From Gemmatimonadales bacterium (GTDB taxonomy: Bacteria; Gemmatimonadota; Gemmatimonadetes; Palauibacterales; Palauibacteraceae): a stretch of DNA of 64,000 bases. This document shows, one piece after another, positions 1 to 64,000 of the stretch. The DNA lies in contig VXOJ01000007.1 of assembly GCA_009840115.1 (NCBI GenBank), forward strand, positions 62,001 through 126,000. The letters are read 5' to 3'. A program made the translations under genes and the position numbers. The notes under the pieces were generated by a model, which was not told the origin of the DNA, made no database searches, and saw only the letters and a program-made list of their open reading frames with translations. The stretch's first letter is position 1. The number at the start of each line of letters is the position of its first letter.

Positions 1-2
1 GC

Positions 3-1295
3 TCCCTGGGCGTGATCCGGGACGGCCGCCTTGTCCATGCGGCCGGCTACGGCACCGCCAACCTCGACCACGGCATCCCGAACGGCCCCGAGACCATCTA
101 CCGCATCGCGTCCGTCTCCAAGCAGTTCACGGCCGGCGCGGTCGCCCTGCTCGCCCTCCGGGGAGAGGTGGATCTGGATGCTCCCGTCCAGCGCTACGTC
201 CCCGAATTCCCCGACTACGCCGACTCTCCCACCGTCCGACACCTGATCCACCACACGTCCGGCGTGCGCGACTACCTCGGGCTCTTCACCCTGGCGGGGA
301 ACCGGAGCGAGGATTTCATCACGAATCAGGACATCCTCGACGCGATCCACCGACAGCGCGAACTCAACTTTCCTCCGGGCTCCGAGTACCTGTACAGCAA
401 CTCCGGCTACGTCCTGCTCGCCGAGATCGTGGCCGAGGTTTCGGGACAAAGCCTGAGGGAGTTCGCCCGGACCGAGTTCTTCGATCCTCTGGGCATGCCG
501 CGCACGCACTTCCACGACGACCACAACGAAGTCGTCCCCGGCCGGGCGACCGGTTATTCGCCCACCGATGACGGCTTCCGGATCAACATGACGACGCTCG
601 ACGTCGTCGGAGACGGCGGCATCTACACTTCGGTGGAGGAGTGGCCCGCATGGGACCGCAACCTCACCGAGGGCACGGTCGGCGGGCCCGAATGGGTCGC
701 GCTGATGCACGAACGGGGCGTGCTCACTTCCGGCGACACGATTCCCTACGCCTTCGGTCTCTCGCACGGCGAGCACCGGGGGCTGGCCACCGTCGGGCAC
801 AGCGGCTCGTGGGTCGGCTACCGCACGGGCATGTCCCGCTATCCTGACGCCGGCTACTCGTTCGTCGCCCTGTGTAACCGGTCGCGGAGCGATCCCATGT
901 CCCTGATCGCGAGCACGGCCGAGATCTACCTGGAAGACGCGATGGCCCCGCCCGAGGACGTCGCGGAAGGCGAGGACGAGGAGGCTGCGGAGGAAGAGGC
1001 TGCCGGGGAGGCTCCGCCGGACCACGACGTTCCGAATCGCGCGCGCTACGCCGGATCCTTCTACAGCCCGGAACTGCACGCCACGTATCGGATCGTGGAG
1101 GAAGGCGCCTCCGGGCTCATGCTGCACGTTGGGCGGCGGGACCCCGTCGCACTCGTGGCCGAAGCCGACGGACAACTCACGACCGAGGACGGGCCGACCC
1201 TCCGCTTCTCCGAACTCGTCGGCGGCCGGTACGAGGCGCTGATGGTGGACGCCGGGCGGGTCAGGAACCTGCGGTTCGCGCGGACGGAGGGATAG
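3..1295 (+). CDS. Serine hydrolase, beta-lactamase/S12 family (5' partial)
   Basis: Penicillin-binding-protein-like serine hydrolase, probably a D-Ala-peptidase or esterase. The catalytic SxxK is seen as SVSK near residue 38, the second motif as YSN in LYSNSGY, and the third as HSG in GHSGSWVGY. The frame is open to the window edge and reads SLGVIRDGRL before the first possible GTG at 12. In this family that strand comes after the N-terminus, so the gene continues upstream and its signal peptide is not visible. A strongly acidic Glu/Ala linker (about bases 950-1025) separates the catalytic domain from a C-terminal beta-rich tail of the kind often attached to such hydrolases. The substrate cannot be told from sequence. 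Confidence 0.85.
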   Translation, partial: SLGVIRDGRLVHAAGYGTANLDHGIPNGPETIYRIASVSKQFTAGAVALLALRGEVDLDAPVQRYVPEFPDYADSPTVRHLIHHTSGVRDYLGLFTLAGNRSEDFITNQDILDAIHRQRELNFPPGSEYLYSNSGYVLLAEIVAEVSGQSLREFARTEFFDPLGMPRTHFHDDHNEVVPGRATGYSPTDDGFRINMTTLDVVGDGGIYTSVEEWPAWDRNLTEGTVGGPEWVALMHERGVLTSGDTIPYAFGLSHGEHRGLATVGHSGSWVGYRTGMSRYPDAGYSFVALCNRSRSDPMSLIASTAEIYLEDAMAPPEDVAEGEDEEAAEEEAAGEAPPDHDVPNRARYAGSFYSPELHATYRIVEEGASGLMLHVGRRDPVALVAEADGQLTTEDGPTLRFSELVGGRYEALMVDAGRVRNLRFARTEG

Positions 1296-1384
1296 CGGGC
1301 CTGGCCGCGCGACTCCTCTCCGGCGGCAATCCCCAGATTCCGAAGGGCGACGGAGATGCGCCGGTACAGGACTACATCACGGCC

Positions 1385-1708
1385 ATGCCGGGCTGGAAAC
1401 GCGAGGTCGGTCGCCGCCTCGACGCGCTCATCGAGCGGAGCGTGCCCGATGTCCGCAGGGCGGTCCGCTGGAACTCGCCCTTCTACGGCATCGAGAACCA
1501 GGGCTGGTTCCTCTCGTTCCATTGTTTCACGCGGTACATCAAGGTGACCTTCCTCAACGGCGCCTCGCTGCGTCCCGCGCCGCCGGTCGAATCGAAGCAG
1601 GAGCAGGTGCGCTACTTCCACATCCACGAGGACGACGCACTGGACGAGGACCTCCTGACAGGCTGGCTCCGGCAGGCAGCGGCACTCCCGGGAGAGGACC
1701 TTTTCTGA
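1385..1708 (+). CDS. DUF1801 (YdhG-like) domain protein
   Basis: Small cytosolic protein of the DUF1801 family, function unknown. The family core is visible: PGWKREVGRRLDALI, then an RWNSPFYG strand and a YIKVTFLNG strand. Typical members begin several residues earlier, with a segment like PVQDYITAMPGW; this is encoded here from about 1340, but the frame holds no ATG, GTG or TTG between 1202 and 1385. Either the true start is a rare codon (CTG at 1301) or the ATG at 1385 is used and the first helix is lost. Its stop overlaps the next start by one base (TGATG), so translation is probably coupled to the reductase that follows. Confidence 0.7.
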   Translation: MPGWKREVGRRLDALIERSVPDVRRAVRWNSPFYGIENQGWFLSFHCFTRYIKVTFLNGASLRPAPPVESKQEQVRYFHIHEDDALDEDLLTGWLRQAAALPGEDLF

Positions 1709-2847
1709 TGATTGAATGGCTGGGCATCGGGCACCTGTTCGCGCTTTCCGGGACCGAAGCGCTTGCCGGCTTCCTCGCCCCGCTCGCGATCTGCGCCGCG
1801 TTCTTCGTAGTGCAACTCGCGCTGCCGGGGAGGCGGGTGCCCGGCTACGTCATCGACGCGGAGACCGGCGAGCCCCGCGGCTACCGGCTGAACGGCCTGC
1901 TGGTGTTCGTGCTCGCGGAACTTGTGTGGGCGCTCGAACTCACCGGGATGCCGCGAGACTGGTTCTACCGGTCCACCGTCTACCAGGTCGCGGGCGGCAC
2001 GGTCATGTGCCTGGTCTTCGCCCTCCTCGCCGTGTTCGGAGGGTCGCGCGGCAAGGTGAAGCGCCCGCTCGCCGCCCTCTGGGAAGGCCGCGTCCTCGAG
2101 CTTTCGTTCTTCAACGAACGCTTCGACGTGAAGATGTTCCTGTACGTCGTCGGCGGGACCATGCTTTCGCTGAACGCCCTCTCCGGAGCCGCGTACCACT
2201 ACGGCCTCTTCGGCGCGGACTCCAACCCCGGCGTCTTCCTGTACGCGGGGTTCCTCACGTTCTACGTCTTCGACTACTTCATCTTCGAGCGCGTCCAGCT
2301 GTACACGTACGACGTGATCCACGAGAAGCTCGGCTTCAAGATGATCTGGGGCGGAATCATGGTGTACGGGTGGCTCTATATCCTGCCGCTGTGGGGCCTG
2401 GCCGTGTACCCGGACCCGGGCTTCGCGGCGCCCTGGAGACAGGTGTGGTTGATCGGCGCACCCACGCTGTTCCTCATCGCATGGGGCATCACGCGCGGCG
2501 CCAACATGCAGAAGTACACCTTCAAGCGCTGGCCCGAGCGCAAGTTCCTCGGCCTCATCGAGCCCGAGTACATCGAGGCCGGCGACCGCAAGATCCTGTG
2601 CAGCGGCCTGTGGGGCGTCGCCCGCCACTTCAACTACCTGGGCGAGGGCTTCTTCTCCCTCTCCATCGCCCTCGTGTTCGGCTACTTCGCCAACCCCTGG
2701 GCCTGGACCTACTTCGTCTTCATCGTCGGACTGTTCATTTTCCGACAGCGCTTCGACGACCAGTACTGCGCCGAAAAATACGGCCCGGAGAAGTGGGCCG
2801 AGTACCAGGCGCGTGTGAAATATCGGATCATCCCCGGCATCTATTGA
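1708..2847 (+). CDS. ERG4/ERG24-type sterol reductase-like membrane protein
   Basis: Polytopic inner-membrane protein of 379 residues. Its C-terminal third carries the signature of the ERG4/ERG24 sterol C14/C24 reductase family: SGLWGVARHFNYLGE, then a membrane pair, then a C-x-KYG-x-W-x-Y-x-RVKYRIIPGIY terminus. In family members these regions form the NADPH and sterol binding core. About nine hydrophobic segments are visible. The ATG at 1708 overlaps the stop of the DUF1801 gene; the longer open frame upstream is simply the DUF1801 gene read out of frame. The signature favours reduction of a polycyclic isoprenoid or related ene-lipid, but the substrate is inference. No other sterol or hopanoid gene lies in this window. 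Confidence 0.75.
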   Translation: MIEWLGIGHLFALSGTEALAGFLAPLAICAAFFVVQLALPGRRVPGYVIDAETGEPRGYRLNGLLVFVLAELVWALELTGMPRDWFYRSTVYQVAGGTVMCLVFALLAVFGGSRGKVKRPLAALWEGRVLELSFFNERFDVKMFLYVVGGTMLSLNALSGAAYHYGLFGADSNPGVFLYAGFLTFYVFDYFIFERVQLYTYDVIHEKLGFKMIWGGIMVYGWLYILPLWGLAVYPDPGFAAPWRQVWLIGAPTLFLIAWGITRGANMQKYTFKRWPERKFLGLIEPEYIEAGDRKILCSGLWGVARHFNYLGEGFFSLSIALVFGYFANPWAWTYFVFIVGLFIFRQRFDDQYCAEKYGPEKWAEYQARVKYRIIPGIY

Positions 2848-2892
2848 TGCCCGGGCGCACGGCAGGCTATGCGCGAGGAGGCGGTGAAGAAG

Positions 2893-3618
2893 ATGCCATT
2901 AACGGACGGCTGGTCGAGGAGACGGTTTCTGGGGAGTGGCTCGGCGGCCGCCGCGGTTGCCGCCGTTTGGGGATGTGCACCCGACGAGGGGATGCCTGTG
3001 GGCGGGGGTAGGCCACCGGCGCCGCTCACCGGGGCTCGCCGGTTGCTTGCGGAGCCGGGTCCGATGCTTCCGCCCGTCCCGGCGATCCTGCTCACCGTGA
3101 ACGGCCGGCCCGGCGACCCGGACGAGATCTCGGTGCTGTGGACGTTCGTCGTGAGCGGCGACCCGCCCCAGATCGGGGTGAGCGCGGCCTTCGAGCACCA
3201 GGCGAGGGAACTCCTGGAGATCCACGACGAGTTCGTGCTGAACGTCCCGCTTGCATCGATGGTCGAGGCGTTCGACACCGTCGACATGAACTCCGGACGC
3301 GTGGCCGACAAGTTCGAACTCTCGGGGCTGACGAGAGGCGAGGCGACGGTCGTCGATGCGCCCACGGTGGAGGAGTCCCCGATCCACTGCGAGTGCCGGA
3401 TCTTCGACTCCCTCGAGGTGCCGCCCGAGCGGAAGATCTTCCTCGCGGAGGTCGTGGCGACGACCGCCATCGAGGGCGCGGTCGACGACGCCGGCCGCCT
3501 GATCGTGCCCGCCGTGGACTTCTTCGGGATGACCGCCGGGAGCGGCGAGCACTACACGATGGGCCGGCGGGTCGGCAACATCGGGATGACGGTCGGCCGA
3601 ACCGACATCAAGTACTGA
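2893..3618 (+). CDS. Tat-exported flavin reductase-like lipoprotein
   Basis: Flavin reductase-like FMN-binding split-barrel protein of about 241 residues. It starts with a twin-arginine signal (SRRRFLGSG) and a hydrophobic stretch ending in a lipobox (AVWGC), so it should be exported folded with its flavin and lipid-anchored. The body shows the family pattern: PVPAILLTVNG, then the EFVLNVP strand, and HCECRIFDSLEVP and AEVVA strands in the second half. An AGGAGG at 2877-2882 lies about ten bases before the ATG at 2893, which favours that start over the in-frame ATG at 2869. An extracytoplasmic NADPH flavin reductase is unlikely; a flavin-carrying or nitroreductase-like role is more plausible but unproven. 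Confidence 0.72.
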   Translation: MPLTDGWSRRRFLGSGSAAAAVAAVWGCAPDEGMPVGGGRPPAPLTGARRLLAEPGPMLPPVPAILLTVNGRPGDPDEISVLWTFVVSGDPPQIGVSAAFEHQARELLEIHDEFVLNVPLASMVEAFDTVDMNSGRVADKFELSGLTRGEATVVDAPTVEESPIHCECRIFDSLEVPPERKIFLAEVVATTAIEGAVDDAGRLIVPAVDFFGMTAGSGEHYTMGRRVGNIGMTVGRTDIKY

Positions 3619-3648
3619 CGGATCCAGCGCCGGCGTCTTGGGCGCTCT

Positions 3649-3720
3649 GCATGCAGGAACGGTATTAGCGGAAGCTGTCCATATCGATTACATTTCGATA
3701 CGTGATTAACGCATGCAGGA
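3649..3720. promoter_or_regulatory. Candidate operator/promoter region of the abiE module
   Basis: This AT-richer stretch precedes abiEi. It holds a perfect 6-bp inverted repeat, TATCGA (3682-3687) and TCGATA (3695-3700), with a 7-base spacer, and a 10-bp direct repeat GCATGCAGGA at 3649-3658 and 3711-3720. The second copy supplies the AGGAG ribosome-binding site for the ATG at 3727. AbiEi antitoxins are known to repress their own promoter through inverted repeats, so an operator is a reasonable reading. Which repeat is bound is not shown. Confidence 0.45.
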
Positions 3721-3726
3721 GTGGTA

Positions 3727-4554
3727 ATGACGTATCGTAATATAATAAGCCTCAGCGACACCGAGGCGTCATTCCTTACCACCTTGGCCGCGAGCGGGAA
3801 GCAGATCTTCGCAACAAAGGATGCGTACGATGTGCTTGGCGAAGGCAAGGCGACCAGGGATGCGTTGGCACGACTCGTTGATAAGGGCTGGCTGGAGCGT
3901 CTTGAGAAGGGGAAGTACCTCATCGTTCCACTCGAGGCCGGCCCCAGTCGCACTTGGACCGAGGACACCTACGTCATCGCGGGACACCTGGTGAGTCACG
4001 CCACGGTCGGCTACTGGTCTGCCCTCAACTACTGGAACCTCACCGAACAGATCCCCCGTGTTACGTACGTGCAGACGACCGCCCGCAAGGAACGCCGCAC
4101 ACCGCAGGTTCTCGGGATGCGGTTTCGGATCGTCCGGGTGAAGCCTCGGAAGTTCTTCGGTTGCCACGCATACCGTGCCGGACAATTCCGGGTCAAGGTC
4201 ACGGATCGCGAAAAAACGATCATAGATTGCCTCGACAGGCCCGAGCTAAGCGGAGGAGTGGCCCAGGTCAGCGAGGCACTGCTCGGAGGAGATGGCGACT
4301 TCGATTGGGACCTCATGACGAGTTATCTGCGCCGCTTTGGCTCCGGCGCGGTTGTGAAGCGGCTCGGGTTTCTTGTCGAGAGCGTTAAGCTGACCCATGC
4401 TCCGAAGCAGGCGATGCTGAATGAATGGCTGGATCTCCTCACTGCCGGCATCAGCCGACTCGATCCGTCCACTCCGAGAAAGCCTCATCGGATCGCCACT
4501 CGGTGGCGCATCGAAATCAATCTCCCGGAGGAAGGGCTCCGCGAGCAGACATGA
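3727..4554 (+). CDS. abiEi: AbiEi-family type IV antitoxin / transcriptional regulator
   Basis: Protein of 275 residues with the AbiEi layout. An N-terminal winged-helix segment (residues about 5-65, with DVLGEGKATRDALARLVDKGWLERLEKGKY) is followed by the antitoxin domain (HLVSHATVGYWSALNYW, then TDREKTIIDCLDRPELSGG). AbiEi proteins bind their own promoter and counteract an AbiEii nucleotidyltransferase. The ATG at 3727 has AGGAG six bases upstream, better placed than the GTG at 3721. The last four bases overlap the toxin start (ATGA). Base composition looks richer in A and T than the surroundings, suggesting transfer. The gene itself appears intact although its partner is broken. Confidence 0.88.
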   Translation: MTYRNIISLSDTEASFLTTLAASGKQIFATKDAYDVLGEGKATRDALARLVDKGWLERLEKGKYLIVPLEAGPSRTWTEDTYVIAGHLVSHATVGYWSALNYWNLTEQIPRVTYVQTTARKERRTPQVLGMRFRIVRVKPRKFFGCHAYRAGQFRVKVTDREKTIIDCLDRPELSGGVAQVSEALLGGDGDFDWDLMTSYLRRFGSGAVVKRLGFLVESVKLTHAPKQAMLNEWLDLLTAGISRLDPSTPRKPHRIATRWRIEINLPEEGLREQT

Positions 4555-5359
4555 TTCAGGACGCGGAGATCCGCCGACGCGCGCGAGCCGCGAGTGTCGA
4601 GCCTCGCATCGTAGAGTTGGATTACGCGCTCGGATGGGCCCTCCGAGGAATCGCGGGACACCGTTTTCTGGCGAAGCGGCTGATCTTCAAGGGTGGGACG
4701 ACTTCACAGCAACCCAGTGGTTTGGTTGGGAGGAGTTTGAGAAATCGGTCGGCGAGGCATTCGCAGCGGTTCAGGGGGCCAGCGGCATCGACTTCGCGGC
4801 CCGGGAACCGAAGCGGAGAGTCATTGACGACGAGTACGGGCGCGAGAGCCTCAAGTTCACTCTCTATTGGCGCGGACCGCATGCTTCGGGCGGATCTCCG
4901 CCCGGTCTTCGCCTCGACATCACGCGGAACGAAGTACTGACGTTCAGCCCCGTGTCGCGCCCGCTATTCCATCCCTTCTCCGACGCCGAGGATCTCGGAG
5001 AGAGCGAGTTGACGTGTTATGCCTTGGAAGAAGTCATGTCCGAGAAGGTCCGAGCCGTTCTCGGTCAACGGCTTCACGCCGTATCGAGAGATGTGTACGA
5101 CATCTTCTCGCTCCTGGAGCACGTGGATGAGCGGAAGGTACGAGTCAACCTCCCGCGGAAACTGCAGGCGAGAGAGGTCGAATTGGGGGTCATCGACCCG
5201 GGTCGTCTGCTGGAGCGCAGGGACGAGTTCCACGCTGACTGGGAGCGCAACCTGGCTCACCTGCTCCCTCCGGGCGCTGAGGAGGAGTTCGATGAGGTAT
5301 GGGATCCAGTGGTAGAATATGTGGGGCGGATGGCCACGGGGCTGGGTGATATGCCTTGA
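4551..5359 (+). pseudogene. abiEii: AbiEii nucleotidyltransferase toxin, internal deletion and frameshift
   Basis: The first part, in the frame of the ATG at 4551, ends with the AbiEii start region ELDYALGWALRGI and LIFKGGT. The rest of the family sequence resumes in another frame, from GAC at 4700, as DFTATQWFGWEEF and runs intact to the stop at 5359. In family members KGGT is followed by a stretch of the form LxKCYFxxYRFSEDLDFT. Here about 17 codons of it are gone, including the catalytic SEDLD Asp residues, and the junction at about 4697-4702 shifts the frame. Both halves are otherwise free of stops, so the lesion looks recent. The product cannot be an active nucleotidyltransferase unless the assembly is wrong. 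Confidence 0.82.
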
Positions 5360-5374
5360 GCGGCGCGAGCCACC

Positions 5375-5920
5375 TTAGCGTTCGTCCCTCTCCCACTCTT
5401 CCCTGAGGAGTCCGTAGTACACGTCGTCGACCCGCTCCTCCCGCAGCGTCCGGTGGCTGCGCAACGTCCCCTCGCGGGTCATGCCCAGCTTTTCCATCAC
5501 CCTCAGGGACGACGTGTTCCGCGCATCGGCGTACGCGTACACCTTCGCGAGCCCGCGCTCGCGGAACGCCCAGTCGACGACGGCGCGGGCCGCCTCCACG
5601 GTCAGACCTCGGCCCCAATGCTCCTTCGCGATCGAGTAGCCCAGTGCGCCCGTCGCATGCTCGGCGTCGATCCTGATGCCGATGCCGCCGATGACCTTGC
5701 CTGCCAGGACGATCGCCCACACCGGCCACTCGTCCGGGGACGTGAGGATCCGCCGCGCGACGAACTCCTCCGCGTGTTCCCTGAGGTAGGGCACCGGCAC
5801 CGGCAGGTATCGGGCCCACTCCGGGTCGCGGGCGAACTCGAATATGTCGTCCACGTCTTCCAGACGGTGCGGCCGGAGCAGCAGCCGCTCCGTTCTGATC
5901 TCGAACTCTCGTGTCTCCAT
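5375..5920 (-). CDS. GNAT acetyltransferase, RimJ/RimL type
   Basis: GCN5-related N-acetyltransferase of 181 residues in the RimJ/RimL subgroup, which acetylates protein N-termini or small amines with acetyl-CoA. The start IRTERLLLRPHRLEDVDDI is typical. The acetyl-CoA loop is seen as KEHWGRGLTVEAARAVVDWAF, followed by the DARNTSSLRVMEKLGM helix that marks this subgroup. It lies convergent with the abiE remnant and just downstream of the TRAP transporter genes, about 50 bases from dctM, so it may be read from the same leftward transcript. The substrate is unknown. Confidence 0.88.
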   Translation of the reverse strand: METREFEIRTERLLLRPHRLEDVDDIFEFARDPEWARYLPVPVPYLREHAEEFVARRILTSPDEWPVWAIVLAGKVIGGIGIRIDAEHATGALGYSIAKEHWGRGLTVEAARAVVDWAFRERGLAKVYAYADARNTSSLRVMEKLGMTREGTLRSHRTLREERVDDVYYGLLREEWERDER

Positions 5921-5972
5921 CGTCCGGTCCCAGGGTCATGCCGTTCACGAAACGATCCGTGGCTCAGACCCT

Positions 5973-7247
5973 TCAGTACCCGAGCAGTTCCGGCAGGAAC
6001 AGGACGACGTCGGGCAGGAACGCGATGGCGACTGTGAGCGCCAGCATGAGCGCGAGGTAGGGCCAGAGCGGGCGCGCGACCTCGGCCGGCTCCACGCCTC
6101 CCACCGAACAGGCCACGAGCAGGCTCACGCCGACGGGCGGCAGGAACACGGAGATTCCCTGCGTGGCGACGATCACGGCGCCGTAGTGCACGGGGTCGAT
6201 CCCGAGTTGCGTCGCGAGGGGCAGCAGGATCGGCGTCAGCAGGACGACCGCGGGCACGCCCTCGAGGATGGCGCCGAGCGGAAGGAAGACGAGGATTGTG
6301 AGGAGCATGAAGCCGATCTGCCCGCCCCCGGTCCCCACGACGGTCGACGCGAGCGTCTGTGGCAGCTGCAGGACGGCGAGGACCCAGCCGAGGAGATGCG
6401 CGGCGCCGACGACGAACAGCACCATCCCCGACACGACGGCGGTCTGGACGACCTTCTGCCACAGCTCCGCGAGGGTGAGGGATCGGTACACGAGTCCAGC
6501 CAGGAGCAGCGCGTAGGCGACGGCGACGGCGGCGGCCTCCGTGGGGGTGAAGAGTCCGAAGCGGATGCCCCCCAGGATGACGACGATCATGAAGAGCGGG
6601 AGCACCGCGTCGAGCGTCGCGCGGCGGAGTTCGGCGATCGAGGCGCGCTCCCCGCGCGGCCACCCTTCCCTCCGCGCCTGCCACCCGATCTGCGCCATCA
6701 GGCCTGTGGCGATGAGGAGCGCGGGCACGACCGAGGCGACGAACAGGGCGCCGATGGAGACGTTGCCGATGACGCCGTAGACGACCATCACAATGGCGGG
6801 CGGGATGAGGATCCCCATGCCGCACGCGGCCGAGACAATCGCCGTGGCGCGCGCCCGGCCGTACCCGTTCGCGGTCAACTGGGGCACCATGATGCCGCCG
6901 ACGGCGGCCGCGTCCGCAGACGTCGAGCCCGACACGCCGGAAAAGAACACCTCGGCCATGACGACCACCTGCCCGAGCCCTCCGGGGAGGTGGCCCACGA
7001 GTGCGCGGGCCAGCGTCACCAGGCGGCGGCTGATCCCTCCGACATCCATCAGATAGCCGGCGAGGATGAACAGGGGCACCGCGAGCATGGGGAACGAGTC
7101 CATCCCCGCGACGATCTGCTGCGGGATGACGACGAGCGGGAGATCCGCCACCACGATGGCGATGACGGCCGCAATTGCGAGCGCGAATCCGATGGGCACG
7201 GCCGCCAGCACCAGGAGGCCGAAGACGCCGAGGAGGAGCCCGCCCAT
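5973..7247 (-). CDS. dctM: TRAP transporter large permease DctM
   Basis: Large membrane subunit (424 residues) of a tripartite ATP-independent periplasmic transporter, driven by a sodium or proton gradient. Around twelve hydrophobic segments are visible, with family motifs MLAVPLFILAGYLMD, the SGSTSADAAAVGGIMVPQL segment, and LIPPAIVMVVYGV. The ATG at 7247 follows the dctQ stop with one-base overlap (TGATG); the much longer open frame upstream is antisense or out-of-frame reading of dctQ and was not used. It works with DctQ and the binding protein DctP encoded just upstream. The solute is not predictable; members take up organic acids and related carboxylates. Confidence 0.93.
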   Translation of the reverse strand: MGGLLLGVFGLLVLAAVPIGFALAIAAVIAIVVADLPLVVIPQQIVAGMDSFPMLAVPLFILAGYLMDVGGISRRLVTLARALVGHLPGGLGQVVVMAEVFFSGVSGSTSADAAAVGGIMVPQLTANGYGRARATAIVSAACGMGILIPPAIVMVVYGVIGNVSIGALFVASVVPALLIATGLMAQIGWQARREGWPRGERASIAELRRATLDAVLPLFMIVVILGGIRFGLFTPTEAAAVAVAYALLLAGLVYRSLTLAELWQKVVQTAVVSGMVLFVVGAAHLLGWVLAVLQLPQTLASTVVGTGGGQIGFMLLTILVFLPLGAILEGVPAVVLLTPILLPLATQLGIDPVHYGAVIVATQGISVFLPPVGVSLLVACSVGGVEPAEVARPLWPYLALMLALTVAIAFLPDVVLFLPELLGY

Positions 7248-7771
7248 CAGCCGACCTCCCCGGTCGAACCCGGTTGCCGGGCCACGGCTGGCGCGGACGT
7301 CCTCCCACCCTCGCCTGCCCCTCCGACAAGCAGGTGGATCACCATCAGCACGCCGGACACCGGCGCCGCGGCGTAGACGAGCGCGACAGGCAGGTTCAAC
7401 GCCGCGGAGCGCTCTCCCATCGTGAGGTCCATAAGGGCGATGCCCGTGCCGATGAGGACGAGCGCGAACAGCAGCACGACCGCCGCCGCGACCCTCTCCA
7501 CGGCCTTCTCCGCGAGCGGAGGCAGCCGCCCCGTGACCTGGTCGAAACTGAAGTGAGACCGCCGCGCCACCGCCAGCGACGCACCGAGGAGCGAGAGCCA
7601 GATGAAGCAGAAGCGCGACACCTCCTCGCTCCACGGATTCGGCCAGGCGAAGAGGTACCGCATCAGTACCTGCAGGAGAACGACGTCGCAGACCGCGATC
7701 AGCAGGACGCCGACGGCGCACGTCTCGAGCGTGACCAGCACCCGGTCGAGCGACCGCAGCCGCTTTGTCAC
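7247..7771 (-). CDS. dctQ: TRAP transporter small permease DctQ
   Basis: Small membrane subunit of 174 residues with four hydrophobic segments. It has the family features LLQVLMRYLFAWPNPWSEEVSRFCFIWL at the first-second helix junction and a conserved basic-aromatic stretch RRSHFSFD. It bridges the periplasmic binding protein and DctM. Its start overlaps the dctP stop by four bases and its stop overlaps the dctM start by one, so the three subunits are translationally coupled. A Gly/Arg-rich C-terminal tail of about 25 residues extends past the last helix. Confidence 0.92.
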   Translation of the reverse strand: MTKRLRSLDRVLVTLETCAVGVLLIAVCDVVLLQVLMRYLFAWPNPWSEEVSRFCFIWLSLLGASLAVARRSHFSFDQVTGRLPPLAEKAVERVAAAVVLLFALVLIGTGIALMDLTMGERSAALNLPVALVYAAAPVSGVLMVIHLLVGGAGEGGRTSAPAVARQPGSTGEVG

Positions 7772-8829
7772 CGACGCTCCGCTTCCGCCACCAGCCTCGC
7801 GATCAGCGCTTCGCCGTCCGGCAGCCGCTTTGCCAGTTCATCCCGGACGTGCGGTCTCACGGCCGCGGCGAACGGCGCCGGATCCGGGCGCGAGATCTCC
7901 ACGCCCGCCTCGCGCATCTCCTCGATGGCGTCCGCCTCCATCCGGCGCGCGACTTCGCTCTGGTAGGCGAGCGCCTCGGCCGCGGAACGGTCGACGGTCT
8001 CCCGGATCTCGACGGGAAGCCCCCGATAGAACGGCTCGTTCACGAGAAGCGTGATCGGGTTGTAGGTGATGGATGTGAAGCTGTAGAACTTCGCCACCTC
8101 GTGGAGCCGGCTGCTCACGAAGCCGATCGCGTTCGCCTCCCCGCCGTCGATCACGCCCTGCTGGAGCGCGGAGTAGACCTCGCCGTAGTTCATCGGCGTC
8201 GCCTGGACGCCGAGCGCGGAATAGGCCGCCAGGTACGTCGCGTTCTGGAGGACCCTGAGCTTGAGGCCGGCGAGATCCGAGGGCGTCTCGACGGGCCGGC
8301 GGGTGTTGTAGACGTGGCGGAAGCCGTAGTCGAGAAATCCGAGCGAGCGGACGCCGGTGCGTTCCAGGAGGAGGTCGCGCCACCCGTCTCCCGCCTGGCC
8401 GTTCATCGCTGCGAGCCCGTGGTCCCGCGTCTCGAACAGGAAGGGGAGATCGAATACCTGCGTCTCGGGCACCCAGCCCGAGAGCACCGGTGTGCCCGTG
8501 ATCGCCATGTGCACCGCGCCGACCTGGATCTGCTCGAAGGCGACGCGCTCGCCCCCGAGCTGTCCGGACGGATAGATGACGACCCGGAACCGTCCGTCCG
8601 TGCGCTCGAGCATGAGATCCCGGAACCGCTCCGCCATGAGGTGGAACTCGGAGCCCGTTGAGAGCACGTGGGAGAAGCGCACCTCCCAGGTAGGCGGTTC
8701 GGAGTCGCGGGGCACAGGGGCACCGCAGGACGCCACGAGTAGCGTCGCCGCTACCGCCAGCCCGAGGCCCACCCCCTTCTGGCGCCGAGGGTTCAGGTCC
8801 TCGCCTTCACTCCCGAGTAAGTGCGGCAC
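7768..8829 (-). CDS. dctP: TRAP transporter solute-binding lipoprotein DctP
   Basis: Periplasmic solute receptor of 353 residues (DctP family). An N-terminal hydrophobic stretch ends in a lipobox (LLVASC), so the receptor is membrane-anchored rather than free. The body has the family pattern RFSHVLSTGSEFHLMAERFRDLM, then VFDLPFLFET and the LQQGVIDGGEAN motif in the second half. The Arg that usually binds the ligand carboxylate is plausibly in the segment around LAGLKLRVLQN, as in family members. The ATG at 8829 lies 23 bases inside the upstream gene; a downstream GTG just before the signal (VGLGLAVAATLL) is an alternative start. Confidence 0.92.
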   Translation of the reverse strand: MPHLLGSEGEDLNPRRQKGVGLGLAVAATLLVASCGAPVPRDSEPPTWEVRFSHVLSTGSEFHLMAERFRDLMLERTDGRFRVVIYPSGQLGGERVAFEQIQVGAVHMAITGTPVLSGWVPETQVFDLPFLFETRDHGLAAMNGQAGDGWRDLLLERTGVRSLGFLDYGFRHVYNTRRPVETPSDLAGLKLRVLQNATYLAAYSALGVQATPMNYGEVYSALQQGVIDGGEANAIGFVSSRLHEVAKFYSFTSITYNPITLLVNEPFYRGLPVEIRETVDRSAAEALAYQSEVARRMEADAIEEMREAGVEISRPDPAPFAAAVRPHVRDELAKRLPDGEALIARLVAEAERR

Positions 8830-9277
8830 CTTCCACGATGTGTCGCTGGATGGCCTGAGCCCACTGGGCCATGAAGTCCTCGAAGGCTTCGCCGAACGCT
8901 CGCACGAAATCGTCCGCGTCGGACGAAAGCGACGTCATTCGATACTTCACAGACGCCCGGCTTCGGTTGTCACTGTCGGGAGTCACACGAACGTCCACCA
9001 TGGCGGTGTGGTGGTCGGGAACTATGTACACGAACGAAGCGACGCCCGCGGCGGGCGCATGCCGTGTCTGGACCCATGTCGCCGTTCCCACGCCTTCCTT
9101 GATGGTCTGGAACACCAGGCCTTCCCGCGCGTGGGGCCCGTTCGGAGACAAGTAGCGCGGGTCCCACCCTGCGACCCACCGCCGCTCACCCTCCGCGCTG
9201 AACAGCGGGAACGCGTCCGAAACCGGCAGGGCCATGACGAAGCCGCCCGCCCGGTCTACACGGACTCGCGTGTCCAC
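8807..9277 (-). CDS. SRPBCC/START-fold protein
   Basis: Protein of 156 residues with no signal peptide that resembles the SRPBCC (polyketide cyclase/START) fold: an early strand and FPLFSAEGERRW segment, GTATWVQTRHAPAAGVASFVYIVP strands, and a long C-terminal helix with AFGEAFEDFMAQWAQAIQRHI. Such proteins bind hydrophobic ligands in a beta-cradle cavity. It sits between the SDR gene (three bases apart) and dctP (overlapping), so it is part of the TRAP operon. A role in handling the imported compound or a product of the dehydrogenase is an inference from context. Confidence 0.65.
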   Translation of the reverse strand: MDTRVRVDRAGGFVMALPVSDAFPLFSAEGERRWVAGWDPRYLSPNGPHAREGLVFQTIKEGVGTATWVQTRHAPAAGVASFVYIVPDHHTAMVDVRVTPDSDNRSRASVKYRMTSLSSDADDFVRAFGEAFEDFMAQWAQAIQRHIVEGAALTRE

Positions 9278-9280
9278 GAC

Positions 9281-10045
9281 CTAGGCACCCCAGATCGTCT
9301 GGCCAGCGTCGATGAACAGGCTGGCGCCCGTCACGAGTCGCGCCTCCTCGTTCGACGCGAGGTAGACGACGGCTCCCACGACGTCGTCCGGCGCGCCGAT
9401 CTTCCGGAGCGGGATCCGGGCGAGGCGCCCCTCGCGGAAGTCGTCCCGCGCGATGTCGGCGCGGTTCAGGTCGGTTTCGATCAGGCCCGGCGCGATAGCG
9501 TTCACCCGGATCCCGTGCGGCGCGAGTTCGAGCGCCATCTGCTTCGTGAGCATCTCGACCCCCGCCTTCGACACGCAGTAGTGCGTGAGGTTCGGCGCGG
9601 CCACCGCCTGTCCGGCGGAAGATACGTTGACGACCGCCCCTGCCGTTCCCGCCTCGACCATGCGGCGCGCCACCGCCTGACCCACCAGGAAGTATCCCTT
9701 CAGGTTGACGCCCTGAATGGCGTCCCACTCCCCTTCGTCGATCTCGAGGAAGGGCGTGCGTCTCAGGATCCCCGCGTTGTTCGCGAGGATGTCGAGGCCA
9801 CCCAGGAAGTCGTCCGCCTCCGCGACGAAACGTTCGACGTCGGAACGGGAGTCCGTCGAGCCCTGCACGGCGACCGCGCGGCGCCCCATCGCCTCGATGT
9901 CACGAACGGCGCTCTCGGCATCCTCGCGACTCCGCCGGTAGTTGACCCCCACGTCCGCCCCCTCGCGGGCCAGTCCGAGGGCGATCGCCCGACCGATGCT
10001 CCGCGAGCCGCCGGTAACCAGAGCACGCTTGCCGTCAAGACGCAT
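9281..10045 (-). CDS. SDR-family NAD(P)-dependent oxidoreductase
   Basis: Classical short-chain dehydrogenase of 254 residues. The cofactor loop is LVTGGSRSIGRAIALGLA, the structural motif NNAG is present (ILANNAGIL), and the catalytic Ser-Tyr-Lys are seen in NVSSAGQAVAAPNLTHYCVSKAG. The NYRRS following the second strand favours NADP over NAD. It is the first gene of the leftward cluster SDR, SRPBCC, dctP, dctQ, dctM, so its substrate may be the transported carboxylate or a derivative. The divergent M28 peptidase starts 127 bases away. Confidence 0.92.
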   Translation of the reverse strand: MRLDGKRALVTGGSRSIGRAIALGLAREGADVGVNYRRSREDAESAVRDIEAMGRRAVAVQGSTDSRSDVERFVAEADDFLGGLDILANNAGILRRTPFLEIDEGEWDAIQGVNLKGYFLVGQAVARRMVEAGTAGAVVNVSSAGQAVAAPNLTHYCVSKAGVEMLTKQMALELAPHGIRVNAIAPGLIETDLNRADIARDDFREGRLARIPLRKIGAPDDVVGAVVYLASNEEARLVTGASLFIDAGQTIWGA

Positions 10046-10171
10046 GGGGAATTCGGGATTCGAGTTCGCGTGTGATGCCGAGTGGGCAAAGTCCGGGCGT
10101 GGACAGGGATTCGCAACGCGCGTGGGCACCCCTACCTTCGAACAGGTTCCATCTTCCCGCGGGAGCGACCC

Positions 10172-11788
10172 ATGAAGCGCACGGTTCGTCTCGAACTCGC
10201 CTGTTCGCTGGCATGCCTCGCCACTCTGACGGCTTCGCTGATTCCGGGCGTAACCCGGAGCGCGGCGGCGCAGTCGTTTCCCTCCGACGATCCGGTCATT
10301 CGGGCGATCTGGGAGGAGGGAGTCGAGCGCTCCCAGGTCTACGAACTCGGCCAGGTGATGATGGACTCGATCGGGCCGCGGCTGACCGGCTCGCCCGCGA
10401 TGGCCGGCGCCAACGACTGGGCGCTCGCGAAGTACGAGGGGTGGGGCATCGAGGCGTACAAGGAGCAGTACGGCACCTGGCGGGGATGGGAGCGGGGGAT
10501 CACCCACATCGATCTCATCGCGCCGCGCATGCGCACGCTCGAGGGCATGGCGGCCGCGTGGAGCCCGGCCACGGGCGGGCCCGTCGAGGCGGAGGTGGTG
10601 ATCCTGCCGGACGCGGACAGCCCCGGAGCCTTCGAGGCAGCGCTGTCGGAGGTGCGCGGCAAGTTCGTGCTCGTCTCGCGCCCGGAGCCGAGTTGCCGTG
10701 CGCCCGACAACCTGGAGTGGTTCGCGCGGCCCGAGACGACGGCCCGCATGGCGGAGGAGCGGGAGCGCGCCATCGCGGAGTGGAGCGACCGCGTGGGGAA
10801 TACGGGGTTCGATGCGCGCTCGCTGCCGGAAGCGCTGAGCGCAGCCGAACCCGCCGGGATCATCCGCTCGCAGTGGTCCGAGGGCTGGGGCGTCACCAAG
10901 ATCTTCGGCACCCGCGCGGAGCGGGCGCCGGTCCTGGACCTGAGCTGCGAGGCCTACGGGCTCCTGTACCGGCTGGCCGAGAACGATCAGGGGCCGGCGC
11001 TGCGCGTCGACGCACAGGCCCGCTTCCTGGGAGAGGTGCCGGTTTTCAACGCCTTCGCCGTCATCCCCGGCAGCGCCGAGCCCGAGGAGTACGTGATCCT
11101 CGGAGGCCACTACGACTCCTGGGACGGCTCCGACGGCGCGCTCGACAACGGCACCGGCGCCGTCGCGATCATGGAAGCGATGCGCATCCTGAAGAGCGCC
11201 GTCCCGAACCCCCGCCGCACGATCATCGGCGCCCTCTGGAACGGCGAGGAGCAGGGCCTGAACGGCTCACGCGCCTTCGTCGAGGATCATCCCGATATCC
11301 TCGAGCGCACCCACACCGTGTTCAACGTCGATCACGGAAACGGCCCGGTCACGTTCATCCCCATGCAGGGCTTCGCCGGCGCCGCGGGGCGCTTCGGCGA
11401 TTGGCTCGCGAAGATCCCCAGCGAACTCTCCGACCTAGTCACGCTCGAGGTCCCCGGGATGCCCGAGTCCGGCGGGACCGACCACGCCTCCTTCCTGTGC
11501 GCGGGAGTGCCCGCCTTCAGCTTCCACGTCGGGGCCGGCCGGAGCGAGATGAACATCGCCGACAACCGCTGGGACACGAGCACCTACACCTGGCACACCA
11601 ACCGGGACACCTTCGACAAGATCGTCTTCGAGGACCTGCGCGACGACGCCGTGATGACCGCGATGCTCGCCTACCTGGCCTCCGAAGACCCGGACCGCAT
11701 GCCCCGCGACCGGCGCGCCATGCCGCCCGGCACCCAGTGGCCCGACTGCCGCCCCCCGGCCCGGACTTCGGGCCAGAGCACGCGGTGA
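10172..11788 (+). CDS. Secreted M28-family zinc metallopeptidase
   Basis: Exported di-zinc exopeptidase of 538 residues (M28 family, aminopeptidase/carboxypeptidase Q-like). A Sec signal peptide ends around SAAAQS. A PA-like insert covers roughly residues 120-280. The metal ligands are visible: H and D in GGHYDSWDGSDGALDN, the catalytic Glu pair in WNGEEQGLNGSRAF, and the last His in TDHASFLCAGVPAF. GGGAGCGAC precedes the ATG at 10172, favouring it over the GTG at 10082. Probably degrades peptides or dipeptides outside the cytoplasm. Confidence 0.92.
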   Translation: MKRTVRLELACSLACLATLTASLIPGVTRSAAAQSFPSDDPVIRAIWEEGVERSQVYELGQVMMDSIGPRLTGSPAMAGANDWALAKYEGWGIEAYKEQYGTWRGWERGITHIDLIAPRMRTLEGMAAAWSPATGGPVEAEVVILPDADSPGAFEAALSEVRGKFVLVSRPEPSCRAPDNLEWFARPETTARMAEERERAIAEWSDRVGNTGFDARSLPEALSAAEPAGIIRSQWSEGWGVTKIFGTRAERAPVLDLSCEAYGLLYRLAENDQGPALRVDAQARFLGEVPVFNAFAVIPGSAEPEEYVILGGHYDSWDGSDGALDNGTGAVAIMEAMRILKSAVPNPRRTIIGALWNGEEQGLNGSRAFVEDHPDILERTHTVFNVDHGNGPVTFIPMQGFAGAAGRFGDWLAKIPSELSDLVTLEVPGMPESGGTDHASFLCAGVPAFSFHVGAGRSEMNIADNRWDTSTYTWHTNRDTFDKIVFEDLRDDAVMTAMLAYLASEDPDRMPRDRRAMPPGTQWPDCRPPARTSGQSTR

Positions 11789-11798
11789 CGGATCCGGT

Positions 11799-12251
11799 TC
11801 AGTCGTCGAGGCTCAGGGACCAGTTGTTCCACTTGAGGTCCGGCAGAGCACCGAGGGATCTGTAGAAGCCCTCGGCCGCGCGGTTCCCGTCCATGACCGT
11901 CCAGATCACTTCGGCCGCACCGATGGATGTGGCGTGCGAAACCACCGCCGCCATCAGGGCCTTCCCCGCCCCCGCGTCGCGCGCACTCTCTTCGACGAAC
12001 AGCTCCTTGAGCACGACCTTCGGGCGCAGCGTATAGGTCCATGGAATCGTGTAGGCCACGGCCATCCCGACGAGATCATCGTCCTGCTCGGCCACGAATG
12101 CCGTGAACAGCCGCGCGTCCCCGAACCCGTGCTCGAGCACGCTCTCCCGCGTCACCACGAAGTCGTCGATGTACTCCTCGAACCGCGCCAGCCCCCGCAT
12201 CAACTCCAACAGCCGATCCACATCGCCCCGTTCAGCCAGCCTTACGCGCAT
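11799..12251 (-). CDS. GNAT family N-acetyltransferase
   Basis: Single-domain GNAT of 150 residues. VRLAERGDVDRLLELMRGLARFEEY opens the fold as in spermidine/spermine-type acetyltransferases. The acetyl-CoA region reads LFVEESARDAGAGKALMAAVVSHA, where the usual RxxGxG is RDAGAG, and the C-terminal motif is FYRSLGA. The ATG at 12251 starts the conserved core; the open frame upstream runs through the tRNA-flanking non-coding region and is not used. It is convergent with the M28 peptidase gene, ten bases away. Substrate unknown, a diamine or amino acid being likely for this subgroup. Confidence 0.85.
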   Translation of the reverse strand: MRVRLAERGDVDRLLELMRGLARFEEYIDDFVVTRESVLEHGFGDARLFTAFVAEQDDDLVGMAVAYTIPWTYTLRPKVVLKELFVEESARDAGAGKALMAAVVSHATSIGAAEVIWTVMDGNRAAEGFYRSLGALPDLKWNNWSLSLDD

Positions 12252-12491
12252 ATGACGGCACCCCTGTCCTCGAGGAAGTGTGTTGAACAACCGACCGCCC
12301 GGTGAACGATCGCCCGGACAACGCTGATTCGGCGAGAGGGGCGAAGCCCTTCGCGAGCCCACGGACAACGCGGACCGGCACGTGTGCCACAAGGACGTGC
12401 CCGGGAGAATTTGGCCAGCGAAGGGGAGCGAAGCTCCACGAGCGCCCGAATTCTCGCGGGCGCAGGTTTGACTTCCGAAGGAAGGAAAGCA
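12252..12491. other. Non-coding stretch with small hairpins downstream of tRNA-Arg
   Basis: No gene is visible. The stretch contains hairpins with GAA loops, GGGC-GAA-GCCC near 12340 and GGAGC-GAA-GCTCC near 12430, a stem GCGCCCG/CGGGCGC at about 12443-12464, and a CTTCC/GGAAG stem close to the tRNA. It also holds a 13-base copy of the tRNA-Arg 3' end (12399-12411). In the leftward direction these hairpins follow the tRNA array and could help end or process its transcript, but none has a clear T run. Confidence 0.5.
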
Positions 12492-12565
12492 TGCGCCCGG
12501 GAGAATTCGAATCCCCAACCTCCTGATCCGTAGTCAGGTGCTCTATCCAGTTGAGCTACGGGCGC
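12492..12565 (-). tRNA. tRNA-Arg(ACG)
   Basis: Cloverleaf on the minus strand. Acceptor 5' GCGCCCG pairs with 3' CGGGCGC; anticodon stem CCTGA/TCAGG holds loop CTACGGA with anticodon ACG; T-loop is GATTCGAAT. Discriminator A; CCA is not encoded. Confidence 0.97.
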
Positions 12566-12605
12566 TCGGAGCCGGTCGTACAGCGATCGGCGATGTCGTG
12601 CTGCA

Positions 12606-12691
12606 TGCCCAGGAGAGGATTCGAACCTCCACGTCCGTAAAAGGACACTAGCCCCTCAAGCTAGCGCGTCTGCCAGTTCCGCCACCTGGGC
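12606..12691 (-). tRNA. tRNA-Leu(GAG)
   Basis: Class II tRNA with a long variable arm. Acceptor GCCCAGG/CCTGGGC; anticodon stem CTAGC/GCTAG with loop TTGAGGG, anticodon GAG. Discriminator A; no encoded CCA. Confidence 0.96.
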
Positions 12692-12697
12692 CTGAAA

Positions 12698-12783
12698 TGC
12701 TCGGGGGGGGAGTCGAACCCCCACGGGAGTTTAATCCCACAGGATCCTGAATCCTGCGCGTCTGCCATTTCCGCCACCCGAGC
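12698..12783 (-). tRNA. tRNA-Leu(CAG)
   Basis: Class II tRNA with a long variable arm. Acceptor GCTCGGG pairs with CCCGAGC; anticodon stem CAGGA/TCCTG with loop TTCAGGA, anticodon CAG. It begins seven bases from the tRNA-Leu(GAG) gene. No encoded CCA. Confidence 0.96.
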
Positions 12784-12854
12784 CTGCGCCCCTGAACCCT
12801 CGGGTCCGGGGAGTCGCCCCCGAGAACCGGTGCCGCTGGCTCCGCCGGGACGAG

Positions 12855-12929
12855 TGCGCCCGACAGGATTCGAACCTGTGACCTCTTGCTCCGGAGGCAA
12901 GCGCTCTATCCAGGCTGAGCTACGGGCGC
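12855..12929 (-). tRNA. tRNA-Arg(CCG)
   Basis: Acceptor GCGCCCG/CGGGCGC; anticodon stem CTTGC/GCAAG with loop CTCCGGA, anticodon CCG. It is the first gene of the leftward four-tRNA array in transcription order. Discriminator A; no encoded CCA. Confidence 0.97.
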
Positions 12930-13032
12930 AGACACGAAACGCGCCGCCGGAAGAGGCGACGCGCCGCGCGGGCAATCTAATCGGACCGGCGCCCAGCGTC
13001 TACCTGCCGCACGGGGCCGACCCCGACTCGGT

Positions 13033-14319
13033 TCAGCGCGATCCGGATGAGGTCGCGGCCGTGTCGTCGATCGAGTCGATGACGAGGTCGAGCAGGCCGT
13101 CGATCGCCCCTCCGGGGATCCAGCGCGCCACCACCACGAGATCGTTCACCGGGTCGCAGTAGATCATGTTCGTCCCGTTTCCGAGGTGGGCCCACGCCTC
13201 CGCGGGCGCGCTCGGATAGCGCTTGTTCCCCTCGTCGTCCGCGACGTTGAGCATGAAGTTCATGAACCCGTAGGAGCCGTTCGCCGGGCCCGGCGTCGTC
13301 GCGAGGTCGAACCATTCCTCGGAGAGGAGTTGCCGGTCTCCCCACGTCCCGCGCCGCAGCGTGAAGAGGCCGAAGCGCGCCTGGTCGCGGGCGCTGATGA
13401 ACATGCCGCCGCCCCAGTGGCCGCCACCGCTCACCGACTGCACGCGACGCCCGTCGATCGTGACCCACGAGTTCTCGTAGCCGTTCCAGCGCCAGGTCGG
13501 GGAGGCGCCGATCGGTCCCATCACCTGTTCGTGCAGGACCTCGGGCAGCGGGCGCCGCAGGACGCTCATCGCGGCGAGCGCGAGGAGGTTCACGCGGGTG
13601 TCGTTGTACTCGTATACGGTCCCCGAGGGGTGTCGCTCGCGGGTCATCCACGTGTCCGGGTCGCCGCTCGGACGGTCGGCCCAGTCCGGCTTGCCCCACA
13701 GCGTGCCCTCCCAGTCGGACGTCTGCCGCAGGAGGTCGTCCCACGTGATCGTGCGGTTGTGCTCGGACTCGAACATCGTCGTCGGATCGGGCTTCCCGAA
13801 GCCGATGCGGTCGACGCCCGGCTCCCCGTCGCCCGGCGGCACGTCGATCGGGGCCATGTACTCGCGCACCGTGTCGTCGAGCGAGCCGATGAGCCCCTCG
13901 TCCCACGCGAGTCCCACGGATGTCGAGAGGAACGACTTGGTCACGCTGTACGTCATGTCGACCCGCTTCGTGTCCCCCCACTCCGCGACGATGTAGCCGT
14001 GCCGCACGATCATCCCGGCCGGCCCGCCCCGCACGTTGAAGGGGCCGATCCCCTCCCCGAGCGGTTCGCGCCCGAAGCTCCGGCTGTGCTGGAACTCCCG
14101 GTCTCGCGCCTGGCTCGTCTCGTGCTCGAGGGCGTATTCGACCGCCGCCTGGACGCCCGCCGCGTTCATCCCCACCTGCTCCGGAGTGCGCGTCTCCCAC
14201 GCGTCCCCCCGCGCGGGCAGGTACTGCGCGGCCCCGACGCCCGGAAACGCGACCGTCGCTGAAACGGCAAGAAGTCCGGCCCAAAGCGCGCCACGGTGCG
14301 CGCGAATCATGCCCCGCAT
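13033..14319 (-). CDS. Secreted serine hydrolase, beta-lactamase/S12 family
   Basis: Exported hydrolase of 428 residues. The signal peptide ends near VGAAQ. The catalytic SxxK is SVTK in DMTYSVTKSFLS, the YxN motif is YND in VYEYNDTRVN, and a late GNGTNM segment takes the place of the KTG strand. AGGAGGT lies just before the ATG at 14319, which fixes this start; the open frame continues upstream without a better site. It is not the same subgroup as the S12 protein at the window start. Target may be a peptidoglycan-like or ester substrate; no partner gene is adjacent, since tRNA genes lie on one side. Confidence 0.87.
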   Translation of the reverse strand: MRGMIRAHRGALWAGLLAVSATVAFPGVGAAQYLPARGDAWETRTPEQVGMNAAGVQAAVEYALEHETSQARDREFQHSRSFGREPLGEGIGPFNVRGGPAGMIVRHGYIVAEWGDTKRVDMTYSVTKSFLSTSVGLAWDEGLIGSLDDTVREYMAPIDVPPGDGEPGVDRIGFGKPDPTTMFESEHNRTITWDDLLRQTSDWEGTLWGKPDWADRPSGDPDTWMTRERHPSGTVYEYNDTRVNLLALAAMSVLRRPLPEVLHEQVMGPIGASPTWRWNGYENSWVTIDGRRVQSVSGGGHWGGGMFISARDQARFGLFTLRRGTWGDRQLLSEEWFDLATTPGPANGSYGFMNFMLNVADDEGNKRYPSAPAEAWAHLGNGTNMIYCDPVNDLVVVARWIPGGAIDGLLDLVIDSIDDTAATSSGSR

Positions 14320-14422
14320 GAGAACCTCCTGATTCGGATCGAGTACGGGAGGCATCGTAACGACTGGCACCGCGCCGGTACACGGGTATCTGAGGCCGGG
14401 CGATCAAACACGGTTCCTCGAA

Positions 14423-15010
14423 CTAGGTCCGGTGCCGCCACCTTCCGATCAGGCGGCGGACCCAGCGGATGGAGACGCTCGAGCCGACCGCGAGCACGCT
14501 CGCCAGCAGATCGAACCCGATGTCGAACCAGTCGAACGTGCGGCTGGGCACGAAGAACTGGATGCATTCGTCCACCACGCCGACCGCCGTCGTCACGGCG
14601 ATAGCCAGCACGGCCGGCACAGGGACGCGCTTCCCGTGGGCCTTCCGTTCCACCAGGGCCTCGTGGATGATGAGCGCCAGCACCGCGTATTCGATGAGAT
14701 GGGAACGCTCCGCGGCATCGATCGCGCGGGCCAAACCGATGATGGCGATCGCCGCGACGCCCAGCGCGAAGCCGACCTCCACGCCGCGCGAGCGCTCCCT
14801 CAGCCCCTGCACCACGATCATCACCGCGATCAGAAGCATGCCGGCGCTGAACATCGTGGGGACCAGTTCGAGCAGCCCGCTCTCGCGGAGCGCGTCGGCC
14901 AGCGTCCGCGCGAGATCGGCCGTCGCATAGATCGCCACGACCACGGCCAGCGCCCACACCCACAGGCGCCTCTCCCGGTTGGACGAGAAGTCCGGCATCC
15001 GCATCTCCAT
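14423..15010 (-). CDS. VanZ-like membrane protein
   Basis: Membrane protein of about 195 residues with five hydrophobic segments. The C-terminal half shows the VanZ-family pattern: an RSHLIEYAVLALIIHEAL helix, then GVVDECIQFFVPSRTFDWFDIGFDLLAS, which is the usual E-x-x-Q plus F-D-x-x-D arrangement. VanZ homologues are widespread and of uncertain role; one confers teicoplanin resistance. Three ATGs lie close together (15010, 15004, 14998); the first is used. It is divergent from the secreted protein gene at 15121. Confidence 0.8.
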   Translation of the reverse strand: MEMRMPDFSSNRERRLWVWALAVVVAIYATADLARTLADALRESGLLELVPTMFSAGMLLIAVMIVVQGLRERSRGVEVGFALGVAAIAIIGLARAIDAAERSHLIEYAVLALIIHEALVERKAHGKRVPVPAVLAIAVTTAVGVVDECIQFFVPSRTFDWFDIGFDLLASVLAVGSSVSIRWVRRLIGRWRHRT

Positions 15011-15120
15011 CCCGGCTCGGGCGGACGGCCACCCCGTGAACCATCGCGCAACGAGCCCTATGATTAGAAAGTGACGACCCTTTTGTGTCGCTGAGACGCT
15101 GAACCGCGAGGGAAGTTCCG

Positions 15121-16209
15121 ATGAAGGTAACCATGATGCGCGCAACAGTCGCGGTGGCGCTGGTCGCCGCCGTGTCGATCCCGGTCACGCGGGCGCAGGA
15201 TGGCGGCGCGGTGCCGCGCACGCCGGACGGGCGCCCCGACCTGCAGGGGAACTGGACGAACGGCACCATCACGCCCATCGAGCGGCCCCAGGGGTTCGAT
15301 GCCGTGCTCACGCCCGAGCAGGTCGCCCAGATCGAAGGCGGCCGGCAGGAGTGCATCGAGGCGCACTCGGGATCCAGCGATCCGGACCGTGACGCGCCGG
15401 CGGAGGGCGGCACCACCATCGGGTGCGACTTCATCCTGGAGGCGGCGGCCGGCGGCACGGGCGGCTACAACCTCTTCTATCTGGACCGGGGAGATCAGGT
15501 CGCCGTTGTGAACGGAGAACCGCGCAGTTCCCTCCTCATGATTCCGGAGGATGGCCGAATCCCCGCCCGCACGCCGGAAGCGCAGCAGCGCCTCGGCCTG
15601 CTTATGGCCGCCCGCGGCCAGCACGGCGAGTACGACAACCCCGAGAACCGGCCCCTCTCCGAGCGCTGCATCGTCTCGTTCGGGTCCAACGCCGGCCCTC
15701 CGATGCTCCCCAACTACTTCTACAACAACAATTACACCATCGTGCAGACCCCCGACCACGTCGCGATCATGACGGAGATGGTGCACGACACCCGCATCAT
15801 CCCGATCGGCGGGTCGCCGGACTCCGGCGACACGGGCGAGGCCGACGGACCGTCGGCGTTTCCGGAGGAGATCCGGCCCTGGTTCGGGGATTCCCGCGGG
15901 TGGTGGGAGGACGACACGCTCGTCATCGAGACGACGAAGCTCAACCCGCAGCAGCTCATGGCCTATCGCGAGTTCTTCGGCGCGAGTCCGAGCATGAAGA
16001 TCACGGAACGGCTCACGCGCGTGGACGCGAACACGATCAACTACGAGTTCCTGATCGACGACCCGGACACGTGGGAGACCCCGTGGGGCGGCGAGGTCCC
16101 GTTCGTGAGGATGGACGACCTCCTCTACGAGTACGCCTGCCACGAGGCGAACTACGCCCTGGAGAACGTCCTGCTCGGCGCCCGCGCTCAGGAGCGCGAG
16201 AACCGGTAA
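15121..16209 (+). CDS. Conserved secreted protein of unknown function
   Basis: Exported protein of 362 residues with a Sec signal ending at VTRAQ. Recognisable conserved blocks are RTPDGRPDLQGNW after the signal, SERCIVSFG in the middle, EMVHDTRIIPIGG, WWEDDTLVIETTKLN, LTRVDANTINYEF with DDPDTWETPW, and YEYACHEANY near the end. Proteins with this set are common in soil and marine Acidobacteria, Gemmatimonadota and related groups, usually as secreted proteins without assigned function. GAGGGAAG precedes the ATG. The Trp-rich, strand-rich body suggests a beta fold. No enzymatic motif was recognised. Confidence 0.75.
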   Translation: MKVTMMRATVAVALVAAVSIPVTRAQDGGAVPRTPDGRPDLQGNWTNGTITPIERPQGFDAVLTPEQVAQIEGGRQECIEAHSGSSDPDRDAPAEGGTTIGCDFILEAAAGGTGGYNLFYLDRGDQVAVVNGEPRSSLLMIPEDGRIPARTPEAQQRLGLLMAARGQHGEYDNPENRPLSERCIVSFGSNAGPPMLPNYFYNNNYTIVQTPDHVAIMTEMVHDTRIIPIGGSPDSGDTGEADGPSAFPEEIRPWFGDSRGWWEDDTLVIETTKLNPQQLMAYREFFGASPSMKITERLTRVDANTINYEFLIDDPDTWETPWGGEVPFVRMDDLLYEYACHEANYALENVLLGARAQERENR

Positions 16210-16274
16210 GGCGCAAGCCGACCCCGGGTGAGCGTGGCGAGGCGGCAGGCGGAACGAGGAGGCGGGCTGGAGAA

Positions 16275-16347
<73 letters not shown>

Positions 16348-16403
16348 GTACAGCTTCAAAGCTCTCGTTCGCGGCCTCGGCGGGCAAACCGCGGGCCGCG
16401 AAA

Positions 16404-16476
16404 TGGAGCCGAGGGGATTCGAACCCCTGACCTCTGCAATGCCATTGCAGCGCTCTCCCAGCTGAGCTACGGCCCC
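16404..16476 (-). tRNA. tRNA-Ala(GGC)
   Basis: Acceptor GGGGCCG pairs with CGGCTCC, with one G-U pair; anticodon stem CTGCA/TGCAG with loop ATGGCAT, anticodon GGC. The alanine-determinant G3-U70 pair is therefore present. No encoded CCA. Confidence 0.96.
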
Positions 16477-16538
16477 GCGCTTCGACTGTCGCTTCACGCG
16501 GACGGGCTGGCGTCGGTCCCGTCCTGCCTTCCGTCCAG

Positions 16539-16610
16539 TACCCCCAAGGGGAATCGAACCCCTATCTCCACCTTGAAAGAGTGGTGTCCTAGCCGTTGGA
16601 CGATGGGGGC
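16539..16610 (-). tRNA. tRNA-Glu(TTC)
   Basis: Acceptor GCCCCCA pairs with TGGGGGT, leaving a G1-U72 pair; anticodon stem CCACT/GGTGG with loop CTTTCAA, anticodon TTC. T-loop GTTCGATTC. No encoded CCA. Confidence 0.95.
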
Positions 16611-16637
16611 TCGTGCCGCTGTCGTCCCCTTTTGCCA

Positions 16638-16712
16638 CGCGCCCGCCAGGACTCGAACCTGGGACCCCCGGCTTAGAAGGCCGGTGCTCTGATCCAACTG
16701 AGCTACGGGCGC
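16638..16712 (-). tRNA. tRNA-Arg(TCT)
   Basis: Acceptor GCGCCCG/CGGGCGC; anticodon stem CCGGC/GCCGG with loop CTTCTAA, anticodon TCT. Discriminator G. No encoded CCA. Confidence 0.96.
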
Positions 16713-16738
16713 CCGCTATCCCGTTCCAAGCTGCTCCA

Positions 16739-16810
<72 letters not shown>

Positions 16811-16813
16811 CGA

Positions 16814-16886
16814 CAGGGGCGGAGGGACTCGAACCCCCAACCGCCGGTTTTGGAGACCGGTGCTCTACCAATTGAGCTACGCCCCT
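16814..16886 (-). tRNA. tRNA-Trp(CCA)
   Basis: Acceptor AGGGGCG/CGCCCCT; anticodon stem CCGGT/ACCGG with loop CTCCAAA, anticodon CCA. Discriminator G, as usual for tryptophan. In many bacteria this gene precedes secE; here it lies inside a tRNA array instead. Confidence 0.96.
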
Positions 16887-16927
16887 CTGCCGCTTCCCGC
16901 GAACCGGCCGTCGGCGGCCCGTGGCAA

Positions 16928-17000
16928 TGGCTGGGGGCGGAGTCGAACCGCCGACACCGGCGTTTTCAGCGCCGTGCTCTACCGCCTGAGCTACCCAGCC
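16928..17000 (-). tRNA. tRNA-Phe(GAA)
   Basis: Acceptor GGCTGGG/CCCAGCC; anticodon stem CGGCG/CGCCG with loop CTGAAAA, anticodon GAA. Discriminator A; no encoded CCA. Confidence 0.96.
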
Positions 17001-17033
17001 ATGGCAGCCCGTGGCAAGAGCCCTGCTGCCCGA

Positions 17034-17106
17034 CTCCGGGGGTGGGATTCGAACCCACGACCTAGTGGTTAACAGCCACCCGCTCTGGCCACTGAGCTAC
17101 CCCGGA
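17034..17106 (-). tRNA. tRNA-Asn(GTT)
   Basis: Acceptor TCCGGGG/CCCCGGA; anticodon stem GGTGG/CCACT with loop CTGTTAA, anticodon GTT, with a G-U pair at the top of the stem. Discriminator G, usual for asparagine. No encoded CCA. Confidence 0.96.
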
Positions 17107-17140
17107 TCGTATCCCCGTCCCGCAAAAGGGATCGGAGAGC

Positions 17141-17171
17141 AAAACGCCTCGCCCCGCAGCTTTGCGAGGCG
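17141..17171 (-). terminator. Candidate intrinsic terminator after tRNA-fMet
   Basis: On the minus strand an 8-bp perfect stem CGCCTCGC/GCGAGGCG (17164-17171 and 17145-17152) with an 11-base loop is followed by TTTT (17144-17141). It sits directly after the initiator tRNA in transcription direction and would let that tRNA end separately from the other eight. Confidence 0.55.
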
Positions 17172-17181
17172 AGGCGAGGGA

Positions 17182-17255
<74 letters not shown>

Positions 17256-17353
17256 GCGCGACCCGCAGGATACAGAGGGACGGGAAAAGTGTCAACCTCG
17301 AAACCGCTTCCGGCGCGGCTTCGGCCTGCCGCTTCAAACCGGGCGCCCGAAGG

Positions 17354-19147
17354 CTATGCCGTGGCCGATCCGCCGCCCCATCCGCGCGGGTCCGGCCCTC
17401 CCGTGAGTCGCCCGGTATCCGGGTCGATTCCGACCGCGTGGAGTTGTGCGACGAAGGCGTCGTTCGCGACCTCCAGGCCGCGTCCCTCCAACTCCTCCCT
17501 CAGGTGATGGAACAGTTGCGGCTCCAACTCGAGCAGGTGGTCCTCCCAGTGCCAGCGCGGGACGGAGACGGCCTCGAGCGCCGACATGCCGAAGTCCACC
17601 GTATTGCTGATCGTGTGCTGGACGGCGCCCAGGATGCGGGTGCCGCCCGCCGCGCCCGTGACCAGGATCGGCTGTCCGTCCCGCAGCACGATGGCCGGCG
17701 AGATCCCCGTGATGCGCGCCTTTCCGGGTTCGATGCTGTTCGGCCGTCCGGCGACCGGGTTGAACTGGAACATGCAGTTGTTCCACGTGAAGCCGAGACC
17801 TTCGGTGACGACCCCCGAGGCGGAGCCCAGCGTGTGCGTGAGCGCCACGCAGTTCCCGGCCCGGTCCGCGGTCGAGAGGTGCGTCGTGTCCGGTCCCTCC
17901 GGTGGCTCCTCGACGACGTCGGGCGGGAGTTCGCGCCGGTCGATGAAGCCCCTCAGTTCGGCGGCGCGGTCCTTCGACACCAGGATGTCCGTCGGATCGT
18001 CGATGAACTTCGGGTCGCCGTGGTACCGGCGCCGGTCGATGAAGGAGAGGATCTGGGCGCGGCCCAGGAGTTCCACGTGGTCCGCCTTCCCGTGTTCGAG
18101 ACCCGGCACGTCGTAGCCCTCGAGGAGGTTCAGGATCTCGATGACCTGGGCGCCGCTGCCGGGCAAAGCGTTCGAGAACACGTCGTGTCCGCGGTACGTG
18201 CCGTGCACCGGGTCGTAGACATCGGGCGCGTACGCCTCGAGGTCGGCCATCGTCAGGAGGCCCCCGTTGCGCTCGAAGTCCGCCGCGATGCGCTCGGCGA
18301 TCTCGCCCCGGTAGACCACGTCGGCGCCGCCCTCAGCGATGAGTTCAAGCGTGCGGCCGTAGTCCCGCTGCACGAGCCGTTCCCCCGCCCGCCACGGCAT
18401 GCCGTCGTTGAGGAAGATGCGCGCGGAGGCCTCGGTCGTCCGGACTTTGGTGAAGAACGGGACGACGCCCGAGGACGACTCGGTCCGGGTCGTGAAGCCG
18501 CGCGCCAGGGCGCCGGGGATCTCGAACCCGTCGTACGCGAGCCGGATCGCCGGCTCGACGAGTTCCGCCCACGGCCGGGTCCCGAACCGGCTCCACGCCT
18601 CCCACAGGCCGGCGATCGTACCGGGCGTGACGACGGCCTTGTAGCCGATCTGGTTGATGTCGCCGCGCACCTTCCAGCGGTCGGCGTGCCCGTAGATCCG
18701 CCCCTCGAGGGCGCTGCGGTAGATGTCGGGGGTGGCCCGGGTCCCCGCGCGCCCGTGGAAGTCGATGGACGTGGCGCGTCCGGTGCTCGCGTCGTACACG
18801 ACCATGCAGCCGAAGCCGCCCACGCCGGCGGAGAACGGCGTCGTGATGAACTGCGCGAACGCCGTCGCGATGGCCGCGTCGATCGCGTTGCCGCCGCGCC
18901 TGAGGGCCCCGACTCCGGCCTCCACAGCGATCGGTCCGCGCGCCACGACGATCCCGCCGCCGGCGTCCCGCGCTCCGTTGTTCGGCGCTCCGTTGTCCGA
19001 TGCGCCCGCGGCCGCCTCCTCGCCGTCCGGACTGCACGCGCCGAGCGATCCCGCGGCGACGGCACCCACCCCGGCCGCGGCCGTCGCGATGAAGGCTCTT
19101 CGTGACTGAAGGTCCTCGGGCCGGACATCGCTTCGGTCGGTCTTCAC
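17354..19147 (-). CDS. ggt: Tat-exported gamma-glutamyltransferase
   Basis: Ntn-hydrolase of 597 residues that transfers or hydrolyses gamma-glutamyl groups from glutathione and related compounds outside the cytoplasm. It begins with a twin-arginine signal (SRRAFIATAAAG) and a lipobox (SLGAC), so it is likely an anchored lipoprotein. The nucleophile Thr lies in DTTHLSTADRAGN, where the precursor is cleaved into large and small subunits. Glycine loop GAAGGTRILGAVQ and substrate segment GSGAQVIEILN are present. The active-site Arg of GGT is plausibly in the DFHGRAGTRA segment. It stands alone between the tRNA array and the divergent cobalamin gene. Confidence 0.9.
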   Translation of the reverse strand: MKTDRSDVRPEDLQSRRAFIATAAAGVGAVAAGSLGACSPDGEEAAAGASDNGAPNNGARDAGGGIVVARGPIAVEAGVGALRRGGNAIDAAIATAFAQFITTPFSAGVGGFGCMVVYDASTGRATSIDFHGRAGTRATPDIYRSALEGRIYGHADRWKVRGDINQIGYKAVVTPGTIAGLWEAWSRFGTRPWAELVEPAIRLAYDGFEIPGALARGFTTRTESSSGVVPFFTKVRTTEASARIFLNDGMPWRAGERLVQRDYGRTLELIAEGGADVVYRGEIAERIAADFERNGGLLTMADLEAYAPDVYDPVHGTYRGHDVFSNALPGSGAQVIEILNLLEGYDVPGLEHGKADHVELLGRAQILSFIDRRRYHGDPKFIDDPTDILVSKDRAAELRGFIDRRELPPDVVEEPPEGPDTTHLSTADRAGNCVALTHTLGSASGVVTEGLGFTWNNCMFQFNPVAGRPNSIEPGKARITGISPAIVLRDGQPILVTGAAGGTRILGAVQHTISNTVDFGMSALEAVSVPRWHWEDHLLELEPQLFHHLREELEGRGLEVANDAFVAQLHAVGIDPDTGRLTGGPDPRGWGGGSATA

Positions 19148-19230
19148 GTCACGGCTCCCTGTTGGCGGTGCCCGATGGCGGCTCCCGGTGGCGGCGTTTC
19201 GCCGCGGGCTGTTAAGGTTCGCCCATCAGC

Positions 19231-19875
19231 GTGGCGCACGACGCGCGGCACGCGGCCAAATCTCATGATGGCCGATCCCGATTGAAGATATACACCAAAG
19301 GCGGGGACGGAGGAGAGACCACGCTCCTCGGCGGCGCGCGGGTTCCGAAGGACGATGCGCGGGTCGCGGCGTACGGCACCGTCGACGAACTCAACGCCGT
19401 GATCGGGGTGGCGCTCGCCCTCGACCCGGACGGCGCGACGCTCGGCGAATCCGGGCCGGCCCTCGGCGCCGTCCAGGAGGACCTGTTCACGATCGGGGCC
19501 CGCCTCGCCGCCGCCAATCCCGACCGGTTGCTGCGGAAGGGCACCATTCCCGCGCTCTCCGCCGATCGGATCGACGCGCTCGAGGCCTGGATCGACGGGC
19601 TGGACGCCGAGCTTCCCGCGCTCGAGGCCTTCGTTCTGCCCGGCGGGTCGCCCCTCGCCGCGCAGTTGCACGTCGCGCGCACCGTCTGTCGGCGGGCCGA
19701 ACGGGGCGTCACGGCTCTCCTCGACGAGCAGCCGGACCTCGCCGAAGTCGTCGTCCCCTACATCAACCGTCTCTCCGACCTGCTGTTCACCCTCGCCCGG
19801 GCCACGAACCGGCGCGCCGGCCGCGAGGACGCGATGTGGCTGCCGCAGCGGCAGCGGGATGAAGGCGGACGGTGA
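19231..19875 (+). CDS. pduO: PduO-type ATP:cob(I)alamin adenosyltransferase
   Basis: Transfers adenosyl from ATP to cob(I)alamin, giving coenzyme B12. The PduO core is clear: KIYTKGGDGGETTLLGG (ATP site), RVAAYGTVDELNAVIG, then ALEAFVLPGG, RTVCRRAER and YINRLSDLLFTLAR. The usual N-terminus MKIYTK corresponds to a TTG at 19282 (LKIYTK); the GTG at 19231 would add 17 residues. The TTG start is my preference on homology, although neither has a strong ribosome site. It shares its end with the start of the alpha/beta hydrolase gene (17-base overlap). No B12-dependent enzyme lies in the window. Confidence 0.9.
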   Translation: MAHDARHAAKSHDGRSRLKIYTKGGDGGETTLLGGARVPKDDARVAAYGTVDELNAVIGVALALDPDGATLGESGPALGAVQEDLFTIGARLAAANPDRLLRKGTIPALSADRIDALEAWIDGLDAELPALEAFVLPGGSPLAAQLHVARTVCRRAERGVTALLDEQPDLAEVVVPYINRLSDLLFTLARATNRRAGREDAMWLPQRQRDEGGR

Positions 19876-20740
19876 AGACATGCCGCGGACCGTGACGCGC
19901 ACCCCGTTTCGACTCACGCCGCCGGGCGCCGGTCTCCGCGGCGACTACTGGTCGGCCGCCGCTTCCACCGAAGGCGGTCCTGCCGCGACCGACGCCGCGA
20001 TCGTCGTCTGCCACGGCTTCAAGGGGTTCAAGGACTGGGGCTTCTTCCCCCATCTCTGCGAACGACTCGCCGAGATGACCGGGATCTCCGTCGTCTCCTT
20101 CAACTTCGACGGCTCCGGCGTACGCGACTCGGACTTCGATGACCTGGAGGCGTTCAGCCACAACACCTTCTCGCGCGAACTGTGGGACCTCGAGGCCATC
20201 CTCGACGGCCTCGCAAGCGGCCGGCTTGGAGACGTCAAGGTTGCCGCGGCCACGCGCTTCGGCCTGCTCGGACACAGCCGCGGCGGCGCCACCTGCATCC
20301 TGAAGGCGGGCCTCCGGTCGCAGGTCCGGGCGCTCGTCACGTGGGCCTCGATCTCCTCGGTCACGCGCTACGAGAGTTTCGCCGACCGGTGGGACGCCGG
20401 GGAAACCGTGATCATCCCCAACGCGCGCACAAAGCAGGACATGCCGCTCGAGCGAAACGTGCTCGACGACATGCGCGCGAACCGGGAGCGCCTCGACGTG
20501 CTCGCCAGCGCCGCGAGCCTGCGGATTCCGGTCGCCGTGGTGCACGGGACGGCCGACGAGTCCGTACCGTTCAGCGACGCCTGGCGGATCGCCGACGCGG
20601 TAGGAGACCTCGCGCGGCTCGTCGGGGTAGAAGGGGGTACGCACACGTTCCAGGCGGGACACCCGTTCGCGGGGACGACGCCTCAACTCGACGAGGCGAT
20701 CAACGCCTCGGTCGAACTGTTCACGCGCGCACTCGAGTGA
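19859..20740 (+). CDS. Alpha/beta hydrolase, dienelactone-hydrolase-like
   Basis: Cytosolic alpha/beta-fold hydrolase of 293 residues. The oxyanion strand reads VVCHGFKGFKDWGFFP, the nucleophile elbow is GHSRGG (FGLLGHSRGGATC), the acid residue fits VVHGTADESVPF, and the His fits EGGTHTF. It most resembles bacterial serine esterase/peptidase-like hydrolases that act on small esters. The ATG at 19859 overlaps the previous gene; ATG at 19880 is an alternative. It is followed six bases later by a SnoaL-like lipoprotein gene, suggesting a short operon. Confidence 0.82.
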   Translation: MKADGEDMPRTVTRTPFRLTPPGAGLRGDYWSAAASTEGGPAATDAAIVVCHGFKGFKDWGFFPHLCERLAEMTGISVVSFNFDGSGVRDSDFDDLEAFSHNTFSRELWDLEAILDGLASGRLGDVKVAAATRFGLLGHSRGGATCILKAGLRSQVRALVTWASISSVTRYESFADRWDAGETVIIPNARTKQDMPLERNVLDDMRANRERLDVLASAASLRIPVAVVHGTADESVPFSDAWRIADAVGDLARLVGVEGGTHTFQAGHPFAGTTPQLDEAINASVELFTRALE

Positions 20741-20745
20741 GACGA

Positions 20746-21270
20746 ATGACCCGAAACCGATCGAGCCGGAGGCGACGTTCAGGGCTCGCGGCGGCGACGG
20801 CGGTCGCCCTGACCGCCGGACTCGTGACAGGGGGCTGCCGCTTCGTGCGGCTGGACAGCAACGGCGCTCCGGCACCGGACGAGGGGCCCGATCTCGCCGA
20901 GCAGGTCGCCTCCCTGCTCGACCGGCAGGCGGCGGCGTGGAACGGGGGCGACCTCGACGGCTTCATGAGCGCCTACTCTCCATCTCCGACGACGACCTAT
21001 ATCGGATCGACGGGACTCATCGAGGGCTACGACGGGATTCGGGAGCGATACGCCCCGGGATTCGCGCAGGGCGCGGCGCGGGACAGCCTCCGCTTCGAGG
21101 GCCTGCGGGTTCGGGAGGTGGATGAGCGGGTCGGCGTGGCGACGGCGCGTTACGTCCTCGAACGCGAGGGGGCGGTCACGTCGACGGGACCGTTCACGCT
21201 CGTCCTGCTGAACGTGGAGGGGGCCTGGCTCATCGTCCACGACCAGTCGGCCGAAGACGGAGGAGGCTGA
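20746..21270 (+). CDS. NTF2/SnoaL-like lipoprotein (DUF4440 type)
   Basis: Lipoprotein of 174 residues with a basic start, a hydrophobic segment and lipobox VTGGC. The mature part has the NTF2-like (SnoaL/DUF4440) pattern: LLDRQAAAWNGGDLDGFMSAYSP helix, GYDGIRERYAPGF, then strands with ATARYVLER and a final FTLVLLNVEGAWLIVHDQS. Such proteins usually bind small ligands or act as accessory isomerases. The ATG at 20746 is six bases after the hydrolase stop; the oxidoreductase gene follows six bases downstream. Confidence 0.82.
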   Translation: MTRNRSSRRRRSGLAAATAVALTAGLVTGGCRFVRLDSNGAPAPDEGPDLAEQVASLLDRQAAAWNGGDLDGFMSAYSPSPTTTYIGSTGLIEGYDGIRERYAPGFAQGAARDSLRFEGLRVREVDERVGVATARYVLEREGAVTSTGPFTLVLLNVEGAWLIVHDQSAEDGGG

Positions 21271-21276
21271 CGACCG

Positions 21277-22512
21277 ATGCGGACCTTCGACTACGTCATC
21301 GTGGGGGGCGGCCTCGCGGCGGTCTCGGCGGTGGACGGGATCCGGGAGATCGACCGCGAAGGCTCGATCGCCATGTTCGCCGAGGAGCCGGACCCTCCCT
21401 ATCACCGGCCCCCCCTGTCGAAGGAGTTCCTGCAGGCGGAGGGGGCGCCGCGGACCCTGCTCCACGTGAAGCCCGCGCGCTGGTTCGAGGAGCGGGCGGA
21501 CGGGCTCAAGCTGTTCACGGACGCGGCGGTGGAGCGTCTGGATGCCCGCTCCATGACCGTCCACACGGCCGGCGGCGACGCGATTCGAGGCGGCCGTATT
21601 CTGATTGCCACCGGCGGGCGGGCGAAGCGGCTCGAGGTGCCGGGAAGCCATCTCCCCGGCGTGTCGACCCTCCGCACCGCGGCCGACTCCGAGCAGCTGC
21701 GCGAGATGGCCCACGGGGCGTCGCGCGTCGTGCTCGTCGGCGCCGGCTTCATCGGGATGGAGCTCGCCTCATCGCTGTCGAAGTTCGATGTGGATGCCGT
21801 CGTCGCGGAGGTGGAGCCGCGCGTCTGGGCCCGGGTGTTTCCGGAGACGATCGCCGGTTTCCTCCGCCGCTACTTCGAGGAACGCGGCGTGCGGTTCATG
21901 ATGGGTTCGAGCGTGGCCGCCTTCGAAGGCGAGGGACGTCTCGCGCGGGTCGTGCTCGACAGCGGCGAGGAGATTCCCGCCGACCTCGCGATCGTGGGCG
22001 TCGGGATGTCGCCGAACGATGAGCTCGGCGCACAGGCCGGCCTCGCGGTCCAGGACGGGATCGTGGTGGACGGGTTCGCGGAGACGACGGCCGCCCACAT
22101 CTACGCAGCGGGCGACGTGGCCCGCTTCCCGGACCCCATGGGAGGCGGGCTTTCGCGCCTCGAGCACTGGGACCACGCCCGCGCGCACGGGCGCCATGCG
22201 GGCCGCAACATGGCCGGCGCGAGGGAGACGTTCGACCATCTCTCCTATTTCTTCACGCACGTGTTCGACCTGAGCATCAACGTGTTCGGAGAGACGGCCG
22301 ATGTGGACCGCACGATCGTCTCCGGCGAACTCGGCTCCGGCCGGTCGATCGTGTACTGCGTGACGGACAACCGGCTCACCGGCACGATCCTCATCAACGC
22401 GACCGGCGCGATGGAGGACTGCCGGGCGCTGGTGCGCGCGCGCCCCACGGTGGAGGATCTGTTGAAGGAATTCGAGAAGCCGGGCGTGCGCCCCGGCGAG
22501 CTGGTCGGATAG
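21277..22512 (+). CDS. FAD-dependent NAD(P)H ferredoxin/rubredoxin-type reductase
   Basis: Flavoprotein of 411 residues of the ferredoxin-reductase branch of pyridine nucleotide-disulfide oxidoreductases (as in bacterial dioxygenase and P450 systems). FAD-binding GxGxxA is seen in YVIVGGGLAAVSAV, the NAD site in VVLVGAGFIGMELASSL, and the late FAD motif in HIYAAGDVARFP. There is no CxxC redox pair, which separates it from glutathione-type reductases. A C-terminal reductase domain follows (FDLSINVFG). It likely feeds electrons from NADH to a ferredoxin; none is adjacent. The next gene is a SufT-like protein 27 bases downstream. Confidence 0.85.
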   Translation: MRTFDYVIVGGGLAAVSAVDGIREIDREGSIAMFAEEPDPPYHRPPLSKEFLQAEGAPRTLLHVKPARWFEERADGLKLFTDAAVERLDARSMTVHTAGGDAIRGGRILIATGGRAKRLEVPGSHLPGVSTLRTAADSEQLREMAHGASRVVLVGAGFIGMELASSLSKFDVDAVVAEVEPRVWARVFPETIAGFLRRYFEERGVRFMMGSSVAAFEGEGRLARVVLDSGEEIPADLAIVGVGMSPNDELGAQAGLAVQDGIVVDGFAETTAAHIYAAGDVARFPDPMGGGLSRLEHWDHARAHGRHAGRNMAGARETFDHLSYFFTHVFDLSINVFGETADVDRTIVSGELGSGRSIVYCVTDNRLTGTILINATGAMEDCRALVRARPTVEDLLKEFEKPGVRPGELVG

Positions 22513-22539
22513 TGGATCGGTGACGGACACGGCTGAAAG

Positions 22540-22908
22540 GTGACGGATACGATGGAAACGAAGGATACGAGGGACCCGATGGACGGCATGGGTTCGGCCG
22601 ACGACGCCCCGCCGGAGATCGCGGAGAAGGTGCGGACCGCGCTTCGCACCGTGACGGATCCCGAACTCGGCATCAACATCGTGGATCTCGGACTCGTGTA
22701 CGATGTCGAGGTCGAGGAGGGCGAGGCGAAGGTCACGATGACGCTGACGAGCCCCGGCTGCCCCGCGGGCGGACAGATTCTCGGGGGCGCGAAGGACGCG
22801 GCGGAGTCCGTGGACGGGGTGGAGGAGGCGGTCGTGAGCCTCGTGTGGAAGCCGTTCTGGACGCCCGAGAGGATCGACCCGGCCGTGCGGGCGATGATGG
22901 GCTTCTGA
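22540..22908 (+). CDS. MIP18/SufT-like (DUF59) iron-sulfur assembly protein
   Basis: Protein of about 122 residues. After a charged, Asp/Met-rich leader the DUF59 domain reads VRTALRTVTDPELGINIVDLGLVYDV, then TLTSPGCPAGGQILGGAKDA with the single conserved Cys, and VWKPFWTPERI. SufT-like DUF59 proteins assist maturation of Fe-S proteins. The start is GTG at 22540 or ATG at 22552. Its place after a flavoprotein reductase and before an FxsA gene does not identify a partner. Confidence 0.85.
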   Translation: MTDTMETKDTRDPMDGMGSADDAPPEIAEKVRTALRTVTDPELGINIVDLGLVYDVEVEEGEAKVTMTLTSPGCPAGGQILGGAKDAAESVDGVEEAVVSLVWKPFWTPERIDPAVRAMMGF

Positions 22909-22944
22909 CGGTGTCCGGATTCTGACGACCCCGCGGTTCTGACC

Positions 22945-23469
22945 ATGCTCCTGCGGCTGTTCCTGCTGTTCACGATTGTGCCCGTCGTGGAGCTTGCGCT
23001 CCTCATTCAAATCGGCGGTCTGCTCGGGCTCGGGCCGACGCTTCTGCTCGTCATGGGGACGGGGTTCGCCGGCGCGTGGCTCGCCCGGCGCGAAGGTCTG
23101 CGGGGCTGGCTGGCCGTCCGTGACGAACTCCAGGGCGGCCAGCTCCCGGGCGAGTCGCTCGTCCATGCGCTCCTGATCCTCGTCGCGGGCATCGTGCTGA
23201 TCACCCCGGGTGTCATTACGGACATCGCCGGGATCCTGCTGCTCATCCCGCCGGTGAGGCGGAGCCTCATCGCCCGGGTCCGGGAGCGGCTCAACGCCCA
23301 GATCGAGCGCGGCACGATCCAGGTGATGAGCGGATCCGGCGGCGGGTTCAGCGGCCTGTACGGCAACTTCGGGGCGCGCCCCGGGACCGGCGGATCGGGG
23401 CGCGGCGGCGGGGCGCGGACCTCGCGGCGGGAGGTCATCATCGAGGAGAACGAGCCGGACGGCGACTGA
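22945..23469 (+). CDS. fxsA: FxsA family membrane protein
   Basis: Inner-membrane protein of 174 residues with four hydrophobic segments. Family signature is present: PVVELALLIQIGGLLGLGPTLLLVMGTGFAGAWLARREG, then GIVLITPGVITDIAGILLLIPPVR. In E. coli FxsA overproduction limits F exclusion of phage T7; the general role is unknown. The C-terminal tail is a Gly/Ser/Arg-rich low-complexity stretch of about 40 residues, expected to be disordered in the cytoplasm. Confidence 0.88.
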   Translation: MLLRLFLLFTIVPVVELALLIQIGGLLGLGPTLLLVMGTGFAGAWLARREGLRGWLAVRDELQGGQLPGESLVHALLILVAGIVLITPGVITDIAGILLLIPPVRRSLIARVRERLNAQIERGTIQVMSGSGGGFSGLYGNFGARPGTGGSGRGGGARTSRREVIIEENEPDGD

Positions 23470-23507
23470 CGCCCGGGACGGGACCCGGAGACTCTGGAGG
23501 TGCGGCA

Positions 23508-24338
23508 ATGGAGCACGAGGACATTGAACGGGGTCGGGTACTGACGCGGCGCGAGGTTCTCGCCGCCCTCGGCGTCGGGGGCGGGGCGCTGGCCGCCGGT
23601 CGGTGGGTTCTGGGAACGGGCACCCCTCTCGCCGCCCAGGCGGACGGGATCGCCCGTGCGCTGCCCGCCTGCGTGGCGAAGCCCGAACAGACCGAAGGGC
23701 CGTTCTTCGTCGACGCGCGGCTCGAACGCTCCGACATTCGGTCCGATCCGTCGACCGGAACGGTGAGCGAGGGCATCCCGCTGACGCTCGGGTTCAACCT
23801 CTCGCAAATCTCCCGGGGCGACTGTTCGGCGCTTCCCGGCGCGCTGATCGACGTGTGGCAGTGCGACGCCGACGGCGTGTACTCGGGCGTGGAGGACGAC
23901 GGCGCGCCCGAATCGGCGAGGGAACGGCACTTCCTCCGGGGCTACCAGCGCACGGACGAGGAGGGGCTGGCCCGTTTCACGACGATCTTTCCGGGCTGGT
24001 ACCGCGGGCGCGCCGTGCACGTACACTTCAAGGTGCGCACCGACGTCTCCGGCCAGCCGTACGAGTTCACCTCGCAGCTCTACTTCGACGAGGCGCTCAC
24101 GGACGAAGTGCACGCGCAGGCGCCGTACGCGGCGCGCGGGCGGCGCCCCGTGACCAACGCGGACGACGGCATCTTTCGCCGCGACGGTGGCGAGAGCCTG
24201 ATGGCCCGGGTCAGCGAGACGGACCACGGATACGCGGCCACCTTCGACCTGGGCCTCGATCTCACGGATGCCGAGACCGGCCGGCCCGACGGCCGCAGCG
24301 GCAGACGCGGGAGGGCCGGGCGGCCCGCGTCGGACTGA
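23508..24338 (+). CDS. Exported intradiol ring-cleavage dioxygenase-like protein
   Basis: Protein of 276 residues related to catechol 1,2- and protocatechuate 3,4-dioxygenases. The N-terminus TRREVLAALGVGGGALAAG looks like a Tat signal. The four iron(III) ligands of the family appear in place: Tyr in CDADGVYSG, Tyr in FPGWYRGR, and two His in AVHVHFKV. It probably oxidises a catechol outside the cytoplasm. The C-terminal tail is Arg/Gly-rich. GGAGGTGCGGC precedes the ATG. It heads a rightward run with secreted copper oxidase and LVIVD proteins. Confidence 0.87.
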   Translation: MEHEDIERGRVLTRREVLAALGVGGGALAAGRWVLGTGTPLAAQADGIARALPACVAKPEQTEGPFFVDARLERSDIRSDPSTGTVSEGIPLTLGFNLSQISRGDCSALPGALIDVWQCDADGVYSGVEDDGAPESARERHFLRGYQRTDEEGLARFTTIFPGWYRGRAVHVHFKVRTDVSGQPYEFTSQLYFDEALTDEVHAQAPYAARGRRPVTNADDGIFRRDGGESLMARVSETDHGYAATFDLGLDLTDAETGRPDGRSGRRGRAGRPASD

Positions 24339-24412
24339 GGGGTCGACCGCCGGGTGCACGCGCCCGGCCGCCGGCGCTTGCAAGGCGGGGCGCCGGAATC
24401 GACCTTTCGAAC

Positions 24413-25006
24413 ATGAAGCGCATGAAACCGCACACCGGCGCGATCGGCGCCACCGCCGTCTTCGCGATCGCCCTCGGCTCGCTCGTATCGGGCGAGGCAC
24501 GGGCTGCCGGGCCGAGTGACATCCCGGCTCCAGCCGGCGCGGCGCCGTGGGTTGACGCAACGCCCCGGATCGACGCCTGCCTCGTCACGCCCGAAGTGGT
24601 TCCCCTCTCGGGCACGCAGAGCGCCCCCGGGAGCCGCGGGTCGATGACGCTCACGCAGCCCGGCTCGCCGTTCGAGATCACCGTGGACGACGGCGGCTTC
24701 CAGACGTTCGACGTCGAGATCCAGGTCGACCGGCTGCGCCGCCGCGGCGAGGCGGTCTACGTCGCGTGGGCCGCGAAGCCCGAACTCGACGAGTGGGTGC
24801 AGCTCGGCACGCTCGGCGAAGAGAACCGGCTCACGGCGCGGCTCGCGTGGAACCAGTTCCTCGTGTTCGTGAGCGAGGAGGCGTCGACCGACGTCGAGCG
24901 CTGGCAGGGGCCGATCGTGCTCACCGGCCTCTCCCCCTCCGGCCGGCTGCACACGATGGCCGGCCACGGCCCGTTCGAGGCCATGAACTGCCAACTCTAC
25001 TTCTGA
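24413..25006 (+). CDS. Secreted protein of unknown function upstream of multicopper oxidase
   Basis: Exported protein of 197 residues with a Sec signal ending near GEARAAG. I do not recognise a family. The mature part is mainly strand-like (SMTLTQPGSPFEITVDDGGFQTFDVEIQVDRL, then VYVAWAAKPELDEWVQLGTL and LAWNQFLVFVSEE), which suggests a beta-sandwich of about 140 residues. A few Cys are present (DACLVTPE; MNCQLYF near the end) that could form a disulfide. The gene lies between the dioxygenase and the multicopper oxidase, 26 bases before the latter, so a shared role outside the cell is likely but not shown. Confidence 0.7.
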   Translation: MKRMKPHTGAIGATAVFAIALGSLVSGEARAAGPSDIPAPAGAAPWVDATPRIDACLVTPEVVPLSGTQSAPGSRGSMTLTQPGSPFEITVDDGGFQTFDVEIQVDRLRRRGEAVYVAWAAKPELDEWVQLGTLGEENRLTARLAWNQFLVFVSEEASTDVERWQGPIVLTGLSPSGRLHTMAGHGPFEAMNCQLYF

Positions 25007-25032
25007 TTCCACCCGGGCGGCGACCGAGGACA

Positions 25033-26724
25033 GTGCGCTACCTGGCCGTCGCCGCGACCCTCTCCGCACCGCTGTGGCTGGGCCTCGCCCCGGCCGCGGG
25101 GCAACAGCACGCGGGCCACATGATGGCGACGGACAGCATCGGGGCCGTGTGGCGGATGCCGCCGCAGCCGATCCCGATGCCGATGATGCTCCCGGGCCTG
25201 ATGGGCGCCGTCCCCGGAGTGACCCCGTACCTGCCCGACCCCGGCCACGATCCCGCCATGCTTCCGGAGGCGGTCTTCCGCGAGGTCGTGGAGATGGCCG
25301 ACGGCGACACGCTCCGTCTCGAGGCCGGGTTCGTCCGGCGCACGATCGGGACGCGGACCTTCACCATGTACGGCTTCAACGGGCAGTATCCCGGACCCCT
25401 CATCCGCGTCCCGCAGGGCGCGGAGATCATCGTCCTGTTCACGAACCACATCGACCTGCCCACGGCGGTCCACTGGCACGGCCTGCGACTCGAGAACGAG
25501 TTCGACGGCGTGCCCGGCGTCACCCAGGACCCGGTCGCCCCGGGCGAGTCGTTCATGTACCGGGTCTACTTCCCCGACGCCGGTCTTTACTGGTACCACC
25601 CGCACCACCGCGAGGACATCCAGCAGGACCTCGGCCTGTACGGGAACATGCTGGTCGACGCGCCTGCCGCGGACTACTACGGCCCCGCGAACGGCGAGGA
25701 CTTCCTCATGCTCGACGACCTGCTCGTCGACGAAGGCGGACTCTTCCCCTGGGGACGCGAAGCCGCCATCCAGACGCTGATGGGCCGGTTCGGGAACCAG
25801 TTGCTCGTGAACGGCGAGCCGCGCTGGGAGGCCACGGTCCGCCGCGGCGAGGTCCGCCGGCTCTATCTCACGAACGTCGCGAACACGCGCACCTTCAACC
25901 TCGTCCTGGTGGGCGCGGAGATGAAGCTGGTGGGCGCCGACGTGAGCAAGTTCGAGCGCGAGAGCTTCGTCTCCAACGTCGTCCTCGCCCCCGCCCAGCG
26001 GTACATCGTGGATGCGCGGTTCGACGAACCCGGCACGTACGCGCTCCTCAACCCCATCCAGGCCATCGACCACTTCAACGGCCGCTTCTATCCGCAGACG
26101 GACACGCTCGGGATCATCACCGTCCTCGACGAACCGGTCGCGGAGGACCACGGGGACGCGTTCTCCACGCTGCGCGAACACGCGGACGTCATCGAGGACA
26201 TCGACCGTTACCGCGCCGAGTTCGACCGGCCCGTCGACCACGAGATCGAACTCACGGCACGCGTGGGGGACCTGCCCAGCGACATCGTCGCCGTGATGGC
26301 GATCGACACGCTGTACTTCCCGCCCGTCGAATGGACGGACGCGATGCCGATGATGAACTACCTCTCGACGTCGGAGAACCTGACGTGGATCATGCGCGAC
26401 ACGCGCACGGGGAAGGAGAACGGGGACATCGACTGGCGCTTCGCGGAGGGGGACATCCTCAAGATCCGGATCCACAACCAGCGCCGTTCGTTCCACCCCA
26501 TGCAGCACCCGATCCACATCCACGGGCAGCGCTTCCTGATTCTCGCGAGGGACGGGGTGCCGTCGGACAATCTCGCATGGAAGGACACGATGGTGATCCC
26601 GGTCGGGTCGACGTTCGACATCCTGCTCGAGGCCTCCAACTCTGGCCGCTGGATGGCGCACTGCCATATTGCGGAGCACCTGGAGGCCGGCATGTCCATG
26701 CTGTTCACGGTGGACCCCGGCTAG
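25033..26724 (+). CDS. Secreted multicopper oxidase (laccase-like)
   Basis: Three-cupredoxin multicopper oxidase of 563 residues with a Sec signal ending around PAAGQ. It starts at the GTG 25033. All four copper-binding motifs are visible: TAVHWHGLR, WYHPHHRED, HPMQHPIHIHG, and MAHCHIAEHLEAGMSM. The last has the type 1 Cys with the axial Met four residues after the last His of HCHxxxH. A Met/Pro-rich segment (MPPQPIPMPMMLPGLMG) in the N-terminal part resembles the Met-rich copper-binding regions of copper-efflux oxidases. Likely oxidises phenols or metal ions with O2 in the periplasm, consistent with the neighbouring intradiol dioxygenase. Confidence 0.92.
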   Translation: MRYLAVAATLSAPLWLGLAPAAGQQHAGHMMATDSIGAVWRMPPQPIPMPMMLPGLMGAVPGVTPYLPDPGHDPAMLPEAVFREVVEMADGDTLRLEAGFVRRTIGTRTFTMYGFNGQYPGPLIRVPQGAEIIVLFTNHIDLPTAVHWHGLRLENEFDGVPGVTQDPVAPGESFMYRVYFPDAGLYWYHPHHREDIQQDLGLYGNMLVDAPAADYYGPANGEDFLMLDDLLVDEGGLFPWGREAAIQTLMGRFGNQLLVNGEPRWEATVRRGEVRRLYLTNVANTRTFNLVLVGAEMKLVGADVSKFERESFVSNVVLAPAQRYIVDARFDEPGTYALLNPIQAIDHFNGRFYPQTDTLGIITVLDEPVAEDHGDAFSTLREHADVIEDIDRYRAEFDRPVDHEIELTARVGDLPSDIVAVMAIDTLYFPPVEWTDAMPMMNYLSTSENLTWIMRDTRTGKENGDIDWRFAEGDILKIRIHNQRRSFHPMQHPIHIHGQRFLILARDGVPSDNLAWKDTMVIPVGSTFDILLEASNSGRWMAHCHIAEHLEAGMSMLFTVDPG

Positions 26725-26758
26725 CTCGCGGGCCGCCAGTTCGAAAACGGAGGAAAGA

Positions 26759-28138
26759 ATGAAGGTTGGAAATCGGACCCTGACACTCTCGGCGGCCGCC
26801 GTGCTCGGAGCGGCTCTCGCCGCGCCGCACGCGCTGAGCGCGCAGCTCATCGACGGGGTGGTCGAGCGCGGCAGCCGGAACATGGAAGTGCTCGGCCACA
26901 TTCCGCTCGGGCCCCGGCTCAGCATCGCGGACATGGACATCGAGCAGGAGATGCACCGGCCCTACGCGTACGTGGCGCGCATGCAGTACGGACCGGTCGG
27001 CCCGAAAGGGCTGGACATCGTCTCGATCGAGGACCCGGAGAACCCCGAGGTGCTCTACGAGTGGCGGATCGAGGACCAGGACCTCCACCAGCGCACCGGC
27101 GGGATGGACGTGAAGCACTTCAAGTGGGGCGACCGCTACTACGTCGTGCAGTCGCTCCAGTTCGGGCAGGGCGGCCCGGACTCCGACATGGGGGCCGTCG
27201 TCCTCGACGTCACGGGACTGCCGGACGCCTCGACGGTGCGCGAGGTGGCCCGCATCAAGGAGCCCGATCTCCCCGGCGGCTTCCACAACATCTTCATCTA
27301 CAAGCACTCGAACATGAACGTGTATCTCGTCGCCACGGTCTCGGGACCGTACGCGGCCGTCTACGACCTCGGCGCCCTCGTCGACGGGCGCGGCGACCAG
27401 ATGGTGGCGCAGATCCCGGTCCCGGATCAGGGGATGGAGGGGAACCGGCGGCGGGGATACCACGACTTCTATCTCGGCTACCACCCGGAAACCGGGACGG
27501 ACCGCTTCTACGGCGGCGGCACCGGCGGCTACTACATCTACGACGTGTCGGATCTCCAGGATCCCCAGCTTCTGACGCAGATCGTCGGGGTCTCCGGGAT
27601 TCGGAGCGGCCACACGTTCACGCCCACGCCGGACGGCAACTTCGCGATCGCCGAGACGGAGTATCAGTACGCGCCGCTCAGGATCTTCGACCTCAGGCCG
27701 GGGCTGAACGGCGAGGTGTCCGCGATCAACCGCCCGATCGCGGCGTGGACGGCGAACTGGAAGAACCTCGTGCACAACCACGAGGTGCGTTGGCCGCTCG
27801 TGTTCGTGTCCGGCTACCTGGACGGGCTCGTCGTGTTCAACATGATGGACCCGGAGAACCCGATGACGGTGGGCCACTACGACACCTACCTGGGGCCGCC
27901 GAACGTCGACCGGACCCCTGTCTTCAACGGCACGTTCGGGGTCGACATCCGGAACGCGGACGGGCTCATCGTGGTGAGCGACATGACGACGGGTCTGTGG
28001 ACCTTCCGGATGGAGGGCTTCCAGGGCTGGAACGGCGACGACTGGGGCGTGCCGAACATCTCCAGCGCCCAGGACTGGGACAACGGGCCCGCCGGCGCCG
28101 CCGGGCGCATCACGACGGACCAGCAGCAGGGCGACTGA
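26759..28138 (+). CDS. Secreted LVIVD/beta-propeller repeat protein
   Basis: Exported protein of 459 residues. A Sec signal ends at ALSAQ. The mature part carries LVIVD-like beta-propeller blades of the pattern DIVSIEDPENPEVLYE, AAVYDLGALVDG, IYDVSDLQDPQLLTQI and VVFNMMDPENPMTVGHYDT. No enzymatic residues are recognised; such proteins are surface or periplasmic and of unknown function. ACGGAGGAAAG precedes the ATG. It ends ten bases before the kinase/glycosidase fusion gene and shares direction with the multicopper oxidase, so all may be co-transcribed. Confidence 0.82.
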   Translation: MKVGNRTLTLSAAAVLGAALAAPHALSAQLIDGVVERGSRNMEVLGHIPLGPRLSIADMDIEQEMHRPYAYVARMQYGPVGPKGLDIVSIEDPENPEVLYEWRIEDQDLHQRTGGMDVKHFKWGDRYYVVQSLQFGQGGPDSDMGAVVLDVTGLPDASTVREVARIKEPDLPGGFHNIFIYKHSNMNVYLVATVSGPYAAVYDLGALVDGRGDQMVAQIPVPDQGMEGNRRRGYHDFYLGYHPETGTDRFYGGGTGGYYIYDVSDLQDPQLLTQIVGVSGIRSGHTFTPTPDGNFAIAETEYQYAPLRIFDLRPGLNGEVSAINRPIAAWTANWKNLVHNHEVRWPLVFVSGYLDGLVVFNMMDPENPMTVGHYDTYLGPPNVDRTPVFNGTFGVDIRNADGLIVVSDMTTGLWTFRMEGFQGWNGDDWGVPNISSAQDWDNGPAGAAGRITTDQQQGD

Positions 28139-28148
28139 CGCCGGCGGC

Positions 28149-29939
28149 ATGAGCGCCCGGCCACGGCTCCTCGTGGTCGGGAGCCCCTCACTGGACCTCC
28201 TGCACCTCGGCGGCCGCTCCGTGCGGTCCGCCGGAGGCGCGGGACTCTACACCGCGCTCGCGGCGCAGCGGGTCGGAGCCGCCGTCACGGTCGTCGCGCC
28301 GCGCCCCGATCCCATGCCGGCGGAACTCGAGCCGGCGGACCGCCTCCTCGACTGGCGGGGGCCGCCGGTGCCGCCCTCCGCGCTCCCGCACTTCGAGATC
28401 GAGTACTTCCCCGACGGCCGGACCGTCTATCGCCAGGCGGTGCGCGGTTCCGAGGGGGACATCCGCTACGGCGACATCCCCGACGCGGGGCCGGGGGCCT
28501 TCGCGTACGTCGTCCCCCTCCTCGACCCGGAGCTGCAGTTGGGGTTCGCGCGGCGGCTGGCCGCGGCGGGCGTGCGCGTGGGGTGCGGGACGTACGCGCC
28601 GGGGATCCGCGCGCACCCGGAGGTCGTCGAGCGCGTCGTGGAAGCGTCCCACTACTTCTTCTGCAACGAAGAGGAGGCCGGTCTCCTCTTCGGGTCGCTC
28701 GATCGGGTGGCGGTCGCGCCGGGGCGCGCGGTCTTCGTCACCCGGGGACCGCGCGGGGCTCGCGTCGTCCTGGGCGACCACGCGATCGACGTCCCCGCCC
28801 CCGAGGTCGAGCAGGTGGATCCGACGGGCGCCGGCGACACCTTCTGCGGGACGGCGCTGGCCAGGGTCGCGGCCGGCGACCATCCCGCCATCGCCGCGCG
28901 CGTTGCGGCGGCCTGTGCCGCGGAGACGGTGACGGACATCGGTCCGGCGCCGCTCCTCTCGGACAGTCCGCCTCCACCGGCGCCGCGAGATGCTCGGGTC
29001 CGCCTCGACCGGGACCGTTTTCGGCGGGTGGCCGGGGTCATCGCGACGGCCCCGGAGGCGGCGGCGTTCGACTTCACCGGCGCGGACTTTCCGGAACCCG
29101 GCGATCCGGCGGCGCTCGATTTCTTCTTCGCCGGGACCGTGCAGCAGTTCGGTTTCTGGCACGAGCGCGCGGGCCGCTACGGCGAACCCATGATCGCCTC
29201 TCTGGACGGCCGGACCCGCAAGGGAAGCGATTACCTGTGGGCCGCCTACCGGCGCTGGGCCCGCGAAGCCCCGGACGAACTCGCCCCCGCCGGTCAGGCC
29301 GCTCTCGACGACGCGGACTTCGATCACCGCCTGCGGGACGACGGCGGGCACAACCCGCTCCCCGCGGGCACCCTCCATCCGGCGTGCGCGCGCGCGTACG
29401 GCCGCGACATGCTGGGCCTCGGCCTGACCCCGGCGTCGCTCCTGGCCGAAGCCAACGCCACGGAGCGACCCCTCGCCCGCTTCCTCGCGCGTCTCGATGC
29501 GGTCGGCGGCTACAAGGAGGACCCGTGGCGGAAGAAGTCCGCCCTCCTCGCGGCGATCCTCAACCAGCGGCCGGAACGCTTCCTGCGGCTCGGGAAGGCG
29601 GAGGACGTGCCGCCGATCGTCGACTATCACTGCCAGCGCAGTTGCCTGCGGCTCGGCGTCGTCTCCGTGAACGACGAGACGCTGGCCGCGAAGCTCGCGA
29701 AGCGGGAGGTTGTGAGCGCGGAGGAGGAGGAGGCCGTGCGCGCCGCCTGTTACGAGGTGGTGGGCGAGGTCCGGCGGCTGAGCGGGCGCTCCATGGGGGC
29801 CGTGGACTGGTTCTTCTTTCAGAACCGGACGCGTTGCCCGGAGATGACGGAACCCGACTGCGCGGCGTGCCCCGCGGACCCCGTCTGCGCGCACCGCACC
29901 CGACTCTTCCAGCCGGTGTTTCGCACGGCCGCGTATTGA
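28149..29939 (+). CDS. PfkB-family kinase fused to queuosine-salvage (Qng1/DUF2419-like) domain with Cys4 motif
   Basis: Two-domain cytosolic protein of 596 residues. Residues 1-275 are a PfkB sugar/nucleoside kinase: GGAGLYTALAAQ near residue 29 and the anion hole/catalytic DPTGAGD at 224-230. Residues about 285-596 follow the queuosine-salvage family: FDFTGADFPEPG and FFFAGTVQQFGFW correspond to the FNFCFW-type region, DYLWAAYRRW to the helix after it, then DPWRKKSALLAAILNQ, IVDYHCQRSCLRLGVV and SAEEEEAVRAACYEVVGEV. This family hydrolyses queuosine 5'-phosphate. A C-terminal C-x7-C-x2-C-x5-C (Cys563, 571, 574, 580) resembles the Fe-S loop of endonuclease III-type glycosylases. The kinase would make the 5'-phosphate; substrate identity is inference. 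Confidence 0.75.
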   Translation: MSARPRLLVVGSPSLDLLHLGGRSVRSAGGAGLYTALAAQRVGAAVTVVAPRPDPMPAELEPADRLLDWRGPPVPPSALPHFEIEYFPDGRTVYRQAVRGSEGDIRYGDIPDAGPGAFAYVVPLLDPELQLGFARRLAAAGVRVGCGTYAPGIRAHPEVVERVVEASHYFFCNEEEAGLLFGSLDRVAVAPGRAVFVTRGPRGARVVLGDHAIDVPAPEVEQVDPTGAGDTFCGTALARVAAGDHPAIAARVAAACAAETVTDIGPAPLLSDSPPPPAPRDARVRLDRDRFRRVAGVIATAPEAAAFDFTGADFPEPGDPAALDFFFAGTVQQFGFWHERAGRYGEPMIASLDGRTRKGSDYLWAAYRRWAREAPDELAPAGQAALDDADFDHRLRDDGGHNPLPAGTLHPACARAYGRDMLGLGLTPASLLAEANATERPLARFLARLDAVGGYKEDPWRKKSALLAAILNQRPERFLRLGKAEDVPPIVDYHCQRSCLRLGVVSVNDETLAAKLAKREVVSAEEEEAVRAACYEVVGEVRRLSGRSMGAVDWFFFQNRTRCPEMTEPDCAACPADPVCAHRTRLFQPVFRTAAY

Positions 29940-29986
29940 GGCCGGGAAAGTCCACGACGACCGACCACAGGAATCGGGAGAATCTC

Positions 29987-30478
29987 ATGAAGAAGTTCGA
30001 AGCCATGTTGCTTCTCGCCGCGGTGACCCTCGCCGCGCCCGCGTACGCCGCCGCGCAGGATGACGCCGAGGCGGGGGCGGTCGCCGCCGTGCAGGCCCTG
30101 TTCGACGCCATGGCGGCCCGCGACGGCGATGCGATCCGCGGCCTGCTCACCGACGGCGCCACCTTCGTGGCTACGGCGGAGACCCCGGACGGCGTGCAGG
30201 TCCGGGAGAGCACCGGCACCGAGTTCGCCGCCTCCATCGGTCAGCCGGGCCCCGCCCTGCTGGAGCGAATGTGGGAACCGCACGTGATGATCGAGGGTCC
30301 GATCGCCGTCGTGTGGACGCCCTACGACTTCCACGTGGACGGCGAGTTCAGCCACTGCGGGATCGACGCGGTGAGCCTCGTGCGCACGAGCGACGGCTGG
30401 AAGATCTCCAGCATCGCCTACACCCGCGAGACGGAGAACTGCGAGCCGAGCCCGCTCGGCCCTCCGCCCGGCGACTGA
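29987..30478 (+). CDS. Secreted NTF2-like (SnoaL/DUF4440) protein
   Basis: Exported protein of 163 residues; signal peptide ends at AYAAAQ. The mature part is an NTF2-like fold: AVAAVQALFDAMAARDGDAIRGLLTDGATFVA, then AAFTEFAASIGQ-type helix and strands IAVVWTPYDFHVDG and DAVSLVRTSDGWKISSIAYTRE. Proteins of this type are abundant in soil and marine bacteria without a fixed function. GGGAG precedes the ATG. A single Cys pair (HCGIDA and NCEPSP) could form a disulfide. It closes the rightward run before the convergent DoxX gene. Confidence 0.82.
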   Translation: MKKFEAMLLLAAVTLAAPAYAAAQDDAEAGAVAAVQALFDAMAARDGDAIRGLLTDGATFVATAETPDGVQVRESTGTEFAASIGQPGPALLERMWEPHVMIEGPIAVVWTPYDFHVDGEFSHCGIDAVSLVRTSDGWKISSIAYTRETENCEPSPLGPPPGD

Positions 30479-30487
30479 CGCCAAGTC

Positions 30488-30919
30488 TCAGTCGATCACC
30501 ACCTCGACGTCGCTCGTGAAGAGGCTCTTGAGCGTCGCGATCCCCGATCCGGCCAGCACGAGGGTCAGCAGGGCGGCGATCAGGAGCAGGTTGAACTCGT
30601 AGCCTCCCTGGCCCGGGCCCACGACGTAGAAGCCGTTGGCCAGGTGCACGAGAAAGATCCCCGCCAGCATGTGCGCGGCGAGGAGCAGGGCGAAGGGCGT
30701 CACGAACAGGCCCGCGATCAGGCATGCGCCGCCCAGGGTCTCGGCCAGCGCGATCCCCCACGCCCCGATCGCCGAGAGCGGGACGCCGAGCGACCCGAGG
30801 AAGGCCGCGGTGCCCTCGATGCCGCCGGCCAGCTTTGGCCAGCCGTGCATCACGAAGATCAGTCCGACCGCGACGCGAAGGATGGCCAGACCGAGGCCGG
30901 GGTTTCTGCCGCCGAGCAT
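30488..30919 (-). CDS. DoxX family membrane protein
   Basis: Inner-membrane protein of 143 residues with four hydrophobic helices and the DoxX features GLIFVMHGWPKLAGG and GALAETLGGACLIAGLFVTPFALLLAAHMLAGIF. DoxX-type proteins appear in thiosulfate:quinone oxidoreductase and in redox-stress complexes; many are uncharacterised. The ATG at 30919 has AAAGGAGG nine bases upstream, so the longer frame to 30946 is not used. A short palindrome lies just upstream of this site (see separate entry). Confidence 0.87.
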   Translation of the reverse strand: MLGGRNPGLGLAILRVAVGLIFVMHGWPKLAGGIEGTAAFLGSLGVPLSAIGAWGIALAETLGGACLIAGLFVTPFALLLAAHMLAGIFLVHLANGFYVVGPGQGGYEFNLLLIAALLTLVLAGSGIATLKSLFTSDVEVVID

Positions 30920-30930
30920 CGTGCCTCCTT

Positions 30931-30943
30931 TGGTGTGACACCA
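30931..30943. promoter_or_regulatory. Small palindrome upstream of doxX-like gene
   Basis: A perfect inverted repeat TGGTGT-G-ACACCA lies directly upstream of the ribosome-binding site of the DoxX gene. Read on the coding strand it is TGGTGTCACACCA. It could be an operator or an mRNA hairpin next to the AGGAGG. The binding protein is not identifiable. Confidence 0.35.
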
Positions 30944-30963
30944 CACCGGTCTACGCCGTCAGG

Positions 30964-32190
30964 CTAGGCGGTCACCATGAGCGCGGTGCCGTACATGACC
31001 AGCAGGCCGAGGAGGAGGCCCGTGGCGTTGAGGGGGGTGAACAGGCCCTGCGGCCAGCTCTTCCGGATCAGCCGGGTGACCTCGACGATGACCTGCAGGA
31101 TGGCTCCGGCGCCGAGGGCGAGGAAGAAGGTCGCCAGCGTCGGCGAGTAGGAGAAACCGCCCGCCCACGCCCCCAGGACGGTCGGCAGTCCGGCGATGCC
31201 GCCCATGAAGGCGAAGTGCCGCAGCGCCGGCCGCCGGTCCGCGACGGGGGCGACGATCGCCAGCCCCTCCGTCGTGTTGTGGAGCGCGAAGCCGATGACG
31301 AGGAAGCTTCCGAGCGCGATCTCGCCGAGGGAGAAGGCCGCCCCGATCGCGAGCCCCTCGCCGAGGTTGTGCAGTCCGATGCTGATGGCGATCAGGTACG
31401 CCACCGTGAGCCCGGGGCTCGGCCCACCGCCGCCCGCGCCCGCGGAGTCTCCGCCGCTCCGGCCGCGTCCGAGGTTACCGAGGGCCCTGAGGCCGACGAT
31501 GGCGCCGATGACCCCGACGGCGATGAGCCCGGCGGCCTGAAATCCCTCCGGCACGAGCGCCGACGCCTCGAGCGTGTCCTCGAACGCATCGACGACGAGG
31601 AACGCCAGCAGGCCCACGGTGAGGCTGAGATAGAAGTGGATCCACTTGCGGTCGATCCGGCGCAGGAAGGGATACCACAACAGGCCGACGAGGACGGGGA
31701 TCACGCCCGCGTAGAGGCCGAGTAGCCCGAAAGTGGTCAGGTAAAGCGCGTTGGGGCGCGGCGAGAGCGTCGCTACCGCCACCTCGCGGTCGAAGGTGAG
31801 TCCCGTGGAGGTCACCAGCCGGATGACGTGGAGTTCACCTTCGACCCAGGGATAGTCCAGTTCGAGGGTGGCGCGGGCGAGACGCGGCAGGGTCGGATCG
31901 CCATCGATCTCGAACTGCCAGTAGGCATCGTCGACGATCACCTGCGCGATGGTGGCCGCCTCGGGACCGCCGTTCACGACGTGCACGCGCATGACGCCGT
32001 TCTCCGGGAAGCTCACGCGTTCGATCGTGAGGTCCTCGACGGGCGGGAAGGCGTCCCGGAAGGGGGCCGTGGGATCGGCGCCGAAGAAAAACGCGACGAG
32101 CCCCGCCAGCAGCGCGAGCGGGAAGAGGCCCAGGACCCAGCGCGCCGGGCCGCTCCGGCGCGGAGCGGCTTCGGACCGCTCGTCAGACAT
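30964..32190 (-). CDS. ZIP family metal transporter with extracytoplasmic beta domain
   Basis: Membrane protein of 408 residues. The C-terminal half holds the ZIP metal-binding helices, HNLGEGLAIGAAF and GFALHNTTEGLAI, with His and Glu ligands. The N-terminus has one membrane helix, then about 110 residues outside the membrane (around RVHVVNGGPEAATIAQVIVDDAYWQFEID), a strand-rich domain rarely attached to ZIP proteins. A Gly/Ser linker precedes the ZIP core. The gene overlaps the multicopper oxidase gene by eight bases, so the two are coupled. Zinc, iron or manganese import, or efflux, are all possible. Confidence 0.85.
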   Translation of the reverse strand: MSDERSEAAPRRSGPARWVLGLFPLALLAGLVAFFFGADPTAPFRDAFPPVEDLTIERVSFPENGVMRVHVVNGGPEAATIAQVIVDDAYWQFEIDGDPTLPRLARATLELDYPWVEGELHVIRLVTSTGLTFDREVAVATLSPRPNALYLTTFGLLGLYAGVIPVLVGLLWYPFLRRIDRKWIHFYLSLTVGLLAFLVVDAFEDTLEASALVPEGFQAAGLIAVGVIGAIVGLRALGNLGRGRSGGDSAGAGGGGPSPGLTVAYLIAISIGLHNLGEGLAIGAAFSLGEIALGSFLVIGFALHNTTEGLAIVAPVADRRPALRHFAFMGGIAGLPTVLGAWAGGFSYSPTLATFFLALGAGAILQVIVEVTRLIRKSWPQGLFTPLNATGLLLGLLVMYGTALMVTA

Positions 32191-33289
32191 CGCTCGGCGC
32201 GGGGCCCACGGGCACGCCCTCGCCGGCGGCGAGCCGCTCGACCGCCTCGAAGAAGCCCATCCACCCCAGTTCCGCGAACTCGCTCTGGTGCGCGTGGAAC
32301 ATGTGCATGCCGGGGTTCTCGAGCCGGAACTCGAGGACGTGACGCTCGCCCTGGCACATCATGATCGTGTCCGTGAGTTCGTACTGGTCCGGCCGCGTAC
32401 CGGTCCGGAACACCTTGAACATGCCCGCGTGCAGGTGGAACGAGTTGATGAGGTCGAACTCGGTCGTGTTCACGAGATAGATGCGGCACAGGTCGTTCAC
32501 GCCCACGCGCACGGGATGGTGGTGGTAGTAGAACGCCGACGTGTTGACGGCGTACACCTCGTTGTCGCCGTCCAGGTTGCTGTCGAACGCGTTCATCACC
32601 ATGACCATCTCCCGCGCCGGTTCCCGGCCTTCGGGCGGATCGACGATGAACGCCCCATACAGACCCTTATGGATGTGCCGCTTGAGCGGCATCGTGTGGC
32701 AGTGGTACAGGTGGAGCCCGAACGGCTTCGCCTCGAACTCGTAGGTGAAACGCTGCCCCGGCTCCACGATGGGTTCGAAGCCGTCCATCTCCGGCGGGTG
32801 CGTGCCGTGGAAATGGATGGTGTGGGGGTGCGAGCCCGCGTTCGTAAACTCGACCTGGAGGATGTCCCCCTCGGTGCAGCGCAGGGTCGGGCCCGGCACC
32901 TGCCCGTTGTAGGTCCACGCCGGGAAGAAGACGCCGGGCGCGATCTCGATCTCCCGGTCCAGCGCCACCATCTGCCAGCGTCGCACGACGCGGCCGTCGG
33001 CGCGGGTCGTGACCTCCCCGTAGTCGAAGTCCGTGAGGAAGGCCGCCGGATCGAACGCTCCGTCGGGCCCGGGCATGCCGACGATCCCCATCGCCTCCTG
33101 GTGTCCCGCGTGCGGGCCCGCGGCGGCGGCGTCCGCTCCCGGCTCGCGCGGCATGGCGCCGCTGGCCGCCAGGGCATCTCGCGCGCCGCCCCGGGACGCC
33201 AGGTCCAGCACCGTCGCGCCCGATACGCCGGCCACCCCCGCGGCACCAAGCTTCAGCCAGTCGCGTCGACTCAACCTATCCGGCTTCAC
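32183..33289 (-). CDS. Tat-exported multicopper oxidase (nitrite-reductase-like)
   Basis: Multicopper oxidase of 368 residues. The N-terminus RLSRRDWLKLGAAG is a twin-arginine signal. A His-rich linker (AGPHAGHQEAMG) follows. Copper motifs are HTIHFHG, LYHCHTMPLKRHIHKG, INSFHLHAGMF and MHMFHAHQSEFAELGWMG, matching the two-domain, CueO-distant group that often sits beside ZIP transporters. The GTG at 33289 has GGAG five bases upstream; the ATG at 33319 has none. An upstream perfect palindrome (33341-33360) may control it. Likely metal or amine oxidation linked to the ZIP protein. Confidence 0.87.
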   Translation of the reverse strand: MKPDRLSRRDWLKLGAAGVAGVSGATVLDLASRGGARDALAASGAMPREPGADAAAAGPHAGHQEAMGIVGMPGPDGAFDPAAFLTDFDYGEVTTRADGRVVRRWQMVALDREIEIAPGVFFPAWTYNGQVPGPTLRCTEGDILQVEFTNAGSHPHTIHFHGTHPPEMDGFEPIVEPGQRFTYEFEAKPFGLHLYHCHTMPLKRHIHKGLYGAFIVDPPEGREPAREMVMVMNAFDSNLDGDNEVYAVNTSAFYYHHHPVRVGVNDLCRIYLVNTTEFDLINSFHLHAGMFKVFRTGTRPDQYELTDTIMMCQGERHVLEFRLENPGMHMFHAHQSEFAELGWMGFFEAVERLAAGEGVPVGPAPSDV

Positions 33290-33340
33290 TCGTTCTCCGG
33301 TTTTCCCCCGAACGCCCATCCGGGCCGCGGCCCGGAGCGA

Positions 33341-33360
33341 TTTTTAGCCTAGGCTAAAAA
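33341..33360. promoter_or_regulatory. Perfect 20-bp palindrome, metalloregulator-like operator
   Basis: TTTTTAGCCTAGGCTAAAAA is a perfect palindrome in otherwise GC-rich DNA. It lies 51 bases upstream of the multicopper oxidase GTG at 33289. The half-site TTTAGCCTA resembles binding sites of DtxR/IdeR/MntR family iron or manganese regulators. It would control the multicopper oxidase/ZIP operon. The regulator is not encoded in this window. Confidence 0.6.
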
Positions 33361-33460
33361 TGATTTTTCGGAAGATGCACGGAGCCCGGGGCGGCGTCAA
33401 CAAGCGCCCGGTCAGTCGGCGGTGAGCTGGGTCAGTCCGTGGCGGGCCGGTTTTCGAGGA

Positions 33461-34513
33461 TCATGCTTCCGCGGCGCGGAGGATGCGGGTGCGCGCCGCC
33501 TCCCGAGCCCGGTCGAGTTCGGCGCCGGCCTCGGCCTTCGCCCGGGCCACGCGCGCGAACTTGCCGGGCCGGACCCGATCGAGCCGGGCCCGCGCTCTGG
33601 CGGCGGCGCGGTCGAGACGCTTGAGGGATTGTTCCTCGCGGGCGCGTTCGATGCGCCGCAGTCCGGCCTCCCGGGTCCGCTGGATGCGCGACAGCGCCCT
33701 GTCCAGACGCCGGTTCATGCGGTCCGCCGAATCGCGGTAGAACTTCGCCGCGAATTCCCGGGGGGTCGCCGTGCGCGCGTAGAGCACGTTGGCGAGCCGC
33801 AGGACGCTCAGGATCCGGATGTAGAACCAGCCGATGTCGAACTCCCACCAGTGCGCCTTGAACTTGGCCGAGCGCGGGTCCGCGTGATGGTTGTTGTGGA
33901 GTTCCTCGCCGAGAATCCAGATCCCCCACGGATACAGATTGTGGCTGTCGTCGCGCGTCCCGAAGGTCCGGTAGCCGAGCGCGTGTCCGAGGCCGTTGAT
34001 GATGTTCCCCGTGAGCGGCATCCAGAACACCATGCACGTCCAGACGATGAGCCCGGGGATGAGCCCGAACAGGTACAGATTGAGGACGAGCATGATTCTG
34101 ATCCCCAGGCCACGGCGCCTGGTGTAGACGTTTCGTTCGACCCAGTCGTCGGGCGTCCCCTTGCCGTATTTCTCGAGCAGCGTCTCGTCCTGCGCGGCCT
34201 TCCGATAGAAGAAGAGCCCGCCGAACGCGATGTTCGCGAGACCCTCGAGCGTCGGCGAATGGGGATCGCCCTCGCGGTCGGCGTAGGCGTGGTGCTTTCG
34301 GTGGATCGCGACCCACTCCTTCGTCACGATCCCGGTCGTGAGCCAGCACCAGAACCGCATGGCGTGTTCGACGACCGGATGAAACACGACGCCGCCGTGC
34401 GTCGCCGAGCGGTGCAGATAGAGCGTGTTGACCATGTTCGTGAGGTGCCCCGCGACAAGAATCCACACGAGGGCGATCCACCACGGTTCTCCCAGGACCG
34501 CATAACCCGGCAT
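33461..34513 (-). CDS. Acyl-CoA/lipid desaturase with long charged C-terminal tail
   Basis: Membrane di-iron fatty acid desaturase (delta-9 type) of 350 residues. The three His boxes are HRSATHGG, HRKHHAY and HNNHHADPR, with four hydrophobic segments between them. The core ends near FAAKFYRDSAD; a further ~90 residues form an Arg/Ala/Glu/Asp-rich tail with repeats of the RLDRA and RIERAREE kind, predicted to be one long helix or coiled coil. Such a tail is unusual for the family. It is 44 bases downstream of queG in the leftward direction. Confidence 0.88.
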   Translation of the reverse strand: MPGYAVLGEPWWIALVWILVAGHLTNMVNTLYLHRSATHGGVVFHPVVEHAMRFWCWLTTGIVTKEWVAIHRKHHAYADREGDPHSPTLEGLANIAFGGLFFYRKAAQDETLLEKYGKGTPDDWVERNVYTRRRGLGIRIMLVLNLYLFGLIPGLIVWTCMVFWMPLTGNIINGLGHALGYRTFGTRDDSHNLYPWGIWILGEELHNNHHADPRSAKFKAHWWEFDIGWFYIRILSVLRLANVLYARTATPREFAAKFYRDSADRMNRRLDRALSRIQRTREAGLRRIERAREEQSLKRLDRAAARARARLDRVRPGKFARVARAKAEAGAELDRAREAARTRILRAAEA

Positions 34514-34558
34514 GCGTTTTTCTCCTCGGTTCTCTGCGTTTCCCTGCGGGCTTCCAAC

Positions 34559-35689
34559 CTAACGCTGGAGTACGTCGAGCGCCCACCGGGCGTGTTCCCG
34601 GACGAGGGGCGACGGGTCCTCCGCCAGACGTCGCAGGACGGAGCGCGCGCCGGGCCCGCCGGAGTTGCCGAGGCCGACCGCCAGATTCCGGAGCAGCCCC
34701 TCGCGGCCGGGGCGGCTGAACGCCGTCCCCCGATAGCGCGTGCGGAACTCGTCGGCGTCGAGGGGGGCGAGTTCCCTGGCCCACGCAATCATATCCTCCG
34801 GCGGCATCGGCTGGCCGGGGCGGGGCGCGAACGGCGCCTCCGCGGGCACGGGCGCCTCGGCGTTCCAGGGACACACCTCCTGGCAGATGTCGCAGCCGAA
34901 CACCCGGTTTCCGATCGCGGGGCGGAGCGTCTCGGGGATGGGACCCCGGAGTTCGATCGTCAGATAGGAGATGCAGAGCCGCGCATCGAGGAGCCGGCCG
35001 TCCAGAATCGCGTCCGTCGGGCAGGCGTCGATGCAGCGGCGGCAGGTGCCGCAGCGGTCGTGGACGAACGGGGGATCGGGTTCGATCTCGAGGTCCGTGA
35101 GCAGCTCTCCCAGCATGAAGTAGGAACCGAGGTCGGGGTGGAGGAGCATCGTGTTCTTGCCGATCCAGCCCAGGCCCGCGCGCTGGGCGTGGTCCCGCTC
35201 GAGGACGGGGCCGTAGTCGACGTAGCGCTTCGTGCGGGCGCCGGGAGAGAGGTCCTCGATGGCGGCGGAGAGCGCGTCGAGCCGCTCCTCGAACACGTCG
35301 TGGTAGTCGCGGCCCAGCGCGTAGCGGGCGACGACCGGCAGCCGGCGGCGCCGGGCGGCGTCCCCGCGGCCGACGCGCCGCCGGTCCGGCGTCGCCGTGC
35401 CGGCCGGCGTCGAGCCGTACAGGAGGCTCACGACGATGAGCGTCCGGCAGCCGGGAAGGGCCTCTCGCGGATCGAGGCGGCGGCGCACCGCGTCCTCGCG
35501 CGCCATGTAGGCCATCTCGCCGTGGTAGCCGTTCGCGAGCCAGGCCTCGTATGCGCCCGCGTGCGCCGGGGGCGCCGCCGGAGCGAACCCCACCTGGTCG
35601 AACCCGGCGGCCCGCGCGGCGGCGCGGACCTCCCGCTTCAGCGCGGCGGCATCGCGGGCGACGGTCACCTCACCCGAACTTCCCGGCAC
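34559..35689 (-). CDS. queG: Epoxyqueuosine reductase QueG
   Basis: Iron-sulfur, cobalamin-dependent enzyme of 376 residues that reduces epoxyqueuosine to queuosine in tRNA, the last step of queuosine synthesis. DUF1730 N-terminal domain with GFDQVGFAPA is followed by the [4Fe-4S] motifs CGTCRRCIDACPTDAI and CDICQEVCPW, and a HEAT-like C-terminus (RSVLRRLAEDPSPLVREHARWAL). Two GTG starts are possible, 35689 and 35668; the first overlaps nth by 20 bases. Cobalamin use fits the adenosyltransferase gene at 19.2 kb. It is linked to the kinase/glycosidase fusion about 5 kb away. Confidence 0.95.
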   Translation of the reverse strand: MPGSSGEVTVARDAAALKREVRAAARAAGFDQVGFAPAAPPAHAGAYEAWLANGYHGEMAYMAREDAVRRRLDPREALPGCRTLIVVSLLYGSTPAGTATPDRRRVGRGDAARRRRLPVVARYALGRDYHDVFEERLDALSAAIEDLSPGARTKRYVDYGPVLERDHAQRAGLGWIGKNTMLLHPDLGSYFMLGELLTDLEIEPDPPFVHDRCGTCRRCIDACPTDAILDGRLLDARLCISYLTIELRGPIPETLRPAIGNRVFGCDICQEVCPWNAEAPVPAEAPFAPRPGQPMPPEDMIAWARELAPLDADEFRTRYRGTAFSRPGREGLLRNLAVGLGNSGGPGARSVLRRLAEDPSPLVREHARWALDVLQR

Positions 35690-36329
35690 TCGCGCACAGA
35701 TCGGCCACCGGGCACTCGGCGCAACGCGGCTTTCGAGCGTAGCACACGGTGCGCCCGTGCAGGATCGAGCGCCACGCGAAGGGGTGCCATTCCTCCCGCG
35801 GCAGCACCCTCAGGAGGTCCTTCTCCACCCTCGGCGGATCGACCTCGTTCGTGAGGCCGAAGCGGTGGGTGACCCGCTTCACGTGCGTGTCCACGACCAC
35901 GCCCTCGTGAAGCCCGAACGCGTTGGAGAGCACGACGTTCGCCGTCTTCCGGGCGACGCCCGGGAGCGTGAGCAGATCCTCCATCGTCCGCGGGACCTCT
36001 CCGCCGTACACGTCGACCAGACGGCGTCCGAGCCCCTTCAGGTGGCGCGCCTTGTTGTTGAAGAACCCCGTCGGGCGCACGGCCTCCCGCAACTCCTCCA
36101 GCGGTGCGTCGGCGTACGCGGGCGCGTCGGGATAGGCCGGGAAGAGCGTGCGGGTGACCCGGTTCACGCGCTCATCCGTGCACTGGGCCGAGAGCACCGT
36201 CGCGACGATCAACTCGAGCGGCGTCTCCCAGTCCAGCGAGACGGTGAGGTCCGGATAGAGGGCGGCAAGTCGCGGCGACAGGGCCGCGGCCAACTCGGAA
36301 CGGGCCTTCCAGGAACGTGGCCGGGGCAC
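35670..36329 (-). CDS. nth: Endonuclease III
   Basis: DNA glycosylase/AP lyase of 219 residues that removes oxidised pyrimidines. HhH motif with the catalytic Lys is LPGVARKTANVV, the catalytic Asp is in VVVDTHVKRVTHRFGL, and the [4Fe-4S] cluster is C-x6-C-x2-C-x5-C in CYARKPRCAECPVADLC. It is followed by queG with a short overlap and preceded by the M50 peptidase gene four bases away. Confidence 0.96.
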   Translation of the reverse strand: MPRPRSWKARSELAAALSPRLAALYPDLTVSLDWETPLELIVATVLSAQCTDERVNRVTRTLFPAYPDAPAYADAPLEELREAVRPTGFFNNKARHLKGLGRRLVDVYGGEVPRTMEDLLTLPGVARKTANVVLSNAFGLHEGVVVDTHVKRVTHRFGLTNEVDPPRVEKDLLRVLPREEWHPFAWRSILHGRTVCYARKPRCAECPVADLCASAGKFG

Positions 36330-36333
36330 GGCG

Positions 36334-37542
36334 TCAGGCGCTCTTGGCGGGCGGTGGGCCGAGGTCCTCTCCGGAGGCGGCCCCCCGGGCGGCGGGCGGC
36401 TTTTCGTCCAGCGACACGAGCCCCGCCCGCTGCAGCCGCTGCACTCTCGCGCTGACCTCCCGCGGGTCGAGCGCGCCGACGACGAACCCGTTCTCGATCA
36501 CGAGCAGGTACGACACCCGGACTCGAATCCGGAACAGGGCTTCCGCCAGGGATTCGTCGGGACGGGCCACCGGGAACTCCTCGGCGGGTCGCGTGACCGC
36601 CGCGACGGGCGTCGTCGCGCGCGCGTCCTTCCTCACCGCGGATACCGCCTGCGCCTCGACGACGCCGACCAGGTCGCCGTCGCGCGCGACCGGATACGCC
36701 TCCTCCCGTCCGCGCAGGAAGTAGTCGGATATGGCCCGCTCCACGGGCATCTCCGCCTCGATCATGCGGGGGCGGGGGTTCATGACCGTCGCGACCGGGA
36801 TCCGGCGCAGGAGCGTGCGGAGTTCGAAGTGCCGCAGGCTCGACGAGGCCGCGTTGACCACGAACCAGCCGATGAATGCCGCCCACACGCCGGAGATGAA
36901 CTGTCCGCGGCTCAGGTTGAAGAGCCCGAGGACGATGAGCGCGCCGCCGAACAGCCGTCCCCCCTGCGTCGCCCACCGGGTGGCTTTGACGAGGTCGCCG
37001 GTGACCGCCCACACGATGGAGCGGAAGATCCGGCCCCCGTCGAGCGGAAAGCCGGGGATCATGTTGAAGACGGCGAGCACGAAGTTGAGCAGTGCCAGGA
37101 ACCCGAGCACCGTGACCGCCGGTGCCGGGGCGGCCCAGGCCTCCGCCGCCACGCGCCCTCCGTGGAACGCTGCGGCGAGGGCCAGGCTCGCGAGCGGACC
37201 CGCCGCGGTGAGCACGAACTCGTCCAGCGGACGCCGGGCCTCGTCGCGCGCCTGCGCGATGCCGCCGAAGATGAAGAGCGTGATGTGCTCGACCTCCACG
37301 CCCCGCGCCCGCCCCGCCAGGGCGTGACCCAGCTCGTGCAGGAGCACGGAGAGGAAGAAGAGGAGCGCCGCCGCCGTTCCCATCGCCAGATACGTGGACG
37401 AGGGATAGAAGGGCAGCGCGCGCGGGAATTCGCGCGTGGTGAAGGTCCAGATCACGAGCGCCGCAATCGGGAACCACGAATAGTCGATCCGGATGGGGAA
37501 GCCGAACCAGCGTCCGATCCGGAAGCTGCCGAACAGCGGCAT
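36334..37542 (-). CDS. M50-family site-2 protease with CBS domains
   Basis: Membrane zinc protease of 402 residues. The zinc motif HELGHAL is in the second helix and the third ligand is Asp in NMIPGFPLDGGRIFRS. Five to six hydrophobic segments are visible. Two CBS domains form the C-terminus (residues about 240-370, ATVMNPRPRMI and TPVAAVTRPAEEF), likely sensing nucleotides. The ATG at 37542 overlaps the stop of the upstream zincin gene by one base. Other sporulation- or SigE-type factors are not visible nearby, so the substrate is unknown. Confidence 0.93.
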   Translation of the reverse strand: MPLFGSFRIGRWFGFPIRIDYSWFPIAALVIWTFTTREFPRALPFYPSSTYLAMGTAAALLFFLSVLLHELGHALAGRARGVEVEHITLFIFGGIAQARDEARRPLDEFVLTAAGPLASLALAAAFHGGRVAAEAWAAPAPAVTVLGFLALLNFVLAVFNMIPGFPLDGGRIFRSIVWAVTGDLVKATRWATQGGRLFGGALIVLGLFNLSRGQFISGVWAAFIGWFVVNAASSSLRHFELRTLLRRIPVATVMNPRPRMIEAEMPVERAISDYFLRGREEAYPVARDGDLVGVVEAQAVSAVRKDARATTPVAAVTRPAEEFPVARPDESLAEALFRIRVRVSYLLVIENGFVVGALDPREVSARVQRLQRAGLVSLDEKPPAARGAASGEDLGPPPAKSA

Positions 37543-38246
37543 CAGCCGTCTTCGCCGGGGAGGGGGTACGCCGGGAGGGAAACTTCCGCGGGCCGGTAGT
37601 TCCTCCCGCGCCCGAACCGCCACCACGGAGACCGGCGGCGGATGATGACGCACAGACGGCCGCCGGCCAGGTTCGGCACTTCCACGAAGGCGCGGTTCGC
37701 GTACACGGGCGCCTCCACGGCGTAGCGTCGCCCGCGCCATTCGAACACGGCTTCATCCGCGCGTTCCGGGATCACCGACTCGACGAACAGCTCCGATTCC
37801 AGCTTCACGACCCCGTCCGGGCCGGACGGCACGGCCCGGCAGAAGTCCGGGTCGAAGGGCTTGCCCGCGAGCCGGCGCAGATTCTGTTCGTTCGCCCAGT
37901 CCACCTCATCCAGCCCCGACTCACCGGCGGCGGATTCCCGGTGGTGCAGCAGTTCGTGCAGGATCGTCTCCCACAGCTCGCCCTCCCAGTCGAAGTCGGG
38001 ATCCTCCTCGGCGAGCGCCCGGAAGGAACCGTGATAGAGAACGAGTTCCGAACGCACATCGCCGTCCCCCCCGGCGCCGCTCGGCCACGCCTCCGTCAGG
38101 CACTCCCCCATCGTGTACACCCAGTGGAAGTCCGGGTGACGTGCGGCCTCCGGCTCGATCGTCAGCCCGTCGACCCCCTCCCGCGCCTCGGCGGGGATCT
38201 CGTGCCACATGCGGCGGGCCGCCGTCTCGAATCGGTTGAAGTTCAC
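37542..38246 (-). CDS. Predicted zincin-like metallopeptidase (HExxHH)
   Basis: Protein of 234 residues without a signal peptide. The only motif recognised is ILHELLHHRE, an HExxH zinc-binding sequence at about residue 97, in a helix that follows a strand (RSELVLYHGSF). This resembles small minimal-zincin families found in many bacteria. A mainly strand-like C-terminal part (FEWRGRRYAVEAPVYANRAFVEVPNLAGGRLCVII) follows. It is coupled to the M50 protease gene by a one-base overlap, so the two may act in one pathway. The family and substrate are unknown. Confidence 0.6.
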   Translation of the reverse strand: MNFNRFETAARRMWHEIPAEAREGVDGLTIEPEAARHPDFHWVYTMGECLTEAWPSGAGGDGDVRSELVLYHGSFRALAEEDPDFDWEGELWETILHELLHHRESAAGESGLDEVDWANEQNLRRLAGKPFDPDFCRAVPSGPDGVVKLESELFVESVIPERADEAVFEWRGRRYAVEAPVYANRAFVEVPNLAGGRLCVIIRRRSPWWRFGRGRNYRPAEVSLPAYPLPGEDG

Positions 38247-38273
38247 CGCGCGATCGAACGGTCGCCGCCCCCG

Positions 38274-39761
38274 TCAGGCGTCTTCGGCCGAAGCCGGGGA
38301 GCCCGCGGCGTTCGCGGCCAGCCAGCGGTTGAGGCCCAGGAAGGCGGCGATCGCGATCGCCCACTGGATGAGCACCGTCCCGACGTTGAACTCCGAGAAC
38401 AGCGTGAACGACCCGGCGAGGTCGTTCAGGTCGACGGACCGCCACAGCCACCACACCGTGATCACGACCGCCTGCAGAGCCACGAGTCGAATCACGACGT
38501 TCCACCACTTCCCGACCACGAGGTCGCTGCCCTCGCTGTTCACGAGCCGGCGGCGGAAGCGGTCCACGCCGTGGCGCATGATCATGATCGAGAAGAAGAG
38601 GCCGCTCATCATCAGTCCGACGCCCCACACCCAGTCCTGGTTGCGGAACACCTCGATCCAGATCGCCGACGGCAGCCCGAGGATGAACCCGAGGCCGCCG
38701 ATCGTCAGCACGGCCTTCCTGCGGGCGATCCCCGCATCCGCGAGGACCCGCGTGGGCATCTCGATCATCGCGATCAGGCTGCTCCAGGCCGCGAACACGA
38801 GCGCGAGGAAGAAGAGGACCATGAATACGGACCCGCCCGGCATGAGCCCGAAGAGCTGCGGCACCCAGATGAACGTCAGTCCCTCGTTCCCCGCCCCGAC
38901 GATCTGGTCGGCCGCGTTGGGCAGGATCGCGAACACCGTGCACAGCACCATGATCCCGGCCAGCAGCGACACGGAGTTGTTCCCGAACCCGAGCATGAAG
39001 GCGTTCAGCGTCGTGTCCTCGCGCTTCTTCATGTAGACGGCGTACGCGGTGATCAGCCCCCAGCCCGCGCCCGTGTCCCAGGCGTTCTGAGTCAGGGCCT
39101 CGAGCCAGATCGTGGGGTCGCCCAACTGCGCCCAGTCGGGCGTGAAGAGGAACGCGAGGCCCGCGCTGGCCCCCGGAAGCGTGACCGCTCGCACGGTGAG
39201 CGCCAGAACGAGCAGCAACAGGCTCGGAATGAGGAAGCGCGCGGCACGCTCGATTCCCTTCACGCCGCGCAGCACCACGATCACCGCAAGCCCGATCGCG
39301 ATCGCGTGCGTGAGGATGGGCCACGGTGAGCCGATGAAGCTGTCCCAGTACTCCTGCGGCCCGACGCACGCCGCGGCCCCGACCTCGCAGGGAGCGGTCG
39401 GCACGGTTCCGGTGACGGCCCCGACGAGATAGCGGATCGTCCAGCCCATCACGACCGTGTAGTAGAACATGATCGCGGTCGAGATGAAGGCGATCCAGGC
39501 GCCCATCCAGGCGGTCTTCTTCCCTCCGAGCTTCGTGAACGCTCCGATCGGACCCGAGCGCGTCGCCTTGCCGGCGGCGAACTCCGCGAGGATCAGGGGC
39601 ACGGACCAGAGGAAGAGGAAAACGACCCAGGCGACGAGGAAGGAGCCGCCCCCGTTGGAGGCCGCGATGCGCGGGAAGCGCCAGATATTGCCGGTTCCGA
39701 CGGCCATCCCGAGCATGGCCAGCATCATCGCGGCCCGGGAGCTGAAGACGGGATTCGTCAT
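38274..39761 (-). CDS. SNF-family Na+-dependent transporter
   Basis: Sodium-coupled symporter of 495 residues of the neurotransmitter:sodium symporter (SNF) family, as in LeuT/TnaT. The signature GMAVGTGNIWRFP in helix 1 is present, with about twelve hydrophobic segments. Bacterial members import amino acids. The ATG at 39761 overlaps the end of the alpha/beta hydrolase gene by four bases. Given many peptidases nearby, amino acid uptake is likely. Confidence 0.93.
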   Translation of the reverse strand: MTNPVFSSRAAMMLAMLGMAVGTGNIWRFPRIAASNGGGSFLVAWVVFLFLWSVPLILAEFAAGKATRSGPIGAFTKLGGKKTAWMGAWIAFISTAIMFYYTVVMGWTIRYLVGAVTGTVPTAPCEVGAAACVGPQEYWDSFIGSPWPILTHAIAIGLAVIVVLRGVKGIERAARFLIPSLLLLVLALTVRAVTLPGASAGLAFLFTPDWAQLGDPTIWLEALTQNAWDTGAGWGLITAYAVYMKKREDTTLNAFMLGFGNNSVSLLAGIMVLCTVFAILPNAADQIVGAGNEGLTFIWVPQLFGLMPGGSVFMVLFFLALVFAAWSSLIAMIEMPTRVLADAGIARRKAVLTIGGLGFILGLPSAIWIEVFRNQDWVWGVGLMMSGLFFSIMIMRHGVDRFRRRLVNSEGSDLVVGKWWNVVIRLVALQAVVITVWWLWRSVDLNDLAGSFTLFSEFNVGTVLIQWAIAIAAFLGLNRWLAANAAGSPASAEDA

Positions 39762-40753
39762 GCGTCGCCTCTCTCGACTGACTCTTCTTCCTCTTCTTCG
39801 CGCGCCCGGAGCCGCTGGAGCCAATCGCCCAGCGTCTCATTGAAGGCGCCGGGACGCGAGATGTGCGAGCAGTGCCCGGTGCCGGGAATGGGGACGTACT
39901 CGGCGTCGGGGAGCAGTTCGGTGATTTCGCGCGCCCAGTCCACCGGACAATACTCGTCGCGTGGGCCCTTCACCACGAGCGCGGGCACCGCGATGTCCGC
40001 CAGATCCGTTCGCAGATCGACCCGCCGCAGGCCGGAGACGCGGCGATCGGAGACCGACGGGCGGACGGTCCGCGGCCCCGTGAAGAGCGCATACTCGATC
40101 AGGGCGTCCCGGCCCGGTGAGTCGTCGAAGATCCACACCCCGAGACGGCTCCAGGTTCGGGCCAGGCCGCGCGAGAGTTCCGTGGGGAGATAGCGGGTCG
40201 TCAGCATGGCGAGGGGGATGAGCGCGGCCCGGTTGAAGCCGACGTGGCGGTAGGAGACGCGGGCGAGCGGATTGCACAGTACGATCCCCCGCACGCGCTC
40301 CGGAAACCGGCTCGCGAAGCGCATCGTGATCGCGCTCCCGAGGCTCGTCCCGATGAGCACGAAGCGGTCGACGCCGCGCGCATCGACGAGTTCGGCCACG
40401 TCGTCGACGAGCCGGTCGAAGTCGGCCGTCTCCCGGAACTCGCGCCGCAGATCCGCGCACACGACGCGATGGCGCCGGGCGAAGCTCGGAAGCTGATAGC
40501 GGAACGTCTCTTTCGGCCCGTCCGCGCCGGGGACCCAGACGAGCGCATCCCCCGACCCCGCGTCGACGTATTCGACCCTCTCGCCGTCGGAATACTCGAT
40601 GACGCCGCCGGGGAGCGCCTCGCCGGAGCCGTCCCGGACGGGCGGCCGCACCAGCGCCTCGTTGCGGCGCGTCATGGCCAGCCACCACGCGACGCCGGCG
40701 ACCCCGGCCGCCGCGCCCAGCGCGAACCGGCCGGGCCAGCGCAGCCCGCTCAC
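39758..40753 (-). CDS. Membrane-anchored alpha/beta hydrolase
   Basis: Hydrolase of 331 residues with an N-terminal hydrophobic segment (RFALGAAAGVAGVAWWLA) that anchors or exports it. Nucleophile elbow GTSLGS in VDRFVLIGTSLGSAITM, acid residue in VVKGPRDEYCPV, and His in IPGTGHCSHISRPGAF. The C-terminus is a run of Glu. It shares a leftward unit with the SNF transporter and the M3-like peptidase (10-base gap). Substrate unknown. Confidence 0.85.
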   Translation of the reverse strand: MSGLRWPGRFALGAAAGVAGVAWWLAMTRRNEALVRPPVRDGSGEALPGGVIEYSDGERVEYVDAGSGDALVWVPGADGPKETFRYQLPSFARRHRVVCADLRREFRETADFDRLVDDVAELVDARGVDRFVLIGTSLGSAITMRFASRFPERVRGIVLCNPLARVSYRHVGFNRAALIPLAMLTTRYLPTELSRGLARTWSRLGVWIFDDSPGRDALIEYALFTGPRTVRPSVSDRRVSGLRRVDLRTDLADIAVPALVVKGPRDEYCPVDWAREITELLPDAEYVPIPGTGHCSHISRPGAFNETLGDWLQRLRAREEEEEESVERGDA

Positions 40754-40763
40754 CGCCGTCCGC

Positions 40764-42254
40764 TCACTGCCAGCGCTCGACCCGCTCGAGCAGCGTCTCG
40801 GGCGTCAGCCCCTCCACGCCGAACTGCGGGGCGAGCTGCGCGGCATCCTCGCGCCGGCCGGTCGAAAGGACCTCGAGCAGGAACTTTCCCGCGGCGACGC
40901 TGCGGTGCCATTCGGCCCCGAAGCGCTTGTTCAGGCGATCGATGATGATGGAGCTGAGCATCCAGCCCCGCAGGCGCCGCGCGGCCTGGAAGCCCCGACG
41001 ATGATCCGTCAGAAAGGTGCCCGGGTGGTGCGCGAACCCGGTCGCTTCGCTCAGCAGTTCGGCGTATCCGCCGGCCTGCTCGCCCGGCCGCGCCGCCCGG
41101 GCCAGCTCCACCTCCCAGAGGAGCCGCGCCGCATCCCGGCGCAGACGGTAGAGCCTCAGGAAAGCCGCGAGTTGCCGATAGTCCTCGAGCGCGGCGCCCT
41201 CGAGTCCCGTCGCGGATTCGACCCATCCGCGATCCAGCGTCAGCGAGTCGAACACCAGCCCGAAGGACTCGCCGATCGAATCGTCGCCCAGCACCCGCTC
41301 CTCCCACGAGAGCGCGGCCGATGCGTGCGTGTAGTGGAGCGCGTGTCCCGTTTCGTGGAGCAGGCGGCGCGCGTCGATCCAGCCGCCGAGCGGACACACG
41401 ACGAGCCGCACGTCCCCGGGTACGTCGATGACCGCCGTGAACGACCGCTCGTCCTTGAGCGACCGCCGGTCGATGTCGACGCGCACGGAGCGATCGAACA
41501 CCCGACCCAGTCCCATCCCCTCCATGGCGCGGCGAAGATGCGCGGCGAACGGCTCGATCTCGAAGTACCGCCCGAGCCAGCGCATCCCCATCAGCCACCG
41601 CGCGTCGGCTCGCGAGGGCGGCCCCTCGCGCGGATCGAGGCGAGCTTCCGCCTCCGCCGCGAACATCCGCCGGTAGCGCGCTTCGGTACCCTCCAGGATC
41701 GCCGCCGCATCGCGCTCCACGCGCTGCAGGTCCAGGCCGGCCAGCCGCTCCCGCGCCTCGGTGAATCCCCCGAGACCGAGTTGAACCACCGCCTCGCGTC
41801 CCCGGTGCACGACATCGAGCCGAAGCGCCGCGGCCTCTTCGATCCGCCGGTGGCGGGCCGCTTCCCACCCCAGCCGTTCGCCCCGGTCCTCCGCGCGCAC
41901 GATCCAGTCCGGGACGCGTCTCAGCGGAATCTCCCGTTCGGCGAGGGTGACCGTCGCCTCCGTCTCCCACGACCGCAGTTCGTCGTCCAGGGGGGCAAGT
42001 TCGGCCTCGATCTGCTGGCCCGCGACCCAGTTGAAGAGCGCCTTCAGGCGCCGGCGCTCATCTCCCTGCGCCTCGGAAAGGTCGCGCTGGATGGCCTGAA
42101 GCACTCCGGGGCTGAAGAGAAGCCGATGTTGGCGGTACAGCGACGCGAGCGACGACCGCTCGTCCAGCCCGCTGCGGAGCCGATACCAGGCGCGCGCCAG
42201 GGCGCTCTGCAGGCGTTGGGCCCGGTCGCGGATCTCCGCTACGCGAAACGGCAC
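40764..42254 (-). CDS. M3-like zinc oligopeptidase
   Basis: Cytosolic metallopeptidase of 496 residues with the M3-type active site HETGHALHYTH (zinc motif HExxH) and a second Glu in GDDSIGESFG. Overall it is long, helical and Arg-rich, as in oligoendopeptidase F relatives. The GTG at 42254 lies upstream of the first conserved helices (FRVAEIRDRAQ); the open frame further upstream is antisense to the synthetase gene. It likely finishes degradation of imported peptides. Confidence 0.85.
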   Translation of the reverse strand: MPFRVAEIRDRAQRLQSALARAWYRLRSGLDERSSLASLYRQHRLLFSPGVLQAIQRDLSEAQGDERRRLKALFNWVAGQQIEAELAPLDDELRSWETEATVTLAEREIPLRRVPDWIVRAEDRGERLGWEAARHRRIEEAAALRLDVVHRGREAVVQLGLGGFTEARERLAGLDLQRVERDAAAILEGTEARYRRMFAAEAEARLDPREGPPSRADARWLMGMRWLGRYFEIEPFAAHLRRAMEGMGLGRVFDRSVRVDIDRRSLKDERSFTAVIDVPGDVRLVVCPLGGWIDARRLLHETGHALHYTHASAALSWEERVLGDDSIGESFGLVFDSLTLDRGWVESATGLEGAALEDYRQLAAFLRLYRLRRDAARLLWEVELARAARPGEQAGGYAELLSEATGFAHHPGTFLTDHRRGFQAARRLRGWMLSSIIIDRLNKRFGAEWHRSVAAGKFLLEVLSTGRREDAAQLAPQFGVEGLTPETLLERVERWQ

Positions 42255-42270
42255 GCGCAGGCCCGGCCGA

Positions 42271-43647
42271 TCAGGCGCCGGCGATCGCCGCGCCGAGCCA
42301 CGCCGCGACGCCCGACAGCGGCACGCGCGTCTGCTCGAGCGAATCCCGGTCGCGCACCGTACACGTCCCGTCCTCGACCGTCTGGCCATCGATCGTGAGA
42401 CAGAACGGCGTCCCCGCCTCGTCCTGCCGCCGGTATCGCCGGCCGATCGACCCCGCAATGTCGTGGAACACGTTGAACGTGCCGCGCAGATCGTCCGCCA
42501 GCTTCTCGGAGATCTCCGGCATCCCGTCCTTCTTCACGAGCGGGAAGACCGCCGCCTGGTAGGGCGCGAGCGACGGCTTGAGCCGCAGCACTACGCGCTT
42601 CTGGCCTCCGACCTCCTCTTCATCGTAGGCATCCGCGAGCACGACCAGGAGGGTACGGCTGAGGCCCGCCGAGGTCTCGATCACGTACGGCACGTACTTC
42701 CGGTTCGCGGGTTGGTCGAAGTACTCCAGCTTCTTCCCGGAGTGTTCCTGGTGACGCCCGAGGTCGTAGTCCGTCCGGTTGTGGATTCCCTCGAACTCCT
42801 GCCACCCGAACGGGAACCGGTACTGGATGTCCGACGCGTCCTTGCAGTAGTGCGCCAGCTCGTCAGGGCCGTGCCGGTGGAAGCGCAGCCGCTCCGGCCG
42901 GATGCCCAGCGTCTCGACCCACGCCATGCGGCGCGTCTTCCACGTCTCGAACCACTCGTCCTCCGTCCCGGGCGCGACGAAGAACTGCATCTCCATCTGC
43001 TCGAATTCGCGCGTGCGGAAGATGAAATTCCCCGGCGTGATTTCGTTCCGGAACGCCTTCCCCACCTGCGCGATCCCGAACGGAACCTTCTGGCGCACGG
43101 ATTCCTGCACGTTCCGGAAGTTGACGAAGATCCCCTGCGCCGTCTCCGGCCGCAGGTAGACGGTCGACGCCTCGTCCTCAACCACCCCCATGAACGTCTT
43201 GAACATGAGGTTGAACTGGCGCGGGTCGGTCCACTCGCCGGTCGTCCCGCACACCCCGCACTGCTGGGCTTCGGGCTCGCCCGCCTCCAGCCGCGGCAGG
43301 TCGTCCGCGCGGAAGCGGCGGTGGCAACTCCGGCACTCGACGAGCGGGTCCGTGAAGGCGCCGACGTGCCCGCTCGCGACCCACACCTCGGGGTTCATGA
43401 GGATGCCCGCGTCGAGCCCGACGATGTTCGGGTGGCGGTAGACCATCTCGCGCCACCACAGATCCTGGATGCGGTTCTTGAGTTCGATGCCGAGCGGCCC
43501 GTAATCGTACACCGACCCGACGCCTCCGTAGATCTCGGAGGACTGGAAGATGAACCCGCGCCGCTTGGCGAGGGACACGAGCTTGTCCATCAGGCCGGGC
43601 GGATGGCCCGAATCGGCGGCGGAATCCGTGTTCGTGTTGTCGGCCAT
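42271..43647 (-). CDS. glyQS: Glycine--tRNA ligase, single-chain type
   Basis: Class II aminoacyl-tRNA synthetase of 458 residues charging tRNA-Gly (homodimeric, eukaryotic-like form). Motif 1 region and IQDLWWREMVYRH are present, motif 2 is FRNEITPGNFIFRTREFEQME, motif 3 region is LPYQAAVFPLV-type near the anticodon domain, and a Cys4 zinc-binding loop is present (CRSCHRR ... CGVC). The ATG at 43647 is chosen; a longer upstream open frame is not used. No tRNA-Gly gene lies in the window. Confidence 0.96.
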   Translation of the reverse strand: MADNTNTDSAADSGHPPGLMDKLVSLAKRRGFIFQSSEIYGGVGSVYDYGPLGIELKNRIQDLWWREMVYRHPNIVGLDAGILMNPEVWVASGHVGAFTDPLVECRSCHRRFRADDLPRLEAGEPEAQQCGVCGTTGEWTDPRQFNLMFKTFMGVVEDEASTVYLRPETAQGIFVNFRNVQESVRQKVPFGIAQVGKAFRNEITPGNFIFRTREFEQMEMQFFVAPGTEDEWFETWKTRRMAWVETLGIRPERLRFHRHGPDELAHYCKDASDIQYRFPFGWQEFEGIHNRTDYDLGRHQEHSGKKLEYFDQPANRKYVPYVIETSAGLSRTLLVVLADAYDEEEVGGQKRVVLRLKPSLAPYQAAVFPLVKKDGMPEISEKLADDLRGTFNVFHDIAGSIGRRYRRQDEAGTPFCLTIDGQTVEDGTCTVRDRDSLEQTRVPLSGVAAWLGAAIAGA

Positions 43648-43893
43648 GGATATCTTCGGCAGCCGCTCGCGCCTGGCGCGGCGGCGGAATCGGCTGGAAT
43701 CACCGGAGCCTCGGTATTGTGGCAGGGACTCCGGCCGTGAGCGCGGCAACGATAGCCGCCGCCGGCAAAGGGGAGCAACCACTTGTCGCTGGCGGTCCGA
43801 CACGCGGGAAACGAGATTCGGGCCGGCGCGGGCGTGGCGCATATCTCCGTCGCGGCGCGCATCCCCGACGAGACGAGAGGAACGGCGGAACAG
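43648..43893. other. Divergent intergenic region between glyQS and ferritin genes
   Basis: No gene, RNA or clear operator is seen. The ferritin frame is open from a TTG at 43783, but the start is placed at 43894 because the homology to ferritins begins there. A promoter for each gene is expected but no motif stands out. Confidence 0.4.
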
Positions 43894-44409
43894 ATGATCG
43901 GCACCACGATGCAGGCGGCGCTCAACGAGCAGATCACGCAGGAGCTGTACGCGAGCCAGGTCTACCTGTCCATGTGCGCGCACTTCGAGGACGAGGGGCT
44001 TCCGGGCTTCGCGCACTGGATGCGCGCGCAGGCCGAGGAGGAGCGGGCGCACGCGCTTCGCATCTTCGACTTCATCCACGATCGCGAAGGACGGGTGTCG
44101 CTGGGCGCGATCGATGCCCCGCCTTCGGAGTTCGGCACGCCGCTGGAGGTGTTCGAGAAGGCGCTCGGGCACGAGCGGAAGGTGTCCGGGATGATCGGCG
44201 ACCTCTATCGCCTCGCGATGGACGAGGCGGACTATCCGGCCCAGGTCATGCTGCAGTGGTTCGTCAACGAGCAGGTCGAAGAGGAGAAGACGATCTCCGA
44301 CATCGTCGACCGGCTGCGGCTCGCGGGCGACGACAAGTCGGCCCTGCTCATGCTCGAGACCGAACTGGGCCAACGGACGGGCGACCCGGAGGCCGACCCG
44401 GCCGGTTAG
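43894..44409 (+). CDS. ftnA: Ferritin
   Basis: Non-haem ferritin of 171 residues that stores iron in a 24-mer. Four-helix core is clear: MQAALNEQITQELYASQVYLSMCAHFEDEGLPGFAHWMRAQAEEERAHALRIFDFI with the ferroxidase Glu/Glu/His ligands (E in ITQELYA, EEERAHA). The later helix has VEEEKTISDIV with Glu. It differs from Dps. The gene ends tail to tail with the D-aminoacylase gene, overlapping by four bases. Ferritin upkeep fits the metal theme of the multicopper/ZIP operon. Confidence 0.94.
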   Translation: MIGTTMQAALNEQITQELYASQVYLSMCAHFEDEGLPGFAHWMRAQAEEERAHALRIFDFIHDREGRVSLGAIDAPPSEFGTPLEVFEKALGHERKVSGMIGDLYRLAMDEADYPAQVMLQWFVNEQVEEEKTISDIVDRLRLAGDDKSALLMLETELGQRTGDPEADPAG

Positions 44410-46088
44410 CCGCGGGTTTCGGTGAGGTGGCGGGCGGGGCCCTTCAGCACCTGGCCCGGCTTCGCTCCGGTGACGGAGCCGTCGAGGATGACGGGGACGC
44501 CGTTCACGATCACGTGGTGGATGCCGACCGAGTAGCGGTGCGGGTCCACGTAGTCGGCCTGGTCGATGATGCGGTCGGCGTCGAAGACGGTGATGTCCGC
44601 CCACATGCCCGGCGCGATCCGGCCGCGCTCGGACTGGCCGATCTCGTCCGTCGACATCGAGGTCATCTTCCGGATCGCCTCCTCCAGCGTGAGCACGCCC
44701 ATCTCCCGCACGTAGCGCCCGAGGATGCGGGGAAACGTTCCGTAGCTCCGCGGGTGCGGGAAGCCGAGCCCGTAGCCGACCGGGTCGCCGTCCGTCTCGA
44801 ACATCGCCTGCGGGTGCCGCATAATGCGGATGACATCCGCCTCGTCCATGAAGTGGTAGATGGCGCTGAACCCGCCCGCCAACTGGAGTTCGATCGCGAG
44901 TTGGACGCCGGTGGCGTCGTTGTTCGGGAGCCCCCGGTCCGCGGCGAGGTCCGACATCCGTCTCCCGTTGTATTCGGGGAAGGCGCGGAGCGTGCGGAAC
45001 TGGATGCGTGAGAGGTCTCCACCCGTCCAGTCGCGGCGCATCCACTCCCTGATCTCCGGCTCCATCCGCGCCCGCGTCTCGGGGTCCGTGACACGGACCC
45101 GGAACGAGTCGATGCCGCCCGCCAGCACCCACTGCGGGAAGAGCACGCCGGAGCCCGTGCTTCCCGCCGTGTATGGGTAGACGTCGACCTTTACGTCGAT
45201 GCCCGCGGCGCGCGCGGAGTCCACGAGCGCGAGCGACTGGACCGTCTTCCCCCAGCTATCCACCCCCATCGCCTTGAAGTGGTTGATGTGGACGGGCAAC
45301 CCGCCCTCGGCGCCGATGCGGATCGCCTCGCGCACGGCCGGCAGCAGCCCGCGCGCCTCGTCCCGCATGTGGGTGTAGTAGATGCCGCCGTATTCCGCCG
45401 CGACCTTCGCCAGCTCGATGACCTCCTCGGTCTCCGCGTAGTTCGCCGGGACGTAGAGGAGTCCGGTCGCGAGCCCGAGCGCGCCGTCCTCCATCGCCTC
45501 GCGCACGAGGTCGCGCATCTCGTCGAGTTCCTCCGGCGTCGGCGCGCGGTCCTCCATCCCGAGCACCTGCTCGCGGGTCCAGGTGTGGCCCGCGAAGAAG
45601 CCGATGTTGGGGGCGACCTCGAGATCGTCGATGTAGTCGCGCAGCGGGTACGGCTGGTCGCCGCTGTGAAGCGAGGGAAGGATGGTCGTGATGCCCTGGC
45701 GAATGAAGTTCTCGGCCAGCGGCCGCCGGTGGACCTGGTTCTGGACGTGGTTGTGGTGGTCGACGAACCCCGGGGAGACGATAAGGCCGGAGGCGTTGAT
45801 CTCCTCGGCCCCCTGCCCGGAGAGCCCGCCGTCGCGCGCGACCTCGACCACCCGGCCATCGCGGATGCCGACATCGGCCGTGAAGCGGTCGGCCCCCGTC
45901 CCGTCGACAACGGTTCCGCCGACGATCACGAGGTCGTACGGAGCGCCGCCGGTGCGGGTCGTCGCGCCGTCGTCCGCCGACTCGGGCCCCACGCCGCAAG
46001 CGGCGAGGACCAGCGCGGCCGCAAGTGCCGGGGCCGGCCCCGGAAGGGTCGGCCGCCCCGGGACCCGCGCCGCCGCGGCCCCGCGCAT
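44406..46088 (-). CDS. N-acyl-D-amino-acid deacylase family lipoprotein
   Basis: Amidohydrolase-fold enzyme of 560 residues. After a lipobox (LVLAAC) the composite beta domain reads IVGGTVVDGTGADRFTADVGIRDGRV. The metal-binding loop is SPGFVDHHNHVQ, later ligands are in THMRDEARG and VHINHFKAMG, and a late Asp lies in the catalytic region. This family hydrolyses N-acyl-D-amino acids or related amides; here it would act at the outer face of the membrane. The ATG overlaps the stop of the next amidohydrolase gene by one base. Confidence 0.88.
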   Translation of the reverse strand: MRGAAAARVPGRPTLPGPAPALAAALVLAACGVGPESADDGATTRTGGAPYDLVIVGGTVVDGTGADRFTADVGIRDGRVVEVARDGGLSGQGAEEINASGLIVSPGFVDHHNHVQNQVHRRPLAENFIRQGITTILPSLHSGDQPYPLRDYIDDLEVAPNIGFFAGHTWTREQVLGMEDRAPTPEELDEMRDLVREAMEDGALGLATGLLYVPANYAETEEVIELAKVAAEYGGIYYTHMRDEARGLLPAVREAIRIGAEGGLPVHINHFKAMGVDSWGKTVQSLALVDSARAAGIDVKVDVYPYTAGSTGSGVLFPQWVLAGGIDSFRVRVTDPETRARMEPEIREWMRRDWTGGDLSRIQFRTLRAFPEYNGRRMSDLAADRGLPNNDATGVQLAIELQLAGGFSAIYHFMDEADVIRIMRHPQAMFETDGDPVGYGLGFPHPRSYGTFPRILGRYVREMGVLTLEEAIRKMTSMSTDEIGQSERGRIAPGMWADITVFDADRIIDQADYVDPHRYSVGIHHVIVNGVPVILDGSVTGAKPGQVLKGPARHLTETRG

Positions 46089-47491
46089 CACCGCCCGCTC
46101 GTGCTGGTCCGCGCGCTCTCCATCTCCCACACCGGCACCCCGTCGCGCTTGTAGACGATCCCGTCCTTGATCACGTCGGTCACGTAGCCTAGCACGTTGA
46201 TGTCGAACAGCGGGTTGCCGTCCACGACGATGATGTCCGCGAGCTTGCCGGGCTCGATGGTCCCCGTCTCGCGGAGCCCGAGCACTTCCGCCGCAACCTT
46301 GGTGGCCGACGAAATCGCCTCGATCTCCGTCATCCCCATGTCGACGAGCGCCGACACCTCACGCCACGCCGACTCCGCGTGGAAGTTGAGGGGTGACCCG
46401 GTGTCCGTGCCCATCGCCATCAGGGCGTCCGCATCGATGAACTGGCGCGACGCCCGCTCGCTGTTCCGTATCTGCCGCGGCGTGCTGCGGAAGTAGGATT
46501 TCCGCCAGAAGTCGTCCTTCGTGTAGGAGCTCAGTACCTGCTCCCGGATCGGCTCGGGGAAGCTGTTGATGATGTCCGGATCCCAGAGCCGTTCCGGGAA
46601 TTCGAGCGTGGCGGGATAGACCCAGATCCGATGCGAGATCGTCTGTACGACCGGGATCCCCTCCATCGCGATGTAGTCGACGAGTTCCTGCGAGTAGGCG
46701 GGTACGCTGCCGCCCGAGCCCGCGTGCTGAAGCACGTCGCAGCCGCCGCGGATCGCGCCCCACACGACCTCCTCCTCGTAGACGTGGCAGTGGATGGGGA
46801 CGCCCGCCGGACCCGCCACGGCCTTGATCGCCCGCATGTCCTCCTCGGTCGTGCCGATCCACGTCTTGATCACGTCGACTCCCGCATCGATCAGCATCCG
46901 CGTCCGCTCCGCCGCCTCTTCAGGCGTGCGGTGCAGGACACGGAGTTCATCCGGGAGGAAGTTCCACGCGTAGCGCGTGACCCAGGGGCCGCTGACGAGG
47001 AGGCGCGGACCCGGCACCTCGTTGCGGTTCACGCGGTCGCGGAAGGCGAGGCTCGACATCGGCGCCGCGAGGTCGACCCCCGCGGTCACACCGGCCGCGA
47101 GCAACTGCTTGGCGGACGTCTCGTACACGAGGTCGTCGTTCCCCTCGAACCAGGGGAACCAGTCGGCGTACTCGCCGTGTCCGAGAATCATGATGTGCAC
47201 GTGCGCGTCGACCATCCCGGGCATCATCGTCTTGCCCCGGGTGTCGATGACCTCCGCGTCCGGCGGGATCTCGATCTCGGCCGCGGGCCCCACGGCAACG
47301 ATCCGGTTCCCCTCGATGACGACGGTCGCATGATGGATCGGAGGCACCTCGTATCCGTCCAGCAGCTGGCCTCCGACCAGCGCGATCGTCCCTTCCTGGG
47401 CGGTGGCGTGCGGGACCGCGAGGAGCGCGGCGAAGATCGTGAGCGCGAGAACCCCGGTGATACGGGCGGAGCGGCGGGCGGAAACCATCAT
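46088..47491 (-). CDS. Secreted metal-dependent amidohydrolase (imidazolonepropionase-like)
   Basis: Exported amidohydrolase of 467 residues with a Sec signal ending near HATAQ. Metal ligands and catalytic residues are seen in MVDAHVHIMILG, VIKTWIGTTEEDM (Lys), HCHVYEEEV, LQHAGSGG and AMGTDTGSP. This type cleaves cyclic amides or dipeptide-like imides. It is coupled to the D-aminoacylase gene (TGATG). An AGGAGG lies just before the ATG. Together they suggest degradation of D-amino acid or cyclic peptide material. Confidence 0.87.
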   Translation of the reverse strand: MMVSARRSARITGVLALTIFAALLAVPHATAQEGTIALVGGQLLDGYEVPPIHHATVVIEGNRIVAVGPAAEIEIPPDAEVIDTRGKTMMPGMVDAHVHIMILGHGEYADWFPWFEGNDDLVYETSAKQLLAAGVTAGVDLAAPMSSLAFRDRVNRNEVPGPRLLVSGPWVTRYAWNFLPDELRVLHRTPEEAAERTRMLIDAGVDVIKTWIGTTEEDMRAIKAVAGPAGVPIHCHVYEEEVVWGAIRGGCDVLQHAGSGGSVPAYSQELVDYIAMEGIPVVQTISHRIWVYPATLEFPERLWDPDIINSFPEPIREQVLSSYTKDDFWRKSYFRSTPRQIRNSERASRQFIDADALMAMGTDTGSPLNFHAESAWREVSALVDMGMTEIEAISSATKVAAEVLGLRETGTIEPGKLADIIVVDGNPLFDINVLGYVTDVIKDGIVYKRDGVPVWEMESARTSTSGR

Positions 47492-47700
47492 ATCCTCCTC
47501 TGCCTTGCGCGGGCTGAGTCGCTGAGCCCGTCAAACGTGCGGTGCGCACTGACAGGGCGGCAATGGCGGAGGATGGTACGCAGACGTTCCCGCGGGAACG
47601 TCCGACCGAATGCGATTCGGTCGCCCGCCTTGAGATCGAGCCGCTCCCGGATGGGCTTCGGCAGCGTGACCTGGCCCTTGCCGCGTCTTGCGTGTGCCAT
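47488..47700 (-). pseudogene. Remnant of AbrB/MazE-type DNA-binding antitoxin
   Basis: The first 30 residues from the ATG at 47700 read RRGKGQVTLPKPIRERLDLKAGDRIAFG, a clear swapped-hairpin AbrB/SpoVT domain start. After that the frame loses homology exactly where a 20-bp palindrome lies (47583-47602) and ends in random-looking residues after 70 codons. Normal members continue with another hydrophobic strand. No toxin gene is adjacent, as the upstream neighbour is the divergent S9 peptidase. It is probably a decayed antitoxin gene; a short intact regulator is possible. Confidence 0.5.
47583..47602. promoter_or_regulatory. Perfect 20-bp palindrome between divergent genes
   Basis: GACGTTCCCGCGGGAACGTC is a perfect palindrome in the gap between the leftward amidohydrolase (start 47491) and the rightward S9 peptidase (start 47788). 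It could be an operator shared by both, or part of the decayed AbrB gene. Its regulator is unknown. Confidence 0.4.
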
Positions 47701-47787
47701 GGGGGGTTCGGACTATTTCCGGGCACGACAACAGGTCGTCCCGATCACCGGTTCGGGCGACCTCGGTCATCAGCTGGAGCGTCTACA

Positions 47788-50256
47788 ATGCGACACGACT
47801 ACAGTCCCCGAGTCCTCCGACTCTCCCTCTCCTTCGCGTTTCTCCTCGCCGCGGCCGCGACGGATGCCGCCGCGCAGGAGGGTGCGGACGGATACCAGAC
47901 GCCGGCCGCCGAACTCGCCGCGCTCGTCGATGCCCCGGCGACGCCGGGGATCAGCCTGAGCCCCGACGAATCGGTGATGCTGCTCACGATGCGGCCCAGC
48001 CTGCCGTCGATCGCCGAGGTGGCGGCGCCGGAACTGCGGATCGCCGGTCTGCGCATCAACCCGCGCACGAACGGCCCCAGCCGCGCGCGGCCCTCGAACG
48101 GTCTCGGGCTTCGCACGCTCGACGGGGAAGAGCGCGCCGTGACCGGGCTGCCGGCGAACCCGCGCATCCGCAACACGCGCTGGTCGCCGAACGGTAGCAC
48201 GGTGGCGTTCACGCACGACACCGACTCGGCCGTGCAGCTCTGGATACTCGACGTCCCCTCCGCGGCGGCGCGGCGGCTGTCGGACCTCGACCTCGTGAAC
48301 GTGGGCTTCGGGGCCCCGTTCAACTGGTCGCCGGAAGGGGACTTTCTCTACGCCATGGCGGTGCCGCCGGGCCGCGGCCCGGCGCCCGCGGAGCCGATGG
48401 TGCCGACGGCGCCCATGATCGAGGAGACGTCGGGGGAGGCGGCGCCCGCCCGCACATATCAGGATCTGCTGCAGGACCAGCACGATGAGGCGCTCTACGA
48501 GTACTACTCGACGGCGCAGCTGGCCCGCGTCGGCCTCGACGGGTCGGTGGCCATGGTCGGCGATCCGTCGATCTTTTCGGGCGCCTCGCCGTCGCCGGAT
48601 GGCGAGCACCTGCTCGTGCAGACAACGCACCGGCCGTACTCGTACCAGGTGCCGGCCTCCCGCTTCCCGCGCACGATCGAGGTGTGGGACGCGCAGGGGA
48701 ACGTGGTGCACCAGGTCGCGGAACTCCCGCTCCAGGACGGCGTCCCCACGTCGTTCGGATCGGTGCCGACGGGCGTGCGGTCGATCTCGTGGCGCGCCGA
48801 CGCGGACGCGACGCTGTACTGGACGGAGGCGCAGGACGGCGGCGACGCCCTCGCCGAGGCGGACATCCGCGACCGGGTGTTCATGCACGCGGCGCCCTTC
48901 TCCGGCGAGCCCGTCGCGATCGCGGATCTCCCGCTCCGTTACGGCGGCGTGATTTGGGCGGAGGAGGGATTCGCCTTCGTGAACGAGAACTGGTTCTCCA
49001 CCCGCCAGCAGCGCACCTACCGGATCGATCCGGACGCGCCGGGCGAGATGGAGCTGATCTTCGACCTGCAGACGGAGGACCGGTACAACGACCCGGGCTT
49101 CCCGATGTTCACGATGAACGCGCGCGGCCAGGGCGTCCTCATGACCGCCGACGGAGGGTCTTCAATCTACCTGGCGGGGCAGGGCGCTTCGCCCGAGGGC
49201 AACCGTCCCTTCCTCAGAAAGCGGAACCTCGACACGGGCGAGGAAGAGGAGCTGTTCCGCTCCGAGGCGCCCTACTACGAGGGGGTGGTCACGCTCCTCG
49301 AGGACGGGCGGCTGATGACGCGGCGGGAGTCGGTGGATGAGCCCCCGAACTACTTCCTGCGCGACCTCGAGCGAGGGACGATCAGCGCGGTGACCGAATT
49401 CCCGCACCCGTACCCGCAGTTCGCCGGCATCCGCAAGGAAGCGATCCAGTACGAGCGCGGGGACGGCATCCCGCTCTCGGCCACGCTCTACCTGCCGGCG
49501 GACTATGACCAGGAGCGCGACGGTCCGCTCCCGACCTTCGTGTGGGCCTATCCGACCGAGTTCAAGAGCGCGGCGGCGGCCGGCCAGCGGCGCGACTCGC
49601 CCTACCAGTTCACGCGGATCCCCTACGGCGGCGCCGTGCCGTACGTGACCCGGGGTTATGCGGTGCTCGACAACGCGTCGATGCCGGTCATCGGCGAGGG
49701 CGACGCGGAACCCAACGACACCTTCCGCCAGCAGTTGGTGGCGAACGCCCAGGCGGCGGTCGACGAGGGTGTGCGGCGCGGGGTCGTGGATCCGGACCGG
49801 GTCGGCGTCGGCGGACACTCCTACGGCGCCTTCATGACCGGCAACCTGCTCGCGCACTCCGACATCTTCCGGGCCGGCGTGGCGCGCAGCGGCGCGTACA
49901 ACCGTACCCTGACGCCGTTCGGCTTCCAGCGGGAACAGCGGCTCTTCTGGGAGGACCCGGACCTCTACCTGTACATGTCGCCCTTCATGCACGCCGACAA
50001 GGTGAACGAGCCCATCCTCATCATCCACGGCGAGGACGACAACAACTCCGGCACCTTCCCCATCCAGTCTCGCCGCTTCTACGCGGCGCTCAAGGGGCTG
50101 GGCGCGACGGCGCGGCTCGTCTTCCTGCCGGCCGAGAGCCACGGCTACGCGGCGCGCGAGTCGGTGCTGCACGTCCTGTGGGAGACCGACCGCTGGCTCG
50201 AGATGCACGTGAAGCCGGCGAAGCCCGTTACGACGACGGACGACGCGGGAAGCTGA
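47788..50256 (+). CDS. Secreted S9-family prolyl oligopeptidase-like peptidase
   Basis: Exported serine peptidase of 822 residues. A Sec signal ends near DAAAQE. An N-terminal beta-propeller (residues about 40-540, with WSPNG and SPDGEHL blade motifs) is followed by an alpha/beta hydrolase domain. The Ser is in VGVGGHSYGAFMTG, Asp in IIHGEDDNNSG and His in PAESHGYAARE. A peptidase of the glutamyl- or acylaminoacyl-peptidase branch is likely. The ATG at 47788 begins the signal; the frame upstream is not used. The next gene overlaps or touches its stop. Confidence 0.92.
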   Translation: MRHDYSPRVLRLSLSFAFLLAAAATDAAAQEGADGYQTPAAELAALVDAPATPGISLSPDESVMLLTMRPSLPSIAEVAAPELRIAGLRINPRTNGPSRARPSNGLGLRTLDGEERAVTGLPANPRIRNTRWSPNGSTVAFTHDTDSAVQLWILDVPSAAARRLSDLDLVNVGFGAPFNWSPEGDFLYAMAVPPGRGPAPAEPMVPTAPMIEETSGEAAPARTYQDLLQDQHDEALYEYYSTAQLARVGLDGSVAMVGDPSIFSGASPSPDGEHLLVQTTHRPYSYQVPASRFPRTIEVWDAQGNVVHQVAELPLQDGVPTSFGSVPTGVRSISWRADADATLYWTEAQDGGDALAEADIRDRVFMHAAPFSGEPVAIADLPLRYGGVIWAEEGFAFVNENWFSTRQQRTYRIDPDAPGEMELIFDLQTEDRYNDPGFPMFTMNARGQGVLMTADGGSSIYLAGQGASPEGNRPFLRKRNLDTGEEEELFRSEAPYYEGVVTLLEDGRLMTRRESVDEPPNYFLRDLERGTISAVTEFPHPYPQFAGIRKEAIQYERGDGIPLSATLYLPADYDQERDGPLPTFVWAYPTEFKSAAAAGQRRDSPYQFTRIPYGGAVPYVTRGYAVLDNASMPVIGEGDAEPNDTFRQQLVANAQAAVDEGVRRGVVDPDRVGVGGHSYGAFMTGNLLAHSDIFRAGVARSGAYNRTLTPFGFQREQRLFWEDPDLYLYMSPFMHADKVNEPILIIHGEDDNNSGTFPIQSRRFYAALKGLGATARLVFLPAESHGYAARESVLHVLWETDRWLEMHVKPAKPVTTTDDAGS

Positions 50257-51047
50257 GCGCCGCCGCCGAAGTCCCGCTCCTGGTCGAGGCGGAGGGTCCC
50301 GTCCGGATCCTCCGCCTCAACCGTCCCCGCCGTCTCAACGCCGTCAGCCTCCCCATGTACGAGGCGCTGGAAGCCGAACTCGCGCGCATCGGAGCGGACT
50401 TCGAGACGCGCGTCGTCGTCGTGACCGGGACGGGGCGGGGATTCTGCTCCGGGGCGGACCTCAAGGCGCACCGCGACCACGAGGCGTCGATGGCGGAGCG
50501 CCACGCCTACATCGAGACGAGCCAGCGCGTGTTCCGCGCGATCCAGACGCTGCCGCAACCCGTGGTCGCGGCGGTGAACGGACACGCGATCGGGGCGGGC
50601 TGCGAACTCGCCCTCTCGTGCGACTTCGTCATCGTGGCGGAGGAGGCGAAGCTGCGCATGCCGGAGGTCGCGCTGGGGACGTTCATCGGCGGCGGCACGG
50701 CCTACACGCTGCGCCGGCGCGTGGGACACGCGCGCGCGGCCGAACTGATCCTCCTGGGGCGCTACTTCACCCCTGAGGAGGCCGGCGCGTGGGGGCTGGC
50801 GAACGAGGTGCTCCCCGCGGAGGAGGTCCTCCCCGCCGCGCTCGATCTCGCCGGCCGGCTGGCCCGCAACGCCCCGATCTCGATGCGCCTCGCCAAGCGC
50901 CTGCTCGACCGCGCGGAATCCGTCGATCCGGAGGAGGCGCTGCGCCTGGAGGCCGAGGCGCTCTTCACCTGCATGGCCTCAGAGGACTGGCGCGAGGGCC
51001 TGGAGGCCTTCGCCGAGAAGCGCGCCCCCGTTTACCGCGGCCGCTAG
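50253..51047 (+). CDS. Enoyl-CoA hydratase/isomerase family protein, start unclear
   Basis: Crotonase-fold protein. The domain begins at about LSAAAEVPLLVEAEG and shows GTGRGFCSGADLKAHR (CoA site), NGHAIGAGCELALSCD with an oxyanion hole, and RMPEVALGTFIGGGTAYTL with the second catalytic Glu. It hydrates enoyl-CoA or related substrates in fatty or branched acid breakdown. No ATG, GTG or TTG is present between the GTG at 50178 (deep in the peptidase gene) and this region. The CTG at 50253 overlaps the peptidase stop (CTGA) with GGGAAG upstream, so I place the start there with low certainty. Confidence 0.7.
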   Translation: MSAAAEVPLLVEAEGPVRILRLNRPRRLNAVSLPMYEALEAELARIGADFETRVVVVTGTGRGFCSGADLKAHRDHEASMAERHAYIETSQRVFRAIQTLPQPVVAAVNGHAIGAGCELALSCDFVIVAEEAKLRMPEVALGTFIGGGTAYTLRRRVGHARAAELILLGRYFTPEEAGAWGLANEVLPAEEVLPAALDLAGRLARNAPISMRLAKRLLDRAESVDPEEALRLEAEALFTCMASEDWREGLEAFAEKRAPVYRGR

Positions 51048-51287
51048 CGGCTCCGCCTACTTGGCGGTTCGCTTCCGCAGCGGGGGGTCTCCCAGCCCCA
51101 TGGCTTCGAAGTAGCCTTCGAGCCGAGCCAGACGCTCCTTATTACAGGATGGCGGAGCCGGTCAACGGAGACTCATCACGTTGCCGGCCGCTTCTGTCGC
51201 GCGGCCCCCCGGTGCGATAGGGTTGCCGAGTCGGCGGACGGCGGCGGCGTTCGCGGGCGCACTCAAGAGAAAAAGGGAGACAGGAAG
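51048..51287. other. Intergenic region with possible gene fragment on the minus strand
   Basis: No intact gene is seen. On the minus strand a short open stretch (51145 to 51059) reads NKERLARLEGYFEAMGLG and ends in a stop, like the tail of a lost gene. The rest, up to the selenoprotein start, shows no hairpin with T run. A purine-rich stretch with AGGAAG lies before the ATG at 51288. Confidence 0.3.
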
Positions 51288-51983
51288 ATGCGGATAATGG
51301 ACGCGCGTCACGCCCGGTTGTGGGCGGCGGGAATCGCGCTGGCGGCGGGAGCGGCCGGCTGCTCAGCCGGGGGAGACACCGCAGATGCGGACACCTCTGC
51401 GGCGGCGGGAGCCGACGAGGCCGCGGCGCAGGAGGCGGCCCAGGTGGCGCTCGGCCCCGTGGACGGGCACGACCTGCCCCCGGCGGACCTCGAGCGCGTG
51501 CTCGCCGGCCATCCGGCTCCCGACTTCACGGCCCTTTCAAGCACGGGCGAGCCGATCACGCTTTCGGACTACCGCGGAGAGAAGGACGTCATTCTCTTCT
51601 TCTACCGCGGCCACTGGTGACCGTACTGCGCAAAGCAGCTCGGAGAGCTGCGAGACTTCATGACGCCCGAACAGCGCGAACGGACCCAGCTCCTGGCGAT
51701 CGCCCCGGACAGCCCCGAGGACATCGGGCTCATGGTCGACCGCGTCCTCGAGGACTACGACTATGCGCTCGACTTCCCGCTCCTGTCCGATGACGGCTCC
51801 GCGATCACGTACCGCTACGGCCTCCTGAACGAGGAGGACGGGCGCGGGCGCCAGATCCCGCACCCGACGACCTACGTCATCGACATGGACGGCACGGTGC
51901 GCTGGAGCTTCACGGAAGTGGACTACCGCGTCCGCCCCGAGCACGCGGACATCCTCGCCGCGCTCGAAGCCCTGGAGCGCTAG
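51288..51983 (+). CDS. Selenocysteine-containing peroxiredoxin-like lipoprotein (UxxC)
   Basis: Thioredoxin-fold AhpC/TSA-like protein of 231 residues with an in-frame TGA at 51618-51620, codon 111. The redox motif in Cys homologues of this fold reads RGxWCPYC; here it is FYRGHW-U-PYC, so the TGA stands exactly where the first catalytic Cys belongs. The frame stays open on both sides: lipobox AAGC and PDFTALSSTGEPITLSDYRGEKDVILFFYRG before, and LGELRDFMTPEQRERTQLLAIAPDSPED, HPTTYVIDMDGTVRWSF after. A perfect hairpin follows the TGA (separate entry). Reads as periplasmic thiol/peroxide redox lipoprotein. The main alternative is a nonsense mutation. Confidence 0.85.
51618..51651 (+). promoter_or_regulatory. 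Candidate bacterial SECIS element
   Basis: After the TGA (51618-51620) and a 14-base spacer comes a perfect 7-bp stem GCAGCTC (51635-51641) with GAGCTGC (51645-51651) and loop GGA. The first loop G is 22 bases after the TGA, in the range known for SelB-recognised bacterial SECIS hairpins, which need a G in the apical loop. The sequence is also coding. Confidence 0.75.
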
Positions 51984-52028
51984 GAGGACCGTTTCCGGCG
52001 GAGCGGCTCCGGCGGAGCCGCCCGCCGG

Positions 52029-52970
52029 TCAGCGATCCAGCCGGCAGCGGCCCATGCTGCAGGTGAGGCCGGTGAGTTCCTGACTCAACTCCCTGAGTCG
52101 GGCGCGCGCCCCGGCGTCGTAGGCCTGGTCGTTCGCGCGGGTCGGCCTGAGACCGCTGAAGTACTGCCCGCTCTCGAAATCGTCCGAGTCGACGACCTGC
52201 ATCACCGCATCGGCCCCCTCGGCGATGGTGGAGCGCGGGGTCGCGCCCAACCGCCGCACCATGCCGGTCGGCATGTAGGTCGCCGGGTGGAGCGAGCCGA
52301 CCACGATGCCCGTTCCGGCCAGGTCGTCGGCCAGATCGTGCGTGAACATGATCTGGGCGAGCTTGCTCTGCGCGTAGGCGCGGCGCCCGCTGAAGTTGTT
52401 CTCGATCATCACGTCGTCAAAGTCGATCGGCGTCTGCGCGCCCGACGACACGTTCACGATGCGCGACGGCGTGCTGTCGAGCAGGCGCGGCATCAGCATG
52501 TGCGTGAGCAGGAAGGTGGAGAGGTAGTTCACCTGGAAGCGGTACTCGTGCCCGTCCTCGGTGACCCACCGCTCATCCGGCGCGGAACCGAAGCCCGCGT
52601 TGTTGATCAGGATGTCCATCCGCTCGTAGTCGGCCAGCAGCGTCTCGGCGAACGCGCGGACCTCCGCGAGCGACGCGAAGTCGGCGCGGTAGAAACGGGC
52701 GCTCCCGGGCCCCGCCGCGTTGATCGCATCCACGACCTCCGCGCCCCGCTCCTCGTTGCGCCCGTGGACGATGACGTGATCGCCCCGCGCGCCCAGACGA
52801 AGGGCGAGTTCGCGGCCGAGGCCGGAGGTGGCTCCGGTGACCAGGGTCACGTTCTGTCCGGGGGCCGGCGCAGGGGCCTCCTGGGCCACGGCCTCGGCGA
52901 CGGAAGCCGGCCAGACGGATATGAGGACGGCGGCGGCCGTCGCGACGATGGTTCTGGCGATCGTTCTCAT
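52029..52970 (-). CDS. Exported SDR-family oxidoreductase
   Basis: Short-chain dehydrogenase/reductase of 313 residues preceded by a signal-like hydrophobic segment (IVATAAAVLISVWPASVAEA), unusual for this family. Cofactor loop is VTLVTGATSGLGRELALRL, HGRNEE suggests NADP preference, NNAG is present in ILINNAGFG, and the catalytic Ser/Tyr/Lys are in NVSSGAQT and AYAQSKLAQ. It resembles retinol dehydrogenase-like SDRs. Its ATG overlaps the end of the Ig/LVIVD gene by four bases (ATGA). Confidence 0.85.
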   Translation of the reverse strand: MRTIARTIVATAAAVLISVWPASVAEAVAQEAPAPAPGQNVTLVTGATSGLGRELALRLGARGDHVIVHGRNEERGAEVVDAINAAGPGSARFYRADFASLAEVRAFAETLLADYERMDILINNAGFGSAPDERWVTEDGHEYRFQVNYLSTFLLTHMLMPRLLDSTPSRIVNVSSGAQTPIDFDDVMIENNFSGRRAYAQSKLAQIMFTHDLADDLAGTGIVVGSLHPATYMPTGMVRRLGATPRSTIAEGADAVMQVVDSDDFESGQYFSGLRPTRANDQAYDAGARARLRELSQELTGLTCSMGRCRLDR

Positions 52971-54910
52971 GGGACGAGTTCCTCCTCGACGAGGCGGGCG
53001 ATCCAAAGGCCGGAGTGGAGGTCGGAGGTGAAGATCCGCCCCTTGAACAGCTGGGCGCCCCACGTCATCGACCAGTTCGGCACCGCTGCGTCCGGCGATG
53101 ACGTCTTGATCGCGCCGATCTCGCGGCCCTGGCGGTAGAGGTCGCCGCGCAGTTCCCCCGAGATGTCCAGCACCCGCAGCCCCGCCTGATAGTAGCCAAC
53201 GTAGAGCCGGTCGCGGTCGTCGCTCCACAGGTTGTGGGCTCCCGCTTCCGGCACGGTGTAGTGAGCGACCTTCACCGGGTCTTCCATGTCCGTCATGTCG
53301 AGCACTTCCACGTAACCTCGCGCCTCGATGGGGCCGAACGCGTTCGGATCCCAGTCGGACGGGTAGATCTCGGCCGCCACGAACAGGTACTTGCCGTGAC
53401 GCCAGGCGACGTGCGTGTTCCCCTGCCCCGACACCCACCGCGAGACGAGCTTCGGGTCGCGGGCCGTGCCCCCGTGCGTGCCCGCCCCCGCATCGAGGAT
53501 GTAGATGCCCTCGTTCCAGAACGACGCGTACGCGTACCCGTCCTGGACGATCACGTCGTGCAGGCTGCGCACCGGTTCGTCGTGCGCCCAGCGGTTGATC
53601 TCCTGCGGGTTCGCCGGATCGGAGATGTCGATGATGACGATCTCGCTCGTCCCGTTGTGGCAGGCGTAGACGAGATCCTCGTCCCCCAGGATCCAGACGT
53701 TGTGCACGCCGCCCGTCACCGTGTCCGTGTACTCGGAGAGGATCTCCGGATGGGCGGGATTCGAGAGGTCCAGGAGAACGATCCCGTTCCTGCGGCTGGA
53801 GGCTCCTTCGCGGGTGACGATCCCGAGACGGTTGTCGGGGTGGATCTTCACATCGTTGATGCGGCGGGCATCGAGCTGAATGGAGTCGGTGAGGACCGGC
53901 TGCGCCGGCTCCGTCACGTCCCACACCTTCATCCAGTCGTGGTAGAAGGTGCCGAGGTAGGCGTAGTCGCGCCCGTCCACGCCCTCGAACACCCACGTGT
54001 CGCCGGCGCGGTGCGTGGACGTGATCCCGCTCCCCACGAGTTCGAGCCGGGCGGTGTGGCGGCGGGGGCCGACGCGCACGGAAACCGTCCGGGCGATGGC
54101 CGGTCCCGCGATCGCGGTCACGTGGTACGTCCCCGGCTCCTCCGCCACGAACAGCCCGCGGCCGTCGACGGGTTCGACGCTCGCCCCGCTCGGCGTCACG
54201 CTCCAGAGCGGCGCGAGGGGGATCTCGCCGCCGTCCCCGTCGCGGCCCGCCAGCCGGAACGCCGCGACATCTCCCGTCGAAAGCGAGCTGACATCCCCGG
54301 AAGCCACGAGTTCGTAGTCCTCGGCGGTGTTCGGCTCGACGGTTACGTCGATCCGGGTCGAGGCGTCTCCGGCGGAAACGGTGATGACCGTCTGTCCCGG
54401 CCCGTGGCCGAGCACGCGTCCGGAACCCTCCACCGTCGCGACACGCGGGTCGGCGGAGGCGAACGCGAACTCGGCATCGTCCACCGCGGTGCCCGGTTCC
54501 GTGTAGGCCTCCAGGTGAAGGGCGGCGGTCGCGCCCGCATAGACCGGGCCGGCGACGCGGGCCTCGATTCGGGCGGGCTCGAGCCGGGGCACGCGGATCG
54601 TCACCCAGCTCGGCTGGCCGCGGAACATCGCCGCCACGCGCGACTCGCCCGGCCGCACCGCCGTCACCACGCCGCCGTCCGTCACTGTCACGCCATCGTC
54701 CGCGGCGAACCAGCGCACCTCCGAAGCGGCGCCCTCCTCCGCGGTTCCCTGGATCTCCGCGGTGAGCTGGAACGACGCTCCCACCTCGAGTTCCAGTTCG
54801 GCCGGCGCAGCGACGGCGTACACCCGATCCTGCGCGGCGAGGGCCGGCGAGCCGGCGGTCGCGGCGGCCGCGGTGAAGATCGAAACGAACAAGGCGGAGC
54901 GGAGCGACAT
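52967..54910 (-). CDS. Secreted protein with Ig-like (BIG2-type) and LVIVD repeat domains
   Basis: Exported protein of 647 residues with a Sec signal ending near ALAAQ. The first half contains Ig-like strands, roughly three to four repeats (VYAVAAPAELELEVGASFQL, ARIEARVAGPVYAGATAALHL, YELVASGDVSSLSTGDVAAF), similar to BIG2 domains. The second half is an LVIVD propeller (MKVWDVTEPAQPVL, IVLLDLSNPAHPEI, EIVIIDISDPANPQEINR, VEVLDMTDMEDPVKVAHY). No enzymatic motif. GGAGGATC precedes the ATG at 54910. It is translationally coupled to the exported SDR, as a binding partner or carrier. Confidence 0.85.
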   Translation of the reverse strand: MSLRSALFVSIFTAAAATAGSPALAAQDRVYAVAAPAELELEVGASFQLTAEIQGTAEEGAASEVRWFAADDGVTVTDGGVVTAVRPGESRVAAMFRGQPSWVTIRVPRLEPARIEARVAGPVYAGATAALHLEAYTEPGTAVDDAEFAFASADPRVATVEGSGRVLGHGPGQTVITVSAGDASTRIDVTVEPNTAEDYELVASGDVSSLSTGDVAAFRLAGRDGDGGEIPLAPLWSVTPSGASVEPVDGRGLFVAEEPGTYHVTAIAGPAIARTVSVRVGPRRHTARLELVGSGITSTHRAGDTWVFEGVDGRDYAYLGTFYHDWMKVWDVTEPAQPVLTDSIQLDARRINDVKIHPDNRLGIVTREGASSRRNGIVLLDLSNPAHPEILSEYTDTVTGGVHNVWILGDEDLVYACHNGTSEIVIIDISDPANPQEINRWAHDEPVRSLHDVIVQDGYAYASFWNEGIYILDAGAGTHGGTARDPKLVSRWVSGQGNTHVAWRHGKYLFVAAEIYPSDWDPNAFGPIEARGYVEVLDMTDMEDPVKVAHYTVPEAGAHNLWSDDRDRLYVGYYQAGLRVLDISGELRGDLYRQGREIGAIKTSSPDAAVPNWSMTWGAQLFKGRIFTSDLHSGLWIARLVEEELVP

Positions 54911-55028
54911 CGTGATCCTCCGTGTACGGATGCGGTTCGACCGGACCCGGAAGCTCGGTGCGACGGACGCGGGCGGCAACAACCCGCGTGGTTGACCCGG
55001 TCCCGGCAGCGTGGGAGCTTCGGCCTCC

Positions 55029-58000
55029 ATGGAGACGCTCGACGCCGGATACGCGGCCGGGAGGCCCTCCTTTTCGGAGGAAGCGGCGGCGCGGCTCGTC
55101 CGGACGCACTGGGGTGTGGACGGGACGGCCCGCGAATGCGCCAGCGAGCGGGACCGGGTGTTCAAAGTCTCCGAGGGGAGCGCGGAGGGAAGCCCCGGCG
55201 GCTCCGGGGTCCGCGGATACCTGAAGGTTTCGAACCTGCTCGAAGACCGCGCCGTCCTCGAGGAGGAAGCGGCCCTGCTGGCGGCGCTCTCGGAGTCCCA
55301 GGCCTGCTTCGCGCTTCCGCACTGGCGCCCCGCCGGGAAGGGCGAGGAGGCCGGCGCGGACGTATCGGCGGGCGGGCGTCTAGTCGAACACGCGATCGGC
55401 GGGCGCACTCACTTCGCGCGGTTCCTGGAGCCGGTCCCGGGCATTCCGCTGGACGGCTTCCGGCCGCACGGACCCGAACTGCGCCGACAGATCGGGCGGC
55501 TCGCCGGGATCCTCGATCGTTCTTCGTCGCAGCTGGCGGGCGCGGACCGCCCGATGATCTGGGACCTGCGCCGCGCCGCCTCGCTCATCGCGGAGAACCT
55601 GGGCGCGATCCGGGAACCGGGCCGGCGCGAAGTCGTCGCCCGGATTCTCGAGCGGCACGCGGCGGTTGTGCGGCCACGGGCAGGCGAGTTGCGCGAGAGC
55701 CTGATCTACAACGACGCGAACCCGGCCAACATTCACGTCGATCCGGGGCGGATGAAGGGCGGCGCGCCCCACCTCGTGGGCGTCGTGGACTTCGGCGACA
55801 CGGTCCGTTCGTGGACGGTGGCGAACCTCGCCGTGGCCTGTGCCTACGCCGGGTTCGCGACGCGCGATCCGGTGGCCGCCTTCTGCGACGTGACGCGGGG
55901 GTACGTGGCGGAGCATGAGGTCGTGGAGGCGGAAGCGGATGTCCTCTACGAACTGGCGCGGCTGCGGCTCGCGCTGAGCGTGACCATCTCGTCCGTCCGT
56001 GGCGCCCAGGAGCCGGACAACGAGTACCTGCTCGTGAGCCAGGCACCGGCCTGGGAGGTGCTCGAGCGGCTGGACGCGACACCGCCGAACCTGGGGCGCT
56101 ACCGGCTGCGGGAGGCCTGCGGGCACGCGCCCTGTGCCTCGACGGCCCGGGTCATCGCGGCGCTCGAACGCGCCGCCCGGGGCGCCGCGCCGGTGCTCGA
56201 CCCCGATCCGCGCACCGCGCCCATCGTCACGCTCGACCTGAGCGTCGAGTCGGGGGACGACGGCGGGACGTTCGATCCGACGGATCATTCCGCGTTCTCG
56301 CAACGGCTGTTCGACGAGATGCGGGACGCGGGGGCGGCGGTCGGCATCGGCCGCTACGACGAGGTGCGATGGTGGTACACGGGCGAGGCCTTCCGCGCGC
56401 CGGCGAACGAGATGGACGAGTGGCGGACGGTTCACCTCGGGGTCGACCTGTTCGCGGAGCCGGGGACACCCGTGCTCACGCCGCTCGGGGGCCGCGTCGT
56501 GTCCGTGCGCGACAATGCCGACCGCCTGGACTACGGCCCCACGATCATCCTCGAGCACGAACTGGAGGACGCGGTCGGAGAGGCGGATGAGCCCGTCCGC
56601 GTTCGGACGCTGTTCGGGCACCTGTCGCCCGAATCCTTACCGAACCTGGCGCCCGGAGAGGTCGTGGAGGCGGGCCGGACGATCGGCTGGATCGGGGCCC
56701 CGCCGGACAACGGCGACTGGGCCCCGCACCTTCACTTCCAGATCCTCCTCGATCCCCTGGGGTACGAAGGAACCTTCCCGGGCGTCGCCGCGCCGAGCGC
56801 CCGCGGCGTCTGGACGGCGGTGAGCCCCGACCCCAACCACCTGCTTCGACTGCCGGGGGAGGCCGCGGCGCCGCGACCGCGCAGCCACGCCGCCCTGGTC
56901 GAGGACCGCGACCGGCGGCTCGGCCCTTCGCTGAGCCTCTCGTACCAGCTACCGCTCCACATCGTCCGCGGCCGGGGTGCCCGGCTCTACGACATCGACG
57001 GCCAGCCCTTCCTCGACTGCGTGAACAACGTCGCGCACGTGGGACACTCGCACCCGCGCGTGAACGAGGCGGCGCGCCGGCAGATGACCGCGCTCAACAC
57101 GAACACGCGCTATCTGCACGAGACCATCCTCGAATACACGGAGCGGCTGGCGGCCCTCTTCCCGGCCCCGCTCGACGTGTGCTTCCTCGTGTGCTCCGGC
57201 ACCGAGGCCAACGAACTCGCCCTGCGCATGGCGCGCACGCACACCGGCAAGGTGGGCGCGGTCGTCCTCGGCGGGGCGTACCACGGGAACTCGAGTTCGG
57301 TCGTCAACCTGAGCCCCTACAAGTTCAACGGCCCCGGCGGGAAAGGGCTCCGGCCCTGGGTCCGGATGGCGCCGATGCCGGACCTGTTCCGGGGCATCCA
57401 CCGCGGGCCGGAACGCGAGGTGGCACCCCTGTACGCGGCACACGTCGGCGAGGCGGCGCGGGCGCTCGAGACGGAGCCCACCTGGTTCGAGGACCGCCCG
57501 CCCGGGGCGGCCGCCTTCTTCCACGAGTCGATCCTCAGTTGCGGCGGCCAGATCCCGCTCCCGGCCGGATACCTCGCGGCTTCCTACGCTGCGGCCCGCG
57601 AGCAGGGCGCCGTATGCGTGGCCGACGAGGTGCAGGTCGGTTTCGGCCGCGTGGGGTCGCACTTCTGGGCCTTCGAGGAGCACGGCGTCGTCCCCGACAT
57701 CGTCACCCTCGGCAAGCCGATCGGGAACGGCCACCCGCTCGCCGCGGTCATCACGACGCGCGACATCGCCGAGTCCTTCGCCAACGGGATGGAGTACTTC
57801 AACACCTACGGCGGGAGTCCCGTCTCCTGCGCCATCGGCCTCGCCGTCCTCGACGTGATCGAGGACGAGGGACTGCGGCAGAACGCCGCCGTCGTCGGCA
57901 AGCGTCTACTCGTCGGCCTGGAACACCTCCGCGACCGTCACGCCCCGGTCGGGGACGCCCGCGGCCGCGGTCTGTTCACCGGCATCGAGTTCGTGCGGGA

Positions 58001-58202
58001 GGGCGACGACCTCGAACCGGCCGCCGACCTCGCCGACGCCGCCGTCCAGCGGATGCGCGACAAGGGGATCCTGCTCAGCACGGACGGCCCGGATCACAAC
58101 GTGATCAAGATGAAGCCCCCACTCGTCTTCTCCGAAGCCGACGCCGACCTCCTGATCTCGGGTCTCGACGAAGTCCTCTCGGAAACCGCCTTCCTGCCCT
58201 GA
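55029..58202 (+). CDS. Three-domain fusion: aminoglycoside-phosphotransferase-like kinase, M23 peptidase, class III aminotransferase
   Basis: Cytosolic-looking protein of 1057 residues. Residues about 1-400 are an APH-like kinase with catalytic [13 protein letters not shown] and [12 protein letters not shown] motifs, the first with Asn in place of the usual His. Residues about 415-600 are an M23 (LytM-type) peptidase with HLGVD and HLHFQI zinc ligands intact. Residues about 625-1057 are a class III PLP enzyme, with [24 protein letters not shown] and the PLP Lys in [11 protein letters not shown]. The kinase and lyase resemble hydroxylysine kinase and phospholyase (AGPHD1/AGXT2L-type), which use phospho-amino alcohols. 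The M23 role is unknown. GGGAG precedes the ATG at 55029. Confidence 0.85.
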
Positions 58203-58212
58203 CGCGCTCCGG

Positions 58213-60324
58213 CTACGACTCGCCCTGGCTGGCGGCGGTGCGTTCGTCGTCGTGCGTGCCCCAGCGCTCGAACCACTTCCGCAGGATGAGTTGCGTGCGC
58301 AGGAAGTTGGACGGCAGGCGCGACGTGCCGTGCCACTCGCCCTGGAACTGGACCATCGCGGTCGGCTTGTTCTGCGCCTTGAGCGCCTGGTAGAACTGCT
58401 CCGTCTGCGACATCGGCGTGCGCAGGTCGAGGACGCCCGTCATCAGCATCGTCGGCGTCGTGACGTTGCCCACGTAGGTGATCGGCGAGCGGCGGATGTG
58501 CTCGCTCGGGTCCACCCAGGGGAACTCCTGGAAGTCCGCGTACCAGCGCAGGTAGTTGCCGTCGACCTCGTTCGGGAAGTTGAACCAGTTCACGACCGGA
58601 CAGTTCGCCGACGCGGCCCGGAAGCGGTCCGTGTGCCCCACGACCCACGATGTGAGCACGCCGCCGCCCGAGCACCCGTAGACGAACATGTTGCTGTCGT
58701 CCACGTAGCCGCGGGAGATGACCTCGTCCACGCTCGACATCAGGTCGTCGAAGTCGTGGTTCGGATAGTCGTACTGGATCGCGTTCCCGAACTCCGTCCC
58801 GTAGCCGGAACTTCCGCGCGGGTTCGTATAGAGGACCACATAGCCGTTCGCGGCGTGCTCCTGCCACGAGAAGTTGAACCCGCCGTTGTACATGCCGTGC
58901 GGGCCGCCGTGAATCACCAGAATGAGCGGATACTGCCGCGACGCGTCGAAGTCCGGGGGCTTGATGACCCAGCCGTGAATCGCGAGGCCGTCATGGGATG
59001 ACTCGCTCCAGACCTGTTCCACTTCGCCCAGAGTCACGCCCGCGAGCACGTCGGCGTTCACATCCGTCAGCCTCGTGCGCCGATCGGGCCGGTCGACGGG
59101 GAAGGCGTAGATGTCGCCGGGTTCGTGCGCGTCCCCCCACATCCCGACGGCCATGCCGCCGTCGCTCACATCGTTGACGCCGAACATCTGCGGGCCCTCG
59201 CTCATCGCCCGCACGTCGCCGTCCACCGACGCGTAGTGGATGTTGCGATAGCCGTCCGCGGAGGCGTCGAAGTAGACACCCCCTCCGTCCGGGGCCCAGT
59301 GCAGCGCCCCGGGGCTGCGGTCCATCTCGGCCGTCAGGGCGCGCGGGTTCGATCCGTCCGCGTTCATCACGTATACGGCGGACTCGATGTAGTCGAAGGT
59401 CGTCGTGTCGTGTCCCACGTAGGCGATCATGCGCCCGTCCGGCGAGGGCACCGGCCGGTTGTCCGGGCCCTTGCGCGTCGTGACCTGGCTCAGTTCGCCG
59501 GACTCGGCGTCGAGCCGATAGATCTCGGTCTCCTGCCACCGGTATTCCGCGTCCTCGATGATGAGACTGCTGAACAGGAGCGACTGTCCGTCCGGCTCCC
59601 ACGTCGGGACGCCGAAGTTGTAGTCGCCCTCGGTGAGCTGGCGCGCCGTACCGCCTTCGGCGGGGACGACGAAGATGTGCTGGTACTTGTCGCCCAGAAA
59701 ACCGATGCGGTCCTGCCGATACACGAGGCGCTCGATGATCCGGGGCCCCGGCGTCCACGTCGCCCCCTCCGGCTGGGGGAGCGAGATGGACCAGTGGCGC
59801 GCCGTGGGCTGCTCCGCCCCCACGCGCATCGTGAAGGAGAAGCGCGTCCCGTCGGGAGACCAGGCGATATTTGAAGGACTGTCCGTGAGCCGCGTCACCT
59901 GGGAGACGGCGCCCTCGGCATCCATCCAGCGCACGAAGATCTGGGTGTTCCCCTCGTCGTCCGGCGCGAGGAACGCGAGCCGGCTGCCGTCGGGAGACCA
60001 GCGCGGCGAGGACCCGTCGACGAGGTGGCGGGGACGGCTGCCGTCCGGGTTCACGATCCAGATCGAGGACTCCCACGCGTCGTTCATCTTGTCGACCCAC
60101 AGACGCTCGTATACCACGGCGCCGCCATCCGGCGAGATCCGGGGATCCTGGACCCGCTCCCAGTCGAGCCAGGATTCCAGCGCCAGCGCGCCGTTCGCTT
60201 CCTGGGCGACCAGCGCCGAGCCGGGGATCGGGACGCTGCAGAGCACGCCAAGGGCGCAGAGCGCTACGAGGGTGACGGGATTCGGGAAGGGGGCGCGGCG
60301 GGAAAGGGGGGCGCGCGTGTCCAT
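58213..60324 (-). CDS. Secreted S9-family peptidase (TolB/DPP-like propeller)
   Basis: Exported serine peptidase of 703 residues. Sec signal ends near ALVAQE. A beta-propeller with repeated WSPDG motifs (SPRWSPDGSRLAFL, NIAWSPDGTRFSF, VPTWEPDGQSLLF) covers residues 40-430. The alpha/beta hydrolase domain has an unusual elbow GCSGGG (MFVYGCSGGGVLTSWVVGH) and late Asp/His in TGVLDLRTPM and GEWHGTSRL. AGGAGGT lies six bases before the ATG at 60324. It is convergent with the fusion gene. Confidence 0.92.
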   Translation of the reverse strand: MDTRAPLSRRAPFPNPVTLVALCALGVLCSVPIPGSALVAQEANGALALESWLDWERVQDPRISPDGGAVVYERLWVDKMNDAWESSIWIVNPDGSRPRHLVDGSSPRWSPDGSRLAFLAPDDEGNTQIFVRWMDAEGAVSQVTRLTDSPSNIAWSPDGTRFSFTMRVGAEQPTARHWSISLPQPEGATWTPGPRIIERLVYRQDRIGFLGDKYQHIFVVPAEGGTARQLTEGDYNFGVPTWEPDGQSLLFSSLIIEDAEYRWQETEIYRLDAESGELSQVTTRKGPDNRPVPSPDGRMIAYVGHDTTTFDYIESAVYVMNADGSNPRALTAEMDRSPGALHWAPDGGGVYFDASADGYRNIHYASVDGDVRAMSEGPQMFGVNDVSDGGMAVGMWGDAHEPGDIYAFPVDRPDRRTRLTDVNADVLAGVTLGEVEQVWSESSHDGLAIHGWVIKPPDFDASRQYPLILVIHGGPHGMYNGGFNFSWQEHAANGYVVLYTNPRGSSGYGTEFGNAIQYDYPNHDFDDLMSSVDEVISRGYVDDSNMFVYGCSGGGVLTSWVVGHTDRFRAASANCPVVNWFNFPNEVDGNYLRWYADFQEFPWVDPSEHIRRSPITYVGNVTTPTMLMTGVLDLRTPMSQTEQFYQALKAQNKPTAMVQFQGEWHGTSRLPSNFLRTQLILRKWFERWGTHDDERTAASQGES

Positions 60325-60480
60325 GGGTACCTCCTGGTGTGATGGGCGCGGGGCCTTTCGAAACATGGGATGCGCCACGCCGCGTGCATAGACCGCGCGG
60401 CGGCACGGGCCCTATGTTGGATTCTTGAACGACTGCGGCTGCCGCGCGGGATGCGGCGGCCCACAAGCCGGGAGGTTTCC

Positions 60481-61803
60481 GTGACGACCCGCTCGCCCAC
60501 CGACGCGACCCGCCTGCCCGACCGCCGACGATTCCTCAAGCGCGCCGCGGCGGGAGCCGCCCTCGCGGCGACTCCGGCCTGGACACGGGCGCCGTCCAGG
60601 CCCGGCCTCAGCCCGGCGGAACTGTCGGCACGGCGAGACTTCATGGGGACGGAGGACGAGTCCTTCTGGGAGATGGTGAAGTCCCAGTTCCCGCTCCGGC
60701 CCGGCCTCATCCTGGTGAACGCGGCGAATCTCTGCCCTTCGCCCTGGCCGGTGCAGGAAGCCGTATTCGCGTACACGCGCGACATCGACCGGGACGCCTC
60801 GTTCCACAACCGGGCCAAGTTCAACGCGCTCGCCGACAAGTCCGTCGAGGCGCTCGCGCGGCTGCTCGGCGCTTCGCCCGAGGAGATCGTGATCACCCGC
60901 AACACCTCCGAGAGCAACAACACCGTCATCAACGGGCTCACGCTGGGCGCGGGAGACGAGGTCGTGCTGTGGGACCAGAACCATCCCACGAACAACGTGG
61001 CCTGGGACGTCCGGGCCGACCGCTGGGGCTACAAGGTGATCCGCGTGACGACGCCGCCCGTGCCCGAGACGGAGGACGAGCTGATCGACGCCTTCGTGAG
61101 CGCCTTCACCGACCGCACGCGCGTCCTCGCGGTCACGCAGATCTCGAACATCTCGGGAGTCGAGCTGCCGGCGCGGCGCCTGTGCCGAATCGCGCGCGAC
61201 CGCGGCATCTACGTGCACATGGACGGGGCCCAGAGCTTCGGCGCGGTGAAAGTCGACCTGCACGACATGGGCTGCGACTCGTACACGGGGAGCGCCCACA
61301 AGTGGTTCTGCGGGCCGAAGGAAGCCGGCGTCCTCTATGTCCGGGCCGAGCGCGTGGCGGAGTTGTGGCCGAGCGACGTCGGCGTGGGCTGGGAGGGCGC
61401 GGTCGCGGGAGGCGGAGCCGACAAGTTCGGCACGTACGGCCAGCGGGACGACGCCGCAGTGGCGGGCATGGGGACGACGGTGGACTTCCACGAGGCGATC
61501 GGGGCCGCGGCGATCGAGGCCCGCATGCGCGCCCTCGCGACCGGGCTCAAGGCGGCGATCCGCGAGCGCATCCCCGGCGTGAAGTTCCACACGTCCGACG
61601 TACCCGGCCTCGGCGGTGGCGTAGTCATCGCCGAACTGGGGGTCGACGATCACAGCGAGATCTACAACCGGATCTACGAGGAGCACGGCGTCGCGGGAGC
61701 GCTCCGCAGGGGTGTGTTCCCGGGCATCCGCCTCTGCCCCCACATGTACAACACGATGGCGGAGATGGAGCAGATCGCCGACGCGCTCGCCCGATCGACC
61801 TAG
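60481..61803 (+). CDS. Tat-exported class V aminotransferase-like PLP enzyme
   Basis: PLP-dependent enzyme of 440 residues related to isopenicillin N epimerase and cysteine desulfurases. A twin-arginine signal (DRRRFLKRAAAGAALAAT) begins the protein, so it is exported with its cofactor. Cofactor contacts are seen in TRNTSESNNTVINGL, HMDGAQSFGAVKVDL (Asp) and the PLP Lys in SAHKWFCGPKEAGVLY. The GTG at 60481 has GGGAGGT eight bases upstream. Family members move amino, sulfur or epimerise groups; the substrate here is unknown. Confidence 0.88.
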   Translation: MTTRSPTDATRLPDRRRFLKRAAAGAALAATPAWTRAPSRPGLSPAELSARRDFMGTEDESFWEMVKSQFPLRPGLILVNAANLCPSPWPVQEAVFAYTRDIDRDASFHNRAKFNALADKSVEALARLLGASPEEIVITRNTSESNNTVINGLTLGAGDEVVLWDQNHPTNNVAWDVRADRWGYKVIRVTTPPVPETEDELIDAFVSAFTDRTRVLAVTQISNISGVELPARRLCRIARDRGIYVHMDGAQSFGAVKVDLHDMGCDSYTGSAHKWFCGPKEAGVLYVRAERVAELWPSDVGVGWEGAVAGGGADKFGTYGQRDDAAVAGMGTTVDFHEAIGAAAIEARMRALATGLKAAIRERIPGVKFHTSDVPGLGGGVVIAELGVDDHSEIYNRIYEEHGVAGALRRGVFPGIRLCPHMYNTMAEMEQIADALARST

Positions 61804-61818
61804 TCCCGCCGGACGACG

Positions 61819-62150
61819 TCAGGCCAATCGCAGCCCGAAGGGCTCAAAGCGTCGAAAGTCCTTTACGTTCACTGTGGCGATCTGCGCTCCTTCCCCGAGC
61901 GCGGTGGCCGCGACCATGCAGTCGAGCAGCGACCCCCGTCGCCGCCCCGAATCGTTGAACAGACGAGCGGCCAGGGCGGCTTCTCCAGGCGTGAATTCGG
62001 TAGGCGGACCGATCAGGTCAGCCGCGAGCGCAAGCGTGGAGGGAACCAGCGGACCGCAGAGGAACTCCGTCCAGGCCACGGCGCTCATGCCCAGGACCTC
62101 GCCGTCGGAGATCCATCTTCTCAACACCGGTCGTGGATCAAGATGACGGG
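61819..62150 (-). pseudogene. PIN-domain toxin remnant (VapC-like), N-terminus missing
   Basis: The frame reads SRHLDPRPVLRRWISDGEV, then MSAVAWTEFLCGPL with the conserved Glu, SLLDCMVAATALGEGAQIATVNVKDFRRFEPFGL with two Asp residues. The first strand with the invariant Asp (as in DTNV) is absent: the open reading continues upstream into GMC oxidoreductase DNA with no homology. Without this Asp the nuclease cannot work. No VapB antitoxin is adjacent. It may be a truncated copy of a lost VapBC pair. Confidence 0.65.
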
Positions 62151-62161
62151 AGAGGGGTCTG

Positions 62162-63850
62162 CTAGAGTTCGTTGCGGTTCTTCGCCCAGACCGCGTAGTG
62201 GCAGGCGCGGGCGGTGAGGGCCATGTAGGTGAGGGACGGGTTCTGGCAGGCGGATGAGGACATGGCCGCGCCATCGATCACGAACAGGTTCGGCGCGTCC
62301 CACGCCTGGTTGTAGCCGTTGAGGACGGAGGTCGCCGGATCCCGCCCCATCCTCGCCGTCCCCATCTCGTGGATCGTGAGGCCCGGCGCGGTGAGATCCG
62401 TGAGCAACTCGACGTCGACTCCGCCCCCGGCCTCCAGCATTTCGGCGGCGCGGTCCGCGCTGTCCCGCATCATCCGGCGCTCGTTGTCGCTCCACTCGCA
62501 GTGGATGCGGAGGGCCGGGATTCCCCACGCATCGACCCGCTCCGGGTCGAGTTCGATGTAGTTCTCCTCGCGCGGGAGGCACTCGCCGAAGGCGCCGAGT
62601 TCGAACTCCCACACGCCGGGCTCGGTGAGCCGGCGCTTGTAGTCGGCCCCGAAGCCCGGCATGTCGAGGCCGCGGCTCCAGCCCTGCCGCGTGGACCAGC
62701 CCTGGTAGCCGTAGCCCCGGATGAAGTCCGGCGACGGCTCCGTCACGTTCCGGAAGCGGGGGATGTAGATCCCGTTCGGACGCTGGCCGGTGTAGCCGTG
62801 GTTCTCCCAGCCGGGGAACTTCGCCTTCGCCCCGGTGCTCATCGTGTGGTCCATGAGATAGCGGCCGAGGACCCCGCTGGAGTTCGCGAGCCCGTCCGGG
62901 AAGTCGGCGGACGTCGAATGGAGGAGGATGCGGGTCGACTCCAGCGCCGAGGCGCCGAGCATCACGATCTCCCCGTGGAACTCCAGATCCTCTCCTGTCT
63001 GCCGGTCGATGACGCGCACGCCGGTGACCCGGCCGCGGGCGGGGTCCCAGATCACGCTGTGCACGACGCTGTCCGGGCGCAGCGTCATGCGCCCGGTGGC
63101 TTCGGCGGCGGGGAGGGTGGCGCTGAGCGAACTGAAGTAGCTCCGGGTGCGGCAGCCGCGGTGGCAGGGGCCGCAGTAGTGGCACGCGCTGCGCCCCTTG
63201 TGGTCGCGGGTGAGGACGGCGGTGCGCCCGATCGTCATCATCCGCGTGTCGCCGAAGTCGCGCGCGATCGCCTCCCTCACCGCGTTCTCGACGCAGGTCA
63301 TCTCCATGGGCGGCAGGAAGACGCCGTCCGGCAGCTGGGGGAGTCCTTCGGGGCGGCCGCTGATGCCGGCGAAGGCCTCGACGTGGCTGTACCACGGGGC
63401 GAGGTCCGCGTAGCGGATTGGCCAGTCGACCCCGATCCCGTCGCGCGCGTTGGCCTCGAAGTCGAGATCGCTGAGACGGTAGGACTGGCGCGCCCACATG
63501 ATCGAGCGTCCGCCGACCTGGCGGCCCCGGATCCACAGGAAGGGCTTCTCGTCGGGGGTCGTGTACGGGTTCTCGATGTCGTTGACGAAGAACTTCCGGC
63601 CCATCTCGTCGCAGGCGTAGCACTCGCGCTGCACGGGCTGCTCGGCGGCGAGCGCCTTGCGGTCGTTCCAGCCGCGGTACGGCATGCGGTACGGGGGCAC
63701 GTGCTCGGTGTAGTCCCGCTCCGGGACGATCATGGGCCCCGCCTCGAGCACGAGCGTGCGGAGGCCGAGTTCGGTGAGTTCCTTCGCGGCCCAGCCGCCG
63801 GTGATCCCCGACCCGACGACGATCGCGTCCCACACCTCCTGCCGGCTCAC
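62162..63850 (-). CDS. GMC family FAD-dependent oxidoreductase
   Basis: Flavin oxidoreductase of 562 residues. FAD-binding GSGITGGWAAKEL at the start, a Cys-rich cluster CHYCGPCHRGC, and a C-terminal catalytic region with MGTARMGRDP and NLFVIDGAAM are visible. Members are catalytic subunits of membrane-linked dehydrogenases for alcohols and sugars. It starts with the GTG at 63850, overlapping the stop of the small subunit gene upstream, so both act as a dehydrogenase pair. There is no own signal; the partner usually carries it. Confidence 0.9.
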   Translation of the reverse strand: MSRQEVWDAIVVGSGITGGWAAKELTELGLRTLVLEAGPMIVPERDYTEHVPPYRMPYRGWNDRKALAAEQPVQRECYACDEMGRKFFVNDIENPYTTPDEKPFLWIRGRQVGGRSIMWARQSYRLSDLDFEANARDGIGVDWPIRYADLAPWYSHVEAFAGISGRPEGLPQLPDGVFLPPMEMTCVENAVREAIARDFGDTRMMTIGRTAVLTRDHKGRSACHYCGPCHRGCRTRSYFSSLSATLPAAEATGRMTLRPDSVVHSVIWDPARGRVTGVRVIDRQTGEDLEFHGEIVMLGASALESTRILLHSTSADFPDGLANSSGVLGRYLMDHTMSTGAKAKFPGWENHGYTGQRPNGIYIPRFRNVTEPSPDFIRGYGYQGWSTRQGWSRGLDMPGFGADYKRRLTEPGVWEFELGAFGECLPREENYIELDPERVDAWGIPALRIHCEWSDNERRMMRDSADRAAEMLEAGGGVDVELLTDLTAPGLTIHEMGTARMGRDPATSVLNGYNQAWDAPNLFVIDGAAMSSSACQNPSLTYMALTARACHYAVWAKNRNEL

Positions 63851-64000
63851 GGCTGCTCTCCGGAGCGGCTCTGCCGGCTGCGCCGTGCGCCCGGCCGGCC
63901 TTCGCCGGTGCCGTACTGGTCGAGGATCACGCACCCCTCGAAGGCGCCGGGGATGATCCGGTATCCCAGCGAGCGCAGGCCGGGCTGCGACGTGAAGTAG
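63847..64000 (-). CDS. Gluconate 2-dehydrogenase subunit 3 family protein (partial)
   Basis: C-terminal 50 residues of a small subunit, cut by the window end. It reads YFTSQPGLRSLGYRIIPGAFEGC, the tail pattern typical of this family next to GMC oxidoreductases, then a Gly/Arg/Ser-rich end. Its stop overlaps the start of the catalytic subunit (GTGA). Such subunits carry a Tat signal that exports the dehydrogenase as a pair, but that part lies beyond the window. Confidence 0.75.
   Translation of the reverse strand, partial: YFTSQPGLRSLGYRIIPGAFEGCVILDQYGTGEGRPGARRSRQSRSGEQP

Follow-up and report, generated by a model that had tools for sequence, protein, structure and literature searches.

The gene at 51288–51983 of the window (the whole stretch of 64,000 nucleotides that was analysed) carries a single TGA inside an otherwise open frame, and the question that this locus raises is whether that codon ends a short protein or is read as selenocysteine (Sec). 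We consider it almost certain, with a probability of about 0.98, that the TGA is read as Sec and that this is a genuine selenoprotein gene; the actual insertion of selenium we infer from sequence. The account as a whole is also highly probable: SelB and Sec-tRNA(Sec) would bind a hairpin just 3′ of the UGA, and Sec would be inserted at position 111 to give a full-length, exported redoxin with a peroxiredoxin (Prx) fold and a UxxC active site. Sec111 would then attack the substrate and Cys114 resolve the intermediate, as in thioredoxin/TlpA-type oxidoreductases or in a hydroperoxide-reducing variant. The features concerned are:

51275..51279, + strand: Shine-Dalgarno-like GGGAG, 8 nt 5′ of the ATG (sequence)
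51288..51983, + strand: predicted selenoprotein gene, ATG start, TAG stop, 231 residues including U111 (translation, Pfam, homologues)
51351..51362, + strand: weak lipobox-like AAGC (Cys25), 3′ of the N-terminal hydrophobic stretch (sequence, relatives)
Within residues 73–219 of the selenoprotein: AhpC-TSA/Redoxin domain (Pfam)
51618..51620, + strand: in-frame TGA, codon 111, U111 in RGHWUPYC (sequence; conserved in relatives)
51627..51629, + strand: Cys114, second residue of UxxC (phmmer alignment to AhpE; invariant in aligned members)
51635..51651, + strand: putative SECIS upper hairpin, stem GCAGCTC/GAGCTGC, loop GGA (fold, conservation)
51864..51866, + strand: Pro193 in HPTTYVID (phmmer alignment to Arg116 of AhpE; invariant in aligned members)

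An earlier note on this DNA had placed one TGA at the first redox position of an RGxWCPYC-type motif, followed by 120 intact codons, and a perfect 7-bp hairpin with a G-containing loop 14 bases after the TGA. The coordinates bear out both descriptions: 120 sense codons separate the TGA from the TAG, and the gap before the stem runs from 51621 to 51634, with GGA as the loop.

A contig scan with peptide patterns drawn from the protein, which finds close relatives only, returned 12 loci; 10 were family members, all from Gemmatimonadota and three named Candidatus Palauibacter, and in all 10 the frame was open and the codon position of the TGA unchanged. The other two were distant non-Sec relatives. 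Among the genomes of 60 relatives, the best 18 matches each had one TGA. Within the genus, the gene was present in 15 of the 17 members searched (the host's own genome included) and every match had exactly one TGA, at the same codon, so that neither decay nor other stops, which the earlier note had named as signs against its reading, were seen in close relatives; the two other members (G012 and G013) gave no family match at E 1e-30, though selB is present in them. None of the 14 genomes listed from the window's taxonomic family outside its genus gave a match at E 1e-30. In a phylum sample of 395 evenly drawn Gemmatimonadota genomes, scored on seven candidates per genome (so that further copies may be missed), the protein family was found at E 1e-30 in 85, all in the window's class, with the TGA form in 82 and a Cys codon in 3; the other 310 genomes gave no match at this threshold. 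This phylum sample yielded at least 88 matches, of which 84 had one TGA, three had Cys (G088, G116 and G300) and one was a fragment beginning after the site. In a class-wide sample, 98 of 394 genomes had a match at E 1e-40; these were largely genomes already met in the phylum sample. The family is patchy within the phylum.

For the locus counts, 60 further places were added, 87 of the 88 phylum-sample matches were inspected (the fragment being left out), and several extra matches from the class-wide sample were not included. This gave 125 loci with a family hit, 119 with U and 3 with C in the plain motif and 3 with U in a variant motif. Cys had been thought the usual residue at position 111, a view that does not hold in this subfamily, where 122 of the 125 loci, many of which repeat the same genome, have Sec and 3 have Cys. 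Homologue comparison at this position gave Sec at the same codon throughout the genus members and Cys in three genomes; the Cys homologues that aligned with the in-frame UGA were the three, from genus g33, plus a distant one from Bacteroidetes (RGHWCPVC). With repeats removed, the 122 plain-motif loci come down to 78 distinct contexts, of which 75 have Sec and 3 have Cys. The variant-motif Sec members read WUPFS, WUIYC and WURYC (L139, L176 and L177, respectively); in L139, with its TGA at 656–658, the second Cys is lost, and the genome holds another copy, L144. As for the surroundings of the gene, loci L022–L029 have their downstream flank in common with the window, and the upstream flank has the same order in L029 and is inverted in others. 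L030 and L031 have no neighbour in common with the window region compared, except for one 33% match in L030, and no partner gene was identified from the flanks of L022–L031.

The simplest alternative is that the TGA is a true stop, the locus being a pseudogene, a sequencing error or a gene for a truncated product of 110 residues. TGA is indeed an ordinary stop in this lineage, since it is the terminal stop in 25 of the 75 Sec genes, but a single TGA recurs in 15/15 genus members with the gene and in 84 of the 88 phylum-sample matches, its codon position is unchanged across the loci inspected, and the next stop lies 116–137 codons past the Sec/Cys codon in 78/78 distinct contexts. Moreover, dN/dS was 0.07 before the TGA and 0.10 after it (13 genus members, 77 of 78 pairs), so the region 3′ of the TGA is under purifying selection, and a conserved SECIS follows the codon. 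The conserved TGA and the purifying selection refute decay, pseudogene formation and sequencing error, and we regard termination at this codon as very improbable.

The reading as Sec depends on a decoding machinery, which the organism would have to encode outside the window, as the earlier note had remarked. We searched the host genome, a member of the Candidatus Palauibacter group (3.40 Mb in 71 contigs, 98.3% complete, 1% contamination, with the window on contig C29), and found all four components above their cut-offs. Profile searches of the host contigs gave selB on C27 (370.8 bits, curated cut-off 242.25), selA on C18 (489.7 bits, curated cut-off 267.9) and selD on C63 (369.1 bits, curated cut-off 125), and a tRNA-Sec with anticodon TCA lies on C27 (77.9 bits, gathering score 47). 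Absence of selB and tRNA-Sec, which would have spoken against Sec, was therefore not what we observed; on C29 itself neither selA, selB, selD nor tRNA-Sec was found. A mixed bin is an unlikely source of these genes, given the low contamination and the repetition of the pattern in relatives. The selD gene (L011, G000:C63:5-922), located at a contig end, has an in-frame TGA of its own (GAGUACK).

The same data bear on the possibility that TGA is reassigned throughout the genome, or is read as Trp or Cys by another tRNA with no selenium involved. Its sole support is that the frame stays open. Against it, the tRNA-Trp in the window has the anticodon CCA and a Sec tRNA with TCA is present, TGA still terminates family genes, and the Cys of the three Cys genes is encoded by TGC. 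We consider this alternative even less credible than a true stop, and its whole-genome form is ruled out by the 25 of 75 Sec genes that end in TGA.

Decoding as Sec would require a SECIS element. In the window, the stem arms lie at 51635–51641 and 51645–51651 (7 bp), and the distance from TGA to loop is 21 nt; with its 3-nt GGA loop, the hairpin falls inside the limits of the bacterial SECIS model published in PMC13188914 (G[G|U]N loop, stem of 4–16 bp, spacing of 16–37 nt). Folded alone it is unremarkable (z −0.35), with equally good folds in 67 of 200 shuffles of this GC-rich sequence. Because the fold alone does not beat shuffles, the cleanness of the hairpin needed comparative proof. The earlier note had argued that the SECIS was too clean to accompany a one-base change, and this argument stands on pairing and codon conservation but gains nothing from the single-sequence fold.

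Among the 75 distinct Sec contexts, seven pairs are formed in 66 and six in 9, the gap in the latter being solely at pair 1 or 7; pairs 2–6 are invariably formed, and every loop is G[G/T]N (GGN in 53, GTG in 22). Taken over these contexts, 98% of the stem cells are paired, compared with 51% at most when the 3′ arm is slid by 1–3 bases. Pair 1 is GC in 22 contexts, TA in 49 and unpaired in 4, that is, it is formed in 71 of 75, against a mean of 41 and a maximum of 52 over 2000 shuffles. On a quick tree its 3′ base changes twice, and just one or two independent pairs are available, too few to decide covariation; the apparent covariation at pair 1 agrees with the structure, but few events underlie it. 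Examined separately from the 75 contexts, the variant-motif Sec loci keep 7, 7 and 6 pairs, one of them having AT as its first pair and TG as its seventh.

Codon usage offers a second line of evidence for the predicted stem, one that is independent of the covariation test. Eight divergent genes, taken from the 17 aligned, all have CAG, GAG and CTG at the respective stem positions, and 7/8 also have CTC. At the loop codon GGN every one of the four third bases occurs, and elsewhere only 6 of the 47 columns with an invariant residue are codon-invariant. CAG and GAG are favoured codons in any case (0.90 and 0.79), so the weight of this evidence is carried by the two Leu codons (0.44 and 0.41). As the hairpin is conserved across relatives, it appears to be more than a product of chance; a chance hairpin is rejected by pairing and codon conservation, the z-score and fold energies being uninformative on this point.

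The three Cys genes serve as a control. They form one clade in one genus and represent one Sec/Cys change on the tree, which is unrooted for direction. Their codon is TGC in all three, and their hairpins have pair 4 broken in all three, with 2, 1 and 3 broken pairs in total. One of them (L121) still forms 6/7 pairs, as do 9 Sec genes, its gap being at pair 4, and mean fold energies (−12.5 kcal/mol for Sec, −11.4 for Cys) do not separate the sets. In the three Cys genomes selB was not found at E 1e-60 and selA was not found at E 1e-20. At E 1e-9, tRNA-Sec was detected in 78 of 82 Sec genomes and in none of the 3 Cys genomes; among the 78, G147 and G166 had weaker values, 5e-10 and 2.3e-10, in a search with stricter filters. 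The four Sec genomes in which tRNA-Sec was not found at E 1e-9 (G016, G138, G162 and G301) all have selA, and G162, the sole one tested for it, has selB. When the threshold was loosened, the seven genomes re-tested all gave weak tRNA-Sec hits (41.8–50.4 bits), and RF01852 scored just above its gathering score in two Cys genomes (50.4 and 48.6 bits) and one Sec genome (47.8). Control genomes behaved similarly at the looser threshold, with hits in 11 of 14, 5 of them over the cut-off, versus 3 of 14 at E 1e-9. Since selA and selB were not found in the Cys genomes, we read the weak RF01852 hits there as probably serine-tRNA-like.

Across the phylum sample, tRNA-Sec was found at E 1e-9 in 279 of 395 genomes and 102 of 138 genera, and Sec use looks common in Gemmatimonadota. 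Besides a full selB, one genome (G228) has an additional, partial selB-like match (228 bits, below the cut-off), the two regions being G228:C1:1849558-1850118 and G228:C1:1939878-1941716.

The protein itself is likely exported, judging from its N-terminus. In the window gene a hydrophobic start is followed by AAGC, near relatives have stronger forms such as SAGC and LAGC, and distant relatives are often without a lipobox-like motif. Of the 71 contexts (among 75) that were scored with a loose lipobox pattern, 28 matched; some of these matches were false, lying 5′ of the likely start, and at least one true case (L024) was missed. Many other members, read by eye, show AQ(A) before the domain, as for signal peptidase I, or what looks like a single membrane anchor. 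The locus had been described as encoding a lipoprotein: the window gene has a weak AAGC, and in many relatives a lipobox was not found, so that lipidation is no family trait. A lipid anchor is perhaps present in the window's genus, while export, and not lipidation, seems to be the common trait of the family. Because the N-terminal stretch is signal-like, the protein would function outside the cytoplasm.

With U entered as C, the Pfam search returned PF00578 (AhpC-TSA, 104.4 bits) and PF08534 (Redoxin, 75 bits). The AlphaFold model has a mean pLDDT of 70, with residues 1–57 below 50, and its best structural match is AhpE, the 1-Cys peroxiredoxin of Mycobacterium tuberculosis (1xvw, 4x0x; TMt 0.80, 30% identity), which is also the best sequence match (E 1.5e-12). 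None of 9 NCBIfam hits exceeded its cut-off, the SelL-related NF040769 scoring 37.6 bits against 120. AhpE and the window protein have the fold in common and differ at the active site: in the phmmer alignment, from which we derived the AhpE numbering by hand, U111 takes the place of the Thr of PxxxTxxC and Pro193 that of Arg116, while Cys114 is aligned with the peroxidatic Cys. Two of the residues on which the peroxidase activity of a peroxiredoxin depends are therefore missing. AhpE also differs in that the window protein has a signal-like N-terminus and is a predicted selenoprotein. Sec at the Thr position and Pro at the Arg position are invariant across 17 aligned members, and Pro193 of HPTTYVID resembles the cis-Pro of thioredoxin/TlpA proteins. 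WUPYC and HPTTYVID together have the look of a thioredoxin/TlpA site, and the combination of WUPYC and a PTT loop is characteristic of thiol-disulfide oxidoreductases. In short, PxxxTxxC with a catalytic Arg, the signature of classical peroxiredoxins, is replaced here by U111 and Pro193, and the protein has instead the PF00578 domain with UxxC in place of TxxU that marks Prx-like thiol:disulfide oxidoreductases.

Given Sec at the Prx Thr position and Pro193 in place of the Prx catalytic Arg, we lean towards a UxxC thiol-disulfide oxidoreductase and not a classical peroxidase. A true hydroperoxide-reducing peroxiredoxin, with Cys114 peroxidatic and Sec111 merely resolving or protecting, would agree with the top sequence and fold matches, which are AhpE-type 1-Cys peroxiredoxins, and with the alignment of Cys114 to the peroxidatic Cys; the invariant substitutions and the oxidoreductase-like site tell against it, as does L139, a Sec member with Ser at the place of Cys114, and we find it unlikely.

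Proteins of this kind are known, as had been stated of the Prx-like family. Prx-like UxxC selenoproteins were called an already-known family in the 2005 Sargasso Sea set, with 22 sequences (PMC1088965), Prx-like thiol:disulfide oxidoreductase selenoproteins are assigned to PF00578 with UxxC/UxxU and the representative WP_010940744.1 (Table 1 of PMC13188914; PMC1088965), and a Redoxin family UxxC selenoprotein is assigned to PF08534 (Table 1 of PMC13188914). With the former our protein has in common PF00578, UxxC replacing TxxU, a bacterial SECIS and a predicted redox function, but, by description only, the Gemmatimonadota protein may be set apart by an export-like N-terminus and by being nearly always Sec in the genomes sampled. 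With the Redoxin UxxC selenoprotein it has in common the PF08534 match and UxxC, and the two may be the same group renamed, although, again compared by description only, the window protein scores higher with PF00578. Searches of the open literature, judged by titles and the beginnings of abstracts, listed no study of selenoproteins from Gemmatimonadota or Palauibacter. The phylum is named once in PMC3281104, which deals with a kinase-like family related to selenoproteins, and "Gemmatimonad" is absent from the main texts of PMC13188914, PMC9312934, PMC5029168 and PMC12013277. Within the literature searched, a class-wide, almost purely Sec subfamily from Gemmatimonadota seems to be unrecorded.

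The distribution suggests that these mostly uncultured bacteria use selenium in a redox protein outside the cytoplasm. We entertain, at somewhat under even odds, the broader idea that selenium is standard in Gemmatimonadota redox chemistry outside the cytoplasm and that the exported UxxC redoxin had Sec from early on in the window's class and has retained it nearly wherever the gene survives, with Cys only in a lineage that lacks the Sec pathway; the early origin and the direction of the Sec/Cys change are our own reading, as the tree does not root the change, and we hold the idea at a lower probability because the family is confined to one class and absent from most sampled genomes. If it is true, the phylum would be an overlooked, largely uncultured user of Sec. 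Gene callers that treat every TGA as a stop split the gene, so that its product may carry a wrong annotation in these genomes. As Sec is used almost without exception, and Cys is confined to one clade in which neither selA nor selB was detected, the family would also offer a natural case for the study of Sec retention versus loss.

Finally, the host genome holds other candidates of this type. A second Prx-like UxxC candidate (L064, TGA near 2252 on the − strand; G000:C23:15359-15886) reads FFRGRWUPYC, and its hairpin has 8 bp and a GGC loop, 12 nt after the TGA; a 136-residue piece of this protein gave no NCBIfam hit, and similar genes occur in G001, G006 and G013. An in-frame TGA also occurs in a third PF00578 gene (L188, TGA at 1636–1638; G000:C6:7749-8144), which reads RTRGUTVQM after a signal-like N-terminus and has related genes in G012, G017 and G019. 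This classical TxxU Sec peroxiredoxin and the window gene have the genome, the Pfam family and the in-frame TGA in common, but its TGA is at the peroxidatic position (TRGU), whereas that of the window gene is at the Thr position.
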